64,000 nt of DNA from Actinoplanes siamensis. GTDB lineage: Bacteria > Actinomycetota > Actinomycetes > Mycobacteriales > Micromonosporaceae. The position numbers and the translations under genes are program-made. Numbering within the stretch: position 1 is the stretch's first letter; each line of letters starts with the position of its first letter. The DNA is taken from positions 186,001 to 250,000 of the forward strand of contig NZ_BOMW01000006.1 of NCBI RefSeq assembly GCF_016862395.1, in the 5' to 3' direction. Below the pieces are notes generated by a model. It ran no database searches. It had not been told where the DNA came from and saw only the letters and a program-made list of their open reading frames with translations. Positions 1-64,000 of the stretch are shown piece after piece.

Positions 1-360
1 CACGGCCCGGCCCCGCTGATCATCACGGCCACCGCGAAGGACGGCGTGGACGTGGAGACCCTGGAGGACGGTCTCGCCGAGGTGGTGCAGAGCCTGATCG
101 ACGAGCCGGTCACCGGCGACGAGCTGGACCGGGCCAAGGCGTTGCTGACCACGAGCTGGTGGCGGCAGGTGTCCACGGTCGGCGGGCGCGCCGACACGCT
201 GGGCCGCTACACCACCCAGTTCGGCGACCCGGCGACCGCCGGCTCCCGGCTCCCGGCGTGGCTGGCGGTGACCGCGGACGACGTCACCGAGGCGGCCGTC
301 CGCACCCTGCAGAAGGAATCCCGCGTCACCCTGACATACCTGCCGGAGACGAAAGCATGA
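1..360 (+). CDS. M16 family metallopeptidase, C-terminal fragment
   Basis: The reading frame is open from the first base, so only the last 119 codons are in the window and the true start lies upstream. The visible part (a helix with Glu/Asp-rich segments, then Lys-Ala-Leu-Leu-Thr and a Gly-Arg-Ala-Asp-Thr-Leu-Gly-Arg-Tyr stretch) fits the C-terminal half of an M16 (pitrilysin/processing-peptidase-like) subunit. Its stop overlaps the start of the next gene by four bases (ATGA), so the two are translationally coupled. Because the next subunit lacks the zinc motif, the catalytic HxxEH would be expected in the missing upstream part of this gene. That is inference from the family's usual two-subunit layout. 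Confidence 0.75.
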   Translation, partial: HGPAPLIITATAKDGVDVETLEDGLAEVVQSLIDEPVTGDELDRAKALLTTSWWRQVSTVGGRADTLGRYTTQFGDPATAGSRLPAWLAVTADDVTEAAVRTLQKESRVTLTYLPETKA

Positions 361-1697
361 GCCTGATCACCACCCGCCCGGAGGCCGGCACCGCCCGCCC
401 GTACGCGTTCCCGGCCGTCCGGCGGGTCACCGCGCACGGCGGCACCGTGATCGCCGCGCACCTGCCCGGCCAGTTCCTGGCCAGCGCGGTGCTGCTGCTG
501 GACGCCAGCGCGGCCCGCGAGCCGGCGGGTCGCGAGGGAACCGCCACGGTGCTGGCCAAGTCCCTGGAGGAGGGCACCAGGAAGCGTGACTCCACGGCGT
601 ACGCGCTGGCCCTGGAGGGTCTGGGCGCCGAGCTCTCGCCGTCGGTGGACTGGGACACGTTCCGGGTCGGCGTCTCCGCCCCGGCCCCGCGGCTGGCCGG
701 CGCGGTCCGGCTGGCCGCCGAGGCGGCCCGCACCCCGAAGCTGGACCCGGCCGACGTGGAGCGGGTGCGCGACGACGAGGTGACCGCGCTGCGGATGGAC
801 TGGGCGCAGCCCGGCCCGCGGGCGGACGCCGCCCTGCGCGCCGACCTGTTCGCCGCCGACGGGCGGTACGGCAGGCCGCTGCACGGCGACCCGGCCTCGG
901 TGGCCGCCGTCACCGTGGACGACGTGGCCGCCTTCCACGAGCGGTGGATGCTCCGGCCCGGTGTGCTGCTGGTCGCCGGCGACCTGGACGGGCTGGACCT
1001 GGCCGAGCTGGCCGAGGCGGCGTTCGCCGACACCACCGGGCAGGCGCTGGACCTGGAGGCGCCGCTGGGCCTGGCCGTGCCGGCGGCGCCGCACGTGATC
1101 CTGGTGGACCGGCCGGGCTCGGTGCAGTCGACGTTGCGGATCGGGCACCGGGCGCCGGAGCGGGTCACGCCCGACTACGTGCCGATGACGCTGGCCGCCA
1201 CGGTACTCGGCGGGGCGTTCACCTCCCGGCTGAACCACCTGATCCGCGAGGTCAAGGGGTACACGTACGGGATCCGCGGGTCGTACGCGATGACCCGCCG
1301 GGCCGGCCGTTTCGAGGTGGCCGCCGGGGTCCAGACAGCGGTGACCGGGCCGGCGATCCGGGACACGCTCGGTGAGATCCGGCGTACCCAGCAGGACGGT
1401 GTGACCGAGGAGGAGCTGGCGGTGGCGCGTTCCTGGCGGGCCGGCCAGCTGTCGGTGGAGATGCAGACCCCGGGCGCGATCACCGGGGCGCTGGCCACCC
1501 TGGTGGTGCACGAGCTGCCCGACGACTACTACGAGACGCTGCGCCGGGAATACCTGGAGGCGACAGTCGAGCAGGTGTCCGCGGCGGCCGGGCGCCATCT
1601 CGCGGTGGACGGGCTGACCCTGGTGGTCGAGGGGGACGGCGCGGCGATCCGCGACGAACTGGCCGAGTTCGGTGCGCTGACCGAGGCCACTGTGTAA
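357..1697 (+). CDS. M16 family peptidase-like protein, non-catalytic subunit
   Basis: This 446-residue protein has the two-domain M16 fold. The position where active members carry HxxEH is occupied at residues 61-74 by GTATVLAKSLEEGT, so both zinc-binding histidines are absent. The C-terminal Arg/Tyr signature is present around residues 295-306 (LIREVKGYTYGI). This is the pattern of the inactive subunit of heterodimeric M16 peptidases, which works with the active subunit encoded just upstream. The ATG at 357 is chosen because it overlaps the upstream stop as ATGA and begins a sequence matching the family's N-terminus. A longer frame starting at 159 lies inside the upstream gene and is rejected. 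Confidence 0.85.
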   Translation: MSLITTRPEAGTARPYAFPAVRRVTAHGGTVIAAHLPGQFLASAVLLLDASAAREPAGREGTATVLAKSLEEGTRKRDSTAYALALEGLGAELSPSVDWDTFRVGVSAPAPRLAGAVRLAAEAARTPKLDPADVERVRDDEVTALRMDWAQPGPRADAALRADLFAADGRYGRPLHGDPASVAAVTVDDVAAFHERWMLRPGVLLVAGDLDGLDLAELAEAAFADTTGQALDLEAPLGLAVPAAPHVILVDRPGSVQSTLRIGHRAPERVTPDYVPMTLAATVLGGAFTSRLNHLIREVKGYTYGIRGSYAMTRRAGRFEVAAGVQTAVTGPAIRDTLGEIRRTQQDGVTEEELAVARSWRAGQLSVEMQTPGAITGALATLVVHELPDDYYETLRREYLEATVEQVSAAAGRHLAVDGLTLVVEGDGAAIRDELAEFGALTEATV

Positions 1698-1719
1698 CCC
1701 GCCAGCTAACGTCGCGGCC

Positions 1720-2715
1720 ATGACGATCACCGACGCGCCCCCTCAGACGCGCCCGGCCCGCCGCACCGGCGTGACCGTTCTGCTCTGGCTCCTGCTCGCT
1801 CCGGGACTGGTCTGGACCGGGTTCCGGCTCGGCGGGTGGGAGCCGGGCCGGTTGATCCAGATGATGGCCTTCACCCCGTACGTCGCCCTCGGGGTGGTGA
1901 TCCTCGCCGTCCTGGCGCTGGCCCTCCGGCGCTGGGCGGCGGGGATCGTGGCGGCGCTGGCCGCCGTGGCTCTGGTGGCGTGCGTGCTGCCGCGCGCCCT
2001 GCCCGATCCGGGCCCCGGCCCGAGCACGGGCGTGCGGCTGCCGGTGATGACAGCGAATCTGCTGTTCGGCGGCGCGGACGCGGCGCGGATCGTCCGGCTG
2101 GTGCGCGAGTACGACGTGGCGGTGCTGGCCGTGCAGGAGTTCTCGCCGGACGCGGAGACCCGCCTGGCCGCGGCCGGGCTCGGCGACCTGCTGCCCTACC
2201 GGTCGCTCGCCGCCGAGCCGGGCGCCAGCGGCTCCGGGCTGTACTCCCGGTTCCCGCTGGCCGAGCCGGGCGCGAAGCGCAACGGCGGCGGTTTCCTGCA
2301 GACGTACGGGACGATCCAGCCGCCCGGCGCCGTCCCGGTCGTCGTCGAGTCGGTGCACCCGCTCGCCCCGTCCGCGCCGGACACGTTCGCCGGCTGGCGG
2401 GCCGACCTGGCCGCCGAACCGGGATCGGACGGCGGCAACCCGCGCCGGATCCTGCTCGGCGACTTCAACTCGACGCTGGACCACGCCGCGTTGCGGCAAC
2501 TCGTCTCGCGCGGCTACCGCGACGCGGCGGCCGCCGCCGGCAAGGGCCTGATCGGCACCTGGGGGCCGTACGACGGCGACCCGATCCCACCGGTCATCAT
2601 CGACCATGTCCTGGTCGACGAGCAGATCGGAGTACGTGACGTGTCGGTGCACCCGGTGAAGGACTCGGACCACCGCTCGGTGATCGCCGAGCTGATCCTC
2701 CCGGCGGCGTCATGA
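1720..2715 (+). CDS. Membrane-anchored endonuclease/exonuclease/phosphatase family protein
   Basis: The 331-residue protein begins with three hydrophobic segments (about residues 17-36, 48-69 and 72-92), followed by an extracytoplasmic EEP-fold domain from about residue 106. Catalytic landmarks of the fold are visible: Asn113 in TANLLF, Glu140 in AVQEFSP, the GDFNS motif (Asp248, Asn250) and the terminal SDH motif (Asp317, His318). The family cleaves phosphodiester or phosphomonoester bonds with a divalent metal. The actual substrate (DNA, phospholipid or inositol phosphate) cannot be told from the sequence. It follows the M16 pair by 22 bases and overlaps the next gene by four bases (ATGA). 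Confidence 0.85.
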   Translation: MTITDAPPQTRPARRTGVTVLLWLLLAPGLVWTGFRLGGWEPGRLIQMMAFTPYVALGVVILAVLALALRRWAAGIVAALAAVALVACVLPRALPDPGPGPSTGVRLPVMTANLLFGGADAARIVRLVREYDVAVLAVQEFSPDAETRLAAAGLGDLLPYRSLAAEPGASGSGLYSRFPLAEPGAKRNGGGFLQTYGTIQPPGAVPVVVESVHPLAPSAPDTFAGWRADLAAEPGSDGGNPRRILLGDFNSTLDHAALRQLVSRGYRDAAAAAGKGLIGTWGPYDGDPIPPVIIDHVLVDEQIGVRDVSVHPVKDSDHRSVIAELILPAAS

Positions 2716-3248
2716 AGGTCACCGTCCGCGCCCTGACCCTCGACGACGTGCCGGCGATGACCGGGATCCTGGCCGCGAACCGGGAGTACCTGGAGCCGTG
2801 GCAACCGATCCGCGAGGAGAGTTTCTACACCGTGGAGGGGCAGCGGAGGATCATCTCCGAGGTGCTGCGCGCCGGGAGCTCGCTGCCGCACGTGATCCTG
2901 GTGGACGGCGCGCCGGCCGGCCAGATCAACCTGAACAACATCGTGCGCGGCCCGTTCCAGTCGTCGAGCCTCGGATACTGGGTGGCCGAGGAGCACGCCG
3001 GCCGTGGGGTGGCGACGTCCGCGGTGGCCGAGACGCTGCGGCGCGCCTTCACCGAGTACGACCTGCACCGGGTCGAGGCGGGCACGCTGCCGCACAACAG
3101 GCGGTCACAGCGCGTACTGATCAAAAATGGTTTCGAGAAGTTCGGGATGGCCCCGCGTTACCTGCGGATCGCCGGGGAGTGGCAGGACCACCACCTGTTC
3201 CAGATCGTCGCGGAAAACTGGTTGGCCGCCTCGCGGGCCGGATCGTAA
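2712..3248 (+). CDS. GNAT family N-acetyltransferase (RimJ/RimL-like)
   Basis: A 178-residue single-domain GNAT protein. It has the acetyl-CoA pyrophosphate-binding loop in EEHAGRGVAT (about residues 96-105), the preceding GYWV strand, and the RVEAGTLPHNRRSQRVLIKN segment typical of RimJ/RimL-type enzymes that acetylate protein N-termini. Its ATG overlaps the stop of the EEP gene (ATGA), so both are probably made from one mRNA. A Thr-codon leader of the next gene starts only ten bases after its stop. The natural target is not evident; it could equally be an antibiotic or small-amine acetyltransferase. Confidence 0.85.
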   Translation: MKVTVRALTLDDVPAMTGILAANREYLEPWQPIREESFYTVEGQRRIISEVLRAGSSLPHVILVDGAPAGQINLNNIVRGPFQSSSLGYWVAEEHAGRGVATSAVAETLRRAFTEYDLHRVEAGTLPHNRRSQRVLIKNGFEKFGMAPRYLRIAGEWQDHHLFQIVAENWLAASRAGS

Positions 3249-3258
3249 CCTCAGCGGC

Positions 3259-3315
3259 ATGTGCAGCAGCGCGATGACGACCACGCCGGCAGACCCCGGC
3301 GTCCAGTCGCGCTGA
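3259..3315 (+). CDS. Putative leader peptide with consecutive Thr codons, upstream of the ThrRS-like gene
   Basis: An 18-codon frame encodes MCSSAMTTTPADPGVQSR and stops 69 bases before the ThrRS-like start. Three consecutive threonine codons (ACG ACC ACG) sit at 3277-3285. An internal ATG at 3274 would give a 13-residue version starting directly at the Thr run. A 7-bp hairpin (3283-3302, six-base loop) begins within the third Thr codon and a strong 9-bp hairpin follows the stop. Thr codons, hairpin, then a Thr-charging enzyme are the parts of a translation-dependent attenuator. No clear Shine-Dalgarno sequence was seen, and a mutually exclusive antiterminator could not be drawn with certainty. 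Confidence 0.45.
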   Translation: MCSSAMTTTPADPGVQSR

Positions 3316-3323
3316 CTGAAACG

Positions 3324-3346
3324 GCCCCGGGCGACCCGCCCGGGGC
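3324..3346 (+). terminator. Attenuator-like hairpin before the ThrRS-like gene
   Basis: GCCCCGGGC and GCCCGGGGC form a perfect 9-bp stem with a five-base loop, nine bases after the leader stop and 38 bases before the downstream ATG. No U-tract follows, so it is either a non-canonical terminator or a translation-control stem. Confidence 0.5.
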
Positions 3347-3384
3347 ATCGGCAGGTCGCGCGGGCTCTCGCGAAGGAGACCCCG

Positions 3385-4599
3385 ATGTACGACCACCGCC
3401 AACTCGGCCGCGAGTTGGACCTCTTCGACTCCGACCCGCTGATCGGCGCCGGCCTGCCGTTCTGGCTCCCGGCCGGCGCCGCGGCCCGGCACGAGGTCGA
3501 GTCCTACCTGTACGACCTGGAACGCCGCAACGGCTACCAGCACGTCTACTCCCCCGTGCTGGGCAAGCGCCAGATGTACGAGTTGTCCGGGCACCTGGCG
3601 AACTTCTCCGGCGACATGTTCCCGCCGATGCCGGTCGGCGACGACGAGCTGATGCTGCGGCCCAGCCTGTGCCCGCATCACGCGTTGATCTTCAAGGCGC
3701 GGCAGCGGTCGTACCGTGACCTGCCGCTGCGCATCGCCGAGCTGGGCCAGATGTACCGCCAGGAGCGCTCCGGCGTGCTCGGCGGGCTGTCCCGGGTCCG
3801 CTCGATCTCGCTCAACGACTCGCACGTCCTGTGCCCTCCTGAGCAGGCGTCGTCAGAGGTCTCCGCGGTGTTGCGGATGATGCGCGAGGCGCACGCCGCG
3901 CTCGGCCTGCGGCCGGCGTCGTACCAGCTCTCGCTGCGCGGGCCGGGGAAGGAATACGGCGGGCGGGAGGAGACCTGGGCGGAGTCGGAGGCGTTGCTGC
4001 GGCGCGCGCTCGCCGACAATTCGCTGGTGTACGACGAGAAACCCGGTGAGGCCGCCTTCTACGGTCCGAAGATCGACGTCCAGGTCGTGGACGCGGCCGG
4101 CCGGGAGTGGACCATCGCCACCGTGCAGATCGATTTCCACCAGCCGGAGCGGTTCGATCTGTCCTACGTCGACTCCTCCGGCGCCCGCGCCCGGCCGGTG
4201 ATGGTGCACCGTAGCCTGGCCGGCTCGATGGAGCGGCTGTTCGGCCAGCTCATCGAGGAGCGCGGCGGCGCGTTCCCGGTCTGGTACGCGCCCGTGCAGC
4301 TCGCCGTGCTGCCGCTCGCCGGGGTGGACTCGTCGTTCGCCCGGGACGCCGTGGCCGCCGGCCTGCGCGTCGAGGAACACCACGACGGGTCGCTCGGCGC
4401 ACGGATCCGGGCGGCCGCGAAGGTCCCGTACGTCGCGGTGATCGGCGCCCGCGAGGCGGCGGACGGCCTGGTCTCGCTGCGCCTGCGCGGCGGCCGGCAG
4501 CTGGACCCGATGCCCGGGGCGGAGGCGATCTCGCTGATCCGCGCGGTCGCCGCCGCCCGCGTCACCGACGACCGGGACCTGGTGATCGCCGCCGGTTGA
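3385..4599 (+). CDS. Threonyl-tRNA synthetase-like protein lacking TGS and editing domains
   Basis: The 404-residue protein contains the class II catalytic core and a C-terminal anticodon-binding domain, but not the N-terminal TGS and Ser-tRNA(Thr) editing domains found in ordinary bacterial ThrRS of about 640 residues. The three zinc ligands of the threonine pocket are all present: Cys96 (LCPHH), His147 (NDSH) and His275 (VMVH). Motif 2 (MYRQERSG) and motif 3 (GSMERLFG) also look intact, so it should activate threonine. The layout resembles editing-less ThrRS such as yeast mitochondrial Mst1. A GAAGGAG ribosome site at 3371 supports the start. It is probably a second ThrRS used under special conditions or as a resistance copy; this is inference. 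Confidence 0.8.
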   Translation: MYDHRQLGRELDLFDSDPLIGAGLPFWLPAGAAARHEVESYLYDLERRNGYQHVYSPVLGKRQMYELSGHLANFSGDMFPPMPVGDDELMLRPSLCPHHALIFKARQRSYRDLPLRIAELGQMYRQERSGVLGGLSRVRSISLNDSHVLCPPEQASSEVSAVLRMMREAHAALGLRPASYQLSLRGPGKEYGGREETWAESEALLRRALADNSLVYDEKPGEAAFYGPKIDVQVVDAAGREWTIATVQIDFHQPERFDLSYVDSSGARARPVMVHRSLAGSMERLFGQLIEERGGAFPVWYAPVQLAVLPLAGVDSSFARDAVAAGLRVEEHHDGSLGARIRAAAKVPYVAVIGAREAADGLVSLRLRGGRQLDPMPGAEAISLIRAVAAARVTDDRDLVIAAG

Positions 4600-4612
4600 C
4601 CGGCCGGCGATC
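4584..4612. terminator. Hairpin between convergent ThrRS-like gene and cimA
   Basis: GATCGCCGCCGG pairs with CCGGCCGGCGATC, giving a 12-bp stem with one bulged base and a four-base loop. The ThrRS-like stop codon lies in the loop region, and the last base overlaps the cimA stop codon. It could serve both converging transcripts. Confidence 0.5.
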
Positions 4613-6183
4613 TACCGGGCCAGGCCGTAGGTCAGGGCGTCGACCAGGGCGGTCCAGCTGGCCTCGACGATGTTCTCGTGCACGCCGACAGTGGTCCACT
4701 CGCGCTGGCTGTCACCGGTCTCCAGCAGGACCCGGGTGATCGCGTTGGTGCCGTGCGCGCCCTCCAGGATGCGTACCTTGAAGTCGGTCAGCTCGAACGA
4801 CCTCAGTGCCGGATAGTGGTTGGAGAGCGCGCCGCGCAACGCCTCGTCGAGGGCGTTGACCGGGCCGTTGCCCTCGGCGGTCGCGATCATCCGCTCGCCC
4901 TTGACCCGCACCTTGACGGTCGCCTCGGAGATCACCTTGCCGTCCTCGCGGTGCTCGACCAGCACCCGGTACGACTCCAGAGTGAACGGCTCCGCCACCT
5001 CCCCGCCGGGCAGCTCGCCGCGCACCAGCAGCTCGAACGAGGCGTCGGCGGCCTCGAAGGACCAGCCGGTGGCCTCCAGGTCCTTCACCTTGCGGGTGAC
5101 CGCGGAGAGCGTGTCCGGACGGCCGGCCAGGTCGATGCCGAGCTCGCGGCTCTTGAGCTCGATGCTGGCCCGGCCGGCCATCTCGGTCACCAGGATCCGC
5201 ATGTCGTTGCCGACAACCGCCGGGTCGACGTGGTTGTACAGCAGCGGATCCACCTTGATCGCGCTCGCGTGCAGCCCGGCCTTGTGGGCGAAGGCGGCGG
5301 CCCCGACGTAGGCCTGGTGGGTGTCGGGGGCGATGTTGGCGATCTCGGCGAGCGCGGACGAGACCCGCGTCGCCTTCTCCAGGCATCCGTCCGGTAGGAC
5401 CTTCAGCCCGAGCTTGAGTTGCAGGTTGCTGACCGTGGCGAACAGGTCGGCGTTGCCGGGGCGCTCGCCGTAGCCGTTCGCGGTGCACTGGAAGTGCTTC
5501 ACCCCGGCCTCTACCGCGGCGACCGTGTTGGCCACCGCGCAGGCGGTGTCGTTCTGGCAGTGGATGCCGAGCCGGTCGGCGCTCACCCCGGTGCGCTCCA
5601 CCACCTCCTCGATCGCCTTGGTGATCATCGAGGGGAGCATGCCGCCGTTGGTGTCGCACATGACCACGCGCTCGGCGCCGGCGTCGATCGCGGTCCGTAC
5701 CACGCTGGCGGTGTACTCCGGGTCGAACCGGAAGCCGTCGAAGAAGTGCTCGCAGTCGACGAACGCGCGCCGGCCGTTGGCGACCAGATGCCGCACGGTG
5801 TCCCGGACCATCGCCAGGTTCTCCTCGGGCGTGGTGCGCAGCGCCCGCTCCACGTGCCGGACGTCCGACTTGGCCACCACGCAGACCACCGGCGTGCCGG
5901 CCTGCAGCAGCGCCTGGACCTGCCCGTCGGCGGCCACGTCGACGCCGGCCTTGCGGGTCGACCCGAAGGCGACCAGCACCGCGTGCTTGAGCTGCAACTC
6001 GGTCTTCGCGCGTTCGAAGAACTCGGTGTCCTTGGGCATGGCGCCGGGCCAGCCGCCCTCGATGAAGCCCACGCCGAACTCGTCCAGCAGCCGCGCTACG
6101 GCAAGCTTGTCGGCGACCGTGTAACTGATTCCCTCGCGCTGCCCACCGTCGCGCAGCGTCGTGTCGAAGACCTGGTACTCCAT
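4612..6183 (-). CDS. cimA: (R)-citramalate synthase
   Basis: The 523-residue protein belongs to the isopropylmalate/homocitrate/citramalate synthase family. The N-terminal TIM barrel opens with FDTTLRDGGQREG (residues 6-18), with metal and substrate residues in HCQND. The last 140 residues form a LeuA-type allosteric regulatory domain. The family condenses acetyl-CoA with pyruvate to citramalate, a threonine-independent entry to isoleucine (2-oxobutyrate). The CimA rather than LeuA assignment rests on overall resemblance to the actinobacterial CimA branch. It is supported independently by the Leu/Val/Ile leader peptide and attenuator just upstream. It converges on the ThrRS-like gene with a 12-base gap. 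Confidence 0.85.
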   Translation of the reverse strand: MEYQVFDTTLRDGGQREGISYTVADKLAVARLLDEFGVGFIEGGWPGAMPKDTEFFERAKTELQLKHAVLVAFGSTRKAGVDVAADGQVQALLQAGTPVVCVVAKSDVRHVERALRTTPEENLAMVRDTVRHLVANGRRAFVDCEHFFDGFRFDPEYTASVVRTAIDAGAERVVMCDTNGGMLPSMITKAIEEVVERTGVSADRLGIHCQNDTACAVANTVAAVEAGVKHFQCTANGYGERPGNADLFATVSNLQLKLGLKVLPDGCLEKATRVSSALAEIANIAPDTHQAYVGAAAFAHKAGLHASAIKVDPLLYNHVDPAVVGNDMRILVTEMAGRASIELKSRELGIDLAGRPDTLSAVTRKVKDLEATGWSFEAADASFELLVRGELPGGEVAEPFTLESYRVLVEHREDGKVISEATVKVRVKGERMIATAEGNGPVNALDEALRGALSNHYPALRSFELTDFKVRILEGAHGTNAITRVLLETGDSQREWTTVGVHENIVEASWTALVDALTYGLAR

Positions 6184-6216
6184 CGGGGACGTCCTTTCCG
6201 TCGGTCACCCACACCA

Positions 6217-6251
6217 CAACAAAAAGACCCCCCGCGGATGCGGGAGGTCTG
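6217..6251 (-). terminator. Rho-independent terminator of the cimA attenuator
   Basis: Read on the minus strand, AGACCTCCCGC pairs with GCGGGGGGTCT (one G-U pair, four-base loop) and is followed by a run of five T's. It lies between the leader peptide and the cimA ATG, 34 bases upstream of the start, where an attenuating terminator belongs. Confidence 0.85.
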
Positions 6252-6279
6252 CGCGGCGGCGTTGCTTCAGCCGGCGCGC
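6251..6279 (-). promoter_or_regulatory. Hairpin abutting the cimA leader stop codon
   Basis: On the minus strand GCGCGCCGGC and GCCGCCGCGC form a 10-bp stem with one mismatch and a nine-base loop. It starts at the last base of the leader stop codon and ends where the terminator stem begins. The ilvB leader has a hairpin in the same place, so it is probably the pause or antiterminator element. Confidence 0.6.
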
Positions 6280-6323
6280 TAAGTGCGAATAATCAGCACG
6301 AGGTGGGTCACGAGATGAAGCAT
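6279..6323 (-). CDS. cimA leader peptide (Leu/Val/Ile-rich)
   Basis: A 14-codon frame encodes MLHLVTHLVLIIRT, with four Leu, two Val and two consecutive Ile codons (ATT ATT). It includes codons rare in such a GC-rich genome (CTT, ATT). It is followed at once by a hairpin and then by a terminator with a T-tract before cimA. This is the classic arrangement for ribosome-mediated attenuation by branched-chain amino acids: stalling at Leu/Val/Ile codons would favour readthrough into cimA. A possible GGAG ribosome site lies about 12 bases upstream. Confidence 0.8.
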   Translation of the reverse strand: MLHLVTHLVLIIRT

Positions 6324-6381
6324 GCCACTATCCGGCTCCGGAAAGAGCGCTGTTCCACTTATCGGGACTAGTTTTGTCGGC

Positions 6382-7125
6382 GTGGTTGCCGAATCATACT
6401 CGCGAAATCTAAGGTTCTCCGCCACTTACAACTTCCGCGACGTCGGCGGCTACCCCGGTCTCGACGGCCGGACCGTCCGCTGGCGACGGCTCTTCCGGGC
6501 CGACTCGCTGCACCGGCTCGGCGACGACGACGCCGCCGCCTTCACCGCCCTGGGCATCCGCACCGTGATCGACCTGCGCCGCCCGTTCGAGGTGGAGAGG
6601 TTCGGCCGGGTGCACGAGCGGTACGGCGCCGACTACCGCAACCTGGTGCTCGAGCACATCGACTGGGAGGAGGTCGAGCACCCCGAGGGCACGGTGCACG
6701 AGCGCTGGCTGGCCGACCGCTATCTCAACTTCGCCGAGGACGGCCGGGCCGGCATCCTGGACTCGCTGCGCCTGATCGCCGACCCGGCCGCCGCGCCGGT
6801 GGTGGTGCACTGCATGGCCGGCAAGGACCGGACCGGCACGATCTGCGCCCTCACGCTCGCGCTGCTCGGGGTCTCCGACCACGACATCGCCACCGACTAC
6901 GCGCTGACCACTGCGGCGATGGCCCCGCTCACGGAGTACCTGCTGACCACGAGCCCGGAGACGATCGCCGGGAACGAGCACATGTTCGACTCGCCGCCCG
7001 CGGCGATGCGGCTGTTCCTGGACGATCTGCGGGCGCTGCACGGCTCGGTCGAGGACTACGTCCGCGAGATCGGCCTGACCGGCGCCGAGATCGCCGCGAT
7101 GCGCCGCCACCTGTTGGAGGGCTGA
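6382..7125 (+). CDS. Tyrosine-protein phosphatase (Y_phosphatase3 family)
   Basis: A protein of about 247 residues with the CX5R phosphatase loop HCMAGKDRTG (near residue 145 from this start) and the family's N-terminal NFRDVGGY motif. Such enzymes dephosphorylate tyrosine, and in some bacteria Ser/Thr residues or phosphoinositides. GTG 6382 is preferred because it begins shortly before the conserved NFRDVGG. An in-frame ATG at 6322 would overlap the cimA leader region. No ribosome site precedes the GTG, but a TANNNT box (TAGTTT, 6369-6374) lies about seven bases upstream, so the mRNA may be leaderless. It is divergent from cimA. Confidence 0.8.
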   Translation: MVAESYSRNLRFSATYNFRDVGGYPGLDGRTVRWRRLFRADSLHRLGDDDAAAFTALGIRTVIDLRRPFEVERFGRVHERYGADYRNLVLEHIDWEEVEHPEGTVHERWLADRYLNFAEDGRAGILDSLRLIADPAAAPVVVHCMAGKDRTGTICALTLALLGVSDHDIATDYALTTAAMAPLTEYLLTTSPETIAGNEHMFDSPPAAMRLFLDDLRALHGSVEDYVREIGLTGAEIAAMRRHLLEG

Positions 7126-7175
7126 CCCGGCGCGCGGCAAGCGGCGAGATGGCCACAACCCGTACCGACGAAAAG

Positions 7176-7211
7176 CGGGTCAGCGGAGAGCGAAACGCCT
7201 CCGCTGACCCG
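7176..7211 (-). terminator. Terminator of ilvE
   Basis: CGGGTCAGCGGAG pairs perfectly with CTCCGCTGACCCG (13 bp, ten-base loop) in the gap between the convergent phosphatase and ilvE genes. On the minus strand it is followed closely by CTTTTC, so it best serves ilvE; it may also stop plus-strand transcripts. Confidence 0.75.
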
Positions 7212-7222
7212 GGACGGTCTTC

Positions 7223-8320
<1,098 letters not shown>

Positions 8321-8386
8321 GACAAGAGGACCTGCTTTCTGGGAAACAAGCATGCGAGGGGTACCCGTGGTGCGCCCATGAATCTA

Positions 8387-8419
8387 CCCCGAACGGTCGT
8401 TAAAACAATGACCGTGGGG
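8387..8419. repeat. Imperfect inverted repeat between leuB and ilvE
   Basis: CCCCGAACGGTC and GACCGTGGGG form an imperfect stem around an AT-rich centre (GTTAAAACAAT). It could be a weak terminator behind leuB or a regulatory site before ilvE. The sequence alone does not decide. Confidence 0.35.
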
Positions 8420-8446
8420 CGTCGTGAAGCGCGGGGACGCGGAGCG

Positions 8447-9478
8447 TCAGACGGCGGCGGCGACCCGGTCGCCGACCTCGGCGGTACGCAGCGGCGCGCC
8501 CGCGGTGCGGGACGCGACCTCGGCCGCGACCGCCTCGGTTACTCGGCCGGCCTCGGCGTGCCGGCCCAGGTGCTCGAGCAGCAGCGCCGCGGAGAGGATG
8601 GCCGCGGCCGGGTCGGCGACACCCTGGCCGGCGATGTCCGGCGCGGAGCCGTGCACCGGCTCGAAGGTCGACGGGAACCGGCGCTCCGGGTTGACCGAGC
8701 CGCTGGCCGCCATGCCGATGCCACCGGTCACGGCGGCGGCGATGTCGGTGAGGATGTCGCCGAACAGGTTGTCGGTGACGATCACGTCGTACCGCTGCGG
8801 GTTGCTGACCATGAACATGCTGGCCGCGTCGATGTGCTGGTACTCCGTGGTGACGTCGGGAAACTCGGCGGCGACCGCGGCGAAGGCCCGCGACCACAGG
8901 TTGCCGGCGTGGGTGAGCACGTTCGTCTTGTGCACCAGGGTCAGGTGGCGGCGCTCGCGGCGCTGGGCGCGGTCGAACGCGTCCCGGATCACCCGCTCGA
9001 CGCCGTGCCTGGTGTTCAGGCTCTCCTCGGTGGCGATCTCGGCGGGGGTGTCCTTGTGCAGCACGCCGCCGGCGCCGACGTAGAGGCCCTCGGTGCCCTC
9101 GCGGACCACCACCATGTCGATCTCGCCGGGCTTCACGCCGGCCAGCGGGCTGGTGGTGCCCGGCCATAGCTTGGACGGGCGGAGGTTCACATACTGGTCG
9201 AAGTCGAAGCGGAGCCTGAGCAGCAGGCCGCGCTCCAGGACGCCCGGCGGGACGCTCGGGTCGCCGATCGCGCCGAGCAGGATCGCGTCGTGGCCGGCCA
9301 GCTCCTGCTGGACCGACTGCGGCAGGACCTCGCCGGTGCGGTGGTAGAGGCGGGCGCCCAGGTCGTACTCCTGGTACTCGACCCCGGGCAGGACCGCGTC
9401 GATCACCTTGCGCGCCTGCGCGGTCACCTCGGTTCCGATGCCGTCGCCGGCCACCACCGCGATCCGCGCCACGCTCAC
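8447..9478 (-). CDS. leuB: 3-isopropylmalate dehydrogenase
   Basis: A 343-residue NAD-dependent beta-decarboxylating dehydrogenase that oxidises 3-isopropylmalate to 2-oxoisocaproate in leucine synthesis. It opens with [14 protein letters not shown]. It carries the substrate-binding [17 protein letters not shown] region and the metal/substrate segment [12 protein letters not shown], followed by the NAD-site stretch [12 protein letters not shown]. The GTG at 9478 is preferred because GGGGAG lies five bases upstream; an in-frame extension to 9607 has no family support. leuA and leuCD are not in the window. Confidence 0.92.
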
Positions 9479-9579
9479 GTCGACTCCCCACACACGTCCG
9501 GACAAGCAACACACACGGTAACCCGCAGTCCCGCGACTCGGAACGCGAGTCCCACATGGTGAACTACCCCGGACACGAA

Positions 9580-9615
9580 CAGCCCCCGGATCGCGGCAAA
9601 CGATCACGGGGGCTG
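9580..9615. promoter_or_regulatory. Strong hairpin in the leuB 5' region
   Basis: CAGCCCCCG plus GATCG pair with CGATC plus CGGGGGCTG (14 bp, one bulged base, seven-base loop), about 100 bases upstream of the leuB GTG. No U-tract follows on either strand. It lies in the 341-base divergent gap between leuB and the small gene at 9820, so it could be an attenuator stem of leuB or protect a transcript end. The rest of that gap shows no gene beyond the doubtful six-codon frame described separately. Confidence 0.45.
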
Positions 9616-9738
9616 CTGCGACGAGTACGCGTGGCTCGGTCCCGCCGAAATCCCACCGCCCGGCCCACGGCAGACCGCGTCACCCGAAGACGCGCCCACC
9701 GAAGAACGTGCGGCTGGGACCAACGCTAGCGATGCGGA

Positions 9739-9759
9739 CTAAAGACGCGCAAGACGCAT
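9739..9759 (-). CDS. Doubtful short leader frame (MRLARL) upstream of leuB
   Basis: Six codons (MRLARL, both Leu codons CTT) end 123 bases before the strong hairpin in the leuB 5' region. Because cimA and ilvB have clear leader peptides, a Leu-containing leader before leuB is plausible. However, the frame is very short, lacks a ribosome site and has no hairpin at its stop. Treat as a candidate only. Confidence 0.2.
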   Translation of the reverse strand: MRLARL

Positions 9760-9819
9760 CCCCGCGTGTCGGCACACGGGTTCTCAACGTACGGGCGGCG
9801 GTAGTGGCACCATGCGCCG

Positions 9820-10182
9820 GTGAGTTTCGACCTAGTGGTGTGGGCGATGAACCCGACGGCGGCGCCGGACGAGGTGCGCGCGGCGAATGCCCGGTGCGCC
9901 GCGGGCGTACACCCGCAGCGCCCGGCCGACCCCCGCGTCGTCGCCTTCTACGACGCCTTGACCAGCACCTACCCGGATCGCGGGCCGCGGGCGACGGCAC
10001 CCGGCTCGCCGTGGGCGAGCACCCCGCTGCACGCCGCCGCGGACCACATCCAGATGCGCCTGGACGAGAACTGCCCGGACGTGGTCCTGGAGACCGTGGA
10101 GCGGCTGGCCGCCGAGCTGAACCTCGACCTGCTGGACCTCCAGGACGGCACGGTGTATCCGCCACCCGCCCGGGTGGCGTAG
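9820..10182 (+). CDS. Conserved-looking hypothetical protein, 120 aa
   Basis: A 120-residue soluble protein starting at GTG with MSFDLVVWAMNPTAAPDE. It has codon use like its neighbours, no signal peptide or membrane segment, and a C-terminal amphipathic helix ending LNLDLLDLQDG. I do not recognise the family. It converges on serA, and its stop codon lies in one arm of a hairpin that also contains the serA stop. No good ribosome site precedes the GTG, so the exact start is uncertain. Confidence 0.65.
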   Translation: MSFDLVVWAMNPTAAPDEVRAANARCAAGVHPQRPADPRVVAFYDALTSTYPDRGPRATAPGSPWASTPLHAAADHIQMRLDENCPDVVLETVERLAAELNLDLLDLQDGTVYPPPARVA

Positions 10183-10209
10183 GGCCTGTCCGCGGGACAG
10201 GCCCTACGC
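10177..10209. terminator. Bidirectional terminator containing both stop codons of convergent genes
   Basis: GCGTAGGGCCTGTCC and GGACAGGCCCTACGC form a perfect 15-bp stem with a three-base loop. The TAG of the upstream plus-strand gene (10180-10182) is in the left arm and the TAG of serA (10204-10206, minus strand) is in the right arm. One element therefore ends both genes. Confidence 0.75.
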
Positions 10210-11778
10210 AGCCCGCAAATCGACCGCGGCCGCGCTGGTCGAGCGCACCCCGGCGGCCACCGTGGCCAGCAGCTCCGGGTCGACGGACGAGTCGACGGTG
10301 AGGGTCATCAGCGCCTCGCCGCCGGCGGCCTTCCGGGCGACCTGCATCGCGGCGATGTTGACGCCGGCCCGGCCCAGCGTGGTGCCGATCCGGCCGACCA
10401 CACCGGGACGGTCCCGGTAGCGGAAGAACAGCAGCACGCCGTCGGCCGGCAGATCCAGCTCGAAGCCGTCCACCTCGACCAGCTTGGCGCCGGCCCCGGC
10501 CACCGCGACGGTGCGGCCGTCCGCGAGGGCGCCCCGGACCACGATCAGGCTCTCGTGCCCGCCGGCGTCCTCCGACGTCGCCAGCTCCACCTCGACCCCC
10601 CGGCCGGCGGCCAGCTGCGGCGCGTTCACATAGGTCACCCGCTCGGCCACCACGGAGGCGAACAGGCCCTTCGTGGTGGCCAGCCGGAGCACGCCGGCGT
10701 CGTGCGTGGCGACCTCGCCGCGGACCTCCACGGTGACCCGGGCGGCCACACCACCGGCGACCGCGGTGAAGACCCGGCCGAGCTTCTCGGCCAGGGGCAG
10801 GAGCTGGCGTACGTCCTCGTCCAGCGCCCCGCCGGCCCGGACGTTGACCGCGTCCGGCACGAACTCGCCGCGCAGCGCCAGCCGCACGCTCCGGGCCACC
10901 GCCAGGCCTGCCTTGTCCTGCGCCTCGACGGTGGACGCGCCCAGATGCGGGGTGACGGTCACGGTGTCGAAGGCGAACAGCGGCGACGACCTCAGCGGCT
11001 CGGTCTCGAACACGTCCAGCCCGGCCCCGGCCACCCGCCCGGCGGCTATCGCGTCGGCCAGCGCGCGCTCGTCGACCAGGCCACCCCGGGCCGCGTTCAC
11101 GATCCGTACCCCGGGCTTCGCCTCGGCCAGCTCCTTCTCGCCGATCATGCCGATCGTCTCCGGCGTGCGCGGCAGGTGCACCGAGATGAAGTCGCTCTCC
11201 CGGATCAGCTCGTCCAGGCCGACCAGGCGGACGCCGAGCTGCGCGGCGCGGGCCGGCTGGACGTACGGGTCGTAGGCGATCAGGTTCGTCCCGAAGGCCG
11301 CCATCCGCTGGGCCACCAGGACACCGATCCGACCCAGCCCGACGACGCCGACGGTCTTGCCGTACACCTCGACACCGGTGTACGCGGACCTCCTCCAGTG
11401 CCCCGCCTTGAGCGCCGCGCTGGCGCTCGCGGTGTGCCGGGCCGTGGTCAGCAGCAGCGCCACCGCCTGCTCCGCGGCCGAGATGATGTTGCTGGTCGGG
11501 GCGTTGACCACCAGCACGCCGCGGGCGGTCGCAGCCGGGATGTCGACGTTGTCCAGCCCCACCCCGGCCCGCGCCACGACGCGCAGGTGTGGTGCGGCCT
11601 CCAGGGCCTCGGCGTCGATCCGGGTGGCGCTCCGGACGATCACCGCCTCGGCCGGTTGCAGTGCGTCGAGCAGCGCGGGCCGGTCCGTGCCGTCCACCGA
11701 TCTGACCTCGTGGTCGGCGGTGAGCACCTCGATCGCGGCGGGCGCCAATTCCTCGGTTACCAGGACGACGGACGTCAT
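10204..11778 (-). CDS. serA: D-3-phosphoglycerate dehydrogenase
   Basis: A 524-residue enzyme of the first step of serine synthesis (3-phosphoglycerate to 3-phosphohydroxypyruvate, NAD-linked). The domain order is substrate-binding half, Rossmann fold with VVGLGRIG (about residues 146-153), catalytic His in the TPHLGAST segment, an intervening ASB-type domain, and a C-terminal ACT domain that binds serine. The length matches the long actinobacterial/type I form. The ATG at 11778 has GGAGGCTCC directly upstream, while the longer frame to 11853 runs over the gap. The ilvC terminator lies upstream, so serA probably has its own promoter. Confidence 0.93.
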   Translation of the reverse strand: MTSVVLVTEELAPAAIEVLTADHEVRSVDGTDRPALLDALQPAEAVIVRSATRIDAEALEAAPHLRVVARAGVGLDNVDIPAATARGVLVVNAPTSNIISAAEQAVALLLTTARHTASASAALKAGHWRRSAYTGVEVYGKTVGVVGLGRIGVLVAQRMAAFGTNLIAYDPYVQPARAAQLGVRLVGLDELIRESDFISVHLPRTPETIGMIGEKELAEAKPGVRIVNAARGGLVDERALADAIAAGRVAGAGLDVFETEPLRSSPLFAFDTVTVTPHLGASTVEAQDKAGLAVARSVRLALRGEFVPDAVNVRAGGALDEDVRQLLPLAEKLGRVFTAVAGGVAARVTVEVRGEVATHDAGVLRLATTKGLFASVVAERVTYVNAPQLAAGRGVEVELATSEDAGGHESLIVVRGALADGRTVAVAGAGAKLVEVDGFELDLPADGVLLFFRYRDRPGVVGRIGTTLGRAGVNIAAMQVARKAAGGEALMTLTVDSSVDPELLATVAAGVRSTSAAAVDLRAA

Positions 11779-11859
11779 GGAGCCTCCATCCGGGTTCGTC
11801 GGCATTGACGGACCCGAATGGTACGGACCCGCGGCCCCACCGGTCCGGTTCACTCACGG

Positions 11860-11889
11860 AAAAAGCCCGACCGGTCGACCGGTCGGGCT
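11860..11889 (-). terminator. Terminator of the ilvBNC operon
   Basis: A 26-base perfect palindrome (AGCCCGACCGGT mirrored) ends 18 bases after the ilvC stop and is followed by TTTTT on the minus strand. It is a canonical Rho-independent terminator separating ilvC from serA. Confidence 0.9.
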
Positions 11890-11906
11890 CCTTCGCGTCG
11901 CGGAGA

Positions 11907-12947
<1,041 letters not shown>

Positions 12948-12993
12948 TCAGTCCGCTCTAGGGCGGTGGGTGGGGCGGTCGGACGGGGGAAAA

Positions 12994-13512
12994 CTAAGCG
13001 GCACGCAGCGCGGGGCCGGTGGTGATGGAGCGGGAACCGCGGCCGATCGCCACGAGACCCGACTGGACCATCTCCTTGATGCCGTACGGCTCGAGGTCGC
13101 GCAGCAACGCATCCAGTTTGTCGGGATTACCGGTGGCCTCGATCGTCAGGGTGTCCGGAGCGACGTCGATCACCCGCGCCCGGAACAACTCGACGGTCTC
13201 GAGCACCTGGCCACGCTGCGCCCGGTCGGCGCGCACCTTGACCAGCAGGAGCTCACGCTGGACCGATTGCACCGGGTCCAGCTCCACGATCTTCAGGACG
13301 TTGACCAGCTTGTTGAGCTGCTTGGTCACCTGCTCCAGGGGTGAGGAGTCGGCGTTGACCACGATCGTGATGCGGCTGACGTCCGGGTTCTCCGTCTCGC
13401 CGACCGCCAGGGAGTCGATGTTGAAGCTGCGCCGGGAGAACAGCCCGCTGACCCGGGCCAGCACACCTGGCTTGTTCTCGACCAGCACGCTGAGCGTGTG
13501 CTTGTTCGTCAC
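12994..13512 (-). CDS. ilvN: Acetolactate synthase small (regulatory) subunit
   Basis: A 172-residue protein with an N-terminal ACT domain (HTLSVLVENKPGVLARVSGL) that binds valine for feedback control, and a C-terminal domain that activates the IlvB catalytic subunit. It starts at GTG with GGAGG upstream. It follows ilvB by 89 bases and precedes ilvC by 73 bases on the same strand, the usual order in actinomycetes. Confidence 0.96.
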   Translation of the reverse strand: MTNKHTLSVLVENKPGVLARVSGLFSRRSFNIDSLAVGETENPDVSRITIVVNADSSPLEQVTKQLNKLVNVLKIVELDPVQSVQRELLLVKVRADRAQRGQVLETVELFRARVIDVAPDTLTIEATGNPDKLDALLRDLEPYGIKEMVQSGLVAIGRGSRSITTGPALRAA

Positions 13513-13601
13513 TGTGCCTCCTCCGTCATGCCCGCCCGGCCCTCGCCTGCGAGGCCGTCCTCAGGTGCGGCTGGCCGCCGCTCGGTGCAGTTCGTCATGA
13601 C

Positions 13602-15431
13602 CTAGAGGTCGTCCTCGTCGAACGTGGGACGCACGTCCCGGGCGAACATGATCTCGTCGTTGCTGGTGCCGGCCGCGACCATCGGCCACACCATGGCGTC
13701 CTTGCCGACCGTGAAGTCGATGACCACCGGGGCGTCGTTGATCTCCATGGCCTGCTTGATGACCTTGTCGACGTCCGCCTTCGACTCGCAGCGCAGGCCG
13801 ACGCAGCCGAGCGCCTCGGCCAGCTTCACGAAGTCCGGGATCCGGTGCTTGTGGGTGCCCAGCTCGGTGTTGGAGTACCGGCCGTCGTAGAACAGGGTCT
13901 GCCACTGCCGGACCATGCCCAGGTTGCCGTTGTTGATCACGGCGATCTTCACCGGGATCCCCTCCAGCGCGCAGGTGGCCAGCTCCTGGTTCGTCATCTG
14001 GAAACAGCCGTCGCCGTCGATCGCCCAGACCGGGGTGTCCGGCCGGCCCACCTTGGCGCCCATCGCGGCCGGCACGGCGTACCCCATGGTCCCGGCGCCG
14101 CCGGAGTTGAGCCAGGAGCCCGGCTTCTCGTACCTGATGAACTGCGACGCCCACATCTGGTGCTGCCCGACGCCGGCGCAGTAGATCGCGTCCGGGCCGA
14201 CCAGCTCACCGATCCGCTCGATCACGTACTGCGGGGCCAGCGTGCCGTCGGTCGGCTCCTCGTAACCCAGCGGGTACCGCTCGCGCAGCTCGTTGAGCGT
14301 GTTCCACCAGGCGGTGTACTGCTCGACGCCGCCGGCCGTGGCGGAGACCGCGGCGATCAGCTCGTCGATCACGTGCCGGGCGTCGCCGACGATCGGGACG
14401 TCCGCGTGCCGGTTCTTGCCGATCTCGGCCGGGTCGATGTCGGCGTGCACCACCTTGGCGTCCGGCGCGAACGAGTCCAGCCGGCCGGTGACCCGGTCGT
14501 CGAACCGGGCGCCCAGGGTGATCAGCAGGTCCGACTTCTGCAGCGCGTAGACCGCCGGGACGGTGCCGTGCATACCGGGCATGCCCAGGTGCTGCGGGTG
14601 CGAGTCGGGGAAGGCGCCGAGGGCCATCAGCGTGGTGACCACCGGGATGCCGGTCAGCTCGGCCAGCTTGCGCAGCCCCTCGGTGGCGCCGGCCTTCAGC
14701 ACGCCACCGCCGACGTAGAGCACCGGGCGCCTGGCCGTCGCGATCAGCCGGGCCGCCTCGCGGATCTGCTTGCCGTGCGGGTGCAGGGTCGGCCGGTACC
14801 CGGGCAGGTCCAGGGTCGGCGGCCAGGCGAACGTGGTCTGCGACTGCTGGACGTCCTTCGGGATGTCGACCAGCACCGGGCCGGGCCGGCCGGTGGCCGC
14901 CAGGTGGAACGCCTCGGCGAGCACGCGGGGCAGCTCCTCCGGTGTCTGCACCAGGAAGTTGTGCTTGGTGATCGGCAGGGTGATGCCCTGGATGTCCGCC
15001 TCCTGGAAGGCGTCCGTGCCGATCGCCGAGCGGGAGACCTGGCCGGTGATCGCGACGATCGGCACCGAGTCCATGTACGCGTCGGCGATCGCGGTGACCA
15101 GGTTCGTCGCGCCCGGCCCACTGGTCGCCATGCACACCCCGACCTTGCCGGTGGCCTGGGCGTACCCGGTGGCGGCGTGCCCCGCGCCCTGCTCGTGCCG
15201 GACCAGGATGTGCCGGACCTTGGAGTCGAACAGCGGGTCGTACGCCGGCAGGATGGTCCCGCCCGGAATGCCGAACACGACCTCCACCCCGAGCGCCTCG
15301 AGCGACCGGACGAGCGCGCCGGCGCCCGTGGTGGCTACCGGAGCCGTGGCGACCGGAGCGGTGTTCACGGCCGCCGCGACGGTGGCCGGAGTGACTCGAT
15401 GGGCGAGGGTTTCAGGCGTGGGTCTCGTCAT
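13602..15431 (-). CDS. ilvB: Acetolactate synthase large (catalytic) subunit
   Basis: A 609-residue ThDP- and FAD-dependent enzyme that makes acetolactate and acetohydroxybutyrate. The catalytic glutamate is in [15 protein letters not shown], and the ThDP-Mg motif runs from [17 protein letters not shown] to [14 protein letters not shown] low-complexity Ala/Thr/Val N-terminal extension of about 35 residues precedes the conserved domain. It is preceded by its own leader peptide and attenuator, implying control by branched-chain amino acid supply, and heads the ilvBNC operon. Confidence 0.96.
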
Positions 15432-15475
15432 GGCAGTTCAGACCTTTTCGGTTTGGCGTCCAGCACTCGAGCAAC

Positions 15476-15507
15476 AAAAAAGGTCCTCGTGCAGAAGCAC
15501 GGGACCT
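15476..15507 (-). terminator. Rho-independent terminator of the ilvB attenuator
   Basis: On the minus strand AGGTCCCGTGC pairs with GCACGAGGACCT (11 bp, one bulge, four-base loop), followed by a run of T's. It sits 45 bases before the ilvB ATG and just downstream of a leader peptide, where an attenuating terminator is expected. Confidence 0.85.
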
Positions 15508-15508
15508 A

Positions 15509-15539
15509 GCGCACCCTCCTCGGCAGAGGAGCGGTGCGC
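15509..15539 (-). promoter_or_regulatory. Hairpin abutting the ilvB leader stop codon
   Basis: GCGCACC pairs with GGTGCGC, extended by CTCCTC with GAGGAG inside. The stem begins at the base after the leader stop codon and ends one base before the terminator stem. It occupies the same place as the hairpin in the cimA leader. Confidence 0.65.
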
Positions 15540-15569
15540 TCAGATAAGTACTCGGGACGCGAAGCACAT
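15540..15569 (-). CDS. ilvB leader peptide ending Val-Leu-Ile
   Basis: A nine-codon frame encodes MCFASRVLI and stops immediately after the three branched-chain codons (GTA CTT ATC). GGGGCAAGG lies about eight bases upstream and can serve as ribosome site. A hairpin and a T-tract terminator follow before ilvB. The signal is short but complete. Its ATG is only five bases downstream of the stop codon of the GGDEF-EAL gene on the same strand, so the promoter must lie inside that gene or the two are co-transcribed. Confidence 0.75.
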   Translation of the reverse strand: MCFASRVLI

Positions 15570-15573
15570 GCGG

Positions 15574-17916
15574 CTAACCTTGCCCCATCTCACGGCCTGA
15601 GTCAACTGATCCCACATTTTGATCACCGACCGAGGCGGAGAATTCCGGATCGGTCGGCAACAACGCTCTGAGCTGCCGCATTCCGGGGCCGAGGCGGATC
15701 ACCTGGCTGCGGGCCGGCGCGCCGGCCGGCGGCCCCGAGCGCGGCGCCGGCAGCGGCCGCGGGCCGACCGGGCGCAGCGATTCCAGCCGCGACTCGAAGT
15801 GCTCGGCCGGCACGCCCCAGCCGAACAGCGAGCCCTGGCCCAGCCGGCAGCCGGCCTCCTCGACCACCTCGCGCTGGGCCTGCGTGCCGATCCCCTCGGC
15901 GAGCACCTCCAGCCCGAGCCGGTGCCCCAGCCGGACCACCACGTCCACCAGCGGCGCCGCCGTGCCGGTCCGGGACTCCGGCTCGGCCACCAGCGCGTGG
16001 TCGATCTTGAGAATGTCCACCGGAAGAGTGCGCAGCTGGGTCAGCGAGGAGTACCCGGCGCCGAAGTCGTCGAGCGCGATCCGCACCCCCGTCTCGCGCA
16101 GCTCGGCCAGGCGCCGGACCAGCTCCTCCATGTCGGTGGCGACCGCGTGCTCGGTCACCTCCAGCACCAGCCGCTGCGGCGGGACGCCCAGCTCGGCGAG
16201 GATGTCGGCGACCTGGGCGGCGTAGTCGGCGTTGTGCAGCTCCTTGGGCGACAGGTTCACCGACATCCAGATGTCGTGGCCGGCCGCCAGCCAGTCGGCG
16301 AGCTGCCGGCAGGCCTGCTCCAGCACCCAGGCGCCGATCCGGTTGATCAGGCCGGACTCCTCGGCCACCGGGATGAACTCGTCCGGCCGGACCGGGCCCA
16401 GCTCCGGGTGCGTCCAGCGGAGCAGCGCCTCGGCGCCCACCGGCCGCATCGACGGCAGGGCCACCACCGGCTGGAACACCAGGCGCAGCTCGTCACGGTC
16501 GATCGCGTGGCGCAGCTCACCGGTCAGCGTGCCGCGGCGGCGCAGCAGCTCGTCGTAGCCCGCCTGGTACCGCTCTACCCGGTTCTTGCCGCGCTGCTTG
16601 GCGTAGCGCAGGGCCAGGTCGGCGTCGTGCAGCAGCTCGCCGGTGGAGGCGACGCCGACGCTGGCGGAGAGGAAGATCTGGCCGCCGTCCACGTCGTAGG
16701 GCTCGCCCAGCACCGCGAGCAGCCGGTGCGCGGCGAGCACCGCCTCGTCCGCGTCGCCGCGCATCAGCACCGCGAACTCGTCGCCGCCCAGCCGGGCCGC
16801 CACGTCGCCGTCCAGCAGGTTGCGCCGCAGCCGGGCGCCGACCTCGGCCAGCACCGCGTCGCCCACGTCGTGCCCGCGCAGGTCGTTGACGGTCTTGAAG
16901 CCGTCCATGTCGATGCCGATCAGCGCCTTCCGCCCGTCCTGGCCCTTGAGCGCCAGCTGCAGCCCACGGCGGTTGGCCAGGCCGGTGAGCGGGTCGGTGT
17001 GGGCCAGGTCACGGAAGTGCTTCTCCCGCTGGCGCAGCTGCACGGTGTAGCGCCGCACGTCGTCCAGCGCCAGGAACTGCCGGGCGACCAGGGCCAGACC
17101 CTCGACGCTGATCCCGAAATAGCCGTACGCGTCGAGCGTGCCGCCCTCGGCCAGGTGGTAGCCGAGCGCGGCGACCACCCCGAGCATCGGGACCACCGCG
17201 TACGCCCCGCCGCGCTCCAGCACGTCGCCGGTCACCCGCACCGGCCGGTCCGCGGCCCGCACCGCCCAGGCCACCAGGATCAGCCCCGCGCTGAGCAGCA
17301 GCACCGAGGTCAGCACCAGCTCGTCGCCCCGGCGGCAGATGCCGCCGGACACCCCGGCCGAGGCCACCGCGGACAGGCTCACCCCGACGCCGACCCGCAC
17401 CGTGTGCCGCCGCGGCCGGTGCGCGTGCAACGCCAGCACCCCGGTCAGCCCCAGCGCCACCACGGCCAGCACGGCCGGCAGGATCACCGCGGCGCACTGG
17501 TACGGCGTGGCGCCGCCGAGCAGCCGGGTCGGCCGGGCCACCAGCACCCAGCCCACGAACCAGATCGCCGCCGCGATGACCAGGCCGTCCAGCACGTGGC
17601 GCAGCGCCGCCGCCGGTCCGCGGGCCGCGCCGGGCAACGCCACGGTGCCGGCCAGCAGCGCCAGCGTGCCGGTCGCCATGCCGACCGCCATCAGCGTGGC
17701 CAGCGTGGTGGCGCCCGGCGCCAGGCCGCCGCCGCGGTGCTCGGTGAGCACCGCGGTGGCCAGACCGGCCAGGGCGGCCCCGACGATCAACGCGCCGCCC
17801 GCGGCGAGCAGCAGATGCGCGCGGCGCGCGGCCCCGGTGTGGCGGCGGCCCGACTGCCCGAGCAGGGCGACGGCCGGGACGGCGGCGAGCAGGCCAGCGA
17901 GGCCGGCAAGCTCCAT
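15574..17916 (-). CDS. Membrane GGDEF-EAL protein (c-di-GMP turnover)
   Basis: About 780 residues. The first 280 contain seven to nine membrane helices, followed by a GGDEF domain with intact GGDEF (about residues 377-381) and an EAL domain (about 494-750). EAL catalytic residues are visible: [30 protein letters not shown] and AEGIGT. It could therefore both make and break c-di-GMP, and which activity dominates cannot be told. The start at 17916 (MELAGLAG) is chosen as the beginning of the hydrophobic segment; an in-frame ATG at 17958 would add 14 residues. It diverges from ilvD and ends just before the ilvB leader. Confidence 0.85.
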
Positions 17917-18035
17917 ACCGGACGGTGAATGCACGCACACACTCTGCCGGATCTTCATCGATCGCGAAACCCTGGGCGTCCCGCGCTGTGGACGTCCCTG
18001 GCCGTCGCGCCCCTGCTCGGTGGCACTATGGGGAA

Positions 18036-19883
18036 ATGCCTGAGCTGCGCTCCCGGACCTCGACCCACGGTCGCACGATGGCCGGCGCGCGCGCCCTTTG
18101 GCGCGCCACCGGCATGACCGACGACGACTTCGGCAAGCCGATCGTCGCCATCGCCAACAGCTACACCCAGTTCGTACCGGGGCACGTGCACCTCAAGGAC
18201 CTCGGCGGGCTGGTCGCCGAGTCGGTGGCCGCGGCCGGCGGCGTCGGGCGGGAGTTCAACACGATCGCCGTCGACGACGGTATCGCGATGGGCCACGGCG
18301 GCATGCTCTATTCGCTGCCCAGCCGCGAGCTGATCGCCGACGCGGTGGAGTACATGGTGAACGCGCACTGCGCCGACGCCCTGGTCTGCATCTCGAACTG
18401 CGACAAGATCACCCCGGGCATGCTGATCGCCGCGTTGCGGCTCGACATCCCGACGGTCTTCGTCTCCGGCGGCCCGATGGAGGCCGGCAAGACGGTGGCC
18501 GTCGAGGGCATCGTCCACGAGAAGCTGGACCTGGTCGACGCGATGAGCGCGGCCGCCAACGACAACGTCACCGACGCCCAGCTCGACACCATCGAGCGCT
18601 CCGCGTGCCCGACCTGCGGCTCGTGCTCGGGCATGTTCACCGCCAACTCGATGAACTGCCTGACCGAGGCGATCGGCCTGTCGCTGCCCGGCAACGGCTC
18701 GACGCTGGCCACGCACGCCTCGCGCAAGGCGCTGTTCACCGAGGCCGGGCGGCTGATCGTGGAGATCGCCAAGGAGTACTACGAGAAGAACGACGAGTCG
18801 GTGCTGCCGCGCTCGATCGCCAACCGGGACGCCTTCGAGAACGCGGTCGCCCTGGACGTGGCGATGGGTGGCTCCACCAACACCGTGCTGCACCTGCTGG
18901 CCGCGGCGCGGGAGGCCGGCCTGGACTTCAGCGTGGCCGACATCGACGCGATCTCCCGCCGGGTGCCCTGCCTGGCCAAGGTCGCGCCGAACAGCCCGAA
19001 GTACCACATGGAGGACGTGCACCGGGCCGGTGGCATCCCGGCGCTGCTGGGCGAGCTGAACCGCGGCGGCGCGCTGAAGACGGACGTCCGCGCGGTGCAC
19101 GCCCCGTCGCTGTCCGTCTGGCTGGACAAGTGGGACATCCGCGGCGGGAACCCGTCGCCCGAGGCCCTGGAGCTGTTCCACGCCGCGCCGGGCGGGGTGC
19201 GCACCACCGAGCCGTTCAGCACGACGAACCGCTGGGCGAAGCTGGACACCGACGCGGTCGAGGGCTGCATCCGGTCGGTGGAGCACGCGTACACGGTCGA
19301 CGGCGGGCTGGCGATCCTGTTCGGCAACCTCGCCCCGGACGGTTGCGTCGTCAAGACCGCCGGCGTCGACGAATCGATCTGGAAGTTCACCGGTCCGGCC
19401 CGGGTCTACGAGTCCCAGGACGACGCGGTCGCCGGCATCCTCGGCAAGGAGGTCGTCGAGGGCGACGTCGTGATCATCCGCTACGAGGGTCCCAAGGGCG
19501 GCCCCGGCATGCAGGAGATGCTCTACCCGACCTCGTTCCTCAAGGGCCGGGGCCTGGGCAAGGCCTGCGCGCTGATCACCGACGGCCGGTTTTCCGGCGG
19601 CACCAGCGGCCTCTCCATCGGCCACGTCTCCCCCGAGGCGGCCGGCGGCGGCCTGATCGCGCTGGTCCAGACCGGTGACGAGATCACCATCGACATCCCG
19701 GGCCGCAGCATCACCCTCAACGTCCACGACGACGTGCTGGCCCAGCGCCGGCACGAGGAGGAGCGGCGTCCCAAGCCGTATTCCCCGGCCAACCGGCAGC
19801 GGCCGGTCTCGGCGGCGCTGCGCGCCTACGCCTCGATGGCGACCAGCGCGAGCGACGGCGCCTACCGGCGCGTTCCGGAATAG
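18036..19883 (+). CDS. ilvD: Dihydroxy-acid dehydratase
   Basis: A 615-residue Fe-S dehydratase forming 2-oxoisovalerate and 2-oxo-3-methylvalerate. Cluster cysteines are in SNCDKITPG and [18 protein letters not shown], and the C-terminal [20 protein letters not shown] signature is present. The ATG at 18036 starts [21 protein letters not shown], the normal N-terminus. The frame extends upstream to 17925 but without family resemblance. It is transcribed away from the ilvBNC block; no leader peptide was found before it. A strong hairpin follows 15 bases after the stop. Confidence 0.96.
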
Positions 19884-19898
19884 AGCTGTTCCTTCGGC

Positions 19899-19924
19899 GC
19901 GGCCGGGACCTGGGTCCCGGCCGC
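19899..19924 (+). terminator. Terminator-like hairpin after ilvD
   Basis: GCGGCCGGGACC pairs perfectly with GGTCCCGGCCGC (12 bp, two-base spacer). Only TTCC follows, so the U-tract is weak. Confidence 0.65.
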
Positions 19925-19955
19925 TTCCGTTCGCGTCGTACGGCGTCAGCCCGGT

Positions 19956-20106
19956 CTTCTCGGCGCTTTCAGCGCGTCACCCGCCGCGCGGCGTTCTCCA
20001 CGCGGCACCCGGCCGCCGTGGTCTCCTCACGCTTTTCCGCCTTCTCGGCGCTTTTCAGCGCGTCACCCGGCCGCGCCGGGTTCTCCACGCGGCACCCGGC
20101 CGCCGT
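19956..20106. repeat. Imperfect direct repeat copying the 3' end of the HIT gene
   Basis: Bases 19956-20019 and 20041-20106 are near-copies, both running from CTTCTCGGCG to CCCGGCCGCCGT, offset by 85 bases. The second copy contains the last codons and stop of the minus-strand HIT gene; the first lies beyond the gene end. It looks like a small duplication of the gene terminus. Confidence 0.75.
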
Positions 20107-20689
20107 AGGACTCGGCCAGCGCCTGCGCGACCTTCGCGGCGTCGGCCTCGGCCACGTCGTCCGGGTACGCCGGAAGCAGATCGTCCCAGACCGGCAGCCA
20201 CGACCCGAAGAACTGGCCCTGGCCCTCCGGACGCCCGAAGAACCAGAGGTGCAGGTGCGCGGCGCCGTCGCCGAATCGGGAGACGTGCGCCCGGGCGACG
20301 TGCGGCAGCGCCTGGACGTGGCCGGCGATGTGCTTGGTGAGCACGCCCAACTCGGCGGCGAGCGGGTCCGGAAGATCGGCCAGATCGTGGTGGTCACGCG
20401 GATGGAGCATCAGGACCAGCGGCACGCCGGCGCCGGCCACCCTGGTCAGCCGCCAGTGGTCGTCGAGCCAGATGCCCTGGTCACGGTGCCGGCAACTGTC
20501 GCAGTCCGACGGGTCCTCACCGTGCCGCGGAGGTTCCGGCAGGACCGGCGGGCGCAGGGGCGAGACGCGCAACCCCTCCGGTTCGAACGGGCTCACCTCC
20601 CACATCGTCATCCGGGCCGGCGGCAGCCTCCGGTCGTCGTCGGTCGCGGCGAGGGCGTGCTCGTAGAACTCGTCAGGTCGCAGTGCCAT
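20063..20689 (-). CDS. HIT domain protein
   Basis: A 208-residue protein of the histidine-triad superfamily, nucleotide hydrolases or transferases. The triad appears in the degenerate form AAHLHLWFFG (HxHxxxx). An N-terminal CDSC pair may bind zinc, and a Leu/Val-rich strand with MLHPRDHHDL precedes the core. Members with this layout are often annotated as HIT family hydrolases of unknown substrate. The last 11 residues (GRVPRGEPGAAG region) are copied downstream of the gene by the 85-base repeat. It is divergent from the LacI-type gene. Confidence 0.75.
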   Translation of the reverse strand: MALRPDEFYEHALAATDDDRRLPPARMTMWEVSPFEPEGLRVSPLRPPVLPEPPRHGEDPSDCDSCRHRDQGIWLDDHWRLTRVAGAGVPLVLMLHPRDHHDLADLPDPLAAELGVLTKHIAGHVQALPHVARAHVSRFGDGAAHLHLWFFGRPEGQGQFFGSWLPVWDDLLPAYPDDVAEADAAKVAQALAESYGGRVPRGEPGAAG

Positions 20690-20797
20690 GGCTGCAGGCT
20701 AGTGCGTGGCGTCCGACTCGTTCGATGAGACGTCTTCCCGCTGGGCGAAGCCGTGGCCCCGGCGGCAGCGTGACGGATCTCGATCGACTCCCCGTGA

Positions 20798-20817
20798 CTT
20801 AACCGGTCAAGTACACT
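20798..20817 (+). promoter_or_regulatory. Probable LacI-type operator overlapping a -10 box
   Basis: CTTAACCGGTCAAG (20798-20811) is a near-perfect 14-base palindrome centred on CG, as LacI-family operators are. It is directly followed by TACACT (20812-20817), a good actinobacterial -10 box. It lies 131 bases before the LacI-type gene, so autoregulation is likely. Confidence 0.45.
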
Positions 20818-20947
20818 CCGGATGCCGGTTCGGCTCCCCTCGGCCACCGCCGGATAAGCTCAGCCGCAAACCACCGCCTTTCCACCTTTCCGCTCCCGGT
20901 TCCGGCTTCCGGCTTCTCCGCACACGGGCGGGCACAGAGGAGACTGA

Positions 20948-21964
20948 GTGAAACGGCCCACGATCGCCGACATCGCCCGGCGTGCCGGTGTGTCCAAGGG
21001 CGCCGTGTCCTATGCGCTGAACGGACAGCCCGGCGTCTCCGAGGCGACCCGCAAGCGGATCCTGGCCATCGCGCAGGAGATCGGCTTCAACGCCAACAGC
21101 GCCGCCCGGGCGCTCTCCGGCGCGCGGGCCCGCGCCGTCGGCCTGACCCTCTGCCGGCCCGCCCGGATCCTCGGCATCGAGCCCTGGTTCATGGGCCTGA
21201 TCAGCGGCTTCGAGGCCGAGCTCGGCGCCCAGTCGTACGCGCTGACGCTGCAGGTGGTGGCCTCCCCGGAGCAGGAGGTGGAGGTCTACCGGCGGTGGTG
21301 GGGCGAGCGCCGGATCGACGGCGTGATCGTCACCGACCTGCGGGAGAACGACGTCCGCATCCCGGTGCTGCAGCAGCTCCAGCTGCCCGCCGTGGTGATC
21401 GGCGGGTCCGGCGAGGCCGGCGCGGTCACCCAGATCTGGTCCGACGACGGCGGCGCGATCACCGAGGCGGTGCGGTACCTGGTGGCGCTCGGCCACTTCC
21501 GGATCGCCCGGGTCAGCGGGGTGCCGGACCTGCTGCACACCCAGGTGCGGACCAAGGCGTTCAACCAGGTGTGCGCGTCGCTGGGGCTGACCGACGCGGT
21601 GACCGTGCCGGCCGACTACACCGGCGAGGAGGGCAGCCGCGCCACCCGCCGGCTGCTGATCGGCGGGGACCGCCCGACCGCGATCATCTACGACAACGAC
21701 GTGATGGCTGTGGCGGGTCTGGCCGTGGCGCAGGAGATGGGCCTGTCGGTGCCGGGCGACCTGTCGATCGTGGCCTGGGACGACTCGCCGCTGTGCAGTC
21801 TGGTGCACCCGCCGTTGACCGCGCTGAGCCGGGACGTCTCCGGGTACGGGGCGCAGGCGGCACGGGAGCTGCTGAACGCGATCGACGGCCGGAGGGTGGG
21901 GAACGTCCAGGCCCAGACCGCCCACCTGACGCCCCGCGGAAGCACCGCCCCACCCCGCCCGTGA
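20948..21964 (+). CDS. LacI family transcriptional regulator
   Basis: A 338-residue repressor. Its N-terminal HTH is TIADIARRAGVSKGAVSYAL (residues 5-24). A hinge helix with AARALSGAR can insert Leu into a central CG step, and a periplasmic-binding-protein-like sensor domain runs from about residue 62. It starts at GTG with AGAGGAGA upstream. No sugar transport operon lies beside it, so the ligand is unknown. The CG-centred palindrome upstream suggests that it controls itself and perhaps the divergent HIT gene. Confidence 0.9.
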   Translation: MKRPTIADIARRAGVSKGAVSYALNGQPGVSEATRKRILAIAQEIGFNANSAARALSGARARAVGLTLCRPARILGIEPWFMGLISGFEAELGAQSYALTLQVVASPEQEVEVYRRWWGERRIDGVIVTDLRENDVRIPVLQQLQLPAVVIGGSGEAGAVTQIWSDDGGAITEAVRYLVALGHFRIARVSGVPDLLHTQVRTKAFNQVCASLGLTDAVTVPADYTGEEGSRATRRLLIGGDRPTAIIYDNDVMAVAGLAVAQEMGLSVPGDLSIVAWDDSPLCSLVHPPLTALSRDVSGYGAQAARELLNAIDGRRVGNVQAQTAHLTPRGSTAPPRP

Positions 21965-21982
21965 CCCACCGCGCCCACCCGA

Positions 21983-22058
21983 AGCCCGCGAGACACCTCC
22001 CAGCCGCCCGGACTGGCCACTTCGCAGGCCTCTCGAGGCCCGCGCGACGCCTCCGGGG
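21983..22058. repeat. Dispersed intergenic repeat, two half-copies
   Basis: AGCCCGCGAGACACCTCCCA (21983-22002) and the related GAGGCCCGCGCGACGCCTCC (22035-22054) lie between the LacI gene and the second GGDEF-EAL gene. The same motif pair recurs between the penicillin-binding-protein gene and the permease gene near 63.1-63.2 kb. Confidence 0.5.
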
Positions 22059-22106
22059 TGGCGGCTGACTGCCGGGCGTCTGTCGAACCCGCTGGCGCCG
22101 AGGCGG

Positions 22107-24215
22107 TCACTGGTTGCGGTCGACCCGGTGGCTTTCCAGGTAGGCCTCGATGCGTTCGGCCGGCGCGGGCGGGGCCACCGCCAGCCCCTGGCCGTACCGG
22201 CAGCCCGCCGCGAGCGCACGCTCGATGTGCTGCGGCGTGTCCAGGCCCTTGGCCACGATGTCCAGCCCGATCCGGCGGGCCAGGCCGACCACCACCTCCA
22301 GCTCCGCGCCCCCGGCCGGCTCGCTGAGCTTGAGCATGTCGACCGGGAGCCGGCGCAGCTGCGTCAACGACGTCCGGCTGGAGCCGAAGTCGTCAAGCGC
22401 GGCGCGCACCCCGTGCCGGCGCAGGCCGGCCAGCGCCGCCACGATCGCCGGCCCGTCCTCGGCGATCCACGTCTGGGCGATCTCGACGACCAGGCGTTCC
22501 GGGGCCACGCGGTGCCGCCGCAGGGCGGCGGTGACCTGCTCCGGGAAGCGGGCGGTGAGCAGCTCCCGCGGGCCGGCGCCGACCGACGCCCAGAACCCGC
22601 CGTCGGCGCCGGTCCAGTCCCGCAGGTGCCGGCAGGCCACGTCCAGCACCCACTCGTCCAGTTCCGCGGTGATGCCCAGATCGGCGGCGATCGGCAGCAC
22701 CTCCTCCGGCTGGATCACCCCGAGCCGCGGGTGCCACCAGCGCAGCAGCGCCTCGACCCCCACCGGGCGACCGTCGCGCAGGTCGGTGACCGGCTGGAAG
22801 ACGACGTCCAGCTCGCCGCGACCGGCCGCGCCGGGCAGCTCGCGCTCCAGGTCCGTCCGGCGTTGCAGCTGCAGCCCGACATCCGGGTCGTACCACTCCA
22901 CCGAGTCCCGGCCGAGCTGGTGGGCGCGCCGGCGGGCCAGGTCGGCGCGCCGCAGCGCCCCGTCCGGCCCGGGAGCTCCGGCCAGCTCGGCCAGGCCCAC
23001 GCTGGTGTGCAGGCGCACCTGCGCGCCGGGCAGCGCGAACGGTTCGCCGAGCGCTGTCACGATGCGGGTGGCCAGTGCGTAAGCCGGGACCGCCGACTCC
23101 GGCGTGAGCACCGCGAACTGGTCCCCGCCCAGCCGGGCCGGCACGTCCTCGGCTCCGGTCAGCGCGCGCAGCCGGCGGGCCACCTCGATCAGCACGGCGT
23201 CGCCGGCCGCCCGCCCGTGGGTGTCGTTCACCTCCGCCAGCCCGTGCAGGTCGACCACCAGCAGCGTGCCCTGCGGCCCCGGGCGGCGGCGGGAGGCCAG
23301 CAGGTCGCGCATCAGCGCCTGCCGGTTCGCCAGGCCGGTGAGCTGGTCGAGGTATGCCAGGCGGTGCAGGGTGCGCTCCAGGTGGCGGCGCTCGCCGACG
23401 TCCCGCACGTGCACCACCAGCGCCGCGACCTCGGGCACCGCGCGCTGGTCGGAGATGGTCGACTCGGTGTCCCGCCAGAGCTGGGCGCCGTCCCGCAGCC
23501 GCGCGCTGACCAGCACCGGTGGGCCGCCCTCGTGCTCGCCGGCGAGCACCGCCCCGATCACCGCGAGCGCGTCGCCGGCGTCCTCCGGGTGGATCAGCTC
23601 GCCGAACGCGCGGCCCACCACCTCGTCGTCGCGCAGCCCGAACAGCCGCGCCGCGGCCGGCGACTGCCAGCGCACGGTGAGGTGCTCGTCGAGCACCAGG
23701 GTCAGGTCGGTGGCGCCGGCCACCAGTGACCGGAAGTGCGCCTCGGTGACCCGCAGGCGGGCCGCGTACCTCCGGATGTCGCGGACCACCAGCAACTCGC
23801 GCATGACCAGCACACTGACCATGATCACCGCGAAGACGACGGCTTCGGCGCCGAAGCCGGGCGAGGTCAGCGGGCGCCACACCGCCGCCATGCCGACCGC
23901 GGCCGCGACCGCCACCGCGGTGAGCACCAGCGCCACCCCGGACCCGGACCGGAGCGCGGGCACCGGGCGGGGACGGGCCACCAGGTGGGCGGCGGCGCAC
24001 AGGCCGGCGGCGCCCACCCCCACGGCCTGTGCGGCCGGGCCGGGCAGCAGCCCGGCGGCGACGGCGAGCAGCACGAGAACCGCCGCCGAGGCGACGGCGA
24101 GCAGGACCGCCCGGCCGTCGGCGCCCGGGCGGGCCGGCGTGCGGGGCGGCACGGCCACGACGAAGTCCTCTGCGTTCAGGCCGGGGATCGGCTCCCGACG
24201 CGCGGGGCGGAACAA
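22107..24215 (-). CDS. Membrane PAS-GGDEF-EAL protein with degenerate catalytic sites
   Basis: The 702-residue protein has five to six membrane helices (about residues 30-150), a PAS domain (about 160-270), a GGDEF-like domain with GGDQF (363-367) and an EAL-like domain (about 475-690). Several EAL residues are lost. The Asn of the VNLS segment is replaced in SVGAGPRELL, LEITE has become VEIAQ, the Asp after LK is Ser in LKLSEP, and AEGVET has become AKGLDT. The phosphodiesterase half is therefore probably inactive and the cyclase half uncertain (Gln for Glu). A role as c-di-GMP or ligand sensor is more likely than turnover. Confidence 0.85.
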   Translation of the reverse strand: MFRPARREPIPGLNAEDFVVAVPPRTPARPGADGRAVLLAVASAAVLVLLAVAAGLLPGPAAQAVGVGAAGLCAAAHLVARPRPVPALRSGSGVALVLTAVAVAAAVGMAAVWRPLTSPGFGAEAVVFAVIMVSVLVMRELLVVRDIRRYAARLRVTEAHFRSLVAGATDLTLVLDEHLTVRWQSPAAARLFGLRDDEVVGRAFGELIHPEDAGDALAVIGAVLAGEHEGGPPVLVSARLRDGAQLWRDTESTISDQRAVPEVAALVVHVRDVGERRHLERTLHRLAYLDQLTGLANRQALMRDLLASRRRPGPQGTLLVVDLHGLAEVNDTHGRAAGDAVLIEVARRLRALTGAEDVPARLGGDQFAVLTPESAVPAYALATRIVTALGEPFALPGAQVRLHTSVGLAELAGAPGPDGALRRADLARRRAHQLGRDSVEWYDPDVGLQLQRRTDLERELPGAAGRGELDVVFQPVTDLRDGRPVGVEALLRWWHPRLGVIQPEEVLPIAADLGITAELDEWVLDVACRHLRDWTGADGGFWASVGAGPRELLTARFPEQVTAALRRHRVAPERLVVEIAQTWIAEDGPAIVAALAGLRRHGVRAALDDFGSSRTSLTQLRRLPVDMLKLSEPAGGAELEVVVGLARRIGLDIVAKGLDTPQHIERALAAGCRYGQGLAVAPPAPAERIEAYLESHRVDRNQ

Positions 24216-24355
24216 GCGGTCGCTGCACCGGACAACGAAACGCCGCCGGATCGGTTACGGACCGCCCGGCCACGGATCGCAAGGCCATGGACGGACGCGG
24301 GGTCAACTCGGGGCTGCGGAAAACCCGCCGGTGCGCCAGTGGGAGGATGGGAGGC

Positions 24356-24778
24356 GTGAGCAAACGTCCCGTCCTGCGCGTTCGCAAATCCGGCGCCACG
24401 CTGGTGGCCTCCGGCATCGCGTTCGTCGGCACGGTGCCGCTGGCCGGCGCCTCCTGGGCGCTCGCACCGGTGCTGCTGGTCCCGCTCGGCGCGCTTGCCT
24501 GGTCCTGGCGCGCGGGCACCGACGTCTACGCCGACGAGCTGCGGGTCCGCGCCCTGTTCGGCGGCAACCGGGTGCCCTGGAGCCGGATCACCGAGCTGGC
24601 GCCGGACCAGCGGGGCCGGGTGTCCGCCCTGCTCGACAACGGGAACGTGATCCGCCTGACCGGCGTCACCCGGGACAACCTGCCGCTGGTGCTGGCCGCG
24701 GCCGGCAAGTCACCGGCGTCCGCGGAGGACGCGGACACGGCTGACGAGGAGGGCGAACCAGCCACCGTGCGGCCGTGA
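24356..24778 (+). CDS. PH domain membrane protein
   Basis: A 140-residue protein with two hydrophobic segments (about residues 14-48) and then a bacterial PH-like domain (VYADELRVRALFGGNRVPWSRI region) with an acidic C-terminal tail. Such proteins are common small membrane proteins of actinobacteria (CFP-6-like) with no established biochemical role. GTG 24356 is preferred because GGGAGG lies nine bases upstream; an ATG at 24347 would be too close to it. It is divergent from the degenerate GGDEF-EAL gene and precedes the sugar dehydrogenase by 74 bases. Confidence 0.75.
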   Translation: MSKRPVLRVRKSGATLVASGIAFVGTVPLAGASWALAPVLLVPLGALAWSWRAGTDVYADELRVRALFGGNRVPWSRITELAPDQRGRVSALLDNGNVIRLTGVTRDNLPLVLAAAGKSPASAEDADTADEEGEPATVRP

Positions 24779-24852
24779 CCCGCCTCCCCGGGAACTGTCA
24801 GGGGCCGCGGTTACCCTGTGACCGGCAGCAGAGCTGAGGGGGTGGTCTGGCC

Positions 24853-26013
24853 GTGCGTTCCCGCCGGGGCCGTGCCGCGGTCGCGACATTGACGGTCGTG
24901 CTGGCGCTGACCGCAGGGTGCAGTTTCGGCCCACCCGGGCCGGACCAGGCCGGCACCGCGCCCAATCTGCCCGCCCCGTCGATCGCCGCCACCGCCAGCG
25001 ACGCCCCGGGTGACCGGGAGGTCGCGGTCACGGTGCTGGCCAAGGGCCTCGAGGTGCCCTGGGGCATCGCCTTCCTGCCCGACGGGTCGGCCCTGGTCAC
25101 CGAGCGCGACACGGCCCGCATCCTGAAGGTCGGTCCCGACTCGGACGCGGACGGCCTCGAGGTCACCGAGGCGGCCCGCCTGGCGGAGGTGCGCGCCTCC
25201 GGCGACGGCGGCCTGCTGGGCATCGCCGTCTCGCCGAAGTACACGTCCGACAAGACGATCTTCGTCTACTACTCCACCGCCACCGACAACCGGATCGGCA
25301 AGCTGGTCCTGGGCCAGGCGCCGGAACCGATCCTCACCGGCATCCCGCGCTCCCCCCAGCAGAACGGCGGGGCCCTGGCCTTCGGGCCGGACGGTTACCT
25401 CTACGCGGGCACCGGCGACGGCACCTCCACCGGCGCCCAGGCGCAGGACCCGAAGAGTCTGGGCGGCAAGATCCTGCGGATGACCACGGCCGGCCGGCCG
25501 GCCCCGGGCAACCCGGTGAAGGATTCCCTGGTCTGGTCCTCCGGCCACCGCAACGTGCCGGGCCTGACCTGGGACAAGAGCAGGCGGATGTTCGCCACCG
25601 ACAACACCCAGCCCAAGTTCTCCGAGCTCAACGTGGTGCAGAAGGGCAAGGACTACGGCTGGCCCAAGGCCGACGGCACGGCCGGCGGTGGCAAGTTCGT
25701 CAACCCGCTGATGGCCTGGCCGACCGCCGACTCGTCGTGCGGCGGGGTGGCCTCGCTGGAGACCATGGTGGCCACCGCCTGCCTGCTCGGCAAGCGGATC
25801 TACCTGCTCGACGTCACCGGCAACGGCACCGTCCTGGGCACCCCGCAGGAGCTGCTCACCGGAAAGTACGGCCGGCTGCGCGCCCTGGTCGCCGCGCCGG
25901 ACGGGTCGTTCTGGGTGAGCACCTCCAACCAGGAGGACACCGGCAAGCCGGACCCCGAGGACGACCGCCTGATCCGGCTCGTCTTCTCGGACGGCGGCGC
26001 CGGCCGGAGCTGA
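24853..26013 (+). CDS. Lipoprotein PQQ-type sugar dehydrogenase
   Basis: A 386-residue exported lipoprotein: Arg-rich start, hydrophobic segment and lipobox LTAGC (Cys at about residue 23), then a six-bladed propeller. Propeller landmarks match soluble glucose/aldose dehydrogenases: VPWGIAFLPDG, GGLLGIAVSPKY and GHRNVPGLTWD (the family's catalytic His region). The family oxidises sugars with PQQ, but many actinobacterial members are uncharacterised and no PQQ synthesis genes are visible here. It starts at GTG 24853. Its 3' end is part of a direct repeat. Confidence 0.85.
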   Translation: MRSRRGRAAVATLTVVLALTAGCSFGPPGPDQAGTAPNLPAPSIAATASDAPGDREVAVTVLAKGLEVPWGIAFLPDGSALVTERDTARILKVGPDSDADGLEVTEAARLAEVRASGDGGLLGIAVSPKYTSDKTIFVYYSTATDNRIGKLVLGQAPEPILTGIPRSPQQNGGALAFGPDGYLYAGTGDGTSTGAQAQDPKSLGGKILRMTTAGRPAPGNPVKDSLVWSSGHRNVPGLTWDKSRRMFATDNTQPKFSELNVVQKGKDYGWPKADGTAGGGKFVNPLMAWPTADSSCGGVASLETMVATACLLGKRIYLLDVTGNGTVLGTPQELLTGKYGRLRALVAAPDGSFWVSTSNQEDTGKPDPEDDRLIRLVFSDGGAGRS

Positions 26014-26116
26014 GACGGTGATGACGGCTTCGCCACAGGCCCATCGGAATTCGGACGGGGATGAGCGCCCCGCCGCACGCCCGGCCGGGGCTGAGACGGC
26101 GATGACTGTTTCGCCA
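26000..26116. repeat. Imperfect direct repeat copying the 3' end of the sugar dehydrogenase gene
   Basis: Bases 26000-26035 (containing the gene's stop codon) and 26081-26116 match at 32 of 36 positions, offset by 81 bases. Both read CCGGCCGG, then CTGAGACGG, then a GATGAC segment ending TTCGCCA. The copy lies in the gap before the metallophosphoesterase gene. Confidence 0.75.
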
Positions 26117-26143
26117 TCCGCACGGCTGGGCAGGTGAGCCGCG

Positions 26144-27793
26144 ATGAGTGAGCTCACCGTCCCGGCCACACCCGCGTGGCGCCGACGCCTGCGCGCGGCG
26201 GCCGACCTGACCGTCCGGGTCTGGAGGCACCGGTGGTTCCGCAGCACCCGGATCGCCGCCGCGGTCGGCCTGGTCAGCATCACCGCCGCGATGATCGGGG
26301 TGATGCTGTTCGCGCACACCGGCATCGACGTGGGCCCGTTCCGGGCGGAGATGTCGCTGCGGCCCACCGTGCTGGGCGGCACCGAGGTGGACATCCCGCC
26401 GCTCGGGTCGCTGCACCTGGACAGCCACCGTGGCACGCTGCACCTCAAGGTGGAGCTCGGCTCGCTCGACCAGAGCCGCACCGAGGCGCTGATCGACAAC
26501 CCGACCGCGATCAGCACGGCCGGCGACCGCGCGGTCGACGAGGTCACCGACGGGGTGACCCGGCTCGCCCTGCGTACGGTCGGGTTGTCGGTGCTCGGCG
26601 CGGTCCTGGCGGCCGCGCTGATCTTCCGCAGCGTCCGGCGCACCGCGGCGGCCGGGCTGACCGCGCTGGTGGTCAGCGTCGGCAGCGTCGGGCTGGCCGC
26701 CGCGACCATCCGGCCGAACGCGATCAGTGAGCCGCGTTACGAGGGCCTGCTGGTCAACGCGCCGGCCGTGGTCGGTGACGCCCGGCGGATCGCGGACAAC
26801 TACGGGCGGTACGCGGATCAGCTGCAGCAGATCGTCAGCAACGTCAGCCGGATCTACACCACGGTGTCGGCGCTGCCGGTCTACGAGCCGGCCGGCAACA
26901 CCACCCGCATCCTGCACGTCTCCGACCTGCACCTGAACCCGGCGGCGTGGGGCCTGATCCGCACCGTGGTGCAGACCTTCGACATCGACGCGGTGATCGA
27001 CACCGGCGACATGGTCGACTGGGGCAGCAGCGCCGAGACCTCCTACGTCTCGTCGATCCCGTCGACAAACGTGCCGTACATCTATGTCCGCGGCAACCAC
27101 GACTCGGTCGCCGTCCAGGCCGCGGTCGGCCGCCAGCGCAACGCCGTCGTGCTCGACGACAAGCTCACCACGGTCGACGGGCTGACCATCGCGGGGATCG
27201 GCGACCCCCAGTTCACCCCGGACAAGAGCGAGTCGAACACGGCCGGCGACAACGCCGGCGCGGAGCTGCTCACCGCCTCCGGGGAACGCCTGGTCAAGAC
27301 GATCCAGGAGTCCGGCAGGAAGGTGGACATCGCGCTCGTCCACGACCCGGCGATGGCCCAGCCGTTGTCCGGCGTGGTTCCGCTGGTGCTCTCCGGCCAC
27401 AAGCACAAGCGCTCGGTCGCCATGCTGCCGGCGCCGTCGCCGCCCACGCCGGACCCGTCGGCGTCGGCGTCGCCCTCCCCCGCGCCGTCGGCGTCGGCGG
27501 CGCTTGCGGCCCCGATGCCGACCCGCCTGATGGTCGAGGGGTCGACAGGTGGCGCCGGCCTGCGCGGGCTGGAGAACGAGGAGCCGACGCCGCTCTCGCT
27601 GTCGGTGCTGTACTTCGACGAGAACCACGAACTGAAGGCGTACGACGACATCGAGCTGGGCGGCACCGGCGAGTCGAACGTCGAGATGCAGCGCAACGTG
27701 GTCGGCCTCGACGACGAGGAGAAGGGGGTCACTCCGGCGCCCTCGACCCCGGCGACGGTCTCCAGCACTCCGGTGCGCCGGCCGAGCCGCTGA
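26144..27793 (+). CDS. Membrane metallophosphoesterase
   Basis: The 549-residue protein has a hydrophobic segment at about residues 37-57 and two more near 143-190. A calcineurin-type phosphoesterase domain follows from about 250 with all metal motifs: Asp261/His263 (DLHLN), Asp289 (GDMVD), Asn318/His319/Asp320 (GNHD), His400 (VHDP) and His419/His421 (GHKHK). A Pro/Ser-rich linker of about 35 residues (near 425-460) interrupts the end of the domain. A Pro/Thr-rich tail closes the protein. The substrate is not evident; related membrane enzymes act on lipid-linked phosphates. Its stop codon is inside a direct repeat. Confidence 0.85.
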   Translation: MSELTVPATPAWRRRLRAAADLTVRVWRHRWFRSTRIAAAVGLVSITAAMIGVMLFAHTGIDVGPFRAEMSLRPTVLGGTEVDIPPLGSLHLDSHRGTLHLKVELGSLDQSRTEALIDNPTAISTAGDRAVDEVTDGVTRLALRTVGLSVLGAVLAAALIFRSVRRTAAAGLTALVVSVGSVGLAAATIRPNAISEPRYEGLLVNAPAVVGDARRIADNYGRYADQLQQIVSNVSRIYTTVSALPVYEPAGNTTRILHVSDLHLNPAAWGLIRTVVQTFDIDAVIDTGDMVDWGSSAETSYVSSIPSTNVPYIYVRGNHDSVAVQAAVGRQRNAVVLDDKLTTVDGLTIAGIGDPQFTPDKSESNTAGDNAGAELLTASGERLVKTIQESGRKVDIALVHDPAMAQPLSGVVPLVLSGHKHKRSVAMLPAPSPPTPDPSASASPSPAPSASAALAAPMPTRLMVEGSTGGAGLRGLENEEPTPLSLSVLYFDENHELKAYDDIELGGTGESNVEMQRNVVGLDDEEKGVTPAPSTPATVSSTPVRRPSR

Positions 27794-27897
27794 CCCGGCA
27801 AGGAGTCACCGAGCGGCAGTCTCCGGCGCCGAGCGCTCCGGCTGGAGGCCACCGGGCGGCTGTCGGCCGCTGAGCCGGGGAGGAGTCAGCGGGCGGC
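27787..27897. repeat. Imperfect direct repeat at the 3' end of the metallophosphoesterase gene
   Basis: Bases 27787-27817 (containing the stop codon) and 27867-27897 match at 26 of 31 positions, offset by exactly 80 bases. It repeats the pattern seen behind the sugar dehydrogenase and HIT genes. Confidence 0.65.
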
Positions 27898-27916
27898 GGA
27901 TGGGTATACGCCGATC

Positions 27917-28105
27917 ATGAGCGACGTCAATCCGGAACAGGACCCCGACTCCGTGATCCACGACGAGGCGCAGCCGGCCGATGCCGGATGGGCCGCCGAC
28001 GAGGAGCGGCCGGAGGAGGCGCACGGCGGCAGCATGGCTCCCGGCCTGGTGGACGACACCGGCGACCGGACAAGCGAGGCCCGAGGCCTGGAAGCGGAGG
28101 GCTGA
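27917..28105 (+). CDS. Small acidic hypothetical protein, 62 aa
   Basis: A 62-residue, strongly acidic, probably disordered protein beginning MSDVNPEQDPDSVIHDEA, without cysteines or membrane segments. I do not recognise the family. Codon use fits the neighbours, and a TATACG box lies ten bases before the ATG, but no ribosome site is clear. It stands alone between the phosphoesterase gene and the convergent gatB. Confidence 0.5.
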   Translation: MSDVNPEQDPDSVIHDEAQPADAGWAADEERPEEAHGGSMAPGLVDDTGDRTSEARGLEAEG

Positions 28106-28150
28106 GACCGCGGCCCGCGAAGCGCACTGCCGGCAAGGAGCCGAGCCGAT

Positions 28151-28225
28151 GCCCGGCCCGCCGGAAACGGGCCGGGCGAAGGGCGATGACCGGCCGGGTC
28201 GCGGAACGCCCAGCGGACCCGGCCG
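28151..28225. terminator. Two hairpins between the 62-aa gene and convergent gatB
   Basis: GCCCGGCCCG with CGGGCCGGGC (28151-28177) and CGGCCGGGTC with GACCCGGCCG (28191-28225) each form a perfect 10-bp stem. The second lies 18 bases beyond the gatB stop. Neither has a clear U-tract. Confidence 0.5.
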
Positions 28226-28242
28226 AACACCGTACAGCTAAA

Positions 28243-29742
28243 TCAGGAAACCCCGAGCCGGGACAGGATCAGGTCGCGGACGGTCTTGGCGTCCGCCTGG
28301 CCTCGCGTGGTCTTCATGACCGCGCCCACCAGCGCGCCCGCGGCCGCCACCTTGCCGTCGCGGATCTTCGCGGCGATGTCCGGGTTGGCGGCGATCGCCT
28401 CGTCCACCGCGGCCTGCAGCGCGCCGGTGTCCGAGACCACCTCGAGGCCGCGCGCGGCCATCACCTCGGCCGGCGAGCCCTCGCCGGCGACGACGCCCTC
28501 CAGCACCTGCCGGGCCAGCTTGTCGTTCAGCTTGCCGTCGTCGACCAGCTTCTGCAGCTCGGCGACCTGCGCCGGACCGGCGCCCACCTCGGCGAGCTCG
28601 ATGCCCAGCTCGTTGGAGCGGCGGGCCAGCTCACCCAGCCACCACTTGCGGGCGCCGGCAGGTGACGCGCCGGCCGCGATGGTCTCCTCGATCAGCTCGA
28701 TCGCGCCGGCGTTGACCGCCGACTGCATCTCGACCTCGGAGATCCCCCACTCCTCGCGCAGCCGGGCCCGCTTCACGCTGGGCTTCTCCGGCTGCGAGGC
28801 GCGCAGCTCCTCCACCCACGCCGGGTCCGGCGCGATCGGGACCAGGTCGGGCTCGGGGAAGTAGCGGTAGTCGGTCGCGGTCTCCTTGGAGCGGCCCGGC
28901 CGGGTGTCGCCGGTGGTCTCCTGGAAGTGCCGGGTCTCCTGGAAGATCCGGACGCCCTCGTCGAGCAGGCCGGCCTGCCGGATGATCTCGGAGCGGACCG
29001 CGCGCTCGACCGAGCGCAGCGAGTTCACGTTCTTCGTCTCGGTGCGGGTGCCCCACTCCTCGCCCGGCTTGTTCAGCGACGTGTTGACGTCGCAGCGCAT
29101 CGAGCCCTGCTCCATCCGCACGTCGGAGACGCCCAGCGAGCGGACGATGTCACGCAGCTCGGCGACGTAGGCCTTGGCGACCTCGGGGGCCAACGCGCCG
29201 AGACCCGGCACCGGCTTGGTGACGATCTCGACGAGCGGGATGCCGGCCCGGTTGTAGTCGACGAGCGACTCGGTGGCGCCGTGGATGCGGCCGGTGGCCC
29301 CGCCGACGTGCAGGGTCTTGCCGGTGTCCTCCTCGATGTGCACCCGTTCGATGCCGATCCGGTACTCCTTGCCGTCCAGGGTCACGTCGACGTAGCCGTC
29401 GACGCAGAGCGGCTCGTCGTACTGCGAGGTCTGGAAGTTCTTCGGCATGTCCGGGTAGAAGTAGTTCTTCCGGGCCATCCGGCACCACTGCGCGATCTCG
29501 CAGTTCAGCGCGAGGCCGATCCGGATGGTCGCCTCGATGGCGGCCCGGTTCATCACCGGCAGAGCGCCCGGCAGGGCCAGGCAGACCGGGCAGACCTGCG
29601 TGTTCGGCTCGGCGCCGAAGTCGGTCCGGCAGCCGCAGAACATCTTCGTCTGGGTGCCCAGCTCGACGTGCGTCTCCAGGCCGATGACCGGCTCGTAGCG
29701 GCTGATGGCGTCGTCGTAGGACGGCAGCGCGATGATGGTCAT
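28243..29742 (-). CDS. gatB: Aspartyl/glutamyl-tRNA amidotransferase subunit B
   Basis: The 499-residue GatB subunit holds the kinase/transamidation site that turns Glu-tRNA(Gln) and Asp-tRNA(Asn) into Gln- and Asn-tRNA with GatA and GatC. It opens with the family signature [20 protein letters not shown], continues with the zinc-site region [16 protein letters not shown], and ends with the tRNA-binding YqeY-like tail ([18 protein letters not shown]). Here gatB is separated from gatC-gatA by a plus-strand peptidase gene, so the subunits are not in one operon. Confidence 0.96.
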
Positions 29743-29871
29743 GTGCTTCGGCTCCGGCTCACTGCGGCATCGGTATACGGACAGACGACCAGCCTAGTCG
29801 CCCGGTATGAAGCCTCGTCGCCGGGTTTACGTGCCCCCACAGAAAATGATCTTCGCGGTAGCCTCCCGCCC

Positions 29872-31320
29872 ATGTTTCGATCTCTCGCCGGCGTGGCCCT
29901 GGCCACGGCGGTCCTGTGCGCGGGCTGCACAGACACCACTGAACCAGTATCTCCGTCCGGTGCGGCGCCGAGCGCCGCACCGGCTGTCGACTACACGGCC
30001 TGGCAGGGCGGGCGGTCCACCCCGATCGCCGACCGGCTCTACCCCGAGCACGGCAACGCCGGGCTCGACGTCCTCCAGTACGACCTGAAGCTCGACTGGA
30101 AACCGACCACCAAGATCTTCACCGGTACGGCGACCCTGCGCATCCGCCCGACCGCCGCGTCCAGTGAGATCAAGCTGGACTTCGCGAACCTGTCGGTCGA
30201 CAAGGTGACCGTGGACGGTGCTCCGGCCACCGGCACCCTGGCCGGGCAGAAGCTCACCGTCCCCGCCGGGCTGGTCGCCGACCGGCCGGTCACGCTGGTG
30301 GTCGACTACCACGGCACGCCCAAGCAGGTGAGCTACCCGTCGCACCGCAGCGACGCCAAGGAGGGCGTGGGCCTGCGCCCGACCAAGACCGGCGGCCTGT
30401 GGACCATGCAGGAGCCGTGGGGCGCGATGACCTGGTATCCGGCCAACGAGCTGGTCTCCGACAAGGCGATGTACGACATCGCGGTCACCGTGCCCAAGGG
30501 CTGGGCGGCCGTCGCGAGCGGCACGCCGGGCCCGGTCGAGGGCAACACCTACCGGTACACCTCCGCCGTGCCGACCGCGGCGTACCTGACCACGCTCGCG
30601 GTGGACAAGTTCCACGAGGTGACGCAGACCGGCCCGCACGGTCTGAAGCTCAGCTACTGGGTGCTGCCGAAGACCGACGACAAGCTGCTGCCGGTGCTGA
30701 AGAAGTCGCCGGCGCTGATCAGCTGGCTGGAGGCGAACCTCGGGCCGTACCCGTTCGAGACGGCCGGCGCCCTGGTCAACGGCTCGGTCTCGGCCATGGA
30801 GACCCAGCAGATGCTGAGCCTGGGGCGCCCCACCGGCAAGTGGGCGAAGGCCGACCAGGACTGGTTCGAGGAGACGCTGGTCCACGAGTACGCCCACCAG
30901 TGGTTCGGCGACACGGTCACACCGAGCAGCTGGACCGATCTGTGGCTCAACGAGGGCTTCGCCCAGTACATGCAGTATCTGTACGAGCAGAAGCTGTACA
31001 AGTTCAGCGACGCCGACCTGGAGCGCTTCATCCGGAAGCGGGACGCCGAGCTGCGCAAGTCGGTGGGCCCGCCCGGCAAGCCGAAGGCGGCCAACTTCGC
31101 CGAGAGCAACGTCTACGTCTGCGGCGCGGGGATGCTGAAGGAGCTCAACGACGCGCTCGGCGACAAGAAGTTCTTCGCCCTGATGAAGGCGTGGGTGGCC
31201 GAGCACCGCAACACCAACCAGGACCGGGCGGCCTTCGTGGCGTTCGTCCAGGAGAAGACCGGCAAGGACTACAGCAGGCTGATCAACGCCTGGCTCGACT
31301 CCAAGTCCACCCCGAAGTAG
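29872..31320 (+). CDS. Lipoprotein M1 family metallopeptidase
   Basis: A 482-residue exported lipoprotein (lipobox LCAGC, Cys at about residue 17) with the M1 aminopeptidase zinc site HEYAHQ (His338, Glu339, His342) and Glu361 in LNEGFAQY. The GAMEN exopeptidase loop is replaced by SAMETQQ. At 482 residues it lacks the C-terminal helical domains of full PepN (about 860), as in short actinobacterial secreted M1 enzymes. The ATG at 29872 begins the signal peptide; the frame is open far upstream, opposite gatB. It sits between gatB and gatA on the other strand. Confidence 0.88.
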   Translation: MFRSLAGVALATAVLCAGCTDTTEPVSPSGAAPSAAPAVDYTAWQGGRSTPIADRLYPEHGNAGLDVLQYDLKLDWKPTTKIFTGTATLRIRPTAASSEIKLDFANLSVDKVTVDGAPATGTLAGQKLTVPAGLVADRPVTLVVDYHGTPKQVSYPSHRSDAKEGVGLRPTKTGGLWTMQEPWGAMTWYPANELVSDKAMYDIAVTVPKGWAAVASGTPGPVEGNTYRYTSAVPTAAYLTTLAVDKFHEVTQTGPHGLKLSYWVLPKTDDKLLPVLKKSPALISWLEANLGPYPFETAGALVNGSVSAMETQQMLSLGRPTGKWAKADQDWFEETLVHEYAHQWFGDTVTPSSWTDLWLNEGFAQYMQYLYEQKLYKFSDADLERFIRKRDAELRKSVGPPGKPKAANFAESNVYVCGAGMLKELNDALGDKKFFALMKAWVAEHRNTNQDRAAFVAFVQEKTGKDYSRLINAWLDSKSTPK

Positions 31321-31344
31321 GGAGCAGGCCGGCCCGAGCCGGCC

Positions 31345-31376
31345 GGGAGGGGCCGGAGCGCGCTCCGGCCCCTCCC
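31345..31376. terminator. Perfect 32-base palindrome between the M1 peptidase gene and gatA
   Basis: GGGAGGGGCCGGAGCG and its exact complement meet without a spacer, giving at least 14 bp around a four-base loop. It lies 24 bases after one stop and 12 bases before the other, so it can end both converging transcripts. Confidence 0.75.
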
Positions 31377-31388
31377 GGCGTCCGGCTG

Positions 31389-32858
31389 TTACAGGGCCGG
31401 CGGGGTGAGCGTGCCGACCGCCGACTCCAGCGCGCCGGCGACCCGGTACATCCGGTCGTCGGCCATGGTCGGAGCCATGATCTGGAAGCCGACCGGCAGG
31501 CCCTCGGAAAGGCCGCACGGCACCGAGATGGCCGGACCGCCGTACAGGTTCGTCGGGATCGTGAACAGGTCGGCCAGGTACATCTGGTACGGGTCCGAGG
31601 TACGCGAGCCGAACGGGAACGCCACGAACGGCGTGGTCGGCGAGACCAGCACGTCCACCTTCGAGAACGCCGTCTCGAAGTCGCGCGTGATCAGGGTGCG
31701 GACCTTCTGCGCCTGACCGTAGTACGCGTCGTAGTAACCGCTGGACAACGCGTACGTCCCGATGATGATCCGGCGCTTGACCTCGGGACCGAAGCCGGCC
31801 TCCCGGGTCAGCGACATGACCTCCTCGAGCGAGCGCTGGCCGTCGTCGCCGACGCGCAGCCCGTACCGTACGCCGTCGAAGCGGGCCAGGTTGGAGGAGC
31901 ACTCGCTGGGGGCGATCAGGTAGTACGCCGGCAGCGCGTACTCGAAGTGCGGACAGGACACCTCGACGACCTCGGCGCCCAGCTTGACCAGCGCCTCCAG
32001 CGACTCCCGGAAGGCGGCCAGCACGCCCGGCTCGGCGCCCTCCCCGGTGAACTCCTTGACGATGCCCAGCCTGACGCCGGTCAGGTCACCCTGCAGGCCC
32101 AGGCGGGCGGCGGCGACCACGTCCGGCACCGGCTGCGCGATCGAGGTGGAGTCGCGCGGGTCGTGGCCGGCGATCACGGCGTGCAGCAAAGCGGTGTCCT
32201 CCACCGTCCGGGCGCAGGGGCCGGGGGTGTCGAGCGAGGAGGAGAACGCGATCAGTCCGTACCGCGAGGTGCCGCCGTAGGTGGGCTTGGCGCCGACCGT
32301 GCCGGTGACCGCGCCCGGCTGGCGGATCGAGCCGCCGGTGTCGGTGCCGATCGCCAGGGGCGCCTCGTACGCCGCCAGCGCCGCCGCCGAGCCGCCACCC
32401 GAGCCACCCGGGATGCGGCCCAGGTCCCACGGGTTGTTGGTGGGCCCGTACGCGCTGTACTCCGTGGAGGAGCCCATCGCGAACTCGTCCATGTTGGTCT
32501 TGCCGAGGATCGGCATGCCGGCCGCCTTGAGGCGCTCGACGATCGTCGCGTCGTACGGCGGCTTCCAGCCCTCCAGGATCTTGGAGGCGGCCGTGGTCGG
32601 GATGCCCTTGGTGGTCACCACGTCCTTGACTGCGATCGGCACGCCGGCCAGCGGCCCGGTGATCTCACCGGCGTCGACCCGGCGCGCCGCGTCGAGCGCG
32701 CCCTCGCGGTCCACGTGCAGGAACGCGTGGACACGGTCATCCACCGCGGCGATCTGGTCCAGGTGGGCCGTGGCCACCTCGACTGCGGAAACCTCCTTCG
32801 CGTCGAGCAGTTCGCGCAGCTCGACAGCGGTCTTCCGGGTCAGGTCGCTCACGGTCAT
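31389..32858 (-). CDS. gatA: Aspartyl/glutamyl-tRNA amidotransferase subunit A
   Basis: The 489-residue amidase subunit frees ammonia from glutamine for GatB. The Ser-cisSer-Lys triad region is visible: Lys in [10 protein letters not shown] (about residue 75), the [11 protein letters not shown] loop and the [11 protein letters not shown] nucleophile motif. Its ATG overlaps the stop of gatC by four bases, so both are coupled. Confidence 0.97.
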
Positions 32859-33154
32859 TCCTCCTCGTCCAGGATGCGCGGCACCCGGAACCGGCCCTCG
32901 TACGCGTCGGGGGCGCCGGAGAGGGCGGCCTCCTGCGCCAGGCTCGGCGTGGGAACGTCCTCGCGGTACACGTTGGTCAGCGGGACCGAGTGCGAGGTCG
33001 GCGGGATGTCCTCCGCGGCCACCTCACCGACCCGGGCGACCGACTGCAGGATCACGTCGAGCTGTCCCGCGAATCGATCGAGCTCCTCTTCGGTCACGGC
33101 GAGCCGCGACAGGCGCGCCAGGTGCGCTACCTCTTCGCGGGAGATGGCGGCCAT
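32855..33154 (-). CDS. gatC: Aspartyl/glutamyl-tRNA amidotransferase subunit C
   Basis: A 99-residue GatC with the N-terminal [21 protein letters not shown] helix and the C-terminal VPRILDEEE tail that wraps GatA and GatB. It heads the gatC-gatA pair (ATGA overlap). The third GGDEF-EAL gene ends 42 bases upstream on the same strand. Confidence 0.95.
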
Positions 33155-33196
33155 CCTGCCCCCTTGTTCAAGCGTCGGTGTCCAAACACCCAGAGT

Positions 33197-35221
33197 CTAT
33201 TTCGCCGGGATCCAGGGCCCGCGAAGAACCCCGGGCCGCACGGGACGATGGCGCGCCAGCCATCCGGCCAGCTCCGCGGCGGGCATCGGGCGGGCGTGGA
33301 ACCAGCCCTGCGCGGCGTGGCAGCCGGCCGCCGCGAGCAGCCGCCAGGTGACCTCGTCCTCCACCCCTTCGGCCACCGCGCGCAGCCCGAGCGACTCGGC
33401 CAGCCCGATCACCGAGCGGACGATCGCCGCGTCGCCGCGGTCGTCAGCCATCCCGAGCACGAACGAGCGGTCGATCTTCACCTCCGCCAGCGGCAGCCGG
33501 CGCAGATGCTGCAGCGAGGAGAAACCGGTGCCGAAGTCGTCGAGCGAGATGGCCACGCCCATCCGGTCCAGCCGGGTGATGGTGTCCAGCACCCGGTGCG
33601 GGTCGGTCATCAGCGCGCTCTCGGTGATCTCCAGCTGCAGCAGGTCGGCTGGCACCTCGTAGTCGCGCAGCAGCCCGCCGACCCGGTCCGCGATGTCGCC
33701 GGCGTGCAGGTCGCGGGCGCTCACGTTGACCGCGGCCCGCAGCGGCCGCCCGCGCCGACGCCAGTCCGCCAGCTGCGCCACCACCTCGTCCAGCACCCGG
33801 GCGGTGAGCAGCCGCATCACCGGGGTCGGCTCGGCCACCCGGAGCAGCTCCTCCGGGCCGACCAGGCCACGCCGCGGGTGCCGCCAGCGCAGCAGCGCCT
33901 CCACGCCGAGCACCTCGCCGGTCGCGATGGCGATCTGCGGCTGGTAGTAGAGCTCTATCCCGTCTCCGGGCGGTTCGGCGCGCAGCGCGGCGCGCAGGTC
34001 GGCGAGCAGGGCCAGCCGTTCCGGCGAGGCGTGCGCGGCGTCCGGGCCGTGCACCGCCACCTGGTCGCCGCGCTCCTTGGCCTCGTACATCGCGGTCTCC
34101 GCCTCGCGCAGCAGCGTGGCGCCGTCGCGACGGCCGGACTGCAGCGCGATCCCGATCGAGGCGGTCAGCTCGACCGGGGTGCCGTCCATCGGGAACGGCC
34201 GGCTCAGCGCCTCGGTCAGGTGCTCGGCGATCCGCCGGGCCGACGCCGCGCCCTCGACCCGGGTGGCGAGCACCGCGAACTCGTCCCCGCCGAGCCGTAC
34301 CACCAGATCGTGCCGGGGCACCGCGGCGGTGAGCCGGTCGGCGACCCGGGCCAGCAGCCGGTCCCCGGCGCCGTGCCCGAGCGCGTCGTTGACCGTGCGG
34401 AACCGGTCCAGGTCGAGCAGGATCAGCGCGCGCTGCCGGTCCGGCCCGCGTTCGGACATGGTGGACTGCAGGGCCCGCCGGTTCGGCAGCCCGGTGAGCG
34501 GGTCGACCCGGGTGGCCCGCTCGGACTCGCCGGCCCAGCGGACCATCCGGTGCACGGCGTGCAGGGCGAGCAGCGACAGCGGCAGCAGGGCCGGGCTGAC
34601 CTGCGCGGCGACCAGCAGGACCGGGGCCAGCAGCAGCAGCGCTGCGGTGCCGAGCAGGTCGGCGCGGGCACGGCGGCGATGCCTGGTACGCCGTTCCGAC
34701 GTCCACCGCCGCACCAGAGCCGCCACCGCATGGCGGGCGGCCATCCAGGCCCCCGCCGCGGCGCAGGTCAGCGCCGCGTCGCGCAGGTCCGGCCGGGCCC
34801 CGATCCGCCACGAGACCAGCCCGGCCACCACCGACGCCGCCCCCAGCCCGGCGGCGTGTTGCAACGCCAGGTGGACCGATCGCGGCACCGCGTGCCGCAT
34901 CCGTGCCCCGGCGACGGTCACGGCGACCAGCTGCACCGCGAGGGCCGGCACGAATCCCCAGGCCAGCACGATCGCGAAGGTGAAGCAGATGGACGGCAGG
35001 ATGACCCGGCTGACCCGGCGGCCGGGCAGCGGATGCGGCCGGGCGTCGGCCACCACCGCGAGCGCCGCCATCATCCAGTACGCCGGCGGCAGCTCCCGGA
35101 ACGCGCCCGGGGCAGCCGCCCAGAGCGCCAGATCGGCGCCCGCGGTCAGCGCCGCGGTGACGATCAGCGCGCGGCGGCGCCGGGGCCCGGAGGCAGCCGT
35201 ACGGGGGCGGACGGCGTCCAT
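33197..35221 (-). CDS. Membrane GGDEF-EAL protein with intact motifs
   Basis: The 674-residue protein has about six membrane helices in the first 190 residues, a GGDEF domain (GGDEF at 311-315) and an EAL domain (about 425-660). EAL residues are complete: EALLRW, VNVSARDL, LEITES, DDFGTGFSSL, VKIDRSF and AEGVED. It should bind and cleave c-di-GMP and may synthesise it. It lies upstream of gatC on the same strand with no clear terminator between. It is the third protein of this type in the window and the one with the most canonical EAL site. Confidence 0.88.
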   Translation of the reverse strand: MDAVRPRTAASGPRRRRALIVTAALTAGADLALWAAAPGAFRELPPAYWMMAALAVVADARPHPLPGRRVSRVILPSICFTFAIVLAWGFVPALAVQLVAVTVAGARMRHAVPRSVHLALQHAAGLGAASVVAGLVSWRIGARPDLRDAALTCAAAGAWMAARHAVAALVRRWTSERRTRHRRRARADLLGTAALLLLAPVLLVAAQVSPALLPLSLLALHAVHRMVRWAGESERATRVDPLTGLPNRRALQSTMSERGPDRQRALILLDLDRFRTVNDALGHGAGDRLLARVADRLTAAVPRHDLVVRLGGDEFAVLATRVEGAASARRIAEHLTEALSRPFPMDGTPVELTASIGIALQSGRRDGATLLREAETAMYEAKERGDQVAVHGPDAAHASPERLALLADLRAALRAEPPGDGIELYYQPQIAIATGEVLGVEALLRWRHPRRGLVGPEELLRVAEPTPVMRLLTARVLDEVVAQLADWRRRGRPLRAAVNVSARDLHAGDIADRVGGLLRDYEVPADLLQLEITESALMTDPHRVLDTITRLDRMGVAISLDDFGTGFSSLQHLRRLPLAEVKIDRSFVLGMADDRGDAAIVRSVIGLAESLGLRAVAEGVEDEVTWRLLAAAGCHAAQGWFHARPMPAAELAGWLARHRPVRPGVLRGPWIPAK

Positions 35222-35396
35222 ACGACCTCCACGATGGCCTCGATCACCGATCGCCTACACGATAGAAAGCGGCAACCAGCAATGTATCCGACAGGTGTCC
35301 CGAAACGGGTTTTCCTCTCAAGATCACCAATTCGGGTGACATCCGGCACTCATCGAAGCCCTACCATCCCGTCGCCCGGACCGTTGCCGCCGGCCG

Positions 35397-37797
<2,401 letters not shown>

Positions 37798-37837
37798 CTA
37801 CGTGGCACGGTAGTCGCACCCCCCGACAAAACCGGGG

Positions 37838-38815
37838 TCACACCTCGGAGATCCGCCGCCCCGCCTCGTGACACGCCTTGAGCAGCGCCCGCGCGTACGG
37901 CACGGAGGCTCCGGCCAGGCCGCAGGCCGGCGTGACGACCACCTGCCGTGGCAGGCGCGCGGCGGGGAAGCCCAGCCGCTGCCACAGCCGCCGCACCCGC
38001 TCGGCGATCTGCCTGGAGTCCGGCTTGGCCGGCGTGACCCCGGCGAACAGCCCGAGGCCGGCCTCGATCGCCTCGCCCACCGGGTCCAGATCCTTGACCA
38101 GCGACAGGTCGAACGCGGCCGCCCGGGCCGACGAGTCGCGGATCACCTGCCAGGGCAGGTCCGGCGCACAGCAGTGCACCACGACCGGCGCCCCCACCGC
38201 CTCCACCACGGTCCGCAGCCGGGTCGCGGCGTCCGGCCCGTCCACCGCCTTGTACGCGCTCAGGCCGCTCTCGGTCGGCACCTGCCCGGCCAGCACCGCG
38301 GGCAGCGACGGCTCGTCGAGCTGTAGCAGCACTGTCGCGCCCGGCACCCGTTTGCGCACGTCGGCGACGTGCCGCCGGAGCCCCTCGGCGAGCGAGTCGG
38401 TCAGGTCGCGGACCGCGCCGGGGTCGCGCAGCATCCGCCCGCCGATCGGCAGGTCGAGCGAGGCCGCCAGGGTCCACGGCCCGGCCGCCTGGACCTTCAG
38501 CGTGCCGGTGAAGCCGTCGGCCTGCTCGGTGAGCTGGTCCAGATCGCGTTCCAGCAGGTCCGTCGTACGCCGCAGGTCCGTGCCGGGACGACTGGCGATC
38601 TGCCAGCGGCCCGCGTACAGCTGGACGGGCATCTCGACCAGGAAACCCGCGCCGCGGCCGATGATCTCCGCCCCCGGGCCGCGGTCCGGCAGCTCCGGCA
38701 GGTGCGACAGGTCGGGCAGCTCACCGAGGACGATGCGCTGGGCCTCGGCGATGTCGGTGCCGGGCAGCGAGCCGATGCCCGTCGCGGCGCCCGGCGGCCA
38801 GGGCAGATCAGGCAT
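37838..38815 (-). CDS. MetE C-terminal-like (cobalamin-independent methionine synthase family) protein
   Basis: A 325-residue TIM-barrel protein related to the C-terminal catalytic half of MetE. Zinc ligands appear as HCC (His-x-Cys in [11 protein letters not shown]) and Cys in VTPACGLAG. The N-terminal MetE domain is absent, as in archaeal-type methionine synthases and MetE-like proteins of actinobacteria whose methyl donor is unknown. The ATG at 38815 overlaps the mnmA stop by eight bases, implying one mRNA with mnmA and the cysteine desulfurase. A role in methionine synthesis or methyl transfer is inference. Confidence 0.8.
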
Positions 38816-39896
38816 GGGCCGACTCCCGGGTGCCCGCCGTGATGGTGGCCGAGCCGAGCACGATGTCCCCGCCCGGATCCGGCCGGTAGGCGACGATCGC
38901 CTGGCCGGCGGCAACCCCCCGGGCCGGCGTCTCCAGGCGCGCGGTCAGCTCCCCGGCGGCGACGGTCACCGAGGCCGGCACCACCTCGCCATGAGCCCGC
39001 AGCTGCACGTCACAACGGACGCTCGCGGAGGCCTCGTGCCAGATCGGCCGGGTCGCCGTCACCGTGTCGACCTCGAGGTCCTCCCGGGGTCCCACGGTCA
39101 CCGTGTTGGTCACCGGAGTGATCGACAGCACGTACCGGGGGCGTCCGTCCTCGGCCGGGACCCGCAGGTTCAGCCCCTTGCGCTGGCCGATCGTGTAACC
39201 GTACGCCCCGTTGTGCGTCCCCAGCCTCGCCCCGGTCCGCCCGTCGACGATGTCGCCGGGCGCGGACCCGAGCCGCCCCTCCAGGAAGCCGCGGGTGTCG
39301 CCGTCCGCGATGAAGCAGATGTCGTGCGAGTCCGGCTTGTCGGCCACGGCCAGCCCGCGCTCCGCCGCCTCGGCCCGCACCCGCTCCTTCGTCGAGTCAC
39401 CCAGCGGGAAGACCGCCCGGTCCAGCTGTGCGCGGGTCAGCACGGCGAGCACATAGGACTGGTCCTTGGCGAGATCGACGCTGCGCCGCAGCAGCCCGTC
39501 CGCGCCGAGCCGGGCGTGATGCCCGGTGACCACGGCGTCGAAGCCGAGCGCCACCGCCCGATCCAGCACCGCCGCGAACTTGATCTTCTCGTTGCATCGC
39601 AGGCAGGGGTTCGGCGTCCGGCCGGCCGCGTACTCGTCGACGAAGTCGTCGACGACGCTGGCGTGGAACTCGTCGGCCATGTCCCACACGTAGAACGGGA
39701 TGCCGATCACATCGGCGGCCCGCCGCGCGTCCCGCGAGTCCTCCAGCGTGCAGCAGCCGCGCGCGCCGGTCCGGTAGGTCTGTGGGTTACGCGCCAGCGC
39801 CAGGTGAACGCCGGTGACGTCGTGCCCGGCATCCTTGGCGCGGGCCGCCGCGACCGCGGAGTCGACACCGCCGGACATGGCCGCAAGAACTCGCAT
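38808..39896 (-). CDS. mnmA: tRNA-specific 2-thiouridylase
   Basis: The 362-residue MnmA puts sulfur on U34 of Lys, Glu and Gln tRNAs. The ATP PP-loop is [13 protein letters not shown] (residues 5-17). The catalytic cysteine pair is Cys in NPCLRCN and Cys in [12 protein letters not shown], and the C-terminal QRKGL segment is typical. It follows the cysteine desulfurase by nine bases, which is the sulfur donor it needs, and overlaps the MetE-like gene. Confidence 0.96.
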
Positions 39897-39905
39897 GGCC
39901 CAAGC

Positions 39906-41081
39906 CTATCTGGGCGTCTTCCACGCCCCGGCCCGGCGGGCGCGCTCCACCGCGCCCGGCAGGGCGGCCAGCAGCGCGTCCAGGTCCGCCTCGGTGCTGT
40001 CGTGCCCCAGCGAGAACCGCAGCGAGGACCGCGCCCGGGCATCGTCGGCGCCCATCGCCAGCAGCACGTGACTGGGCTGCGCCACCCCCGCCGAACAGGC
40101 CGAACCGGTCGAGCAGTAGATCCCCTTCGCGTCCAGGAGCAGCAGCAGCGCGTCGCCCTCGCAGCCGGGGAAGGAGAAGTGCGCGTTCCCCGGGAGCCGG
40201 TGCTCGGCGTCACCGTTGTGGATCGCGTCCGGCACCGCCGCGAGCACCCGCCGCACCAGCTCGTCACGCAACGCGGCAACCCGCTCCGCGTACTGCTCGC
40301 GGGCCCGCACGGTGGTCTCGACAGCCACCGCGAAGGCCACCACTCCGGGGGTGTCCAGCGTCCCGGACCGCACGTCGCGCTCCTGGCCCCCGCCGTGCAG
40401 CAGCGGCGTGCAGGCCACGTCCCGCCCGAGCACCAGCGCGCCGACCCCGACCGGCCCGCCCAGCTTGTGCCCGGTCAGCGTGAGCGCCGCCACCCCGCTG
40501 CCCGCGAAGTCCACCGGCACCTGCCCCACCGCCTGCACCGCGTCGGTGTGGAACGGGATACCGGCCCCGGCCGCCAGCGCGGCCAGCTCGGCGATCGGCT
40601 GCACCGTGCCGACCTCGTTGTTCGCCCACTGCACGCTGACCACCGCGGTCTCGTCGCCGTGCGCCCGCACCAGCTCGGCGAAGCCCGCCGGGTCGACGCG
40701 CCCGGTCCCGTCCACCGGCAGGTAGGTCACCTCCGCGCCCTCGTGCCGGCCGAGCCAGCCGACCGCGTCCAGCACCGCGTGGTGCTCCACCGCGGAGACC
40801 ACCACCCGGCGGCGCCCCGGATCGGCGTCCCGCCGCGCCCAGAAGACGCCCTTGGTGGCCAGGTTGTCCGCCTCGGTCCCGCCACCCGTGAAGATCACCT
40901 CGGAGGGCCGCGCCCCGATCACCGCCGCGATCCGCTCCCGCGACTCCTCGACCATCCGCCGGGCGCTGCGCCCGGCCGCGTGCAGGGATGACGGATTGCC
41001 GATCGCCCGGGCCGCGGTCGCGTAGGCGTCCAACGCCGCGGGGAGCATCGGCGTGGTCGCCGCATGATCGAGGTAGGCCAT
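39906..41081 (-). CDS. Cysteine desulfurase (IscS/NifS family)
   Basis: A 391-residue PLP enzyme that takes sulfur from cysteine. The PLP lysine is in [11 protein letters not shown], the persulfide cysteine is in GSACSAG, and the N-terminus YLDHAATTP is canonical. Location directly before mnmA indicates that tRNA thiolation is its main job here. The ATG at 41081 ([11 protein letters not shown]) is preferred; a GTG at 41090 would add three residues. Confidence 0.94.
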
Positions 41082-41731
41082 TTTTCCCACTCTAGAACGA
41101 GTTCCTCGGAACGCCCCGACTCACTCACGGCCGGACGCCACCGCCGACGATCACGGTGCCGCGCTTCCCCCGCAAGATCAAGTTCAAGTGCCAGATCCTC
41201 ATGTCGTAGGCCCAGCGGTGTACGGACCGCCGCTCACGCCGAGGCCGGGCCCGGCGATCTGGCCGCTACGCGTCCAGGACGATCGCCGGACCCTTCGTTC
41301 CGTTCTGCTGGTCCCGCTGCCAACCAACCCGCCCGCACCGGCCCCGGCACCGACGGCGCCACCCCGGACCTCGCCGGGGCGTCCCCGCGCGGCACCACGG
41401 CTCGCGCTCCCCCGCCGCGCGCGAGAGATGCCTCACACTGCCGTGAGGCGTGCCCGGTGCCAGCCGAACCGCGGCCCGCGCGCATTACCCGGCCGACCCG
41501 CGGCTCCCGCTTTCCGGCTGGTCCCGGACGGACGAGAAACCCGCGTCGCGGGCGGGCCGAGGGCGTGGCCGGGCCCGCGGCGAGGGGAAGCCGGAGGGCC
41601 CGGAGCGGGCCGCGGGCGGACCGGCGGTGCTGGGGCGCTCCGCCGCCGGCGAGCCGGCCGGGTCAGGACGCGGTGGGCGGGCGGGTTGCGCGCCACGGGC
41701 GCGGTGCGGTGGCGTACCAGGGGAAATGGAG
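41082..41731. other. Gene-free stretch of about 650 bases
   Basis: Between the cysteine desulfurase start and the etfA terminator no frame on either strand looks coding. The open frames here are rich in Arg, Pro, Gly and Ala, lack ribosome sites and resemble no family. The first 30 bases (TCTAGAACGAG region) may hold the desulfurase promoter. The remainder is GC-rich with no repeat that I can see. Confidence 0.6.
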
Positions 41732-41759
41732 ACGGCCCGGCGGAAAATCGCCGGGCCGT
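41732..41759 (-). terminator. Terminator of etfBA
   Basis: ACGGCCCGGCG pairs perfectly with CGCCGGGCCGT (11 bp, six-base A/T loop) 14 bases after the etfA stop. The U-tract is weak. Confidence 0.75.
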
Positions 41760-41773
41760 GACCAGAAGCGGGG

Positions 41774-42724
41774 TTACTTCCGCTTGCGGATCTCGTCCGC
41801 CGCCTGCGGGACGACCTTGAACAGGTCGCCCACCACGCCGAAGTCGGCCAGCTCGAAGATCGGCGCCTCGGGGTCCTTGTTGACCGCGACGATCGTCTTC
41901 GAGGTCTGCATGCCGGCCCGGTGCTGGATCGCGCCGGAGATCCCCAGCGCGACGTAGAGCTGCGGGGACACCGTCTTGCCGGTCTGCCCGACCTGGAACT
42001 GGTGCGGGTAGTAGCCGGAGTCGACAGCCGCGCGGGACGCGCCGACCGCGCCGCCGAGCAGGTCGGCCAGCTCCTCGACCAGCTTGAAGTTGTCCGCGTT
42101 GCCGACGCCGCGGCCGCCGGAGACGACGATGCCGGCCTCGGTGAGCTCGGGACGCGAGCCCTTCTGCTCGGCGACCCGCTCGACGACCGTGGCCAGCTTG
42201 TCCGTGTCGGACACGGCCACCGACAGCTGCTCGACCGCCGGCGTGGCCGGGGCCGCGACCGGGGTGGTGGAATTCGGCCGGATGGTCACGATCGGCAGAC
42301 CGCGCGTGACCTTCGACTTGACGATCGTGGAGCCGGCGAAGGCGACCTGGGTGGCGGTGCCGTCGGCGGCGACGTCGACCGCGTCGGTGAGCAGGCCGTT
42401 GTCCAGCTTGACGGCCAGCCGGCCGGCGATCTCCTTGCCCTCCTGGGTGGAGCCGATCAGCACGGCGGCCGGCTGGACGCGCTTGACCAGCTCGGCGACC
42501 GCGGTAGCCTTCGGCGCGGCGCCGTGGTCCTCCACGTCCGGGCCGGACGCGGCGTAGATCTTCGCGGCGCCGAACTCGGCGAGCTTCTCGGTGAGCGCCG
42601 CGGCGTCGCCGAAGACGACAGCGGACGGCTCGCCCAGGGTGCGGGCGATGGTCAGCATCTCGAGCGTGACCTTCTTGACGCCGGCGGCCTGCGAGGCCTC
42701 GACGACGACCAGTACCTCAGCCAT
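41774..42724 (-). CDS. etfA: Electron transfer flavoprotein alpha subunit
   Basis: The 316-residue EtfA carries the FAD-binding C-terminal domain ([29 protein letters not shown], about residues 245-275). With EtfB it shuttles electrons from acyl-CoA and other dehydrogenases to ETF-quinone oxidoreductase. It follows etfB by 14 bases. Partner dehydrogenases are not in the window, though an enoyl-CoA hydratase lies 4 kb away. Confidence 0.96.
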
Positions 42725-42738
42725 GTCTAGCTATCCCC

Positions 42739-43518
42739 TCAGACGAACTTCTCGGTGGCGAGGTACGCGACGAGCTGCTCGCCGCCGTTGCCCTCGTCGG
42801 TGACCTTGGCGCCGCCGGAGCGGGCCGGGCGCTTGGACCACTCCAGCACCTGGCTGGTGGCGCCAGCGAAGCCGACCTCGTCGCCGGCCACGCCCAGGTC
42901 GCTCAGGGAGAGGCTCTGCAGCGGCTTCTTCTTGGCGGCCATGATGCCCTTGAAGGACGGGTACCGCGGCTCGTTGATGGTGTCCCAGACGCTGACGATG
43001 GCCGGCGTCGAGGCGGTGACCACCTCGTACCCCTCGTCGGTCTGCCGCTCGACGGTCAGCTGCGAGCCGTCCACGGTGAGCTTGCGCGCGCCGGTCAGCG
43101 CGGCCACGCCCAGACGCTCGGCCAGCATGTGCGGGACGACCTGGACCCGGCCGTCGGTGGATTCGGCGCCGCACAGGATCAGGTCCGCGCCGAGCGGGCC
43201 GAGGGCGGCGGCGAGCACCTTGGAGGTGGCCACCGCGCAGGAGCCGTGCAGGGCGTCGTCCGACACGTGGACGGCCTTGTCGGGGCCCATGGAGAGCGCC
43301 TTGCGGATCGAGTCGGTCGCACCGGCCGGGCCGACCGTGAGCACGGTCACCTCGCCGCCGTGCGCCTCCTTGATCTTCAACGCCTCCTCGATGGCGTACT
43401 CGTCCATCTCGTTGATGACGTTGCTCGCCGAGCCGCGCTCGACGGTGTTGTCGCTCGCGCTCAGGGTGCGCTCGGCACCGGAGTCGGGCACCTGCTTCAC
43501 CAGTACGACGATATTCAT
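42739..43518 (-). CDS. etfB: Electron transfer flavoprotein beta subunit
   Basis: The 259-residue EtfB starts MNIVVLVKQVPDSG and contains the AMP-binding region and the recognition segment near EEALKIKEAHGG. GTAGGAG lies eight bases before the ATG at 43518; the frame extends to 43560 without support. It is first in the etfB-etfA operon. Confidence 0.95.
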   Translation of the reverse strand: MNIVVLVKQVPDSGAERTLSASDNTVERGSASNVINEMDEYAIEEALKIKEAHGGEVTVLTVGPAGATDSIRKALSMGPDKAVHVSDDALHGSCAVATSKVLAAALGPLGADLILCGAESTDGRVQVVPHMLAERLGVAALTGARKLTVDGSQLTVERQTDEGYEVVTASTPAIVSVWDTINEPRYPSFKGIMAAKKKPLQSLSLSDLGVAGDEVGFAGATSQVLEWSKRPARSGGAKVTDEGNGGEQLVAYLATEKFV

Positions 43519-43691
43519 CGCGCTCCTACGACCTCCTGTATTGACCGCACCGTTGCGCATCGCGCATCCGGGCCGGCCGGATCACTCCGCCCGGACGGAC
43601 TGACGGCAAGGTTACCCGCCAGTAGCTTTGCTGTTGCCGGCCACCCAGAGTGACACACCTCACTAGCATGGCCAGGAGGAGGTGTCGTGAC

Positions 43692-43889
43692 ATGTCCGGC
43701 CAAAAAGCATCACCGTTGGACGGGTTTCGCCTGCCCGGTTCCCATCCTCTCCCACCGCCCGCGGGTGTGGCGGGACAGGTCCACGGCCGCTCCGGTCCGG
43801 ACTCACCGTGGTGCCGCTGCGGGCGCCCGCGTGAGGCCTGCGTGAGTGACGAAGTACGCAACCTCTGGCACGACCTTCTTGACCGATAA
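43692..43889 (+). CDS. Small CxC-motif protein, 65 aa
   Basis: A 65-residue protein with a very strong ribosome site (AGGAGGAGG, eight bases before the ATG). The Pro/Gly-rich first half is followed by WCRCGRPREACVSDEVRNLW. The CxCx(7)C arrangement could bind a metal, and the C-terminal helix is well formed. I do not recognise the family. It precedes the DUF202 pair by 17 bases on the same strand and may share their transcript. An upstream GTG at 43650 is rejected because the ribosome site points to 43692. Confidence 0.65.
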   Translation: MSGQKASPLDGFRLPGSHPLPPPAGVAGQVHGRSGPDSPWCRCGRPREACVSDEVRNLWHDLLDR

Positions 43890-43906
43890 GGTCAATAATC
43901 GGCGGA

Positions 43907-44293
43907 GTGTTCGGTGGCCTGAGCAACTGGTTCGACCCGGATGGCGCCCATTCCGAGGGCACCACCCCGGACTATCGTTTCTCGCTCGCCAACGAACGGA
44001 CCTTCCTGGCCTGGATCCGCACCGGGCTCGCGCTGATCGCCGGCGGGCTGGCCTGCGCCCAGTTCCTGCCGCCGCTGCCGATCGCCCGGCTCCGGGAGAT
44101 CATCGCCATCGCGCTGCTGGTGCTCGGCGGCGTGGTGGCGCTGCGTGCCGTTGATCACTGGGCGCGTGCCGAGCGGGCCATGCGGCTCGGCATCGACCTG
44201 CCCCGCTCGCGGTTCCCGGCGATCCTGGCCATCGTCGTGGCGATCGGCGCGCTGCTGCTGGTCGCCAGCGTGCTTTACCGGACGGTGAAGTGA
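43907..44293 (+). CDS. DUF202 (YidH-type) membrane protein
   Basis: A 128-residue protein with the DUF202 signature ANERTFLAWIRTGLALIAGG (about residues 28-47) and three membrane helices. It starts at GTG. DUF202 proteins occur widely but their function is unknown. Its stop overlaps the start of a second DUF202 gene (GTGA). Confidence 0.85.
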   Translation: MFGGLSNWFDPDGAHSEGTTPDYRFSLANERTFLAWIRTGLALIAGGLACAQFLPPLPIARLREIIAIALLVLGGVVALRAVDHWARAERAMRLGIDLPRSRFPAILAIVVAIGALLLVASVLYRTVK

Positions 44294-44592
44294 CTCGCGA
44301 CCCGGGCGCCTCCCCGGAACGCACCCGGCTGGCCTGGCGGCGCACCGGGTTGTCCGCGGCCGCCGTCGCGCTGCTCGCCGCCCGCCCGGCCGTGCACCCC
44401 GGCGCCGGGGTGGCCGAGTGGCTGGTCGCGGCCGCCGCGATGGGCGGCTGGGCCGCTCTCGTGGGCCTGGCCCTGCACCGCTCGCCCGGCCTGCGGGGCC
44501 GCCCGCCCCGGCCGGCGCCCCGCGCGATCCGGGCCTACGCGCTGATCACCGTGGCCTTCGCGCTCGTCGGCGGACTGGTTGTCATGCTCTGA
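44290..44592 (+). CDS. Second DUF202 membrane protein
   Basis: A 100-residue three-helix protein with the shorter DUF202 signature SPERTRLAWRRTGLS at residues 8-22. Its GTG overlaps the stop of the first DUF202 gene, so the two are translationally coupled and probably form a hetero-oligomer; the latter is inference. Confidence 0.82.
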   Translation: MTRDPGASPERTRLAWRRTGLSAAAVALLAARPAVHPGAGVAEWLVAAAAMGGWAALVGLALHRSPGLRGRPPRPAPRAIRAYALITVAFALVGGLVVML

Positions 44593-44630
44593 TCGTCGCC
44601 GGGCGGGCGCGGGCGGGGCATCATTGCCCC

Positions 44631-45008
44631 ATGGTCCGGTTGTTCATCCTCTTGGCCGCTGTCGCGTTGGTCCTGCTGATCCTGGCGCTCATCGCGTGCC
44701 TGTCGGCGGAGCGCGTGCGCGGCATGCCGCGGCTGCTCTGGGTCCTGGTCGTGCTGCTCCTGCCGCTGGCCGGGCCGATCGCGTACTTCCTGTGGGGCCG
44801 TCCGTCCGGCGCCGCCCGCCGTCCGGCCGCCCGCCCGTCCGCGCCCGACGACGATCCGGACTTCCTGCGCTCGATGGACACCGAGCAGTCCCGCCGCGAC
44901 CGCGAGCTGCTCGCCCGGTGGGAGCGTGAGCTGCGCCAGGAGGAGGAACCCCCGGCGAAGGGCGAGAAGGACGGGAAACCTCAGGCGAGGGACGAGGACC
45001 GGGGATAG
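44631..45008 (+). CDS. PLDc_N-type two-helix membrane protein
   Basis: A 125-residue protein with two membrane helices (about residues 3-24 and 34-56) separated by the short turn SAERVRGMPRLLWVLVVLLL. It ends the membrane part with GPIAYFLWGRPSG, the signature of the phospholipase-D N-terminal transmembrane region found alone in many small actinobacterial proteins. A charged, probably disordered tail follows. The catalytic HKD domain is absent. It lies 38 bases after the DUF202 pair. Confidence 0.8.
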   Translation: MVRLFILLAAVALVLLILALIACLSAERVRGMPRLLWVLVVLLLPLAGPIAYFLWGRPSGAARRPAARPSAPDDDPDFLRSMDTEQSRRDRELLARWERELRQEEEPPAKGEKDGKPQARDEDRG

Positions 45009-45083
45009 GCGCCAGCGGGGACCGGACCCGTCGAGAGAGTCACGTCCAGCCGCGGCCGGAGGAAGCCGGCCGTCGACCGCCTG

Positions 45084-46943
45084 CTACGGCTTCAGGTTCA
45101 GCAGGGTGGCGATGTCGTTGAAGACGTCTATCGCGTCCTGCTGCCAGGAGAGGCCGTTGCCGTACCCGTACGCCAGGATCAGCGCGGCCAGCGGAACGCA
45201 GATCATGGTCAGTACGCTGAGCAGCACCTGGAAGAACCGGAGCACCCGGCTGCGGCGCCGTTTCGGGCGCTGCGCCGGCCGCTGCCGCTGCCGCGGCACC
45301 GGGCGCCGCTTCTTCCGCGACTGCTGGGGCACGGACGGCGGCCGGGGCGGCGCCACCACGGCCCGGCCGGAGACCGGCTTGGGCGTCGGGGTCGGCGGCG
45401 AGACCGGCCGGGCGTGCGCCACCACCGGGTGGGCGGTGCGGCTCTTCTTCGGCTCGGACGGCTGCCGCGGATGCGGCGGCGGGCTGGTCGGGACCGTCGC
45501 GTCCGGGTCGGGCCGCCAGTGCGGCGGGTCCGCGTCCGGCCACGGGTCGACCGGCGGCCGCAGATGCGGCGCGACGATCAGCTCCGGGCGCACCTCGGTC
45601 TCCCGGTTGTCCACCGGGGTCTGCTCCGGCTCCGGATCGTCGGGCACCGGCTCCGGCTCCACGACGGCGGCGCCGGGCGTCCGCTTCGACAGCGCCGCCC
45701 CGGCCGCCTCGGGGATGGACCGGGCCGCGACGGGCTGCGTCACGACCGGCATCCGGTCCAGATCGACCGGCTCGGCGGCGGGCTCCGGCCCGGGCTCGGG
45801 CGCGAACTCCGGCATGCTCTTCGAGGGCAGCCGCAGCTCCGCGGTCGGCCCGGGCGCGGCCGGCTCGGACGCCAGCAGCGCCGCCCCGGCCAGGATGCTG
45901 CCCTCGGCCACCACCAGCTCCGGCTGCTCGATCACCACCGGCGGCTCGTCCAGCTCGCGGTGCAGCAGCGTCGCCATCAGCGGGATCCGGCTGGCCCCGC
46001 CGACCAGGAAGACCCCGGCCAGGCGGCCGGCCGGCAGGTCGGCGAACCTCAGCAGGTTGCGGGTGATCCGGACGGTCTGCTCCAGCACCGGCCGGGCGAC
46101 CTGCTCCAACTCGTCCCGGGTCAGGTGCACCTCGGCGTCCAGCAGTGGCACCACGAAGTCGGCGGACTGGGCCCGGGACAGCCGTTCCTTGGCGATCCGC
46201 ACGTCGTCCCAGAGCTGGCGGCGGGCCCGGCGCTCCTCGACCGTGGACGGCTCCAGCAGACGCTCCCACGCGTCGGTCCGCAGGTGCTCCACGAGCGCCG
46301 CGTCCACGTCCAGGCCGCCCAGGTCGTCGCGCCCGTCGACGGCCAGCACCTCGAAGCCGGTGGCGGTGCGCGAGACCAGACTGGCGTCGAACGTGCCGGC
46401 CCCGAAATCGTGCACCATCAGCACCGAGCCGATCGGCACCTCGCGGCCGAGCACGTCGGCGAAGTAGGTAGCCGCGGCGACCGGCTCGGCGACCAGCCGC
46501 GCGCCGGACAGCCCGGCCCGGTCGGCCGCCTCGGCGAGCAGGGTGCGCCGGGTGGCGCCCCAGGTGGCCGGGCAGGTGAGCGTGGTCTCCGGCCGGTACG
46601 GCCCGACCGCCCGGTGCCACTCCTCCACCACCCGGGCGAGCACCGCGGTGATCAGCTCGACGACGGTGAACTCCCGCTCGCCGAGCAGGACCAGGCCGTC
46701 GTCGACCCGGCGCTTCGGATTCGGCTCGAAACGGGCCGGCTCCAGCCGCGCGCTGTGCACCGCGTCCCGGCCGACCAGCAGATTCTCCTCGGCGTCGGCG
46801 TAGACCGCGGAGGGCAGCAGCGGCGAGCCGTCGACCAGGATCGGCCGTGCGCGGCCGTCCGGCCACCGCGCGACGGCAACGGTGTTCGAGGTGCCGAAGT
46901 CGATGCCGAGGGCGTGCTTCGGACCACCCTGGTCGATGGACAT
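45084..46943 (-). CDS. Membrane-anchored Hsp70-like ATPase
   Basis: The 619-residue protein begins with an actin/Hsp70 ATPase domain (residues 10-375): phosphate-1 loop LGIDFGTSNTVAVA, phosphate-2 region VHDFGAGTFDASLV and adenosine motif FLVGGASRIPLM. No substrate-binding Hsp70 domain follows. Instead there is a Pro/Glu-rich linker (about 380-540), a basic Arg/Lys/Gln stretch and a single membrane helix near 575-597, then a short C-terminal end. It is not DnaK. No grpE or dnaJ is nearby. The topology places the ATPase in the cytoplasm if the helix is C-in to C-out. Confidence 0.85.
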   Translation of the reverse strand: MSIDQGGPKHALGIDFGTSNTVAVARWPDGRARPILVDGSPLLPSAVYADAEENLLVGRDAVHSARLEPARFEPNPKRRVDDGLVLLGEREFTVVELITAVLARVVEEWHRAVGPYRPETTLTCPATWGATRRTLLAEAADRAGLSGARLVAEPVAAATYFADVLGREVPIGSVLMVHDFGAGTFDASLVSRTATGFEVLAVDGRDDLGGLDVDAALVEHLRTDAWERLLEPSTVEERRARRQLWDDVRIAKERLSRAQSADFVVPLLDAEVHLTRDELEQVARPVLEQTVRITRNLLRFADLPAGRLAGVFLVGGASRIPLMATLLHRELDEPPVVIEQPELVVAEGSILAGAALLASEPAAPGPTAELRLPSKSMPEFAPEPGPEPAAEPVDLDRMPVVTQPVAARSIPEAAGAALSKRTPGAAVVEPEPVPDDPEPEQTPVDNRETEVRPELIVAPHLRPPVDPWPDADPPHWRPDPDATVPTSPPPHPRQPSEPKKSRTAHPVVAHARPVSPPTPTPKPVSGRAVVAPPRPPSVPQQSRKKRRPVPRQRQRPAQRPKRRRSRVLRFFQVLLSVLTMICVPLAALILAYGYGNGLSWQQDAIDVFNDIATLLNLKP

Positions 46944-46984
46944 GTGCGCAGTCTAGGCGGTCCCGATGACGGGTAGGCTCACCA

Positions 46985-47758
46985 TCACTGTCCGGTGAAA
47001 TCAGGCTTGCGCTTCTCGACGAAAGCGGTCGTCCCCTCCACCCGATCATCGGTGGCGAACAACCCCGCGAACAGGTGCGACTCCAACGCCAGGCCGGCCG
47101 CGAGGTCCATGCTGAGGCCGGCGTCGATGGCCTGCTTGGCGGCACGCAGGGCGAGCGCCGGGCCGGTGACGAACGGGCGGACCAGGTCGACGGCTGTCGC
47201 GTACACCTGGTCGGCCGGGACCACCCGGTCGGCCAGGCCGATCCGCAGGGCCTCCGGCGCCTCCACCATCCGGCCGGAGAAGATCAGGTCCTTGGCGCGG
47301 GCCGGGCCGATCAGCCGGGCCAGCCGCTGCGTCCCGCCGGCGCCCGGGATGATGCCCAGCTTGATCTCCGGCTGGCCGAGTTTGGCGTCCTCGGCGACCA
47401 CCCGCCAGTCACAGGCCAGGGCCAGCTCGCAGCCGCCGCCCAGGGCGAAGCCGGTGACCGCGGCGACCACCGGTTTGGGGATCCGGGCGACCGCGTCGAA
47501 GGCCGCGGAGAGCGCCGCGGCCCGGCCCACCATGTGCTGGTAGCTGACCGTGGTGAACTCGGTGATGTCGGCGCCGGCGGCGAACACCTTCCCGCCACCC
47601 CAGACCACGACGGCGCGCACGTCCGGGTCGCCGGCCGCGCTGGTGGCGGCCTCCCGCAGCTCCTCCTGGACCTGGGTGTTCAGCGCGTTCATCGGTGGCC
47701 GCTCCAGCCGGATCGTCCCGATGCCGTCCGCGATCTCCAGCCGTACGAACTCGCCCAC
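46985..47758 (-). CDS. Enoyl-CoA hydratase/isomerase family protein
   Basis: A 257-residue crotonase-fold enzyme: oxyanion hole residues in FAAGADITEF and GGGCELALACDW, and a catalytic glutamate in LGQPEIKLGIIPGAGGTQRL. It hydrates trans-2-enoyl-CoA in beta-oxidation. GTG 47758 is preferred because GGAGG lies five bases upstream; the frame extends to 47842 without support. It ends 41 bases before the Hsp70-like gene on the same strand. Confidence 0.9.
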   Translation of the reverse strand: MGEFVRLEIADGIGTIRLERPPMNALNTQVQEELREAATSAAGDPDVRAVVVWGGGKVFAAGADITEFTTVSYQHMVGRAAALSAAFDAVARIPKPVVAAVTGFALGGGCELALACDWRVVAEDAKLGQPEIKLGIIPGAGGTQRLARLIGPARAKDLIFSGRMVEAPEALRIGLADRVVPADQVYATAVDLVRPFVTGPALALRAAKQAIDAGLSMDLAAGLALESHLFAGLFATDDRVEGTTAFVEKRKPDFTGQ

Positions 47759-47834
47759 GCCGACCTCCGTTGGTTGCCGTTTGGCCGACAGCCTACGACG
47801 GGTAATCCTGGGGGCGGGCCTCCAGGAGGTGGAC

Positions 47835-48296
47835 ATGACCACGTACTACCGGGATCCGGACGTACTGATCACTTCGTCCGGGGTGCGGATGAACGGCCGC
47901 GAGTTCCGGCTGGGTGAGCTGGCCCGGGTCTGGCACATCCGCGGCGGCCGCTCCTGGTCGGTGATCGCCAAGCGTGGCGCTCTCGGTCTGGTCATCCTGT
48001 TGCCGCTGGCGGTCGGCGCGCTGGCGGTCGGGGTGGCGCTGGTGGCCCGCCTGGACGCCGCGCACACCGTCGCGCTGGTGGTCGGCGGGCTGCTGGTCGG
48101 GCTCGCCGCGGTGCCGGTGACCGATCTGGTGCTGGAGCGGGTGGACCGCTCCTACGACGAGGGCACCCGCACCATCGAGATCTGGGGCCGGGTCCGCGGC
48201 GACGACGTGCTGCTGCTGCGCACGGCGAACGCGCAGCGCTTCGGCCGGATCTACCGGGCGCTGCAGCGGGCGCTGGAGCCGGCGGTGCGCCGGTGA
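47835..48296 (+). CDS. Small membrane protein, DUF6232-like
   Basis: A 153-residue protein: an N-terminal soluble segment (YYRDPDVLITSSGVRMNGREF), two adjacent membrane helices (about residues 51-92), and a C-terminal Asp/Arg-rich strand region ending with a basic helix. It resembles the actinobacterial DUF6232 proteins of unknown role. CAGGAGGTGG lies just before the ATG. It diverges from the enoyl-CoA hydratase gene. Confidence 0.75.
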   Translation: MTTYYRDPDVLITSSGVRMNGREFRLGELARVWHIRGGRSWSVIAKRGALGLVILLPLAVGALAVGVALVARLDAAHTVALVVGGLLVGLAAVPVTDLVLERVDRSYDEGTRTIEIWGRVRGDDVLLLRTANAQRFGRIYRALQRALEPAVRR

Positions 48297-48435
48297 GAGC
48301 GGACCGGCGGCACGCCTCGCCGGCCGGACGCGCCGCCGCCGGCCCGCCGCCGACCCCGACGATCGCCTGGGACACCGCGCGTTTCTCGCTGATTCGCCTT
48401 GATCGGCGGCCCGCATTCGGCACGATCGAAACATC

Positions 48436-48978
48436 ATGAGAGCTACGCGGGTACGGCCCACCGGGATCGAGCGGACCTTCGACGACCACGAGATGATCGT
48501 CACGAAGACCGATCCGCGTGGCGTGATCACCTACGCCAACGACGTGTTCCTGCGCATCTCCGCGCTCACCGAGGGCGAGGCGGTCGGGCAGCCGCACAAC
48601 GTCATCCGGCACCCGGACATGCCGCGCGCGGTGTTCGCACTGCTCTGGGACGTGCTCGGGGAGCAGCGGGAGATCTTCGCCTACGTGCTGAACCTGGCCG
48701 CCGACGGCGCGCACTACTGGGTGCTGGCGCACATCACCCCGTCCTACGGCAGCTCCGGGCGGGTGGTCGGCTACCACTCCAACCGGCGTCGCCCGGCGCG
48801 GTCGGCGGTCCAGGCGGTCAGCGACCTCTACGCGCGGATGCGCGCCGCCGAGTCCCGGCACGGTCACACCCCGGACGCTGTCGCGGCCGGCCGGCAGGCG
48901 CTCCAGGACGTGCTGGACGAGCGCGGGATGGACTACGACGAACTGGTCTGGTCCCTGACCAACGGGCCGGGACGATGA
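48436..48978 (+). CDS. Aer-like PAS domain protein
   Basis: The 180-residue protein is a single PAS domain (about residues 15-130) whose sequence [21 protein letters not shown] is typical of the FAD-binding PAS of the aerotaxis sensor Aer. Unlike Aer, no HAMP or signalling domain follows. Its stop overlaps the start of a soluble methyl-accepting protein gene (ATGA), so the two probably form a two-subunit redox or energy sensor. The C-terminal helix of about 50 residues could be the docking part. Confidence 0.85.
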
Positions 48979-49880
48979 AGCGGATCGAGGTCCGGGACGA
49001 GAGCGGCCTGCTGGCGATCGCCGAGACCTGCCGCCGGATGACCGCCGGCGATTTCGAGGCGCGGCTCGCCCCGATCGGCGACAGCGAGGCCGCGCTGTCC
49101 GCCCGCAGCGCCGTGAACGGCCTGCTGGACCGGCTGGACGCGTTCGCCCGGGAGGCCGGCGCCGCCTGCGCCGCGGCCGCCGAGGGGCGCTTCTACCGGC
49201 GCTTCCTGACCACCGGGTTGCAGGGCACGTTCAAGCTGGCCGCCGAGCAGATCAACGAGTCGGTGACCGCGATGCACCGCAACGCGGATCAGATCGCCGA
49301 GGCGACCCGGGCCCGGCACGCCCTCGCCGACGAGTTGGAGTCCGCGGTGCTGACCGTTTCCGAGCAGGTGGCGACAGCGGCCACCGAGATGGGCGCGTCC
49401 GCGAAGGGGCTGGCCACGTTCGCCCGGGGCGCGGTGAACGACGCCGAGCACGGGCTGGGCACGGTCACCTCGCTGCGCAGCGCCTCGGAGGAGATCCGGC
49501 ACGCGGTCGACCTGATCAACCAGGTGGCGTCGCAGACCCGGTTGCTGGCGCTGAACGCCACCATCGAGGCCGCGCGGGCCGGCGAGGCGGGACGCGGCTT
49601 CGCGGTGGTGGCCAACGAGGTCAAGGAACTGGCCAACGAGACCAGCGCGTCCAGCGAGCAGATCATGGGCCAGGTCAACACGGTCCAGCAGGCGGCGGCC
49701 GACGCGGTCGGGGTTCTGGAGGGGGTGACCCGCAGCTTTCGCGAGATCAACAACCTGATCGACGGCATCGCCGTGGCGGTGGAGGGCAGCGGCGCGGGCG
49801 GCACGACAGGCCTGTCCCAGCTCGCCGAGGTGCTGCGGGCCGAGGTCACCCGCTTCCTCACCACCGCCCGGCAGTCCTAG
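48975..49880 (+). CDS. Soluble methyl-accepting chemotaxis transducer
   Basis: A 301-residue protein without membrane segments. A HAMP-like N-terminal helical part (residues 10-95) is followed by an MCP signalling domain with the hairpin-tip sequence [20 protein letters not shown] and [12 protein letters not shown]. The signalling domain is short and belongs to the smaller-class transducers. It starts at ATG overlapping the PAS gene stop. No receptor domain of its own is seen, so input is probably supplied by the PAS protein. The gene ends convergent with ribokinase, overlapping at CTAG. Confidence 0.88.
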
Positions 49881-50764
49881 CCGGCGTAGAGCGCCTCGAT
49901 CTCCGAGCGGTCCGGCAGCGCGTTGCTCGCGCCCACCTTGCGCACGCAGACGGCCCCCGCCGCATTGGCCCAGCGAACGGCGTCGAGCAGCTCCCGGCCC
50001 TCGGCCCAGGCGACCGCCAGCGCACCGCAGAACGCGTCGCCCGCGGCCGTGGTGTCCGCCACGTCCACCCGGAACGCCGGCACGTGCTCGTCCCGCCCGT
50101 CCCGGTCGACGTAGCGCGAGCCGTCGCCGCTGAGCGTCAGCACCACCCGGGGCACCAGCGGGAGCAGCGCCGTCAGGTCCGACGCCGACCCGCCGCTGAT
50201 CGCCCGCGCCTCGGTCTCGTTGACCACCAGCAGGTCGACCTGGTCGAGCAGCCCGGGCGGCAGCTCCCGGGCGGGCGCCGCGTTCAGGATCGTCCGGGTC
50301 CCGGCCGCGCGCCCGGCGGCCAGCGCCGCGGACACCGTGGCCAGCGGGATCTCCTGCTGGCACAGCAGCACGTCGGCCCCCTGCACGCAGGCCAGCTCGT
50401 CCTCGGTGAGGTCGAGGAAGGTCCGGTTCGCGCCGGGGCTGACCAGGATCGAGTTCTCCCCCGCCCGGTCCACCATGATCACCGCGACGCCGGACGAGCC
50501 GTAGCTGGTCCGCAGGTGGGTGGTGTCCACACCGGTCGCCGCCAGCCGCGAGCCGAGGGTGACCCCGAACGAGTCGGACCCGATCGCTCCCAGGAACGTG
50601 GTCGCGCCACCCGCCCGGGCGGCCGCGATCGCCTGGTTGGCGCCCTTGCCGCCCGGGGTCATCACGAAGTCGTCGCCGAGTACCGTCTCCCCCGGCCGGG
50701 GCAGGTGCTCGGCCAGCCCGACCAGGTCCATGTTGGCGCTGCCGACGACGGTGACCCGCGGCAT
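49877..50764 (-). CDS. rbsK: Ribokinase (PfkB family)
   Basis: A 295-residue PfkB sugar kinase that phosphorylates ribose at O5. The N-terminal [20 protein letters not shown] and PGGKGANQA motifs and the catalytic Asp243 in [14 protein letters not shown] match ribokinase. The ATP-site NETEA segment is also present. It converges with the chemotaxis gene (four-base overlap of stop codons) and starts one base after the end of the ABC ATPase gene, so it is likely in one operon with it and the ROK regulator. Confidence 0.88.
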
Positions 50765-50765
50765 G

Positions 50766-51581
50766 TCAGGCGGCCCGCGCCGTGTACCGATCGCCGAGCC
50801 GGTCCACGACCAGCGGTAGACCGAACGTCTTCGTCAGGTTCTCCGCGGTCATCACCTCGCCGAGCAGGCCGGCCGCGACCACCGAGCCCTCGCGCAGCAG
50901 CAGCCCGTGGGTGAAGCCCGGCGGGATCTCCTCGACGTGGTGGGTGACCAGCACCATGGCCGGGGCGTCCGGGTCCAGGGCCAGCTCGGTCAGGTGCCCG
51001 ATCAGCGTCTCCCGGCCGCCCAGGTCGAGGCCGGCGGTCGGCTCGTCGAGCAGCATCAGCTCGGGATCGGTCATCAACGCGCGGGCGATCTGGGTGCGCT
51101 TGCGCTCGCCCTCGGAGAGGGTGCCGAACTCACGGCCCAGGAAGGCGGTCATGCCGAGCTGGTCGAGCAGGTCCCGGGCGCGGGCGACGTCCTGCGGGTC
51201 GTACTCCTCGCGCCAGCGGCCGACCACCGACCAGGCGGCGGTGACCACGACGTCGAGCACCTTCTCGTCCGGCGGGATCCGGTCGGCCAGCCGGCCGGTG
51301 GTGATCCCGACCCGGGTGCGCAGCTCGTTGACGTCGACCCGGCCCAGGCGCTCGCCCAGCACCCACGCCTGTCCACGGGTCGGGTGCAGCCGGCCGGACG
51401 CGATGTTGAGCAGGGTGGTCTTGCCGGCGCCGTTCGGGCCCAGCACCACCCATCGCTCGTCCAGCTCGACCTGCCAGGACAGGCTGTTGATCAGGTGATT
51501 CCCACTGCGGACGACGCTGACGCGGTCGAACGCGATGACGGTGTCCTCGTCCGGCGGAACGGTTACGGCAGCCTCCAGCAC
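50766..51581 (-). CDS. ABC transporter ATP-binding protein
   Basis: An ATPase of about 271 residues: Walker A GPNGAGKTT, Q-loop region GITTGRLADRIPPDEKVLD, signature TLSEGERKRTQIA and Walker B LMLLDEPTAGLDL with the switch His in LVTHH. No permease gene is adjacent, as in the ModF/YlmA-like stand-alone ATPases. The GTG at 51581 (MLEAAVTVPPDED) is a compromise; a GTG at 51635, four bases after the ROK stop, is also possible. It precedes ribokinase. Confidence 0.82.
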   Translation of the reverse strand: MLEAAVTVPPDEDTVIAFDRVSVVRSGNHLINSLSWQVELDERWVVLGPNGAGKTTLLNIASGRLHPTRGQAWVLGERLGRVDVNELRTRVGITTGRLADRIPPDEKVLDVVVTAAWSVVGRWREEYDPQDVARARDLLDQLGMTAFLGREFGTLSEGERKRTQIARALMTDPELMLLDEPTAGLDLGGRETLIGHLTELALDPDAPAMVLVTHHVEEIPPGFTHGLLLREGSVVAAGLLGEVMTAENLTKTFGLPLVVDRLGDRYTARAA

Positions 51582-51639
51582 GCGTCCATCCAACCATGTG
51601 CGCGGGTCGCCGATCCGGCGGCGTGCCGGAGTCACCCGC

Positions 51640-52818
51640 TCAGTCGGTGGTCGACCCGAACACCTCGTCGCGCACCGCGTCCAGAGCGGTGCGCAGGGCG
51701 CCGTGCAGCACCGGTTCGGCGGCCACCCCGGTCACCACGACCTTCGGCGAGACCAGCGTGATCGCGGCCACCTCGCGCTCCACCCGGCCGGCCAGTGCCG
51801 CGCCGCCGGCCCGGCCCACCTCCCCGGCCAGCACCACCAGCGGCGGATCCAGCACCAGGCAGGTGGCGGCGACCCCGAGCGCGAGACGGCGGGCCAGCTC
51901 GTCGAGCACCGGCTCACCCGCCTCGCCGGCGTCCACCGCGGCGCGCACCACGTCGGCCGCCTCGGCGCCGCGGAAACCGTGCTGCCTGCCGATCGCCTTG
52001 ACCGCCTCGGCCGCCGCGAGGGTCTGGAACGCGCCCTTCACCCCGCGCCGCGACGCGTTGTGCGGCACCTCGGCGCCACCGACCGGCAGGTAGCCGATCT
52101 CGCCGGCCGCGCCGGTAGCACCCTGGTGCAGCCGCCCGCCGATGACGCTGGCCAGGCCGACGCCGCGACCGATCCAGACCAGGGCGAAGTCGGACACCCC
52201 GGCGGCCGCGCCGGTGCTCGACTCGGCGACGGCGGCCAGGTTCACGTCGTTGCCGAAGACGACCGGGGTGCTCAGGTCGCGGCGCAGGTCGGCGAGCAGG
52301 CCGCGGTGCCAGCGCGGGAGGTCCCAGGCGAACGAGATCTCGCCGGACTGCGGGTCGACCAGGCCCGGGGTGCCGAGCACGACCCGGCGTACCGAGGTGA
52401 TGTCGGTCCCGGCGTCGCTCGCGGCCTGGACCACGGCCTGGTGCACCACCCCGACCGGGTCGTCGGTGTCCTTGGTGCTCAGCTCGGAGCGGCCGGTCAC
52501 TGTGCCGGTGATGTCCGCGCAGGCGGCGAGCACCGAGTCCGGCCCGACATCGACACCGATCACGTGCGCGCTGCCCGGGGTGACCGCGTAGAGCTGCGCG
52601 TTCGGCCCACGGCCGCCGGCCTGCTCACCCACCCGGCGGACCAGGCCGCGCTCCTCCAGCCGCTCGACCAGCTGGGAGGCCGTCACCTTGCTGAGGCCGG
52701 TCAGCTCGCCGAGCTGCGCCCGGGTCAGTGGGCCTCGGGAGAGCAGCAGGTCCAGCGCCGCGCGGTCGTTGAGTGCGCGTAGCAGCCGGGGTGTGCCCGG
52801 AAGGCGAGTGGCGGCCAT
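51640..52818 (-). CDS. ROK family transcriptional regulator
   Basis: A 392-residue protein: winged HTH (LTRAQLGELTGLSKVTASQLVERLEE split by LTGLSKVTAS recognition helix, about residues 30-60), then a ROK sugar-kinase-like domain with VIGVDVGPDSVLAA and the GNDVNLAAVAE and GAAGEIGYLPVGG segments. The usual ROK zinc motif (CxCGxxGCxE) after GEIG is missing, so it likely binds no zinc and acts only as a sugar-sensing repressor. It is divergent from the NagZ-like hydrolase gene and upstream of the ATPase and ribokinase. Confidence 0.88.
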   Translation of the reverse strand: MAATRLPGTPRLLRALNDRAALDLLLSRGPLTRAQLGELTGLSKVTASQLVERLEERGLVRRVGEQAGGRGPNAQLYAVTPGSAHVIGVDVGPDSVLAACADITGTVTGRSELSTKDTDDPVGVVHQAVVQAASDAGTDITSVRRVVLGTPGLVDPQSGEISFAWDLPRWHRGLLADLRRDLSTPVVFGNDVNLAAVAESSTGAAAGVSDFALVWIGRGVGLASVIGGRLHQGATGAAGEIGYLPVGGAEVPHNASRRGVKGAFQTLAAAEAVKAIGRQHGFRGAEAADVVRAAVDAGEAGEPVLDELARRLALGVAATCLVLDPPLVVLAGEVGRAGGAALAGRVEREVAAITLVSPKVVVTGVAAEPVLHGALRTALDAVRDEVFGSTTD

Positions 52819-52828
52819 TGTCGTACCC

Positions 52829-52857
52829 CTAATAATAAAGATTGTTTCCTGTTACAG
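52829..52857. promoter_or_regulatory. AT-rich probable promoter/operator between ROK and glycosidase genes
   Basis: CTAATAATAAAGATTGTTTC and the bases to 52857 form the only AT-rich island in the region. It lies just upstream of the ROK start and 133 bases before the hydrolase start. A site for the ROK repressor here is likely; no clean palindrome was seen. Confidence 0.4.
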
Positions 52858-52989
52858 TGGCGGCGCTCGACATGCAGCCGCAGCGTAACGGTCGGCGACG
52901 TGGCCTGTCCGTACCGTGGCTATCGACTTCGAGCGATCATGGCAGCTCGCCGCCTCCGGTGGCCAGAGCGACGTCACCGGAAGGACACC

Positions 52990-54504
52990 ATGGCCATCGA
53001 CCCCGGGCTCCGCCGACTCGCCCTGCGCACCCTGCTCGCCGCGTTCCCCGGCCCCGCCGCGCCGGACTGGGCGCTCGACCTGCTCGCCGACGGGCTGGCG
53101 GGTTTCACCCTTTTCGGTACCAACGTCACCGACCCCGCACAACTCGCACGGCTGACCGCGCGGCTGCGGTCCGCGCGATCGGACGCCCTGATCGCGATCG
53201 ACGAGGAAGGCGGCGACGTCACCCGCCTGGGGCACCGGCAGGGCAGCGGCTATCCCGGGAACGCCGCGCTGGGCGCGGCCGACGACCCGGATCTCACCCG
53301 GCTGGTGTACGCCGCCATGGGTGACGACCTGGCCGCGGCCGGGATCAACCTGGACCTGGCGCCGACCGTCGACGTGAACACCGCGGCCGAGAACCCGATC
53401 ATCGGGACCCGGTCCTTCGGCGCGGATCCGGCACTGGTCGCCAGGCACACCGGGCCGGCCGTCGAGGGCCTGCAGTCCTCCGGAGTGGCCGCCTGCGCCA
53501 AGCACTTCCCCGGGCACGGCGCGACGGTGACCGATTCTCATCTTTCGTTGCCGACAGTGGACGAGACCCTCGACCTGCTCCGCGCCCGCGACCTGCCGCC
53601 GTTCGCGGCGGCGGTGTCGGCGGGGGTGCGGGCCGTGATGAGCGCGCACATCCGGGTTCCGGTGCTGACCGGCGACGGGCCGGCCACCTTCAGCCGGGCG
53701 GCGCTGGAGGGGCTGCTGCGGGAGGAATACGGCTTCACCGGGGTGATCGTCACCGACGCGCTGGAGATGCGCGGCGCCGCCGGGGCGGCCGGCGGTATCC
53801 CGCGCGCCGCGGTGGCGGCACTGGCCGCCGGGGCTGATCTGCTCTGCATCGGGGCGCTGGTGGACCGGGAGTTGGTGGTGGCGGTCGCCGACGAGGTCGC
53901 GGCCGCTGCGGGAGACGGACGGATTGCGGCGGTACGGCTGGAGCAGGCCGCCGAGCGCAACGCCGAGCTGGCGTCGTGGGCGGCGCGGGCCCGGGTCACC
54001 CGGGCGGGTGGCGCCGGGGCGGCCGCCCGGGTCTCGCACGAGGCGGCCGGGCGGGTCGAGCTCGGGATCTGCGCGGCGCGGCGGGCGTTGCGGATCGACG
54101 GCGATCCCGCCGGGCTGGCCGGGCCGCTGGTCGTCCAACTCGTCAGCGGTTACTCGATCGCGGAGGGAAAGGTGCCGTGGGGGCTGCGGCCGTTCCTCGG
54201 CGCGGTGGAGCAGGTCGACGTGGTGGCGTCGGAGGTCACCGCCGACGAGCTGATCCAGCGGGCGGCCGGGCGGCCGGTCCTGCTGGTCGGGCGCCGGGTG
54301 CATCAGGACGCGGGGAGCCGGGATCTGGCCGAGAAGCTCGCCGCGGCGTGGCCGACCGGCGTGGTCGAGATGGGGTGGCCGTCGGCTTGGCGGCCGGAGG
54401 GGGCGCGCGCCTTCCTGGTCACGCACGGGGCCAGTCTGGCCAGTGCCCGGGTGGCGGCCGAGGCGCTGGGCTTCCTTACCGAACGTTACGCCGATGCGTC
54501 GTGA
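52990..54504 (+). CDS. Glycoside hydrolase family 3 protein (NagZ-like)
   Basis: A 504-residue GH3 hydrolase of the beta-N-acetylhexosaminidase branch. The conserved KHFPGHG, the Asp182/His184 acid-base dyad in TDSH and the nucleophile Asp256 in VTDALEM are all visible. An additional C-terminal alpha/beta domain (about residues 345-504) follows. No signal peptide is seen, so it may act in the cytoplasm on muropeptide or chitin fragments. GGAAGGACACC precedes the ATG. It is divergent from the ROK regulator, which probably controls it. Confidence 0.9.
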   Translation: MAIDPGLRRLALRTLLAAFPGPAAPDWALDLLADGLAGFTLFGTNVTDPAQLARLTARLRSARSDALIAIDEEGGDVTRLGHRQGSGYPGNAALGAADDPDLTRLVYAAMGDDLAAAGINLDLAPTVDVNTAAENPIIGTRSFGADPALVARHTGPAVEGLQSSGVAACAKHFPGHGATVTDSHLSLPTVDETLDLLRARDLPPFAAAVSAGVRAVMSAHIRVPVLTGDGPATFSRAALEGLLREEYGFTGVIVTDALEMRGAAGAAGGIPRAAVAALAAGADLLCIGALVDRELVVAVADEVAAAAGDGRIAAVRLEQAAERNAELASWAARARVTRAGGAGAAARVSHEAAGRVELGICAARRALRIDGDPAGLAGPLVVQLVSGYSIAEGKVPWGLRPFLGAVEQVDVVASEVTADELIQRAAGRPVLLVGRRVHQDAGSRDLAEKLAAAWPTGVVEMGWPSAWRPEGARAFLVTHGASLASARVAAEALGFLTERYADAS

Positions 54505-54960
54505 CAGTCGGTAACACATGTCCGGAAAAGCAGACTAGTGAGGGATAAATCCACTCGTACGAACGGCCAGAGCTCACGCTGAGAACTTCCTTTCGATCCG
54601 GTAAGTCACGTAGCGTCCTGAGCGCAGGTGGATCTGGGGGGATGTCGCGGCTTACGCCATGCGTCCGCGACGTGGTAGGTGAGCCGGGCGCGGCGGGACT
54701 TCGGGAGCAGTCCCCCGCCGCCCGGCTGGCCGAGTCCGGGACACCGGCCCTCCGACTTCGGACTCGGTTTCCCGGCCTTTCGGCGTGAGCGCGTCCCGCA
54801 CATCGCGGCCGGCCGCCGCGCCCGCCATCCCGTTCCGCCGCCGGAATCCCAGGTCACACCGGCTGAGTCCGGCAAAGTTTCCGCGCGGGAGTTATCCACA
54901 CCGTGCCTCTGTCCACAGGGCCCGAAGCATCCGCTCGCGGAAACCGGCAGAGTCCCGGGC
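54505..54960. promoter_or_regulatory. Intergenic region with two DnaA-box-like sites
   Basis: TTATCCACA (54892-54900) is an exact DnaA-box consensus and CTGTCCACA (54909-54917) has one mismatch, in the same orientation 17 bases apart. Both lie 45-70 bases before the AbiEi-type gene. The rest of the 456-base gap has no frame that I can support. Confidence 0.5.
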
Positions 54961-55569
54961 ATGCCACAACTCGACGAGATCGCCCGACGCCAGCGCGGGG
55001 TCGTCAGCCGCCGGCAGGCGTTCCAGGCCGGCATCTCCCCGGGCGTCCTGCAGCGCCGGGTGACGACCGGGCGCTGGCAGCGGCTGCTGCCCGGGACCTA
55101 TGCGACCTTCGCCGGCCGACCGCCGCCGGCCGCGCTGCGCTGGGCCGCCGTGCTCTATTCGGGTTCCGGGGCGATGCTCTGCCACCGCTCGGCGGCCGAG
55201 GAGTCCGGCCTGGTCAGATCCGGTCAGGGCGCCGTCCACGTGCTGATCCCGGAGAGCCGCCGGGTCCGGCCGGCCCCGGGCATGGTGGTGCACCGGTCCC
55301 GGTATGCCAAGGCCCGGAGGCACCCGCGCCGGCGCCCGCCGCAGACCCGGCTGGAGGAGACGGTGCTGGACCTCGCCTCGACCTCGGCCAGCGTGGACGA
55401 GGCGCTGCGCTGGATCATCGTCGCCTGCCTCCACCGCCGCACGACTCCGGACGGCATCGCCCGGGCTCTCGAACGCCGCACCTGGCTGCCCCGTCGCCGC
55501 GCGGTGGCCGCCCTGCTCGCCTACGCCGCCGGCCGGACGACAGAACTTCCCCACTGGCCCACGACATGA
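54961..55569 (+). CDS. AbiEi-type antitoxin domain protein, short form
   Basis: A 202-residue protein beginning MPQLDEIARRQRGVVSRRQA, the winged-HTH start shared by type IV antitoxin AbiEi-like and DUF559-linked proteins of actinobacteria. An Arg-rich middle with TRLEETVLDLAS follows. Longer relatives carry a C-terminal DUF559 (Vsr-like nuclease) domain, which is missing here, so the protein is either a short subtype or truncated. No partner toxin (AbiEii) gene is adjacent. Function is therefore uncertain; DNA binding is likely. Confidence 0.75.
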   Translation: MPQLDEIARRQRGVVSRRQAFQAGISPGVLQRRVTTGRWQRLLPGTYATFAGRPPPAALRWAAVLYSGSGAMLCHRSAAEESGLVRSGQGAVHVLIPESRRVRPAPGMVVHRSRYAKARRHPRRRPPQTRLEETVLDLASTSASVDEALRWIIVACLHRRTTPDGIARALERRTWLPRRRAVAALLAYAAGRTTELPHWPTT

Positions 55570-56070
55570 CCGATCCTTACTCGCCGTCACCAAATCCTGC
55601 TACAGCCAGTAACGATCCTCGCCCGGACGTCGTCCGCGTGCCGGACATGCCGGCCCGCACGACCCCTCGACCCTGCCGCGTGGGCTGACCGCCCCCGATC
55701 ACCGCGCGGCGCGTCCGCGATTCTCGAGAAGGGAGGTATCGCAGAGCGCCTGAAGTCTGCCGGCGGCAACCGGCAGGCCCGGCATTCCGGGCACCGGGCG
55801 CTCCGGGAAAGGACGATCCCGGACGGTCGGCCGGGGCACCCGCCCCGGCCGACTCGGGCGTCCGCCGCCCGTCCCTTTCCTGCCGCGCCCGCCGATCGTC
55901 GTCCGCCGCCAGCCACGCCCCGCCGCCGGCCGATCATCATCCACGGCCCGACCTGCCGCGCCCCCTCGCCGGCCGTTCGCCATCCGGCGCCCGCCTGCCG
56001 CGGATCGTCACCCGTCGCTCGCCGCCCGCCGATCGTCACCCGTCACCGACGAGCGGCGGACGGCGGGACC
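55570..56070. other. Gene-free region with short direct repeats
   Basis: No frame on either strand looks coding in these 500 bases. GATCGTCACCCGTC occurs twice (56003-56016 and 56031-56044, 28 bases apart) just downstream of the glutamate dehydrogenase stop, with looser variants further left. No terminator is clear. Confidence 0.5.
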
Positions 56071-59000
56071 TCAGCTCGCCGACGAGGTCTTCACCAGCGT
56101 GCGGATCTGGCGGAGCAGCACCGACAACGCTGCCAGGTCCGCCGGGGACTCGTCCACGTCCCCCATCGCGTTGGACGCGCGGGCGATCGACGCCGCGTTG
56201 ACCTGCTCCCACTGGGAGACACGGTCCTCCGGGGCCGCGGTCTCCGGGGTGGACTGCAGGACCTCGGCGGTGAGAGCGGCCAGTGCCGCGTACAGGTCGT
56301 AGCGGAGGGCCATCCGGGCCAGGGTCTGCCAGCGGTCACCACGAGGAAGGCGGGAGATGTGCGACAGCAGGGCGTCGACACCGAAGCGCTCGGAGAGCAC
56401 GAAGTACACCTGGGCGACCTCGGTGACGTCCCGGTCGATGGCGGTCGCCGTCTCCAGGATGTCCAGCAGGCCGAAGCCGTAGAACACCCGGGCCACCGTG
56501 TCGGCCAGGTCCGCCGGCACCCCCTTGCCGGCCAGCGTGGCCGCGCGCTCCTCGAAGGCGCGGCGCTCGGCGCCGACGATCACCTCCGGGAGGCGGGGCA
56601 GCAGGGTTTCCACGCCGGGACGCAGCTTGGTGATCTCACCGGCCACGTCGATCGGCGAGCGCCGGGTGCTGACCAGCCAGCGGACGGCCCGGTCGAGCAG
56701 TCGCCGGGTCTCCAGGAAGACCAGCGTCTGCGCGGAGGTCGGCACCTGGTTGTCCAGCGCCTCGCCGGCCGCCCAGATGTCCCGGAGGCCGTAGACGTCG
56801 CGGATCACCACGTACGCCCGGATGACGTCGGCGGCCGAGGCGCCGCTCTCCTCCATGGCGCGGAAGACGAACGACGTGCCGCCCCGGTTGACCACCTCGT
56901 TGACCAGCGCGGTCGAGATGATCTCCCGGCGCAGGCGGTGGCCGGCCATCCGGGCGGCGTAACGCTCGCGGAGCGGGGTCGGGAAGTACTGGTGCAGCAC
57001 CTGCTCGGTCCAGGCCTCGTCGACCAGTTCGTCCGCGAGGACCTCGCGTTCCAGGCTGATCTTGACGTAGGCGAGCAGCACCGCGAACTCCGGCGCGCTC
57101 AGGCCCTCGCCGTTCTCGTAGCGGACAGCCAGCTCCTTGTCCGTGGGCAGCGCCTCGAGCTCGCGGTTCAGCTCGCCCCGCTGCTCCAGCGAGTTCAGCA
57201 TCCGCCGGTGCACCGGCAGCAGCGAGTGGGCCTGCGCCCGCGCGTTGCCCAGCGCCATCGCCTGCTCGTAGTTGTCCCGCAGCACCAGCGCGCCCACCTC
57301 GTCGGTCATGGCGGCCAGCAGCTCATCCCGCTCGGGCATCGACAGCTCGCCGTCCACCACCGCCCCGCCGAGCAGGATCTTGATGTTCACCTCGTGGTCG
57401 GAGCAGTCCACGCCTGCCGAGTTGTCGATGAAGTCGGTGAACACGCGGCCGCCGGAGCGGGCGAACTCGATCCGGCCGCGCTGGGTCAGGCCCAGGTTGC
57501 CGCCCTCGCCGACCACCTTGACGCGCAGGTCGGCGCCGTTCACCCGGATGGCGTCGTTGCCCTTGTCGCCGACGTCGGCGTGCGACTCCGAGGCCGCCTT
57601 CACGTAGGTGCCGATGCCGCCGTTGAAGAGCAGGTCGACCGGGGCCTTGAGGATGGCCCGCATCAGCTCGCCGGGGCTGACCGCGGAGACCGAGTCGCCG
57701 AGGCCGAGCACGGCGCGCACCTGCGGGCTGACCGGGATCGACTTGGCGCCGCGCGGATAGACCCCGCCGCCGGCCGAGATCAGCGACCGGTCGTAGTCGG
57801 CCCACGACGAGCGCGGCAGGTCGAACAGGCGGCGGCGCTCCGCGTAGGAGCTGGCGGCGTCCGGGTCCGGGTCCAGGAAGATGTGCCTGTGGTCGAACGC
57901 GGCCACCAGGCGGATGTGTTCGGACAGCAGCATGCCGTTGCCGAAGACGTCGCCGGACATGTCGCCGACGCCGACCACCGTGAAGTCCTCGCTCTGGATG
58001 TCCTTGCCCAGGTCGCGGAAGTGCTTCCTGACCGATTCCCACGCGCCCCGCGCGGTGATCCCCATCTTCTTGTGGTCGTAACCGGCGGAGCCGCCGCTGG
58101 CGAACGCGTCGCCGAGCCAGAAGTCCTTGCCCACCGAGATCTCGTTGGCGATGTCGCTGAACGTCGCGGTGCCCTTGTCCGCGGCGACCACCAGGTACGG
58201 GTCGTCGCCGTCGTGCCGGACCACGTCGCTCGGCGGCACGATCTTGCCGCTGAGGATGTTGTCGGTGACGTCCATCAGCGCGGTGACGAAGCGCTTGTAG
58301 CACTCCACCGCCTCGTCCCGGTCGCCAGGCTTCTGCTTGAGCACGAAGCCGCCCTTGGCGCCCACCGGCACGATCACCGAGTTCTTCACCATCTGCGCCT
58401 TGACCAGGCCGAGCACCTCGGTACGGAAGTCCTCGCGCCGGTCCGACCAGCGCAGCCCGCCCCGGGCGACGGCGCCGAAGCGCAGGTGCACGCCCTCGAA
58501 GCGCGGCGAGTAGACGAAGATCTCGTACTTCGGGCGCGGTTGCGGCAGGTCCGGGATGGCCTCCGGGTTCAGTTTGAAGGCGACGTACGACTTCGGCCGC
58601 CCGTCCGCACCCCGCTGGAAGAAGCTGGTCCGCAGCGTCGCCTCGATCAGCGTCAGGTACGACCGCAGGATCCGGTCCTGGTCCAGGCTCTCCACCTCGT
58701 CGAGCAGCTCGGTGATCCGGGCCGCCACCTCGCTCGAGCGTCTGGTCCGCTCGGCCTCACCGATCTGCAGCGCCGGCGAGAACCGGACCTCGAAGAGCTC
58801 CAGCAGCAGCCGCGCGATGTCCGGGTAGGCGATGAAGGTGGACTCCACGTACCGCTGGGAGAAGACGTTGCCGGCCTGGCGCAGGTACTTCGCGTAGGCC
58901 CGCAGCACCACCACCTGCCGCCAGGTCAGCCCGGCGCGCAGGACCAGCTCGTTGAAGCCGTCCACCTCGGCCTCGCCCCGCCAGGTGGAGGCGAACGCGT

Positions 59001-61002
59001 TCTCCACCTGGGGCCGCACCTCGGAGAGCTCGCGGTGCACCTTGGGCGGCCTGAGCCCGAAGTCGTAGAGGTAGATCAGCCCGTCCTCGCGGCGGATCTC
59101 GTACGGCCGCTCGTCGCTGACCTGCACGCCGAGCGAGTGCAGCACGGGCAGCACGGCGGAGAGCATCATCGGCTCGCCGAACCGGTAGACCTTGAACCGG
59201 ATGTCGTGCTCGTCCGGCTCCGGGGCGCCGTCCGGGCCCAGCCTGCGACGCCGGTACAGGTGCATCTCCAGCTGGCCGGGCTCCTCGAGCAGCTCCAGCT
59301 TGGCGAGGTCCTGCATGCCCTCGTACGGCGTGTGGCCGTTCTTGTAGCTCTCCGGGTAGGCGTGGGCGTAGCGGTTGAACAGCTCCTTGGCCGGCTCGTC
59401 GCCCAGTTTGCGCTCCAGCACCAGGCTGAAGTCGTCGTCCCACATCCGGGTGGCGTCGGCGAGCTGCTCGGCCAGCGTGTTCGGGTCCAGGTGCCCGGGT
59501 GGCGCGGCCGGGTCGGTGCGCACGATGAAGTGCACCCGCGCGAGCATCCGCTCGGTCACCCGGGTGGTGTAGTCGACGCCGACGCCGTTCAGCTCACGCA
59601 GCAGGATCTCCTGCATGCGCAGCCGATTGCCGGTGGTGAACCGGTCCCGGGGCAGGTAGATCAGGCACGAGATGAAGCGGCCGTAGCCGTCCCGGCGCAG
59701 GAACAGGCGCAGCTGCCGGCGGCCGGCCATCCGGAGCACGCCGACGACCGCCTCGTACAGATCATCCGTCTTGATCTGGAAAAGCTCGTCCCTCGGATAG
59801 GTTTCCAGGATCTGCAGCAGGTCCTTGCCGGAGTGGCCGCGCGGCGACAGGCCGGAGCGGTCCATCACCTCGGTGACCTTGCGCTTGACCACCGGCAGCT
59901 CGCGGACGCTGGTCCGGTACGCCGAGCTGGAGAACAGGCCGAGGAAGCGCTTCTCGCCGGCCACGTTGCCGTCGCCGTCGAACGACTTGACGCCGATGTA
60001 GTCGAGGTAGGCGGAGCGGTGCACGGTGGCCCGCGAGTTCGCCTTGGTGATCACCAGGAGCCGCTTCTCCATGGCCCGCCGGTGCGCCTCGGGCGCCATG
60101 CTGTCGAGCCGCCGCGGCCGGCTGTCGCCGCGCAGGATGCCCAGGCCGGTCCCGTGCACCGACTGGAGGACCCCGTCGTCGTCCAGCCGGTACTCGCGGT
60201 AGCCGAGGAACGTGAAGTGATCGTTCGCGAGCCACTTGAGCAGCTCGATCGAGTCGGTGACGTCCTTCTCCGGCACCGGCAGCCTGCGGTCCGATCCGCG
60301 CGCGGCGGCCAGTTCGTCGGAGATGACCAGGGCGCGCTGGCGCATCCGCGGCCAGTCCTCGACGGCCTCGCGCACGTCGGTCAGCACCCGGCGGACCTCG
60401 TTGAGCAGCTGGTCGCGGGCTTCGGCGCGGCGGACCGGGTCGATCTCGATCCGGATCCAGCTCTCCACCAGGTCGCCCTCGATGGCGTCGTCCGGCTCGA
60501 CGTCCGCCTCCAGCTCGCCGAGCGCGCCGAGCGGCTCGCGCCGCACCACGATCAGCGGGTGCACCATCAGGTGGACCTGCAGGTTGTGTGCGGTCAGCAG
60601 CGCTATCACCGAGTCGACCAGGAACGGCATGTCGTCCGTGACGATCTGCAGCACGGTGTGCCCCTGCGAGCCGCGCGGCTCGGTCAGGGCCAGCTTCAGC
60701 TCGCCCGGCAACCGGTTCACTGCCAGCTCGCGGTGCTCGACCGCTGCGGTGAACATCTCGTCCGGCGTGCGCCCGACCAGTTCCTCGTCGGGCGCGAATC
60801 GCCAGAAACGGGCGACCAGGGACGCGGTGCTGTGGTCCTCGCCGGCTCGCTCCACGGCCTGAGCAACGAGTCGCTCGGCGTTCGGGAGCGGCTCGTCGAG
60901 CTCCCCGGAATCGGTGGACGCACCGAGCCGCCCGGTGAGGGCGAGCCCGGGGCCGGGCACTGTGTGATCAGAATCGGTCGCTGCCTCGTCGGTGACAGCC
61001 AT
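56071..61002 (-). CDS. gdhB: NAD-specific glutamate dehydrogenase, large type (L_180 class)
   Basis: The 1643-residue enzyme oxidatively deaminates glutamate to 2-oxoglutarate with NAD. The long N-terminal part (about residues 1-700) holds ACT-like regulatory segments. The catalytic core (about 830-1250) has KAQMVKNSVIVPVGAKGG, with active-site lysines, and a nucleotide-binding GVGDMSGDVFGNG stretch. A helical C-terminal domain follows. The length fits the GdhB/L_180 class of actinomycetes. GGAGCGCCGGAAG precedes the ATG at 61002. It likely feeds glutamate carbon into the TCA cycle during amino acid use. Confidence 0.95.
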   Translation of the reverse strand: MAVTDEAATDSDHTVPGPGLALTGRLGASTDSGELDEPLPNAERLVAQAVERAGEDHSTASLVARFWRFAPDEELVGRTPDEMFTAAVEHRELAVNRLPGELKLALTEPRGSQGHTVLQIVTDDMPFLVDSVIALLTAHNLQVHLMVHPLIVVRREPLGALGELEADVEPDDAIEGDLVESWIRIEIDPVRRAEARDQLLNEVRRVLTDVREAVEDWPRMRQRALVISDELAAARGSDRRLPVPEKDVTDSIELLKWLANDHFTFLGYREYRLDDDGVLQSVHGTGLGILRGDSRPRRLDSMAPEAHRRAMEKRLLVITKANSRATVHRSAYLDYIGVKSFDGDGNVAGEKRFLGLFSSSAYRTSVRELPVVKRKVTEVMDRSGLSPRGHSGKDLLQILETYPRDELFQIKTDDLYEAVVGVLRMAGRRQLRLFLRRDGYGRFISCLIYLPRDRFTTGNRLRMQEILLRELNGVGVDYTTRVTERMLARVHFIVRTDPAAPPGHLDPNTLAEQLADATRMWDDDFSLVLERKLGDEPAKELFNRYAHAYPESYKNGHTPYEGMQDLAKLELLEEPGQLEMHLYRRRRLGPDGAPEPDEHDIRFKVYRFGEPMMLSAVLPVLHSLGVQVSDERPYEIRREDGLIYLYDFGLRPPKVHRELSEVRPQVENAFASTWRGEAEVDGFNELVLRAGLTWRQVVVLRAYAKYLRQAGNVFSQRYVESTFIAYPDIARLLLELFEVRFSPALQIGEAERTRRSSEVAARITELLDEVESLDQDRILRSYLTLIEATLRTSFFQRGADGRPKSYVAFKLNPEAIPDLPQPRPKYEIFVYSPRFEGVHLRFGAVARGGLRWSDRREDFRTEVLGLVKAQMVKNSVIVPVGAKGGFVLKQKPGDRDEAVECYKRFVTALMDVTDNILSGKIVPPSDVVRHDGDDPYLVVAADKGTATFSDIANEISVGKDFWLGDAFASGGSAGYDHKKMGITARGAWESVRKHFRDLGKDIQSEDFTVVGVGDMSGDVFGNGMLLSEHIRLVAAFDHRHIFLDPDPDAASSYAERRRLFDLPRSSWADYDRSLISAGGGVYPRGAKSIPVSPQVRAVLGLGDSVSAVSPGELMRAILKAPVDLLFNGGIGTYVKAASESHADVGDKGNDAIRVNGADLRVKVVGEGGNLGLTQRGRIEFARSGGRVFTDFIDNSAGVDCSDHEVNIKILLGGAVVDGELSMPERDELLAAMTDEVGALVLRDNYEQAMALGNARAQAHSLLPVHRRMLNSLEQRGELNRELEALPTDKELAVRYENGEGLSAPEFAVLLAYVKISLEREVLADELVDEAWTEQVLHQYFPTPLRERYAARMAGHRLRREIISTALVNEVVNRGGTSFVFRAMEESGASAADVIRAYVVIRDVYGLRDIWAAGEALDNQVPTSAQTLVFLETRRLLDRAVRWLVSTRRSPIDVAGEITKLRPGVETLLPRLPEVIVGAERRAFEERAATLAGKGVPADLADTVARVFYGFGLLDILETATAIDRDVTEVAQVYFVLSERFGVDALLSHISRLPRGDRWQTLARMALRYDLYAALAALTAEVLQSTPETAAPEDRVSQWEQVNAASIARASNAMGDVDESPADLAALSVLLRQIRTLVKTSSAS

Positions 61003-61214
61003 CTTCCGGCGCTCCCCTCACCCACGGCACTGTGGGCTCGAACGTGTCGGGCACAGCGTAGAACGAGCGGGCGCGACTGCTTCACACCCTGGGTGTGCCA
61101 GCCCGACAAGTGGGCTGATATGCGAGGTTTCGTACGGTGCGGGGCGGCGCGGACGGGCCTCCGGCGACTACCGTGCGATCAGCCCAGCAAGACGTACCCA
61201 CAGGGGGAAACCTC

Positions 61215-63119
61215 ATGCGCCGCTCCACCATCGGATTGACGACTCTGCTCCTGCTGGTCACGGGCGGACTGGCCGGATGCTCCGGGGACGAGCCGCAGGA
61301 CACCGTCACGGAGTTTCTCAACGGCTGGAAGAACGGCGACCTGAGCAAAGTGGGCTTCGTCACGGCCGAGGGCGGCAAGATCGCGTCGGCTGACGTGCTG
61401 ACCGCGATCCGCGACTTCTACGGCGATCTCAAGGATCAGCCGCTCGCCGTCTCGACGGCCGGCGACCCGGAGGAGTCCGGCGACATCGCGACCACCCCCC
61501 TCGACCTGAAATGGACCCTTCCGGGGAACGTCACCTGGGAGTACAAGTCCAGCGTCCGGATGACCAAGCGCAGCGGCGACGGCTGGCAGGTGATCTGGGA
61601 GCCCACCGTGCTGCGGTCCGAGCTGGAGACGGGCGAGAAGTTCCGGCTGCGCCGGGTCGCCGCCAAGCGCGGCACGATCCTGGACGCGAACGGAAAGCCC
61701 CTGGTCGGGCCGCAGAAGGTGATCGTGATCGGGGTCAGCCCCGAGAAGATCACCGACCTCGTGTCGCTGACCAGGTCGCTCGGCGCCGCGTTCCGGAAGA
61801 TCAAGGTCGACGTCGATCTCGCCAGCCTGAAGGACCGGGTCGCCAAGGCCGACGAGGGAGCCTTCCTCGACCTGGTCACGCTGCGCCGGGCCGACTACGA
61901 CAAGATCCGCGACGAGGTACGGCCGTTGCCCGGCACCGTGTTCCGCGAGGAGACCCGTCAGCTCGCCCCGACCCGCGCCTTCGCCCGCGCTCTGCTCGGC
62001 ACCGTCGACCCGGCCACCAAGGACGACCTGGACCAGCACCCCGACGAGCTGACCACCGGTGACCAGGTCGGCCACGGCGGCCTGCAGGGCAGGTACGACA
62101 AGCAGCTGCGCGGCACGCCCGGCCTGTCCGTGGTGATCGCCGCCGAGGCCGCCGACGAGAGCGTGCAGACCCAGCCGGTCTTCACCTCGCAGCCGGTGGA
62201 CGGCACGAACGTCAAGATCACCCTGGACACCGCCACGCAGAACGCGGCCGACCAGGCGGTCGCCGCCGAGAAGCAGCCCAGTTCGCTGGTCGCGCTGCGG
62301 GTCAGCGACGGCTCGGTGCTCGCGGTGGCGAACGGGCCGGACGCGGGCGGGGTGAACACCGCGCTGACCGGGCAGGTGCCGCCCGGTTCGACATACAAGA
62401 TGATCTCGGCGTACGGGCTGCTCTCCACCGGGAAGGTCACCGCTGACACCGCGGTGGACTGCCCGAAGACCGCGACCGTCGGCGGGCGCACGTTCAAGAA
62501 CTCGCACGACGAGGAGCTCGGCAAGGTGCCGTTCCACGTCGACTTCGCCAAGTCCTGCAACACCGCGTTCGCCGGGCTCTCCGCCGAGCTGGGCGCGGAC
62601 GGGCTGAAGTCGGCGTCGAGCGCGCTCGGCATCGGCGGGGACTGGAACATCGGGATCGACGCGTACACCGGGAAGGTCTCCGACGGCGCGGACCCGGCGG
62701 AGCTGGCCGCCGCCACCTTCGGCCAGGGCAGCACCGCGGTGAGCCCGATCGCCATGGCGGCCGCGACCGCGGCCGTGGCCAAGGGCGGTTTCCAGCCGCC
62801 CAGGCTGGTGCTCGACCCGGCGCCGGCGGCGGCCGGCACGGCCGGGACCCTGGACGCGAAGTCGGTCGACGCGCTGCGGTCGATGATGCGCGAGGTGGTC
62901 ACCGGCGGCACCGGCACGGCGCTGAAGAGCGTTCCGGGCAAGCCGGTCCACGGCAAGACCGGCACCGCCGAGTTCCAGAACGGCTCCGACGAGACGCACT
63001 CGTGGTTCGTCGGCTACCAGGGCGACGTGGCGTTCGCGGTGATGGTCCAGAAGGGTGGCGCCGGCTCGGAGGCGGCGGTCCCGGTCGTCAAGCGCTTCCT
63101 CACCACCCTCGACAAGTAA
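61215..63119 (+). CDS. Lipoprotein penicillin-binding protein with NTF2-like N-terminal domain
   Basis: A 634-residue transpeptidase. Lipobox GLAGC (Cys22), NTF2-like (MecA-N type) domain at about residues 30-125, PBP dimerisation domain (about 150-300) and transpeptidase domain from about 340. Catalytic motifs: Ser392-Thr-Tyr-Lys395, Ser447-Cys-Asn449 and Lys581-Thr-Gly583. This is the class B PBP layout shared with MecA/PbpA-type proteins, here anchored by lipid instead of a membrane helix. The ATG at 61215 starts the signal peptide; it is divergent from the glutamate dehydrogenase gene. Confidence 0.9.
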   Translation: MRRSTIGLTTLLLLVTGGLAGCSGDEPQDTVTEFLNGWKNGDLSKVGFVTAEGGKIASADVLTAIRDFYGDLKDQPLAVSTAGDPEESGDIATTPLDLKWTLPGNVTWEYKSSVRMTKRSGDGWQVIWEPTVLRSELETGEKFRLRRVAAKRGTILDANGKPLVGPQKVIVIGVSPEKITDLVSLTRSLGAAFRKIKVDVDLASLKDRVAKADEGAFLDLVTLRRADYDKIRDEVRPLPGTVFREETRQLAPTRAFARALLGTVDPATKDDLDQHPDELTTGDQVGHGGLQGRYDKQLRGTPGLSVVIAAEAADESVQTQPVFTSQPVDGTNVKITLDTATQNAADQAVAAEKQPSSLVALRVSDGSVLAVANGPDAGGVNTALTGQVPPGSTYKMISAYGLLSTGKVTADTAVDCPKTATVGGRTFKNSHDEELGKVPFHVDFAKSCNTAFAGLSAELGADGLKSASSALGIGGDWNIGIDAYTGKVSDGADPAELAAATFGQGSTAVSPIAMAAATAAVAKGGFQPPRLVLDPAPAAAGTAGTLDAKSVDALRSMMREVVTGGTGTALKSVPGKPVHGKTGTAEFQNGSDETHSWFVGYQGDVAFAVMVQKGGAGSEAAVPVVKRFLTTLDK

Positions 63120-63142
63120 TCCGACAACCCGGCGGCCCCTCC

Positions 63143-63220
63143 AGCCCCCGCGAGACGCTTCCCAGCACCAGTCAACACAGCGCTACTGGACCCCGCGGGC
63201 CCGACACCTCCCGGTGGCGG
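63143..63220. repeat. Second location of the dispersed intergenic repeat
   Basis: AGCCCCCGCGAGACGCTTCC (63143-63162) and GACCCCGCGGGCCCGACACC (63189-63208), with GGTGGCGG after the second, match the motif pair at 21983-22058. Both sites are just behind a plus-strand stop codon. An inverted copy (GAGGGGTGTCTCGGCGG) lies near 63235. Confidence 0.5.
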
Positions 63221-63305
63221 TGCTGGCGGGGCTCGAGGGGTGTCTCGGCGGTCGTGAGACCCCCTGGCGGCCGGCCGGTGGCGCGGGGGCGGGGTCGAGG
63301 GGTGG

Positions 63306-64000
63306 TCAGCGGTGGTTCATGCTGGGCACCAGGACCTCGCGCGTGATGAGCTGGACGGCGGCGACCATGGGAATGGCCACCAGGGCGCCGAAAACCCCGA
63401 ACAGGGCGACCCCGAGCAACGCCGCCACCAACGCGGCCACGTCGCTGACCTGGACCGAGCGGCGCATCACGTTCGGATAGATCAGGTAGTTCTCGACCTG
63501 CTGGTAGACGACGAAAAAGACGATGCAGACCACGCCGTCGGTGACCGACGAGGCCAGCCCGACCAGGCTGACGATCACCGCGCCGATGGTCGCGCCGATC
63601 TGCGGGATCAGGTCGCAGACCGCGACGACCACGGCGAGCGCGAACGGGTACGGCAGCTCCAGCAGCACCGCCGCGACGAAGGTGCCCACCCCGGCCAGCA
63701 CGGCTATCGAGATCGCGCCGACCATGTAACCGCCGACCTTGGTCAGGATCTCGTCGGTGAGCAGCCGCACCCGATCCCGCCGCGACGACGGGACCAGCGA
63801 GAAGCCGGCCTCCTTGATCCGCTCGAAGGAGGCCATGAAATAGATGGTCAGCACCAGCACGGTGAGGACGTTGAAGATCGTCCCGAAGATCAGTTTGGCG
63901 CCGCCGACCACGCCGCCCAGCGCGTTGCCGATGGTGCCCGCGTTCACCGCGCTCTGCACCTTGTTGACGATGTCGTAGCGCTGCACCAGCTCGTTGACGG
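63306..64000 (-). CDS. AI-2E family transporter (partial)
   Basis: The C-terminal 231 codons of a permease of the PerM/AI-2E exporter family; the 5' end lies beyond the window. Four to five membrane helices are visible, with the family signatures LIFGTIFNVLTVLVLTIYFM, PYPFALAVVVAVCDLIPQIG (GAxxG-type segment follows) and VVYQQVENYLIYPNVMRRSV. Members export small molecules or couple ion gradients; the true substrate is unknown. It converges with the penicillin-binding protein gene across a 186-base repeat-containing gap. Confidence 0.88.
   Translation of the reverse strand, partial: VNELVQRYDIVNKVQSAVNAGTIGNALGGVVGGAKLIFGTIFNVLTVLVLTIYFMASFERIKEAGFSLVPSSRRDRVRLLTDEILTKVGGYMVGAISIAVLAGVGTFVAAVLLELPYPFALAVVVAVCDLIPQIGATIGAVIVSLVGLASSVTDGVVCIVFFVVYQQVENYLIYPNVMRRSVQVSDVAALVAALLGVALFGVFGALVAIPMVAAVQLITREVLVPSMNHR

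Follow-up and report, generated by a model that had tools for sequence, protein, structure and literature searches.

Which amino acid does the region upstream of the citramalate synthase gene cimA of Actinoplanes siamensis respond to, and which RNA structures could convert that signal into transcription of the gene? An earlier note on this DNA had proposed a complete attenuator with a Leu/Val/Ile leader peptide. The proposal was followed up in the window, which is the whole stretch of 64,000 nucleotides that was analysed, and in related genomes. The cimA product scores 603.6 bits against TIGR00977, for which the curated cut-off is 450, and hence passes as citramalate synthase. The elements of the locus follow each other on the minus strand in the order -10-like element, leader ORF, hairpin P2, terminator, a 37-nt stretch and cimA, the start codon of which is 37 nt past the T-tract of the leader terminator:

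6319 to 6327, minus strand: extended -10-like element, TGG-CATGCT, with a conserved hexamer; includes the ATG at 6323-6321
6279 to 6311, minus strand: leader ORF with GTG start, MTHLVLIIRT*, read from the sequence; frame and start conserved
6288 to 6293, minus strand: Ile-Ile control codons ATT ATT; consecutive Ile conserved
6251 to 6279, minus strand: hairpin P2, the proposed antitermination hairpin, with its 5' arm starting from the G of the TAG stop codon
6221 to 6250, minus strand: GC-rich intrinsic terminator with an 11-bp stem (6250-6225), loop (6239-6236) and T-tract (6225-6221)
4612 to 6183, minus strand: cimA, citramalate synthase of 523 aa (TIGR00977; HMGL-like and LeuA_dimer domains)

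The short ORF rich in branched-chain codons, the hairpin touching its stop codon and the terminator stem with T-tract, all described in the earlier note, were found upstream of cimA. The leader codons read GTG ACC CAC CTC GTG CTG ATT ATT CGC ACT TAG (6311-6279, minus strand). P2 (6279-6251) starts within TAG, has a folding energy of -15.2 kcal/mol on its own and ends at 6251, so that no spacer separates it from the terminator, which begins at 6250. A terminator scan of 4000-17000 returned 8 sites, as compared to 2.4 +/- 1.6 in shuffled sequences. Among these was the 11-pair stem 6250-6225 with T residues up to 6221, i.e. a predicted intrinsic terminator between the leader ORF and the gene, as in an attenuator. 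These features and their conservation, taken together with stalling and termination steps that we infer from them, make it quite likely that the cimA leader is a ribosome-mediated, isoleucine-specific transcription attenuator.

Conservation of the arrangement was assessed at loci fetched with the cimA protein. Of 139 such loci, 135 pass tblastn at 1e-80; those dropped (L002-L005) are weak matches in the own genome. An Ile leader followed by a terminator was parsed in 133 of the 135 cimA loci, and in the remaining two (L031, L036) both features were recognized by eye. With a loose pattern, terminator and Ile codons were seen in 135/135. The loci are mostly from Micromonosporaceae and also from Saccharothrix, Prauserella, Kutzneria, Lentzea, Actinokineospora and Modestobacter; they include repeated contigs, the 133 parsed ones representing 118 distinct leaders. 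With 49 more from 80 class-sample regions (43 without and 37 with a listed match to the model R1, below), 167 distinct leaders were available. They were chosen for Ile codons and a T-tract, and counts of Ile, gap, codon and promoter motif over this set describe element-bearing leaders. The gap between P2 and terminator is 0 nt in 148 of the 167, 1 nt in 17 and 2 nt in 2; one leader of the set, L269, has its terminator clipped by the parser, leaving a last helix of -0.4 kcal/mol. The 5' base of P2 is located 3-11 nt past the last Ile codon, at 8 nt in 107/167 leaders, and P2 loops differ in sequence and length. The frame and both stems, the conservation of which in relatives had been named in the earlier note as a check, are kept within and beyond Micromonosporaceae, and the presence of a leader-peptide attenuator before cimA is supported. 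Since double changes were seen in just 3 of the 15 consensus pairs of alignment A1, covariation is thin and the stems rely less on it than on conservation and complementarity. Pairs 1-5 of P2 vary little, and some of the apparent variation comes from a shift in register. The 19 stems counted as contiguous were picked because they fold contiguously and hence do not constitute an independent test.

A model, R1, was built from 42 cimA leaders and used to determine how far the element extends. In the own genome it matched the cimA leader at E 9.7e-22, the next best match being at E 9.2. Matches at E<=0.01 were obtained in 64/396 genomes of the phylum. When 31 R1 loci (L143-L173, with L143 and L144 coming from the own-genome search) were typed, 16 were at cimA, 12 at ilvB, 1 at a leuA-like gene and 2 at neither. 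The typing used five queries, one of them the frame 8400-9557, which has no family match; leuB is situated within 8447-9607 of the window. In a class sample of 296 genomes, cimA was present in 236 and an R1 match in 186. When 150 listed cimA genes were crossed with 150 listed R1 matches, 107/150 cimA genes had, among the matches listed, an R1 match in the same orientation at 33-223 nt upstream. An R1 search with filters off upstream of the remaining 43 (18 kb) added 16 more on the cimA strand, at E 1.2e-9 to 1.2e-5. Thus, the element is found just upstream of 123/150 cimA genes among the matches listed. An R1 match is absent for 27 of these 150 listed genes, and 22 of the 27 belong to one family, f91. 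A terminator-like site was detected in 1/22 f91 regions, compared with 36/37 regions having a listed R1 match. The f91 regions, e.g. L220, L223, L225 and L228, show no R1 in the 400 nt upstream of cimA and offer a natural absence for comparison. Before several cimA genes of more distant classes (e.g. L196, L198, L201, L202) an Ile-rich uORF and a hairpin over its stop codon are seen with no T-tract (by eye, not folded); leaders of this type could possibly act through Rho- or translation-based control.

The identity of the control codons was addressed with 88 upstream regions that had been fetched by protein alone and thinned to <85% similarity, a set unselected for Ile. A uORF containing two or more Ile codons in a row, i.e. 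the run of codons for the pathway product in a short ORF that marks a leader-peptide attenuator, was present in 85/88, whereas shuffled regions gave a mean of 0.95 and a maximum of 3 (20 rounds). The corresponding figures are 21/29 in the best 29 phylum-sample regions (shuffles 0.95, maximum 4), 33/37 in class-sample regions with a listed R1 match (shuffles 1.15, maximum 3) and 13/43 in those without (shuffles 1.1, maximum 4), 2 of the 13 (L214, L217) appearing accidental. Among the parsed leaders, which are Ile-selected, 157/167 have at least two consecutive Ile codons and 10/167 a single one. Leu at position -2 relative to the last Ile occurs in 107/167 leaders and Val at -3 in 83/167; Leu and Val were therefore rejected as conserved control codons. 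The part of the Leu/Val/Ile assignment concerning Ile thus stands on the 85/88 thinned regions, and the Leu and Val parts do not, as these neighbours vary. As judged from these comparisons, the signal read by the cimA leader is very probably Ile alone. The leader had been put forward in the earlier note as independent evidence that cimA serves isoleucine synthesis. This view is backed by the control codons, more firmly than the earlier note had assumed, as only those for Ile are conserved.

Codon usage at the control site is distinct. Among the Ile codons of the 118 leaders retrieved through protein similarity, 220 are ATT and 21 ATC; the corresponding counts over nine identified window genes are 1 ATT, 152 ATC and 1 ATA. 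ATT is thus rare in the window genes yet prevails at the leader control site, where ATC also occurs. The preference may reflect slow decoding or a need to keep the stretch unstructured. Four class-sample leaders (L252, L253, L254, L261) carry one Ile followed by Thr (CITT, LITH, CITT and CITP, respectively) and might respond as well to threonine, the start of the other route.

The start of the leader was located by similar comparisons. A [CT]ANNNT hexamer is found within -16 to -5 of the leader start in 155/167 leaders, as against 4/167 in a control interval, and TGG is usually present 5' of it. The sole [CTG]ANNNT match of the interval -16 to -10 sits at -13 in 109/167, and an SD-like motif was seen in just 2/167 leaders. 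A scan of 4000-17000 for sigma-70-type promoters, which is stricter than the hexamer count, found none, including at the leader. The peptide of the earlier note, 14 aa long and beginning at ATG 6323, was rejected. Of 54 Actinoplanes-type leaders (peptides starting VTH, VTR or VAH), 33 carry an in-frame ATG within the 16 nt preceding the GTG, 7 carry one in another frame and 14 have none; it is the start at GTG 6311 that is conserved. Because the hexamer is conserved while the frame of the ATG varies, ATG 6323, which overlaps the -10-like element, was assigned to that element. Judging from the promoter-like motif, the transcript probably begins at or beside the leader GTG and the mRNA is leaderless. 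Leaderless leader peptides are known in S. lividans, according to the excerpted text of PMC8079986. According to the earlier note, a start site past the terminator would refute the proposal. The motif indicates otherwise and places the putative transcription start upstream of the terminator, at or near the leader start codon.

In enterobacterial ilv, leu and thr attenuators, the control codons specify the pathway product and the position of the ribosome decides the fate of the terminator. At cimA, transcription would start at the GTG or one base before it, and the ten-codon leader would be translated from a leaderless mRNA. When charged tRNA-Ile is ample, the ribosome would reach TAG and cover the 5' arm of P2. 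P2 would thus be prevented, the terminator would fold and transcription would stop after about 90 nt. When charged tRNA-Ile is scarce, the ribosome would stall on ATT ATT, just far enough upstream to free P2, which would fold before the terminator is synthesised. Abutting the terminator without a spacer, P2 could then impede the terminator stem as it closes at the RNA exit channel of the polymerase, and cimA would be transcribed. For this last step alone, the blocking of the terminator by P2, we consider the chances close to even, leaning slightly towards doubt.

Leaders were folded with the ribosome placed on successive codons, 12 nt being taken as covered from the A-site codon onward. In the window leader, P2 is predicted to be whole or one pair short with the first or second Ile codon in the A site, each ribosome step past Ile melts it further, and at the stop codon P2 is gone and the terminator intact. 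The sign fits formation of P2 on starvation, and therefore P2 should antiterminate. At equilibrium, however, no switch emerged from these foldings. The median minimum pair probability of the terminator is 0.87 with P2 free and 0.86 with P2 blocked; since the terminator forms equally in both states, folding fails to explain the switch. A literature search for precedent of an upstream hairpin hindering a terminator gave none among the papers listed, including the excerpts of PMC4824070 and PMC8355165. In E. coli, ribosomes near a stop codon can repress a terminator, which is the opposite sign (PMC4824070, as excerpted).

Other arrangements were also considered. The enterobacterial peptides are preceded by an SD and their antiterminator is a segment of its own, in both of which they differ from the cimA leader, and a four-segment design of this kind is the norm in the enterobacterial ilv and leu leaders. 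For the cimA leaders it would require an upstream segment complementary to one of the terminator arms. With the 5' arm, upstream sequence pairs at a median energy of -5.3 kcal/mol, more weakly than with shuffled arms (-7.2), and the duplex of the terminator arms themselves (-21.4 kcal/mol) is approached to within 5 kcal/mol in 1/167 leaders, so that no classical antiterminator was found. Pairing with the 3' arm is stronger, at a median of -15.6 kcal/mol, and a competitor lies within 5 kcal/mol of the own duplex in 67/167; this median is however near the shuffled one (-14.5), and the positions are scattered, with no more than 32/167 leaders agreeing on any one end point. No conserved antiterminator pairing with either arm was thus found by folding and duplex energies over the 167 leaders, the classical four-segment attenuator appears very improbable here, and the word "complete" of the earlier note does not hold in the classical sense. 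The overlapping-bases model of Corynebacterium (PMC11857589, as excerpted) is the nearest published idea. As proposed for C. glutamicum ilvBNC, P2 would extend by a few pairs into the 5' arm of the terminator and the two hairpins would compete for the boundary bases. Adjacent, overlapping hairpin bases have mutational support in C. glutamicum (excerpt of PMC11857589), and in intermediates without the 3' arm of the terminator, 1-2 of its first four bases are paired outside P2 in 85/167 leaders. On the other hand, the 5' arm pairs with nothing upstream in 79/167, and the window leader shows no extension, whether the ribosome is absent or has either of the two Ile codons in its A site. Such a boundary switch is therefore rather unlikely in our estimate.

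Two further explanations were weighed. The terminator could be constitutive, with the leader setting a basal level, or the leader could act on translation or via Rho. Codon mutations in the ilvB leader of S. coelicolor were without effect (as told in the excerpted PMC1262725), and some cimA genes of distant classes have an Ile-rich uORF and hairpin with no T-tract (by eye), both in line with this possibility. Conservation of Ile in either synonymous codon, of the P2 distance and of the abutment is unexpected for a passive terminator and renders this explanation improbable. A structured and conserved leader would also agree with an RNA that binds a ligand or tRNA (riboswitch, T-box) or with an element bound by protein. 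An Rfam search of 4000-10000 gave a single match, of E 0.98, outside the element, and no family over the element at E<=1; known Rfam families including the T-box were rejected, as no covariance model matched over the leader. Conservation tracks the reading frame and the loops of P2 vary, and to such an element we give hardly any credence.

Leader-peptide attenuation of actinobacterial branched-chain genes is already known. A study by Wolf et al. 2017 is said to concern Actinoplanes and could mention a cimA leader. It is cited on actinobacterial leader peptides in the excerpted text of PMC8079986. In the excerpts of the two actinobacterial leader lists (PMC1262725; PMC8079986 Table 4) cimA is in neither. 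The main texts of PMC11109978 and PMC11550727 do not mention cimA or citramalate, and no cimA leader or attenuator was found in titles and abstracts of open-licence PubMed Central, a collection that leaves subscription papers mostly outside. What is new here is apparently the Ile-only code combined with the apparently antiterminator-free abutting design on cimA.

The nearest relatives can be compared as far as the excerpts of the cited papers describe them. Corynebacterium ilvBNC (ilvB-II motif) likewise has a branched-chain leader peptide, an intrinsic terminator and adjacent hairpin bases (PMC11857589, PMC10272879), and its leader start codon is about one nt from the transcript start, as proposed here. 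The adjacency of antiterminator and terminator bases that characterizes its three-hairpin leaders was found at cimA in 167/167 leaders, with a gap of 0-2 nt. Unlike the cimA leader, ilvBNC has ilvB as its target, and an antiterminator overlapping the terminator has been described and mutated. In the cimA leaders the codons are Ile-only, and overlap is seen in about half (85/167 intermediates) and is absent in the window. On the supporting side, a reporter carrying the C. ulcerans ilvB-II motif gave high expression in minimal medium and low expression in rich medium when placed in B. subtilis (PMC10272879). The mycobacterial ilvB1 leader resembles that of cimA in its branched-chain uORF, its short terminated leader RNA and the proposal that a ribosome at the stop codon blocks an antiterminator; it differs in being on another gene, in its LVVI codons, in being backed by experiment and in that the proposed antiterminator is mutually exclusive (PMC13236596). 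Replacement of the LVVI codons by Ala abolished induction (PMC13236596), a result that by analogy favours an attenuator at cimA. In S. coelicolor, codon changes in the ilvB leader did not affect regulation, and those in the leuA leader had an effect inconsistent with classical attenuation (both as told in PMC1262725). These results count against the attenuator reading of cimA. The Streptomyces ilvB, leuA and leuS leaders also encode branched-chain peptides before branched-chain genes, several being leaderless, and ilvB has a terminator with no clear antiterminator, as in the cimA leader (PMC1262725, PMC8079986). The LEU element of actinobacterial leuA, which comprises a run of Leu codons and a pseudoknot, has no obvious terminator in the excerpted descriptions and pairs with the leuA SD; the cimA leader has a terminator and no Leu run, and identity with the LEU element was rejected. 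The old difficulty of actinobacterial ilv leaders having a terminator without a clear antiterminator could become a testable rule, that of zero spacing between P2 and terminator.

A leader of related architecture precedes ilvB in the same window:

15540 to 15569, minus strand: ilvB sister leader ORF, MCFASRVLI*
15481 to 15540, minus strand: ilvB sister tandem hairpins, P2 (15540-15508) and terminator (15507-15481), with no spacer

This leader was missed by R1, and its terminator, with a bulged stem, was not among the sites of the 4000-17000 scan. The leuA of the own genome (L003) has a leader with four consecutive Leu codons, and the leuA-like gene of an R1 locus, 29% identical to cimA, is preceded by MSQNLLLT*. 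Within one genome the codons fit the gene: Ile-Ile for cimA, V-L-I for ilvB and four Leu for leuA. Related leader architectures thus carry gene-fitted codons (Ile at cimA, Val/Leu/Ile at ilvB, Leu at leuA). A class-wide family of actinobacterial attenuators on cimA, ilvB and leuA-like genes, in which no antiterminator exists, the ribosome switches a hairpin connected to the terminator by its abutment alone, steric exclusion at the exit channel rather than alternative base pairing decides termination and the cimA branch is Ile-only, is suggested tentatively and with more doubt than confidence.

A threonine ammonia-lyase above the TIGR01127 cut-off is encoded elsewhere in the own genome (G000:C36:114246-115388); the C-terminal regulatory domain PF00585 had no match in that genome. 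Because this enzyme is also present, cimA cannot be claimed as the only isoleucine entry. If the ribosome-mediated attenuator operates as proposed, it would name isoleucine as the controlling end product of the threonine-independent isoleucine entry in actinomycetes, from sequence alone. The Ile leader could also serve as a functional label for cimA, a gene readily mistaken for leuA, and it offers engineers of actinomycete producers a compact candidate for a switch responsive to Ile.

The surrounding genes include ilvB (13602-15431), followed by ilvN, ilvC and serA. Convergent with cimA is a plus-strand gene (3385-4599) for a threonyl-tRNA synthetase-like protein of 404 aa, which covers only positions 172-563 of TIGR00418, the N-terminal part being absent, and which is perhaps a paralogue. 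A tyrosine phosphatase gene (PF13350; 6409-7125, plus strand), divergent from the cimA leader, lies between cimA and ilvE and is the odd member of this cluster of branched-chain and serine genes.
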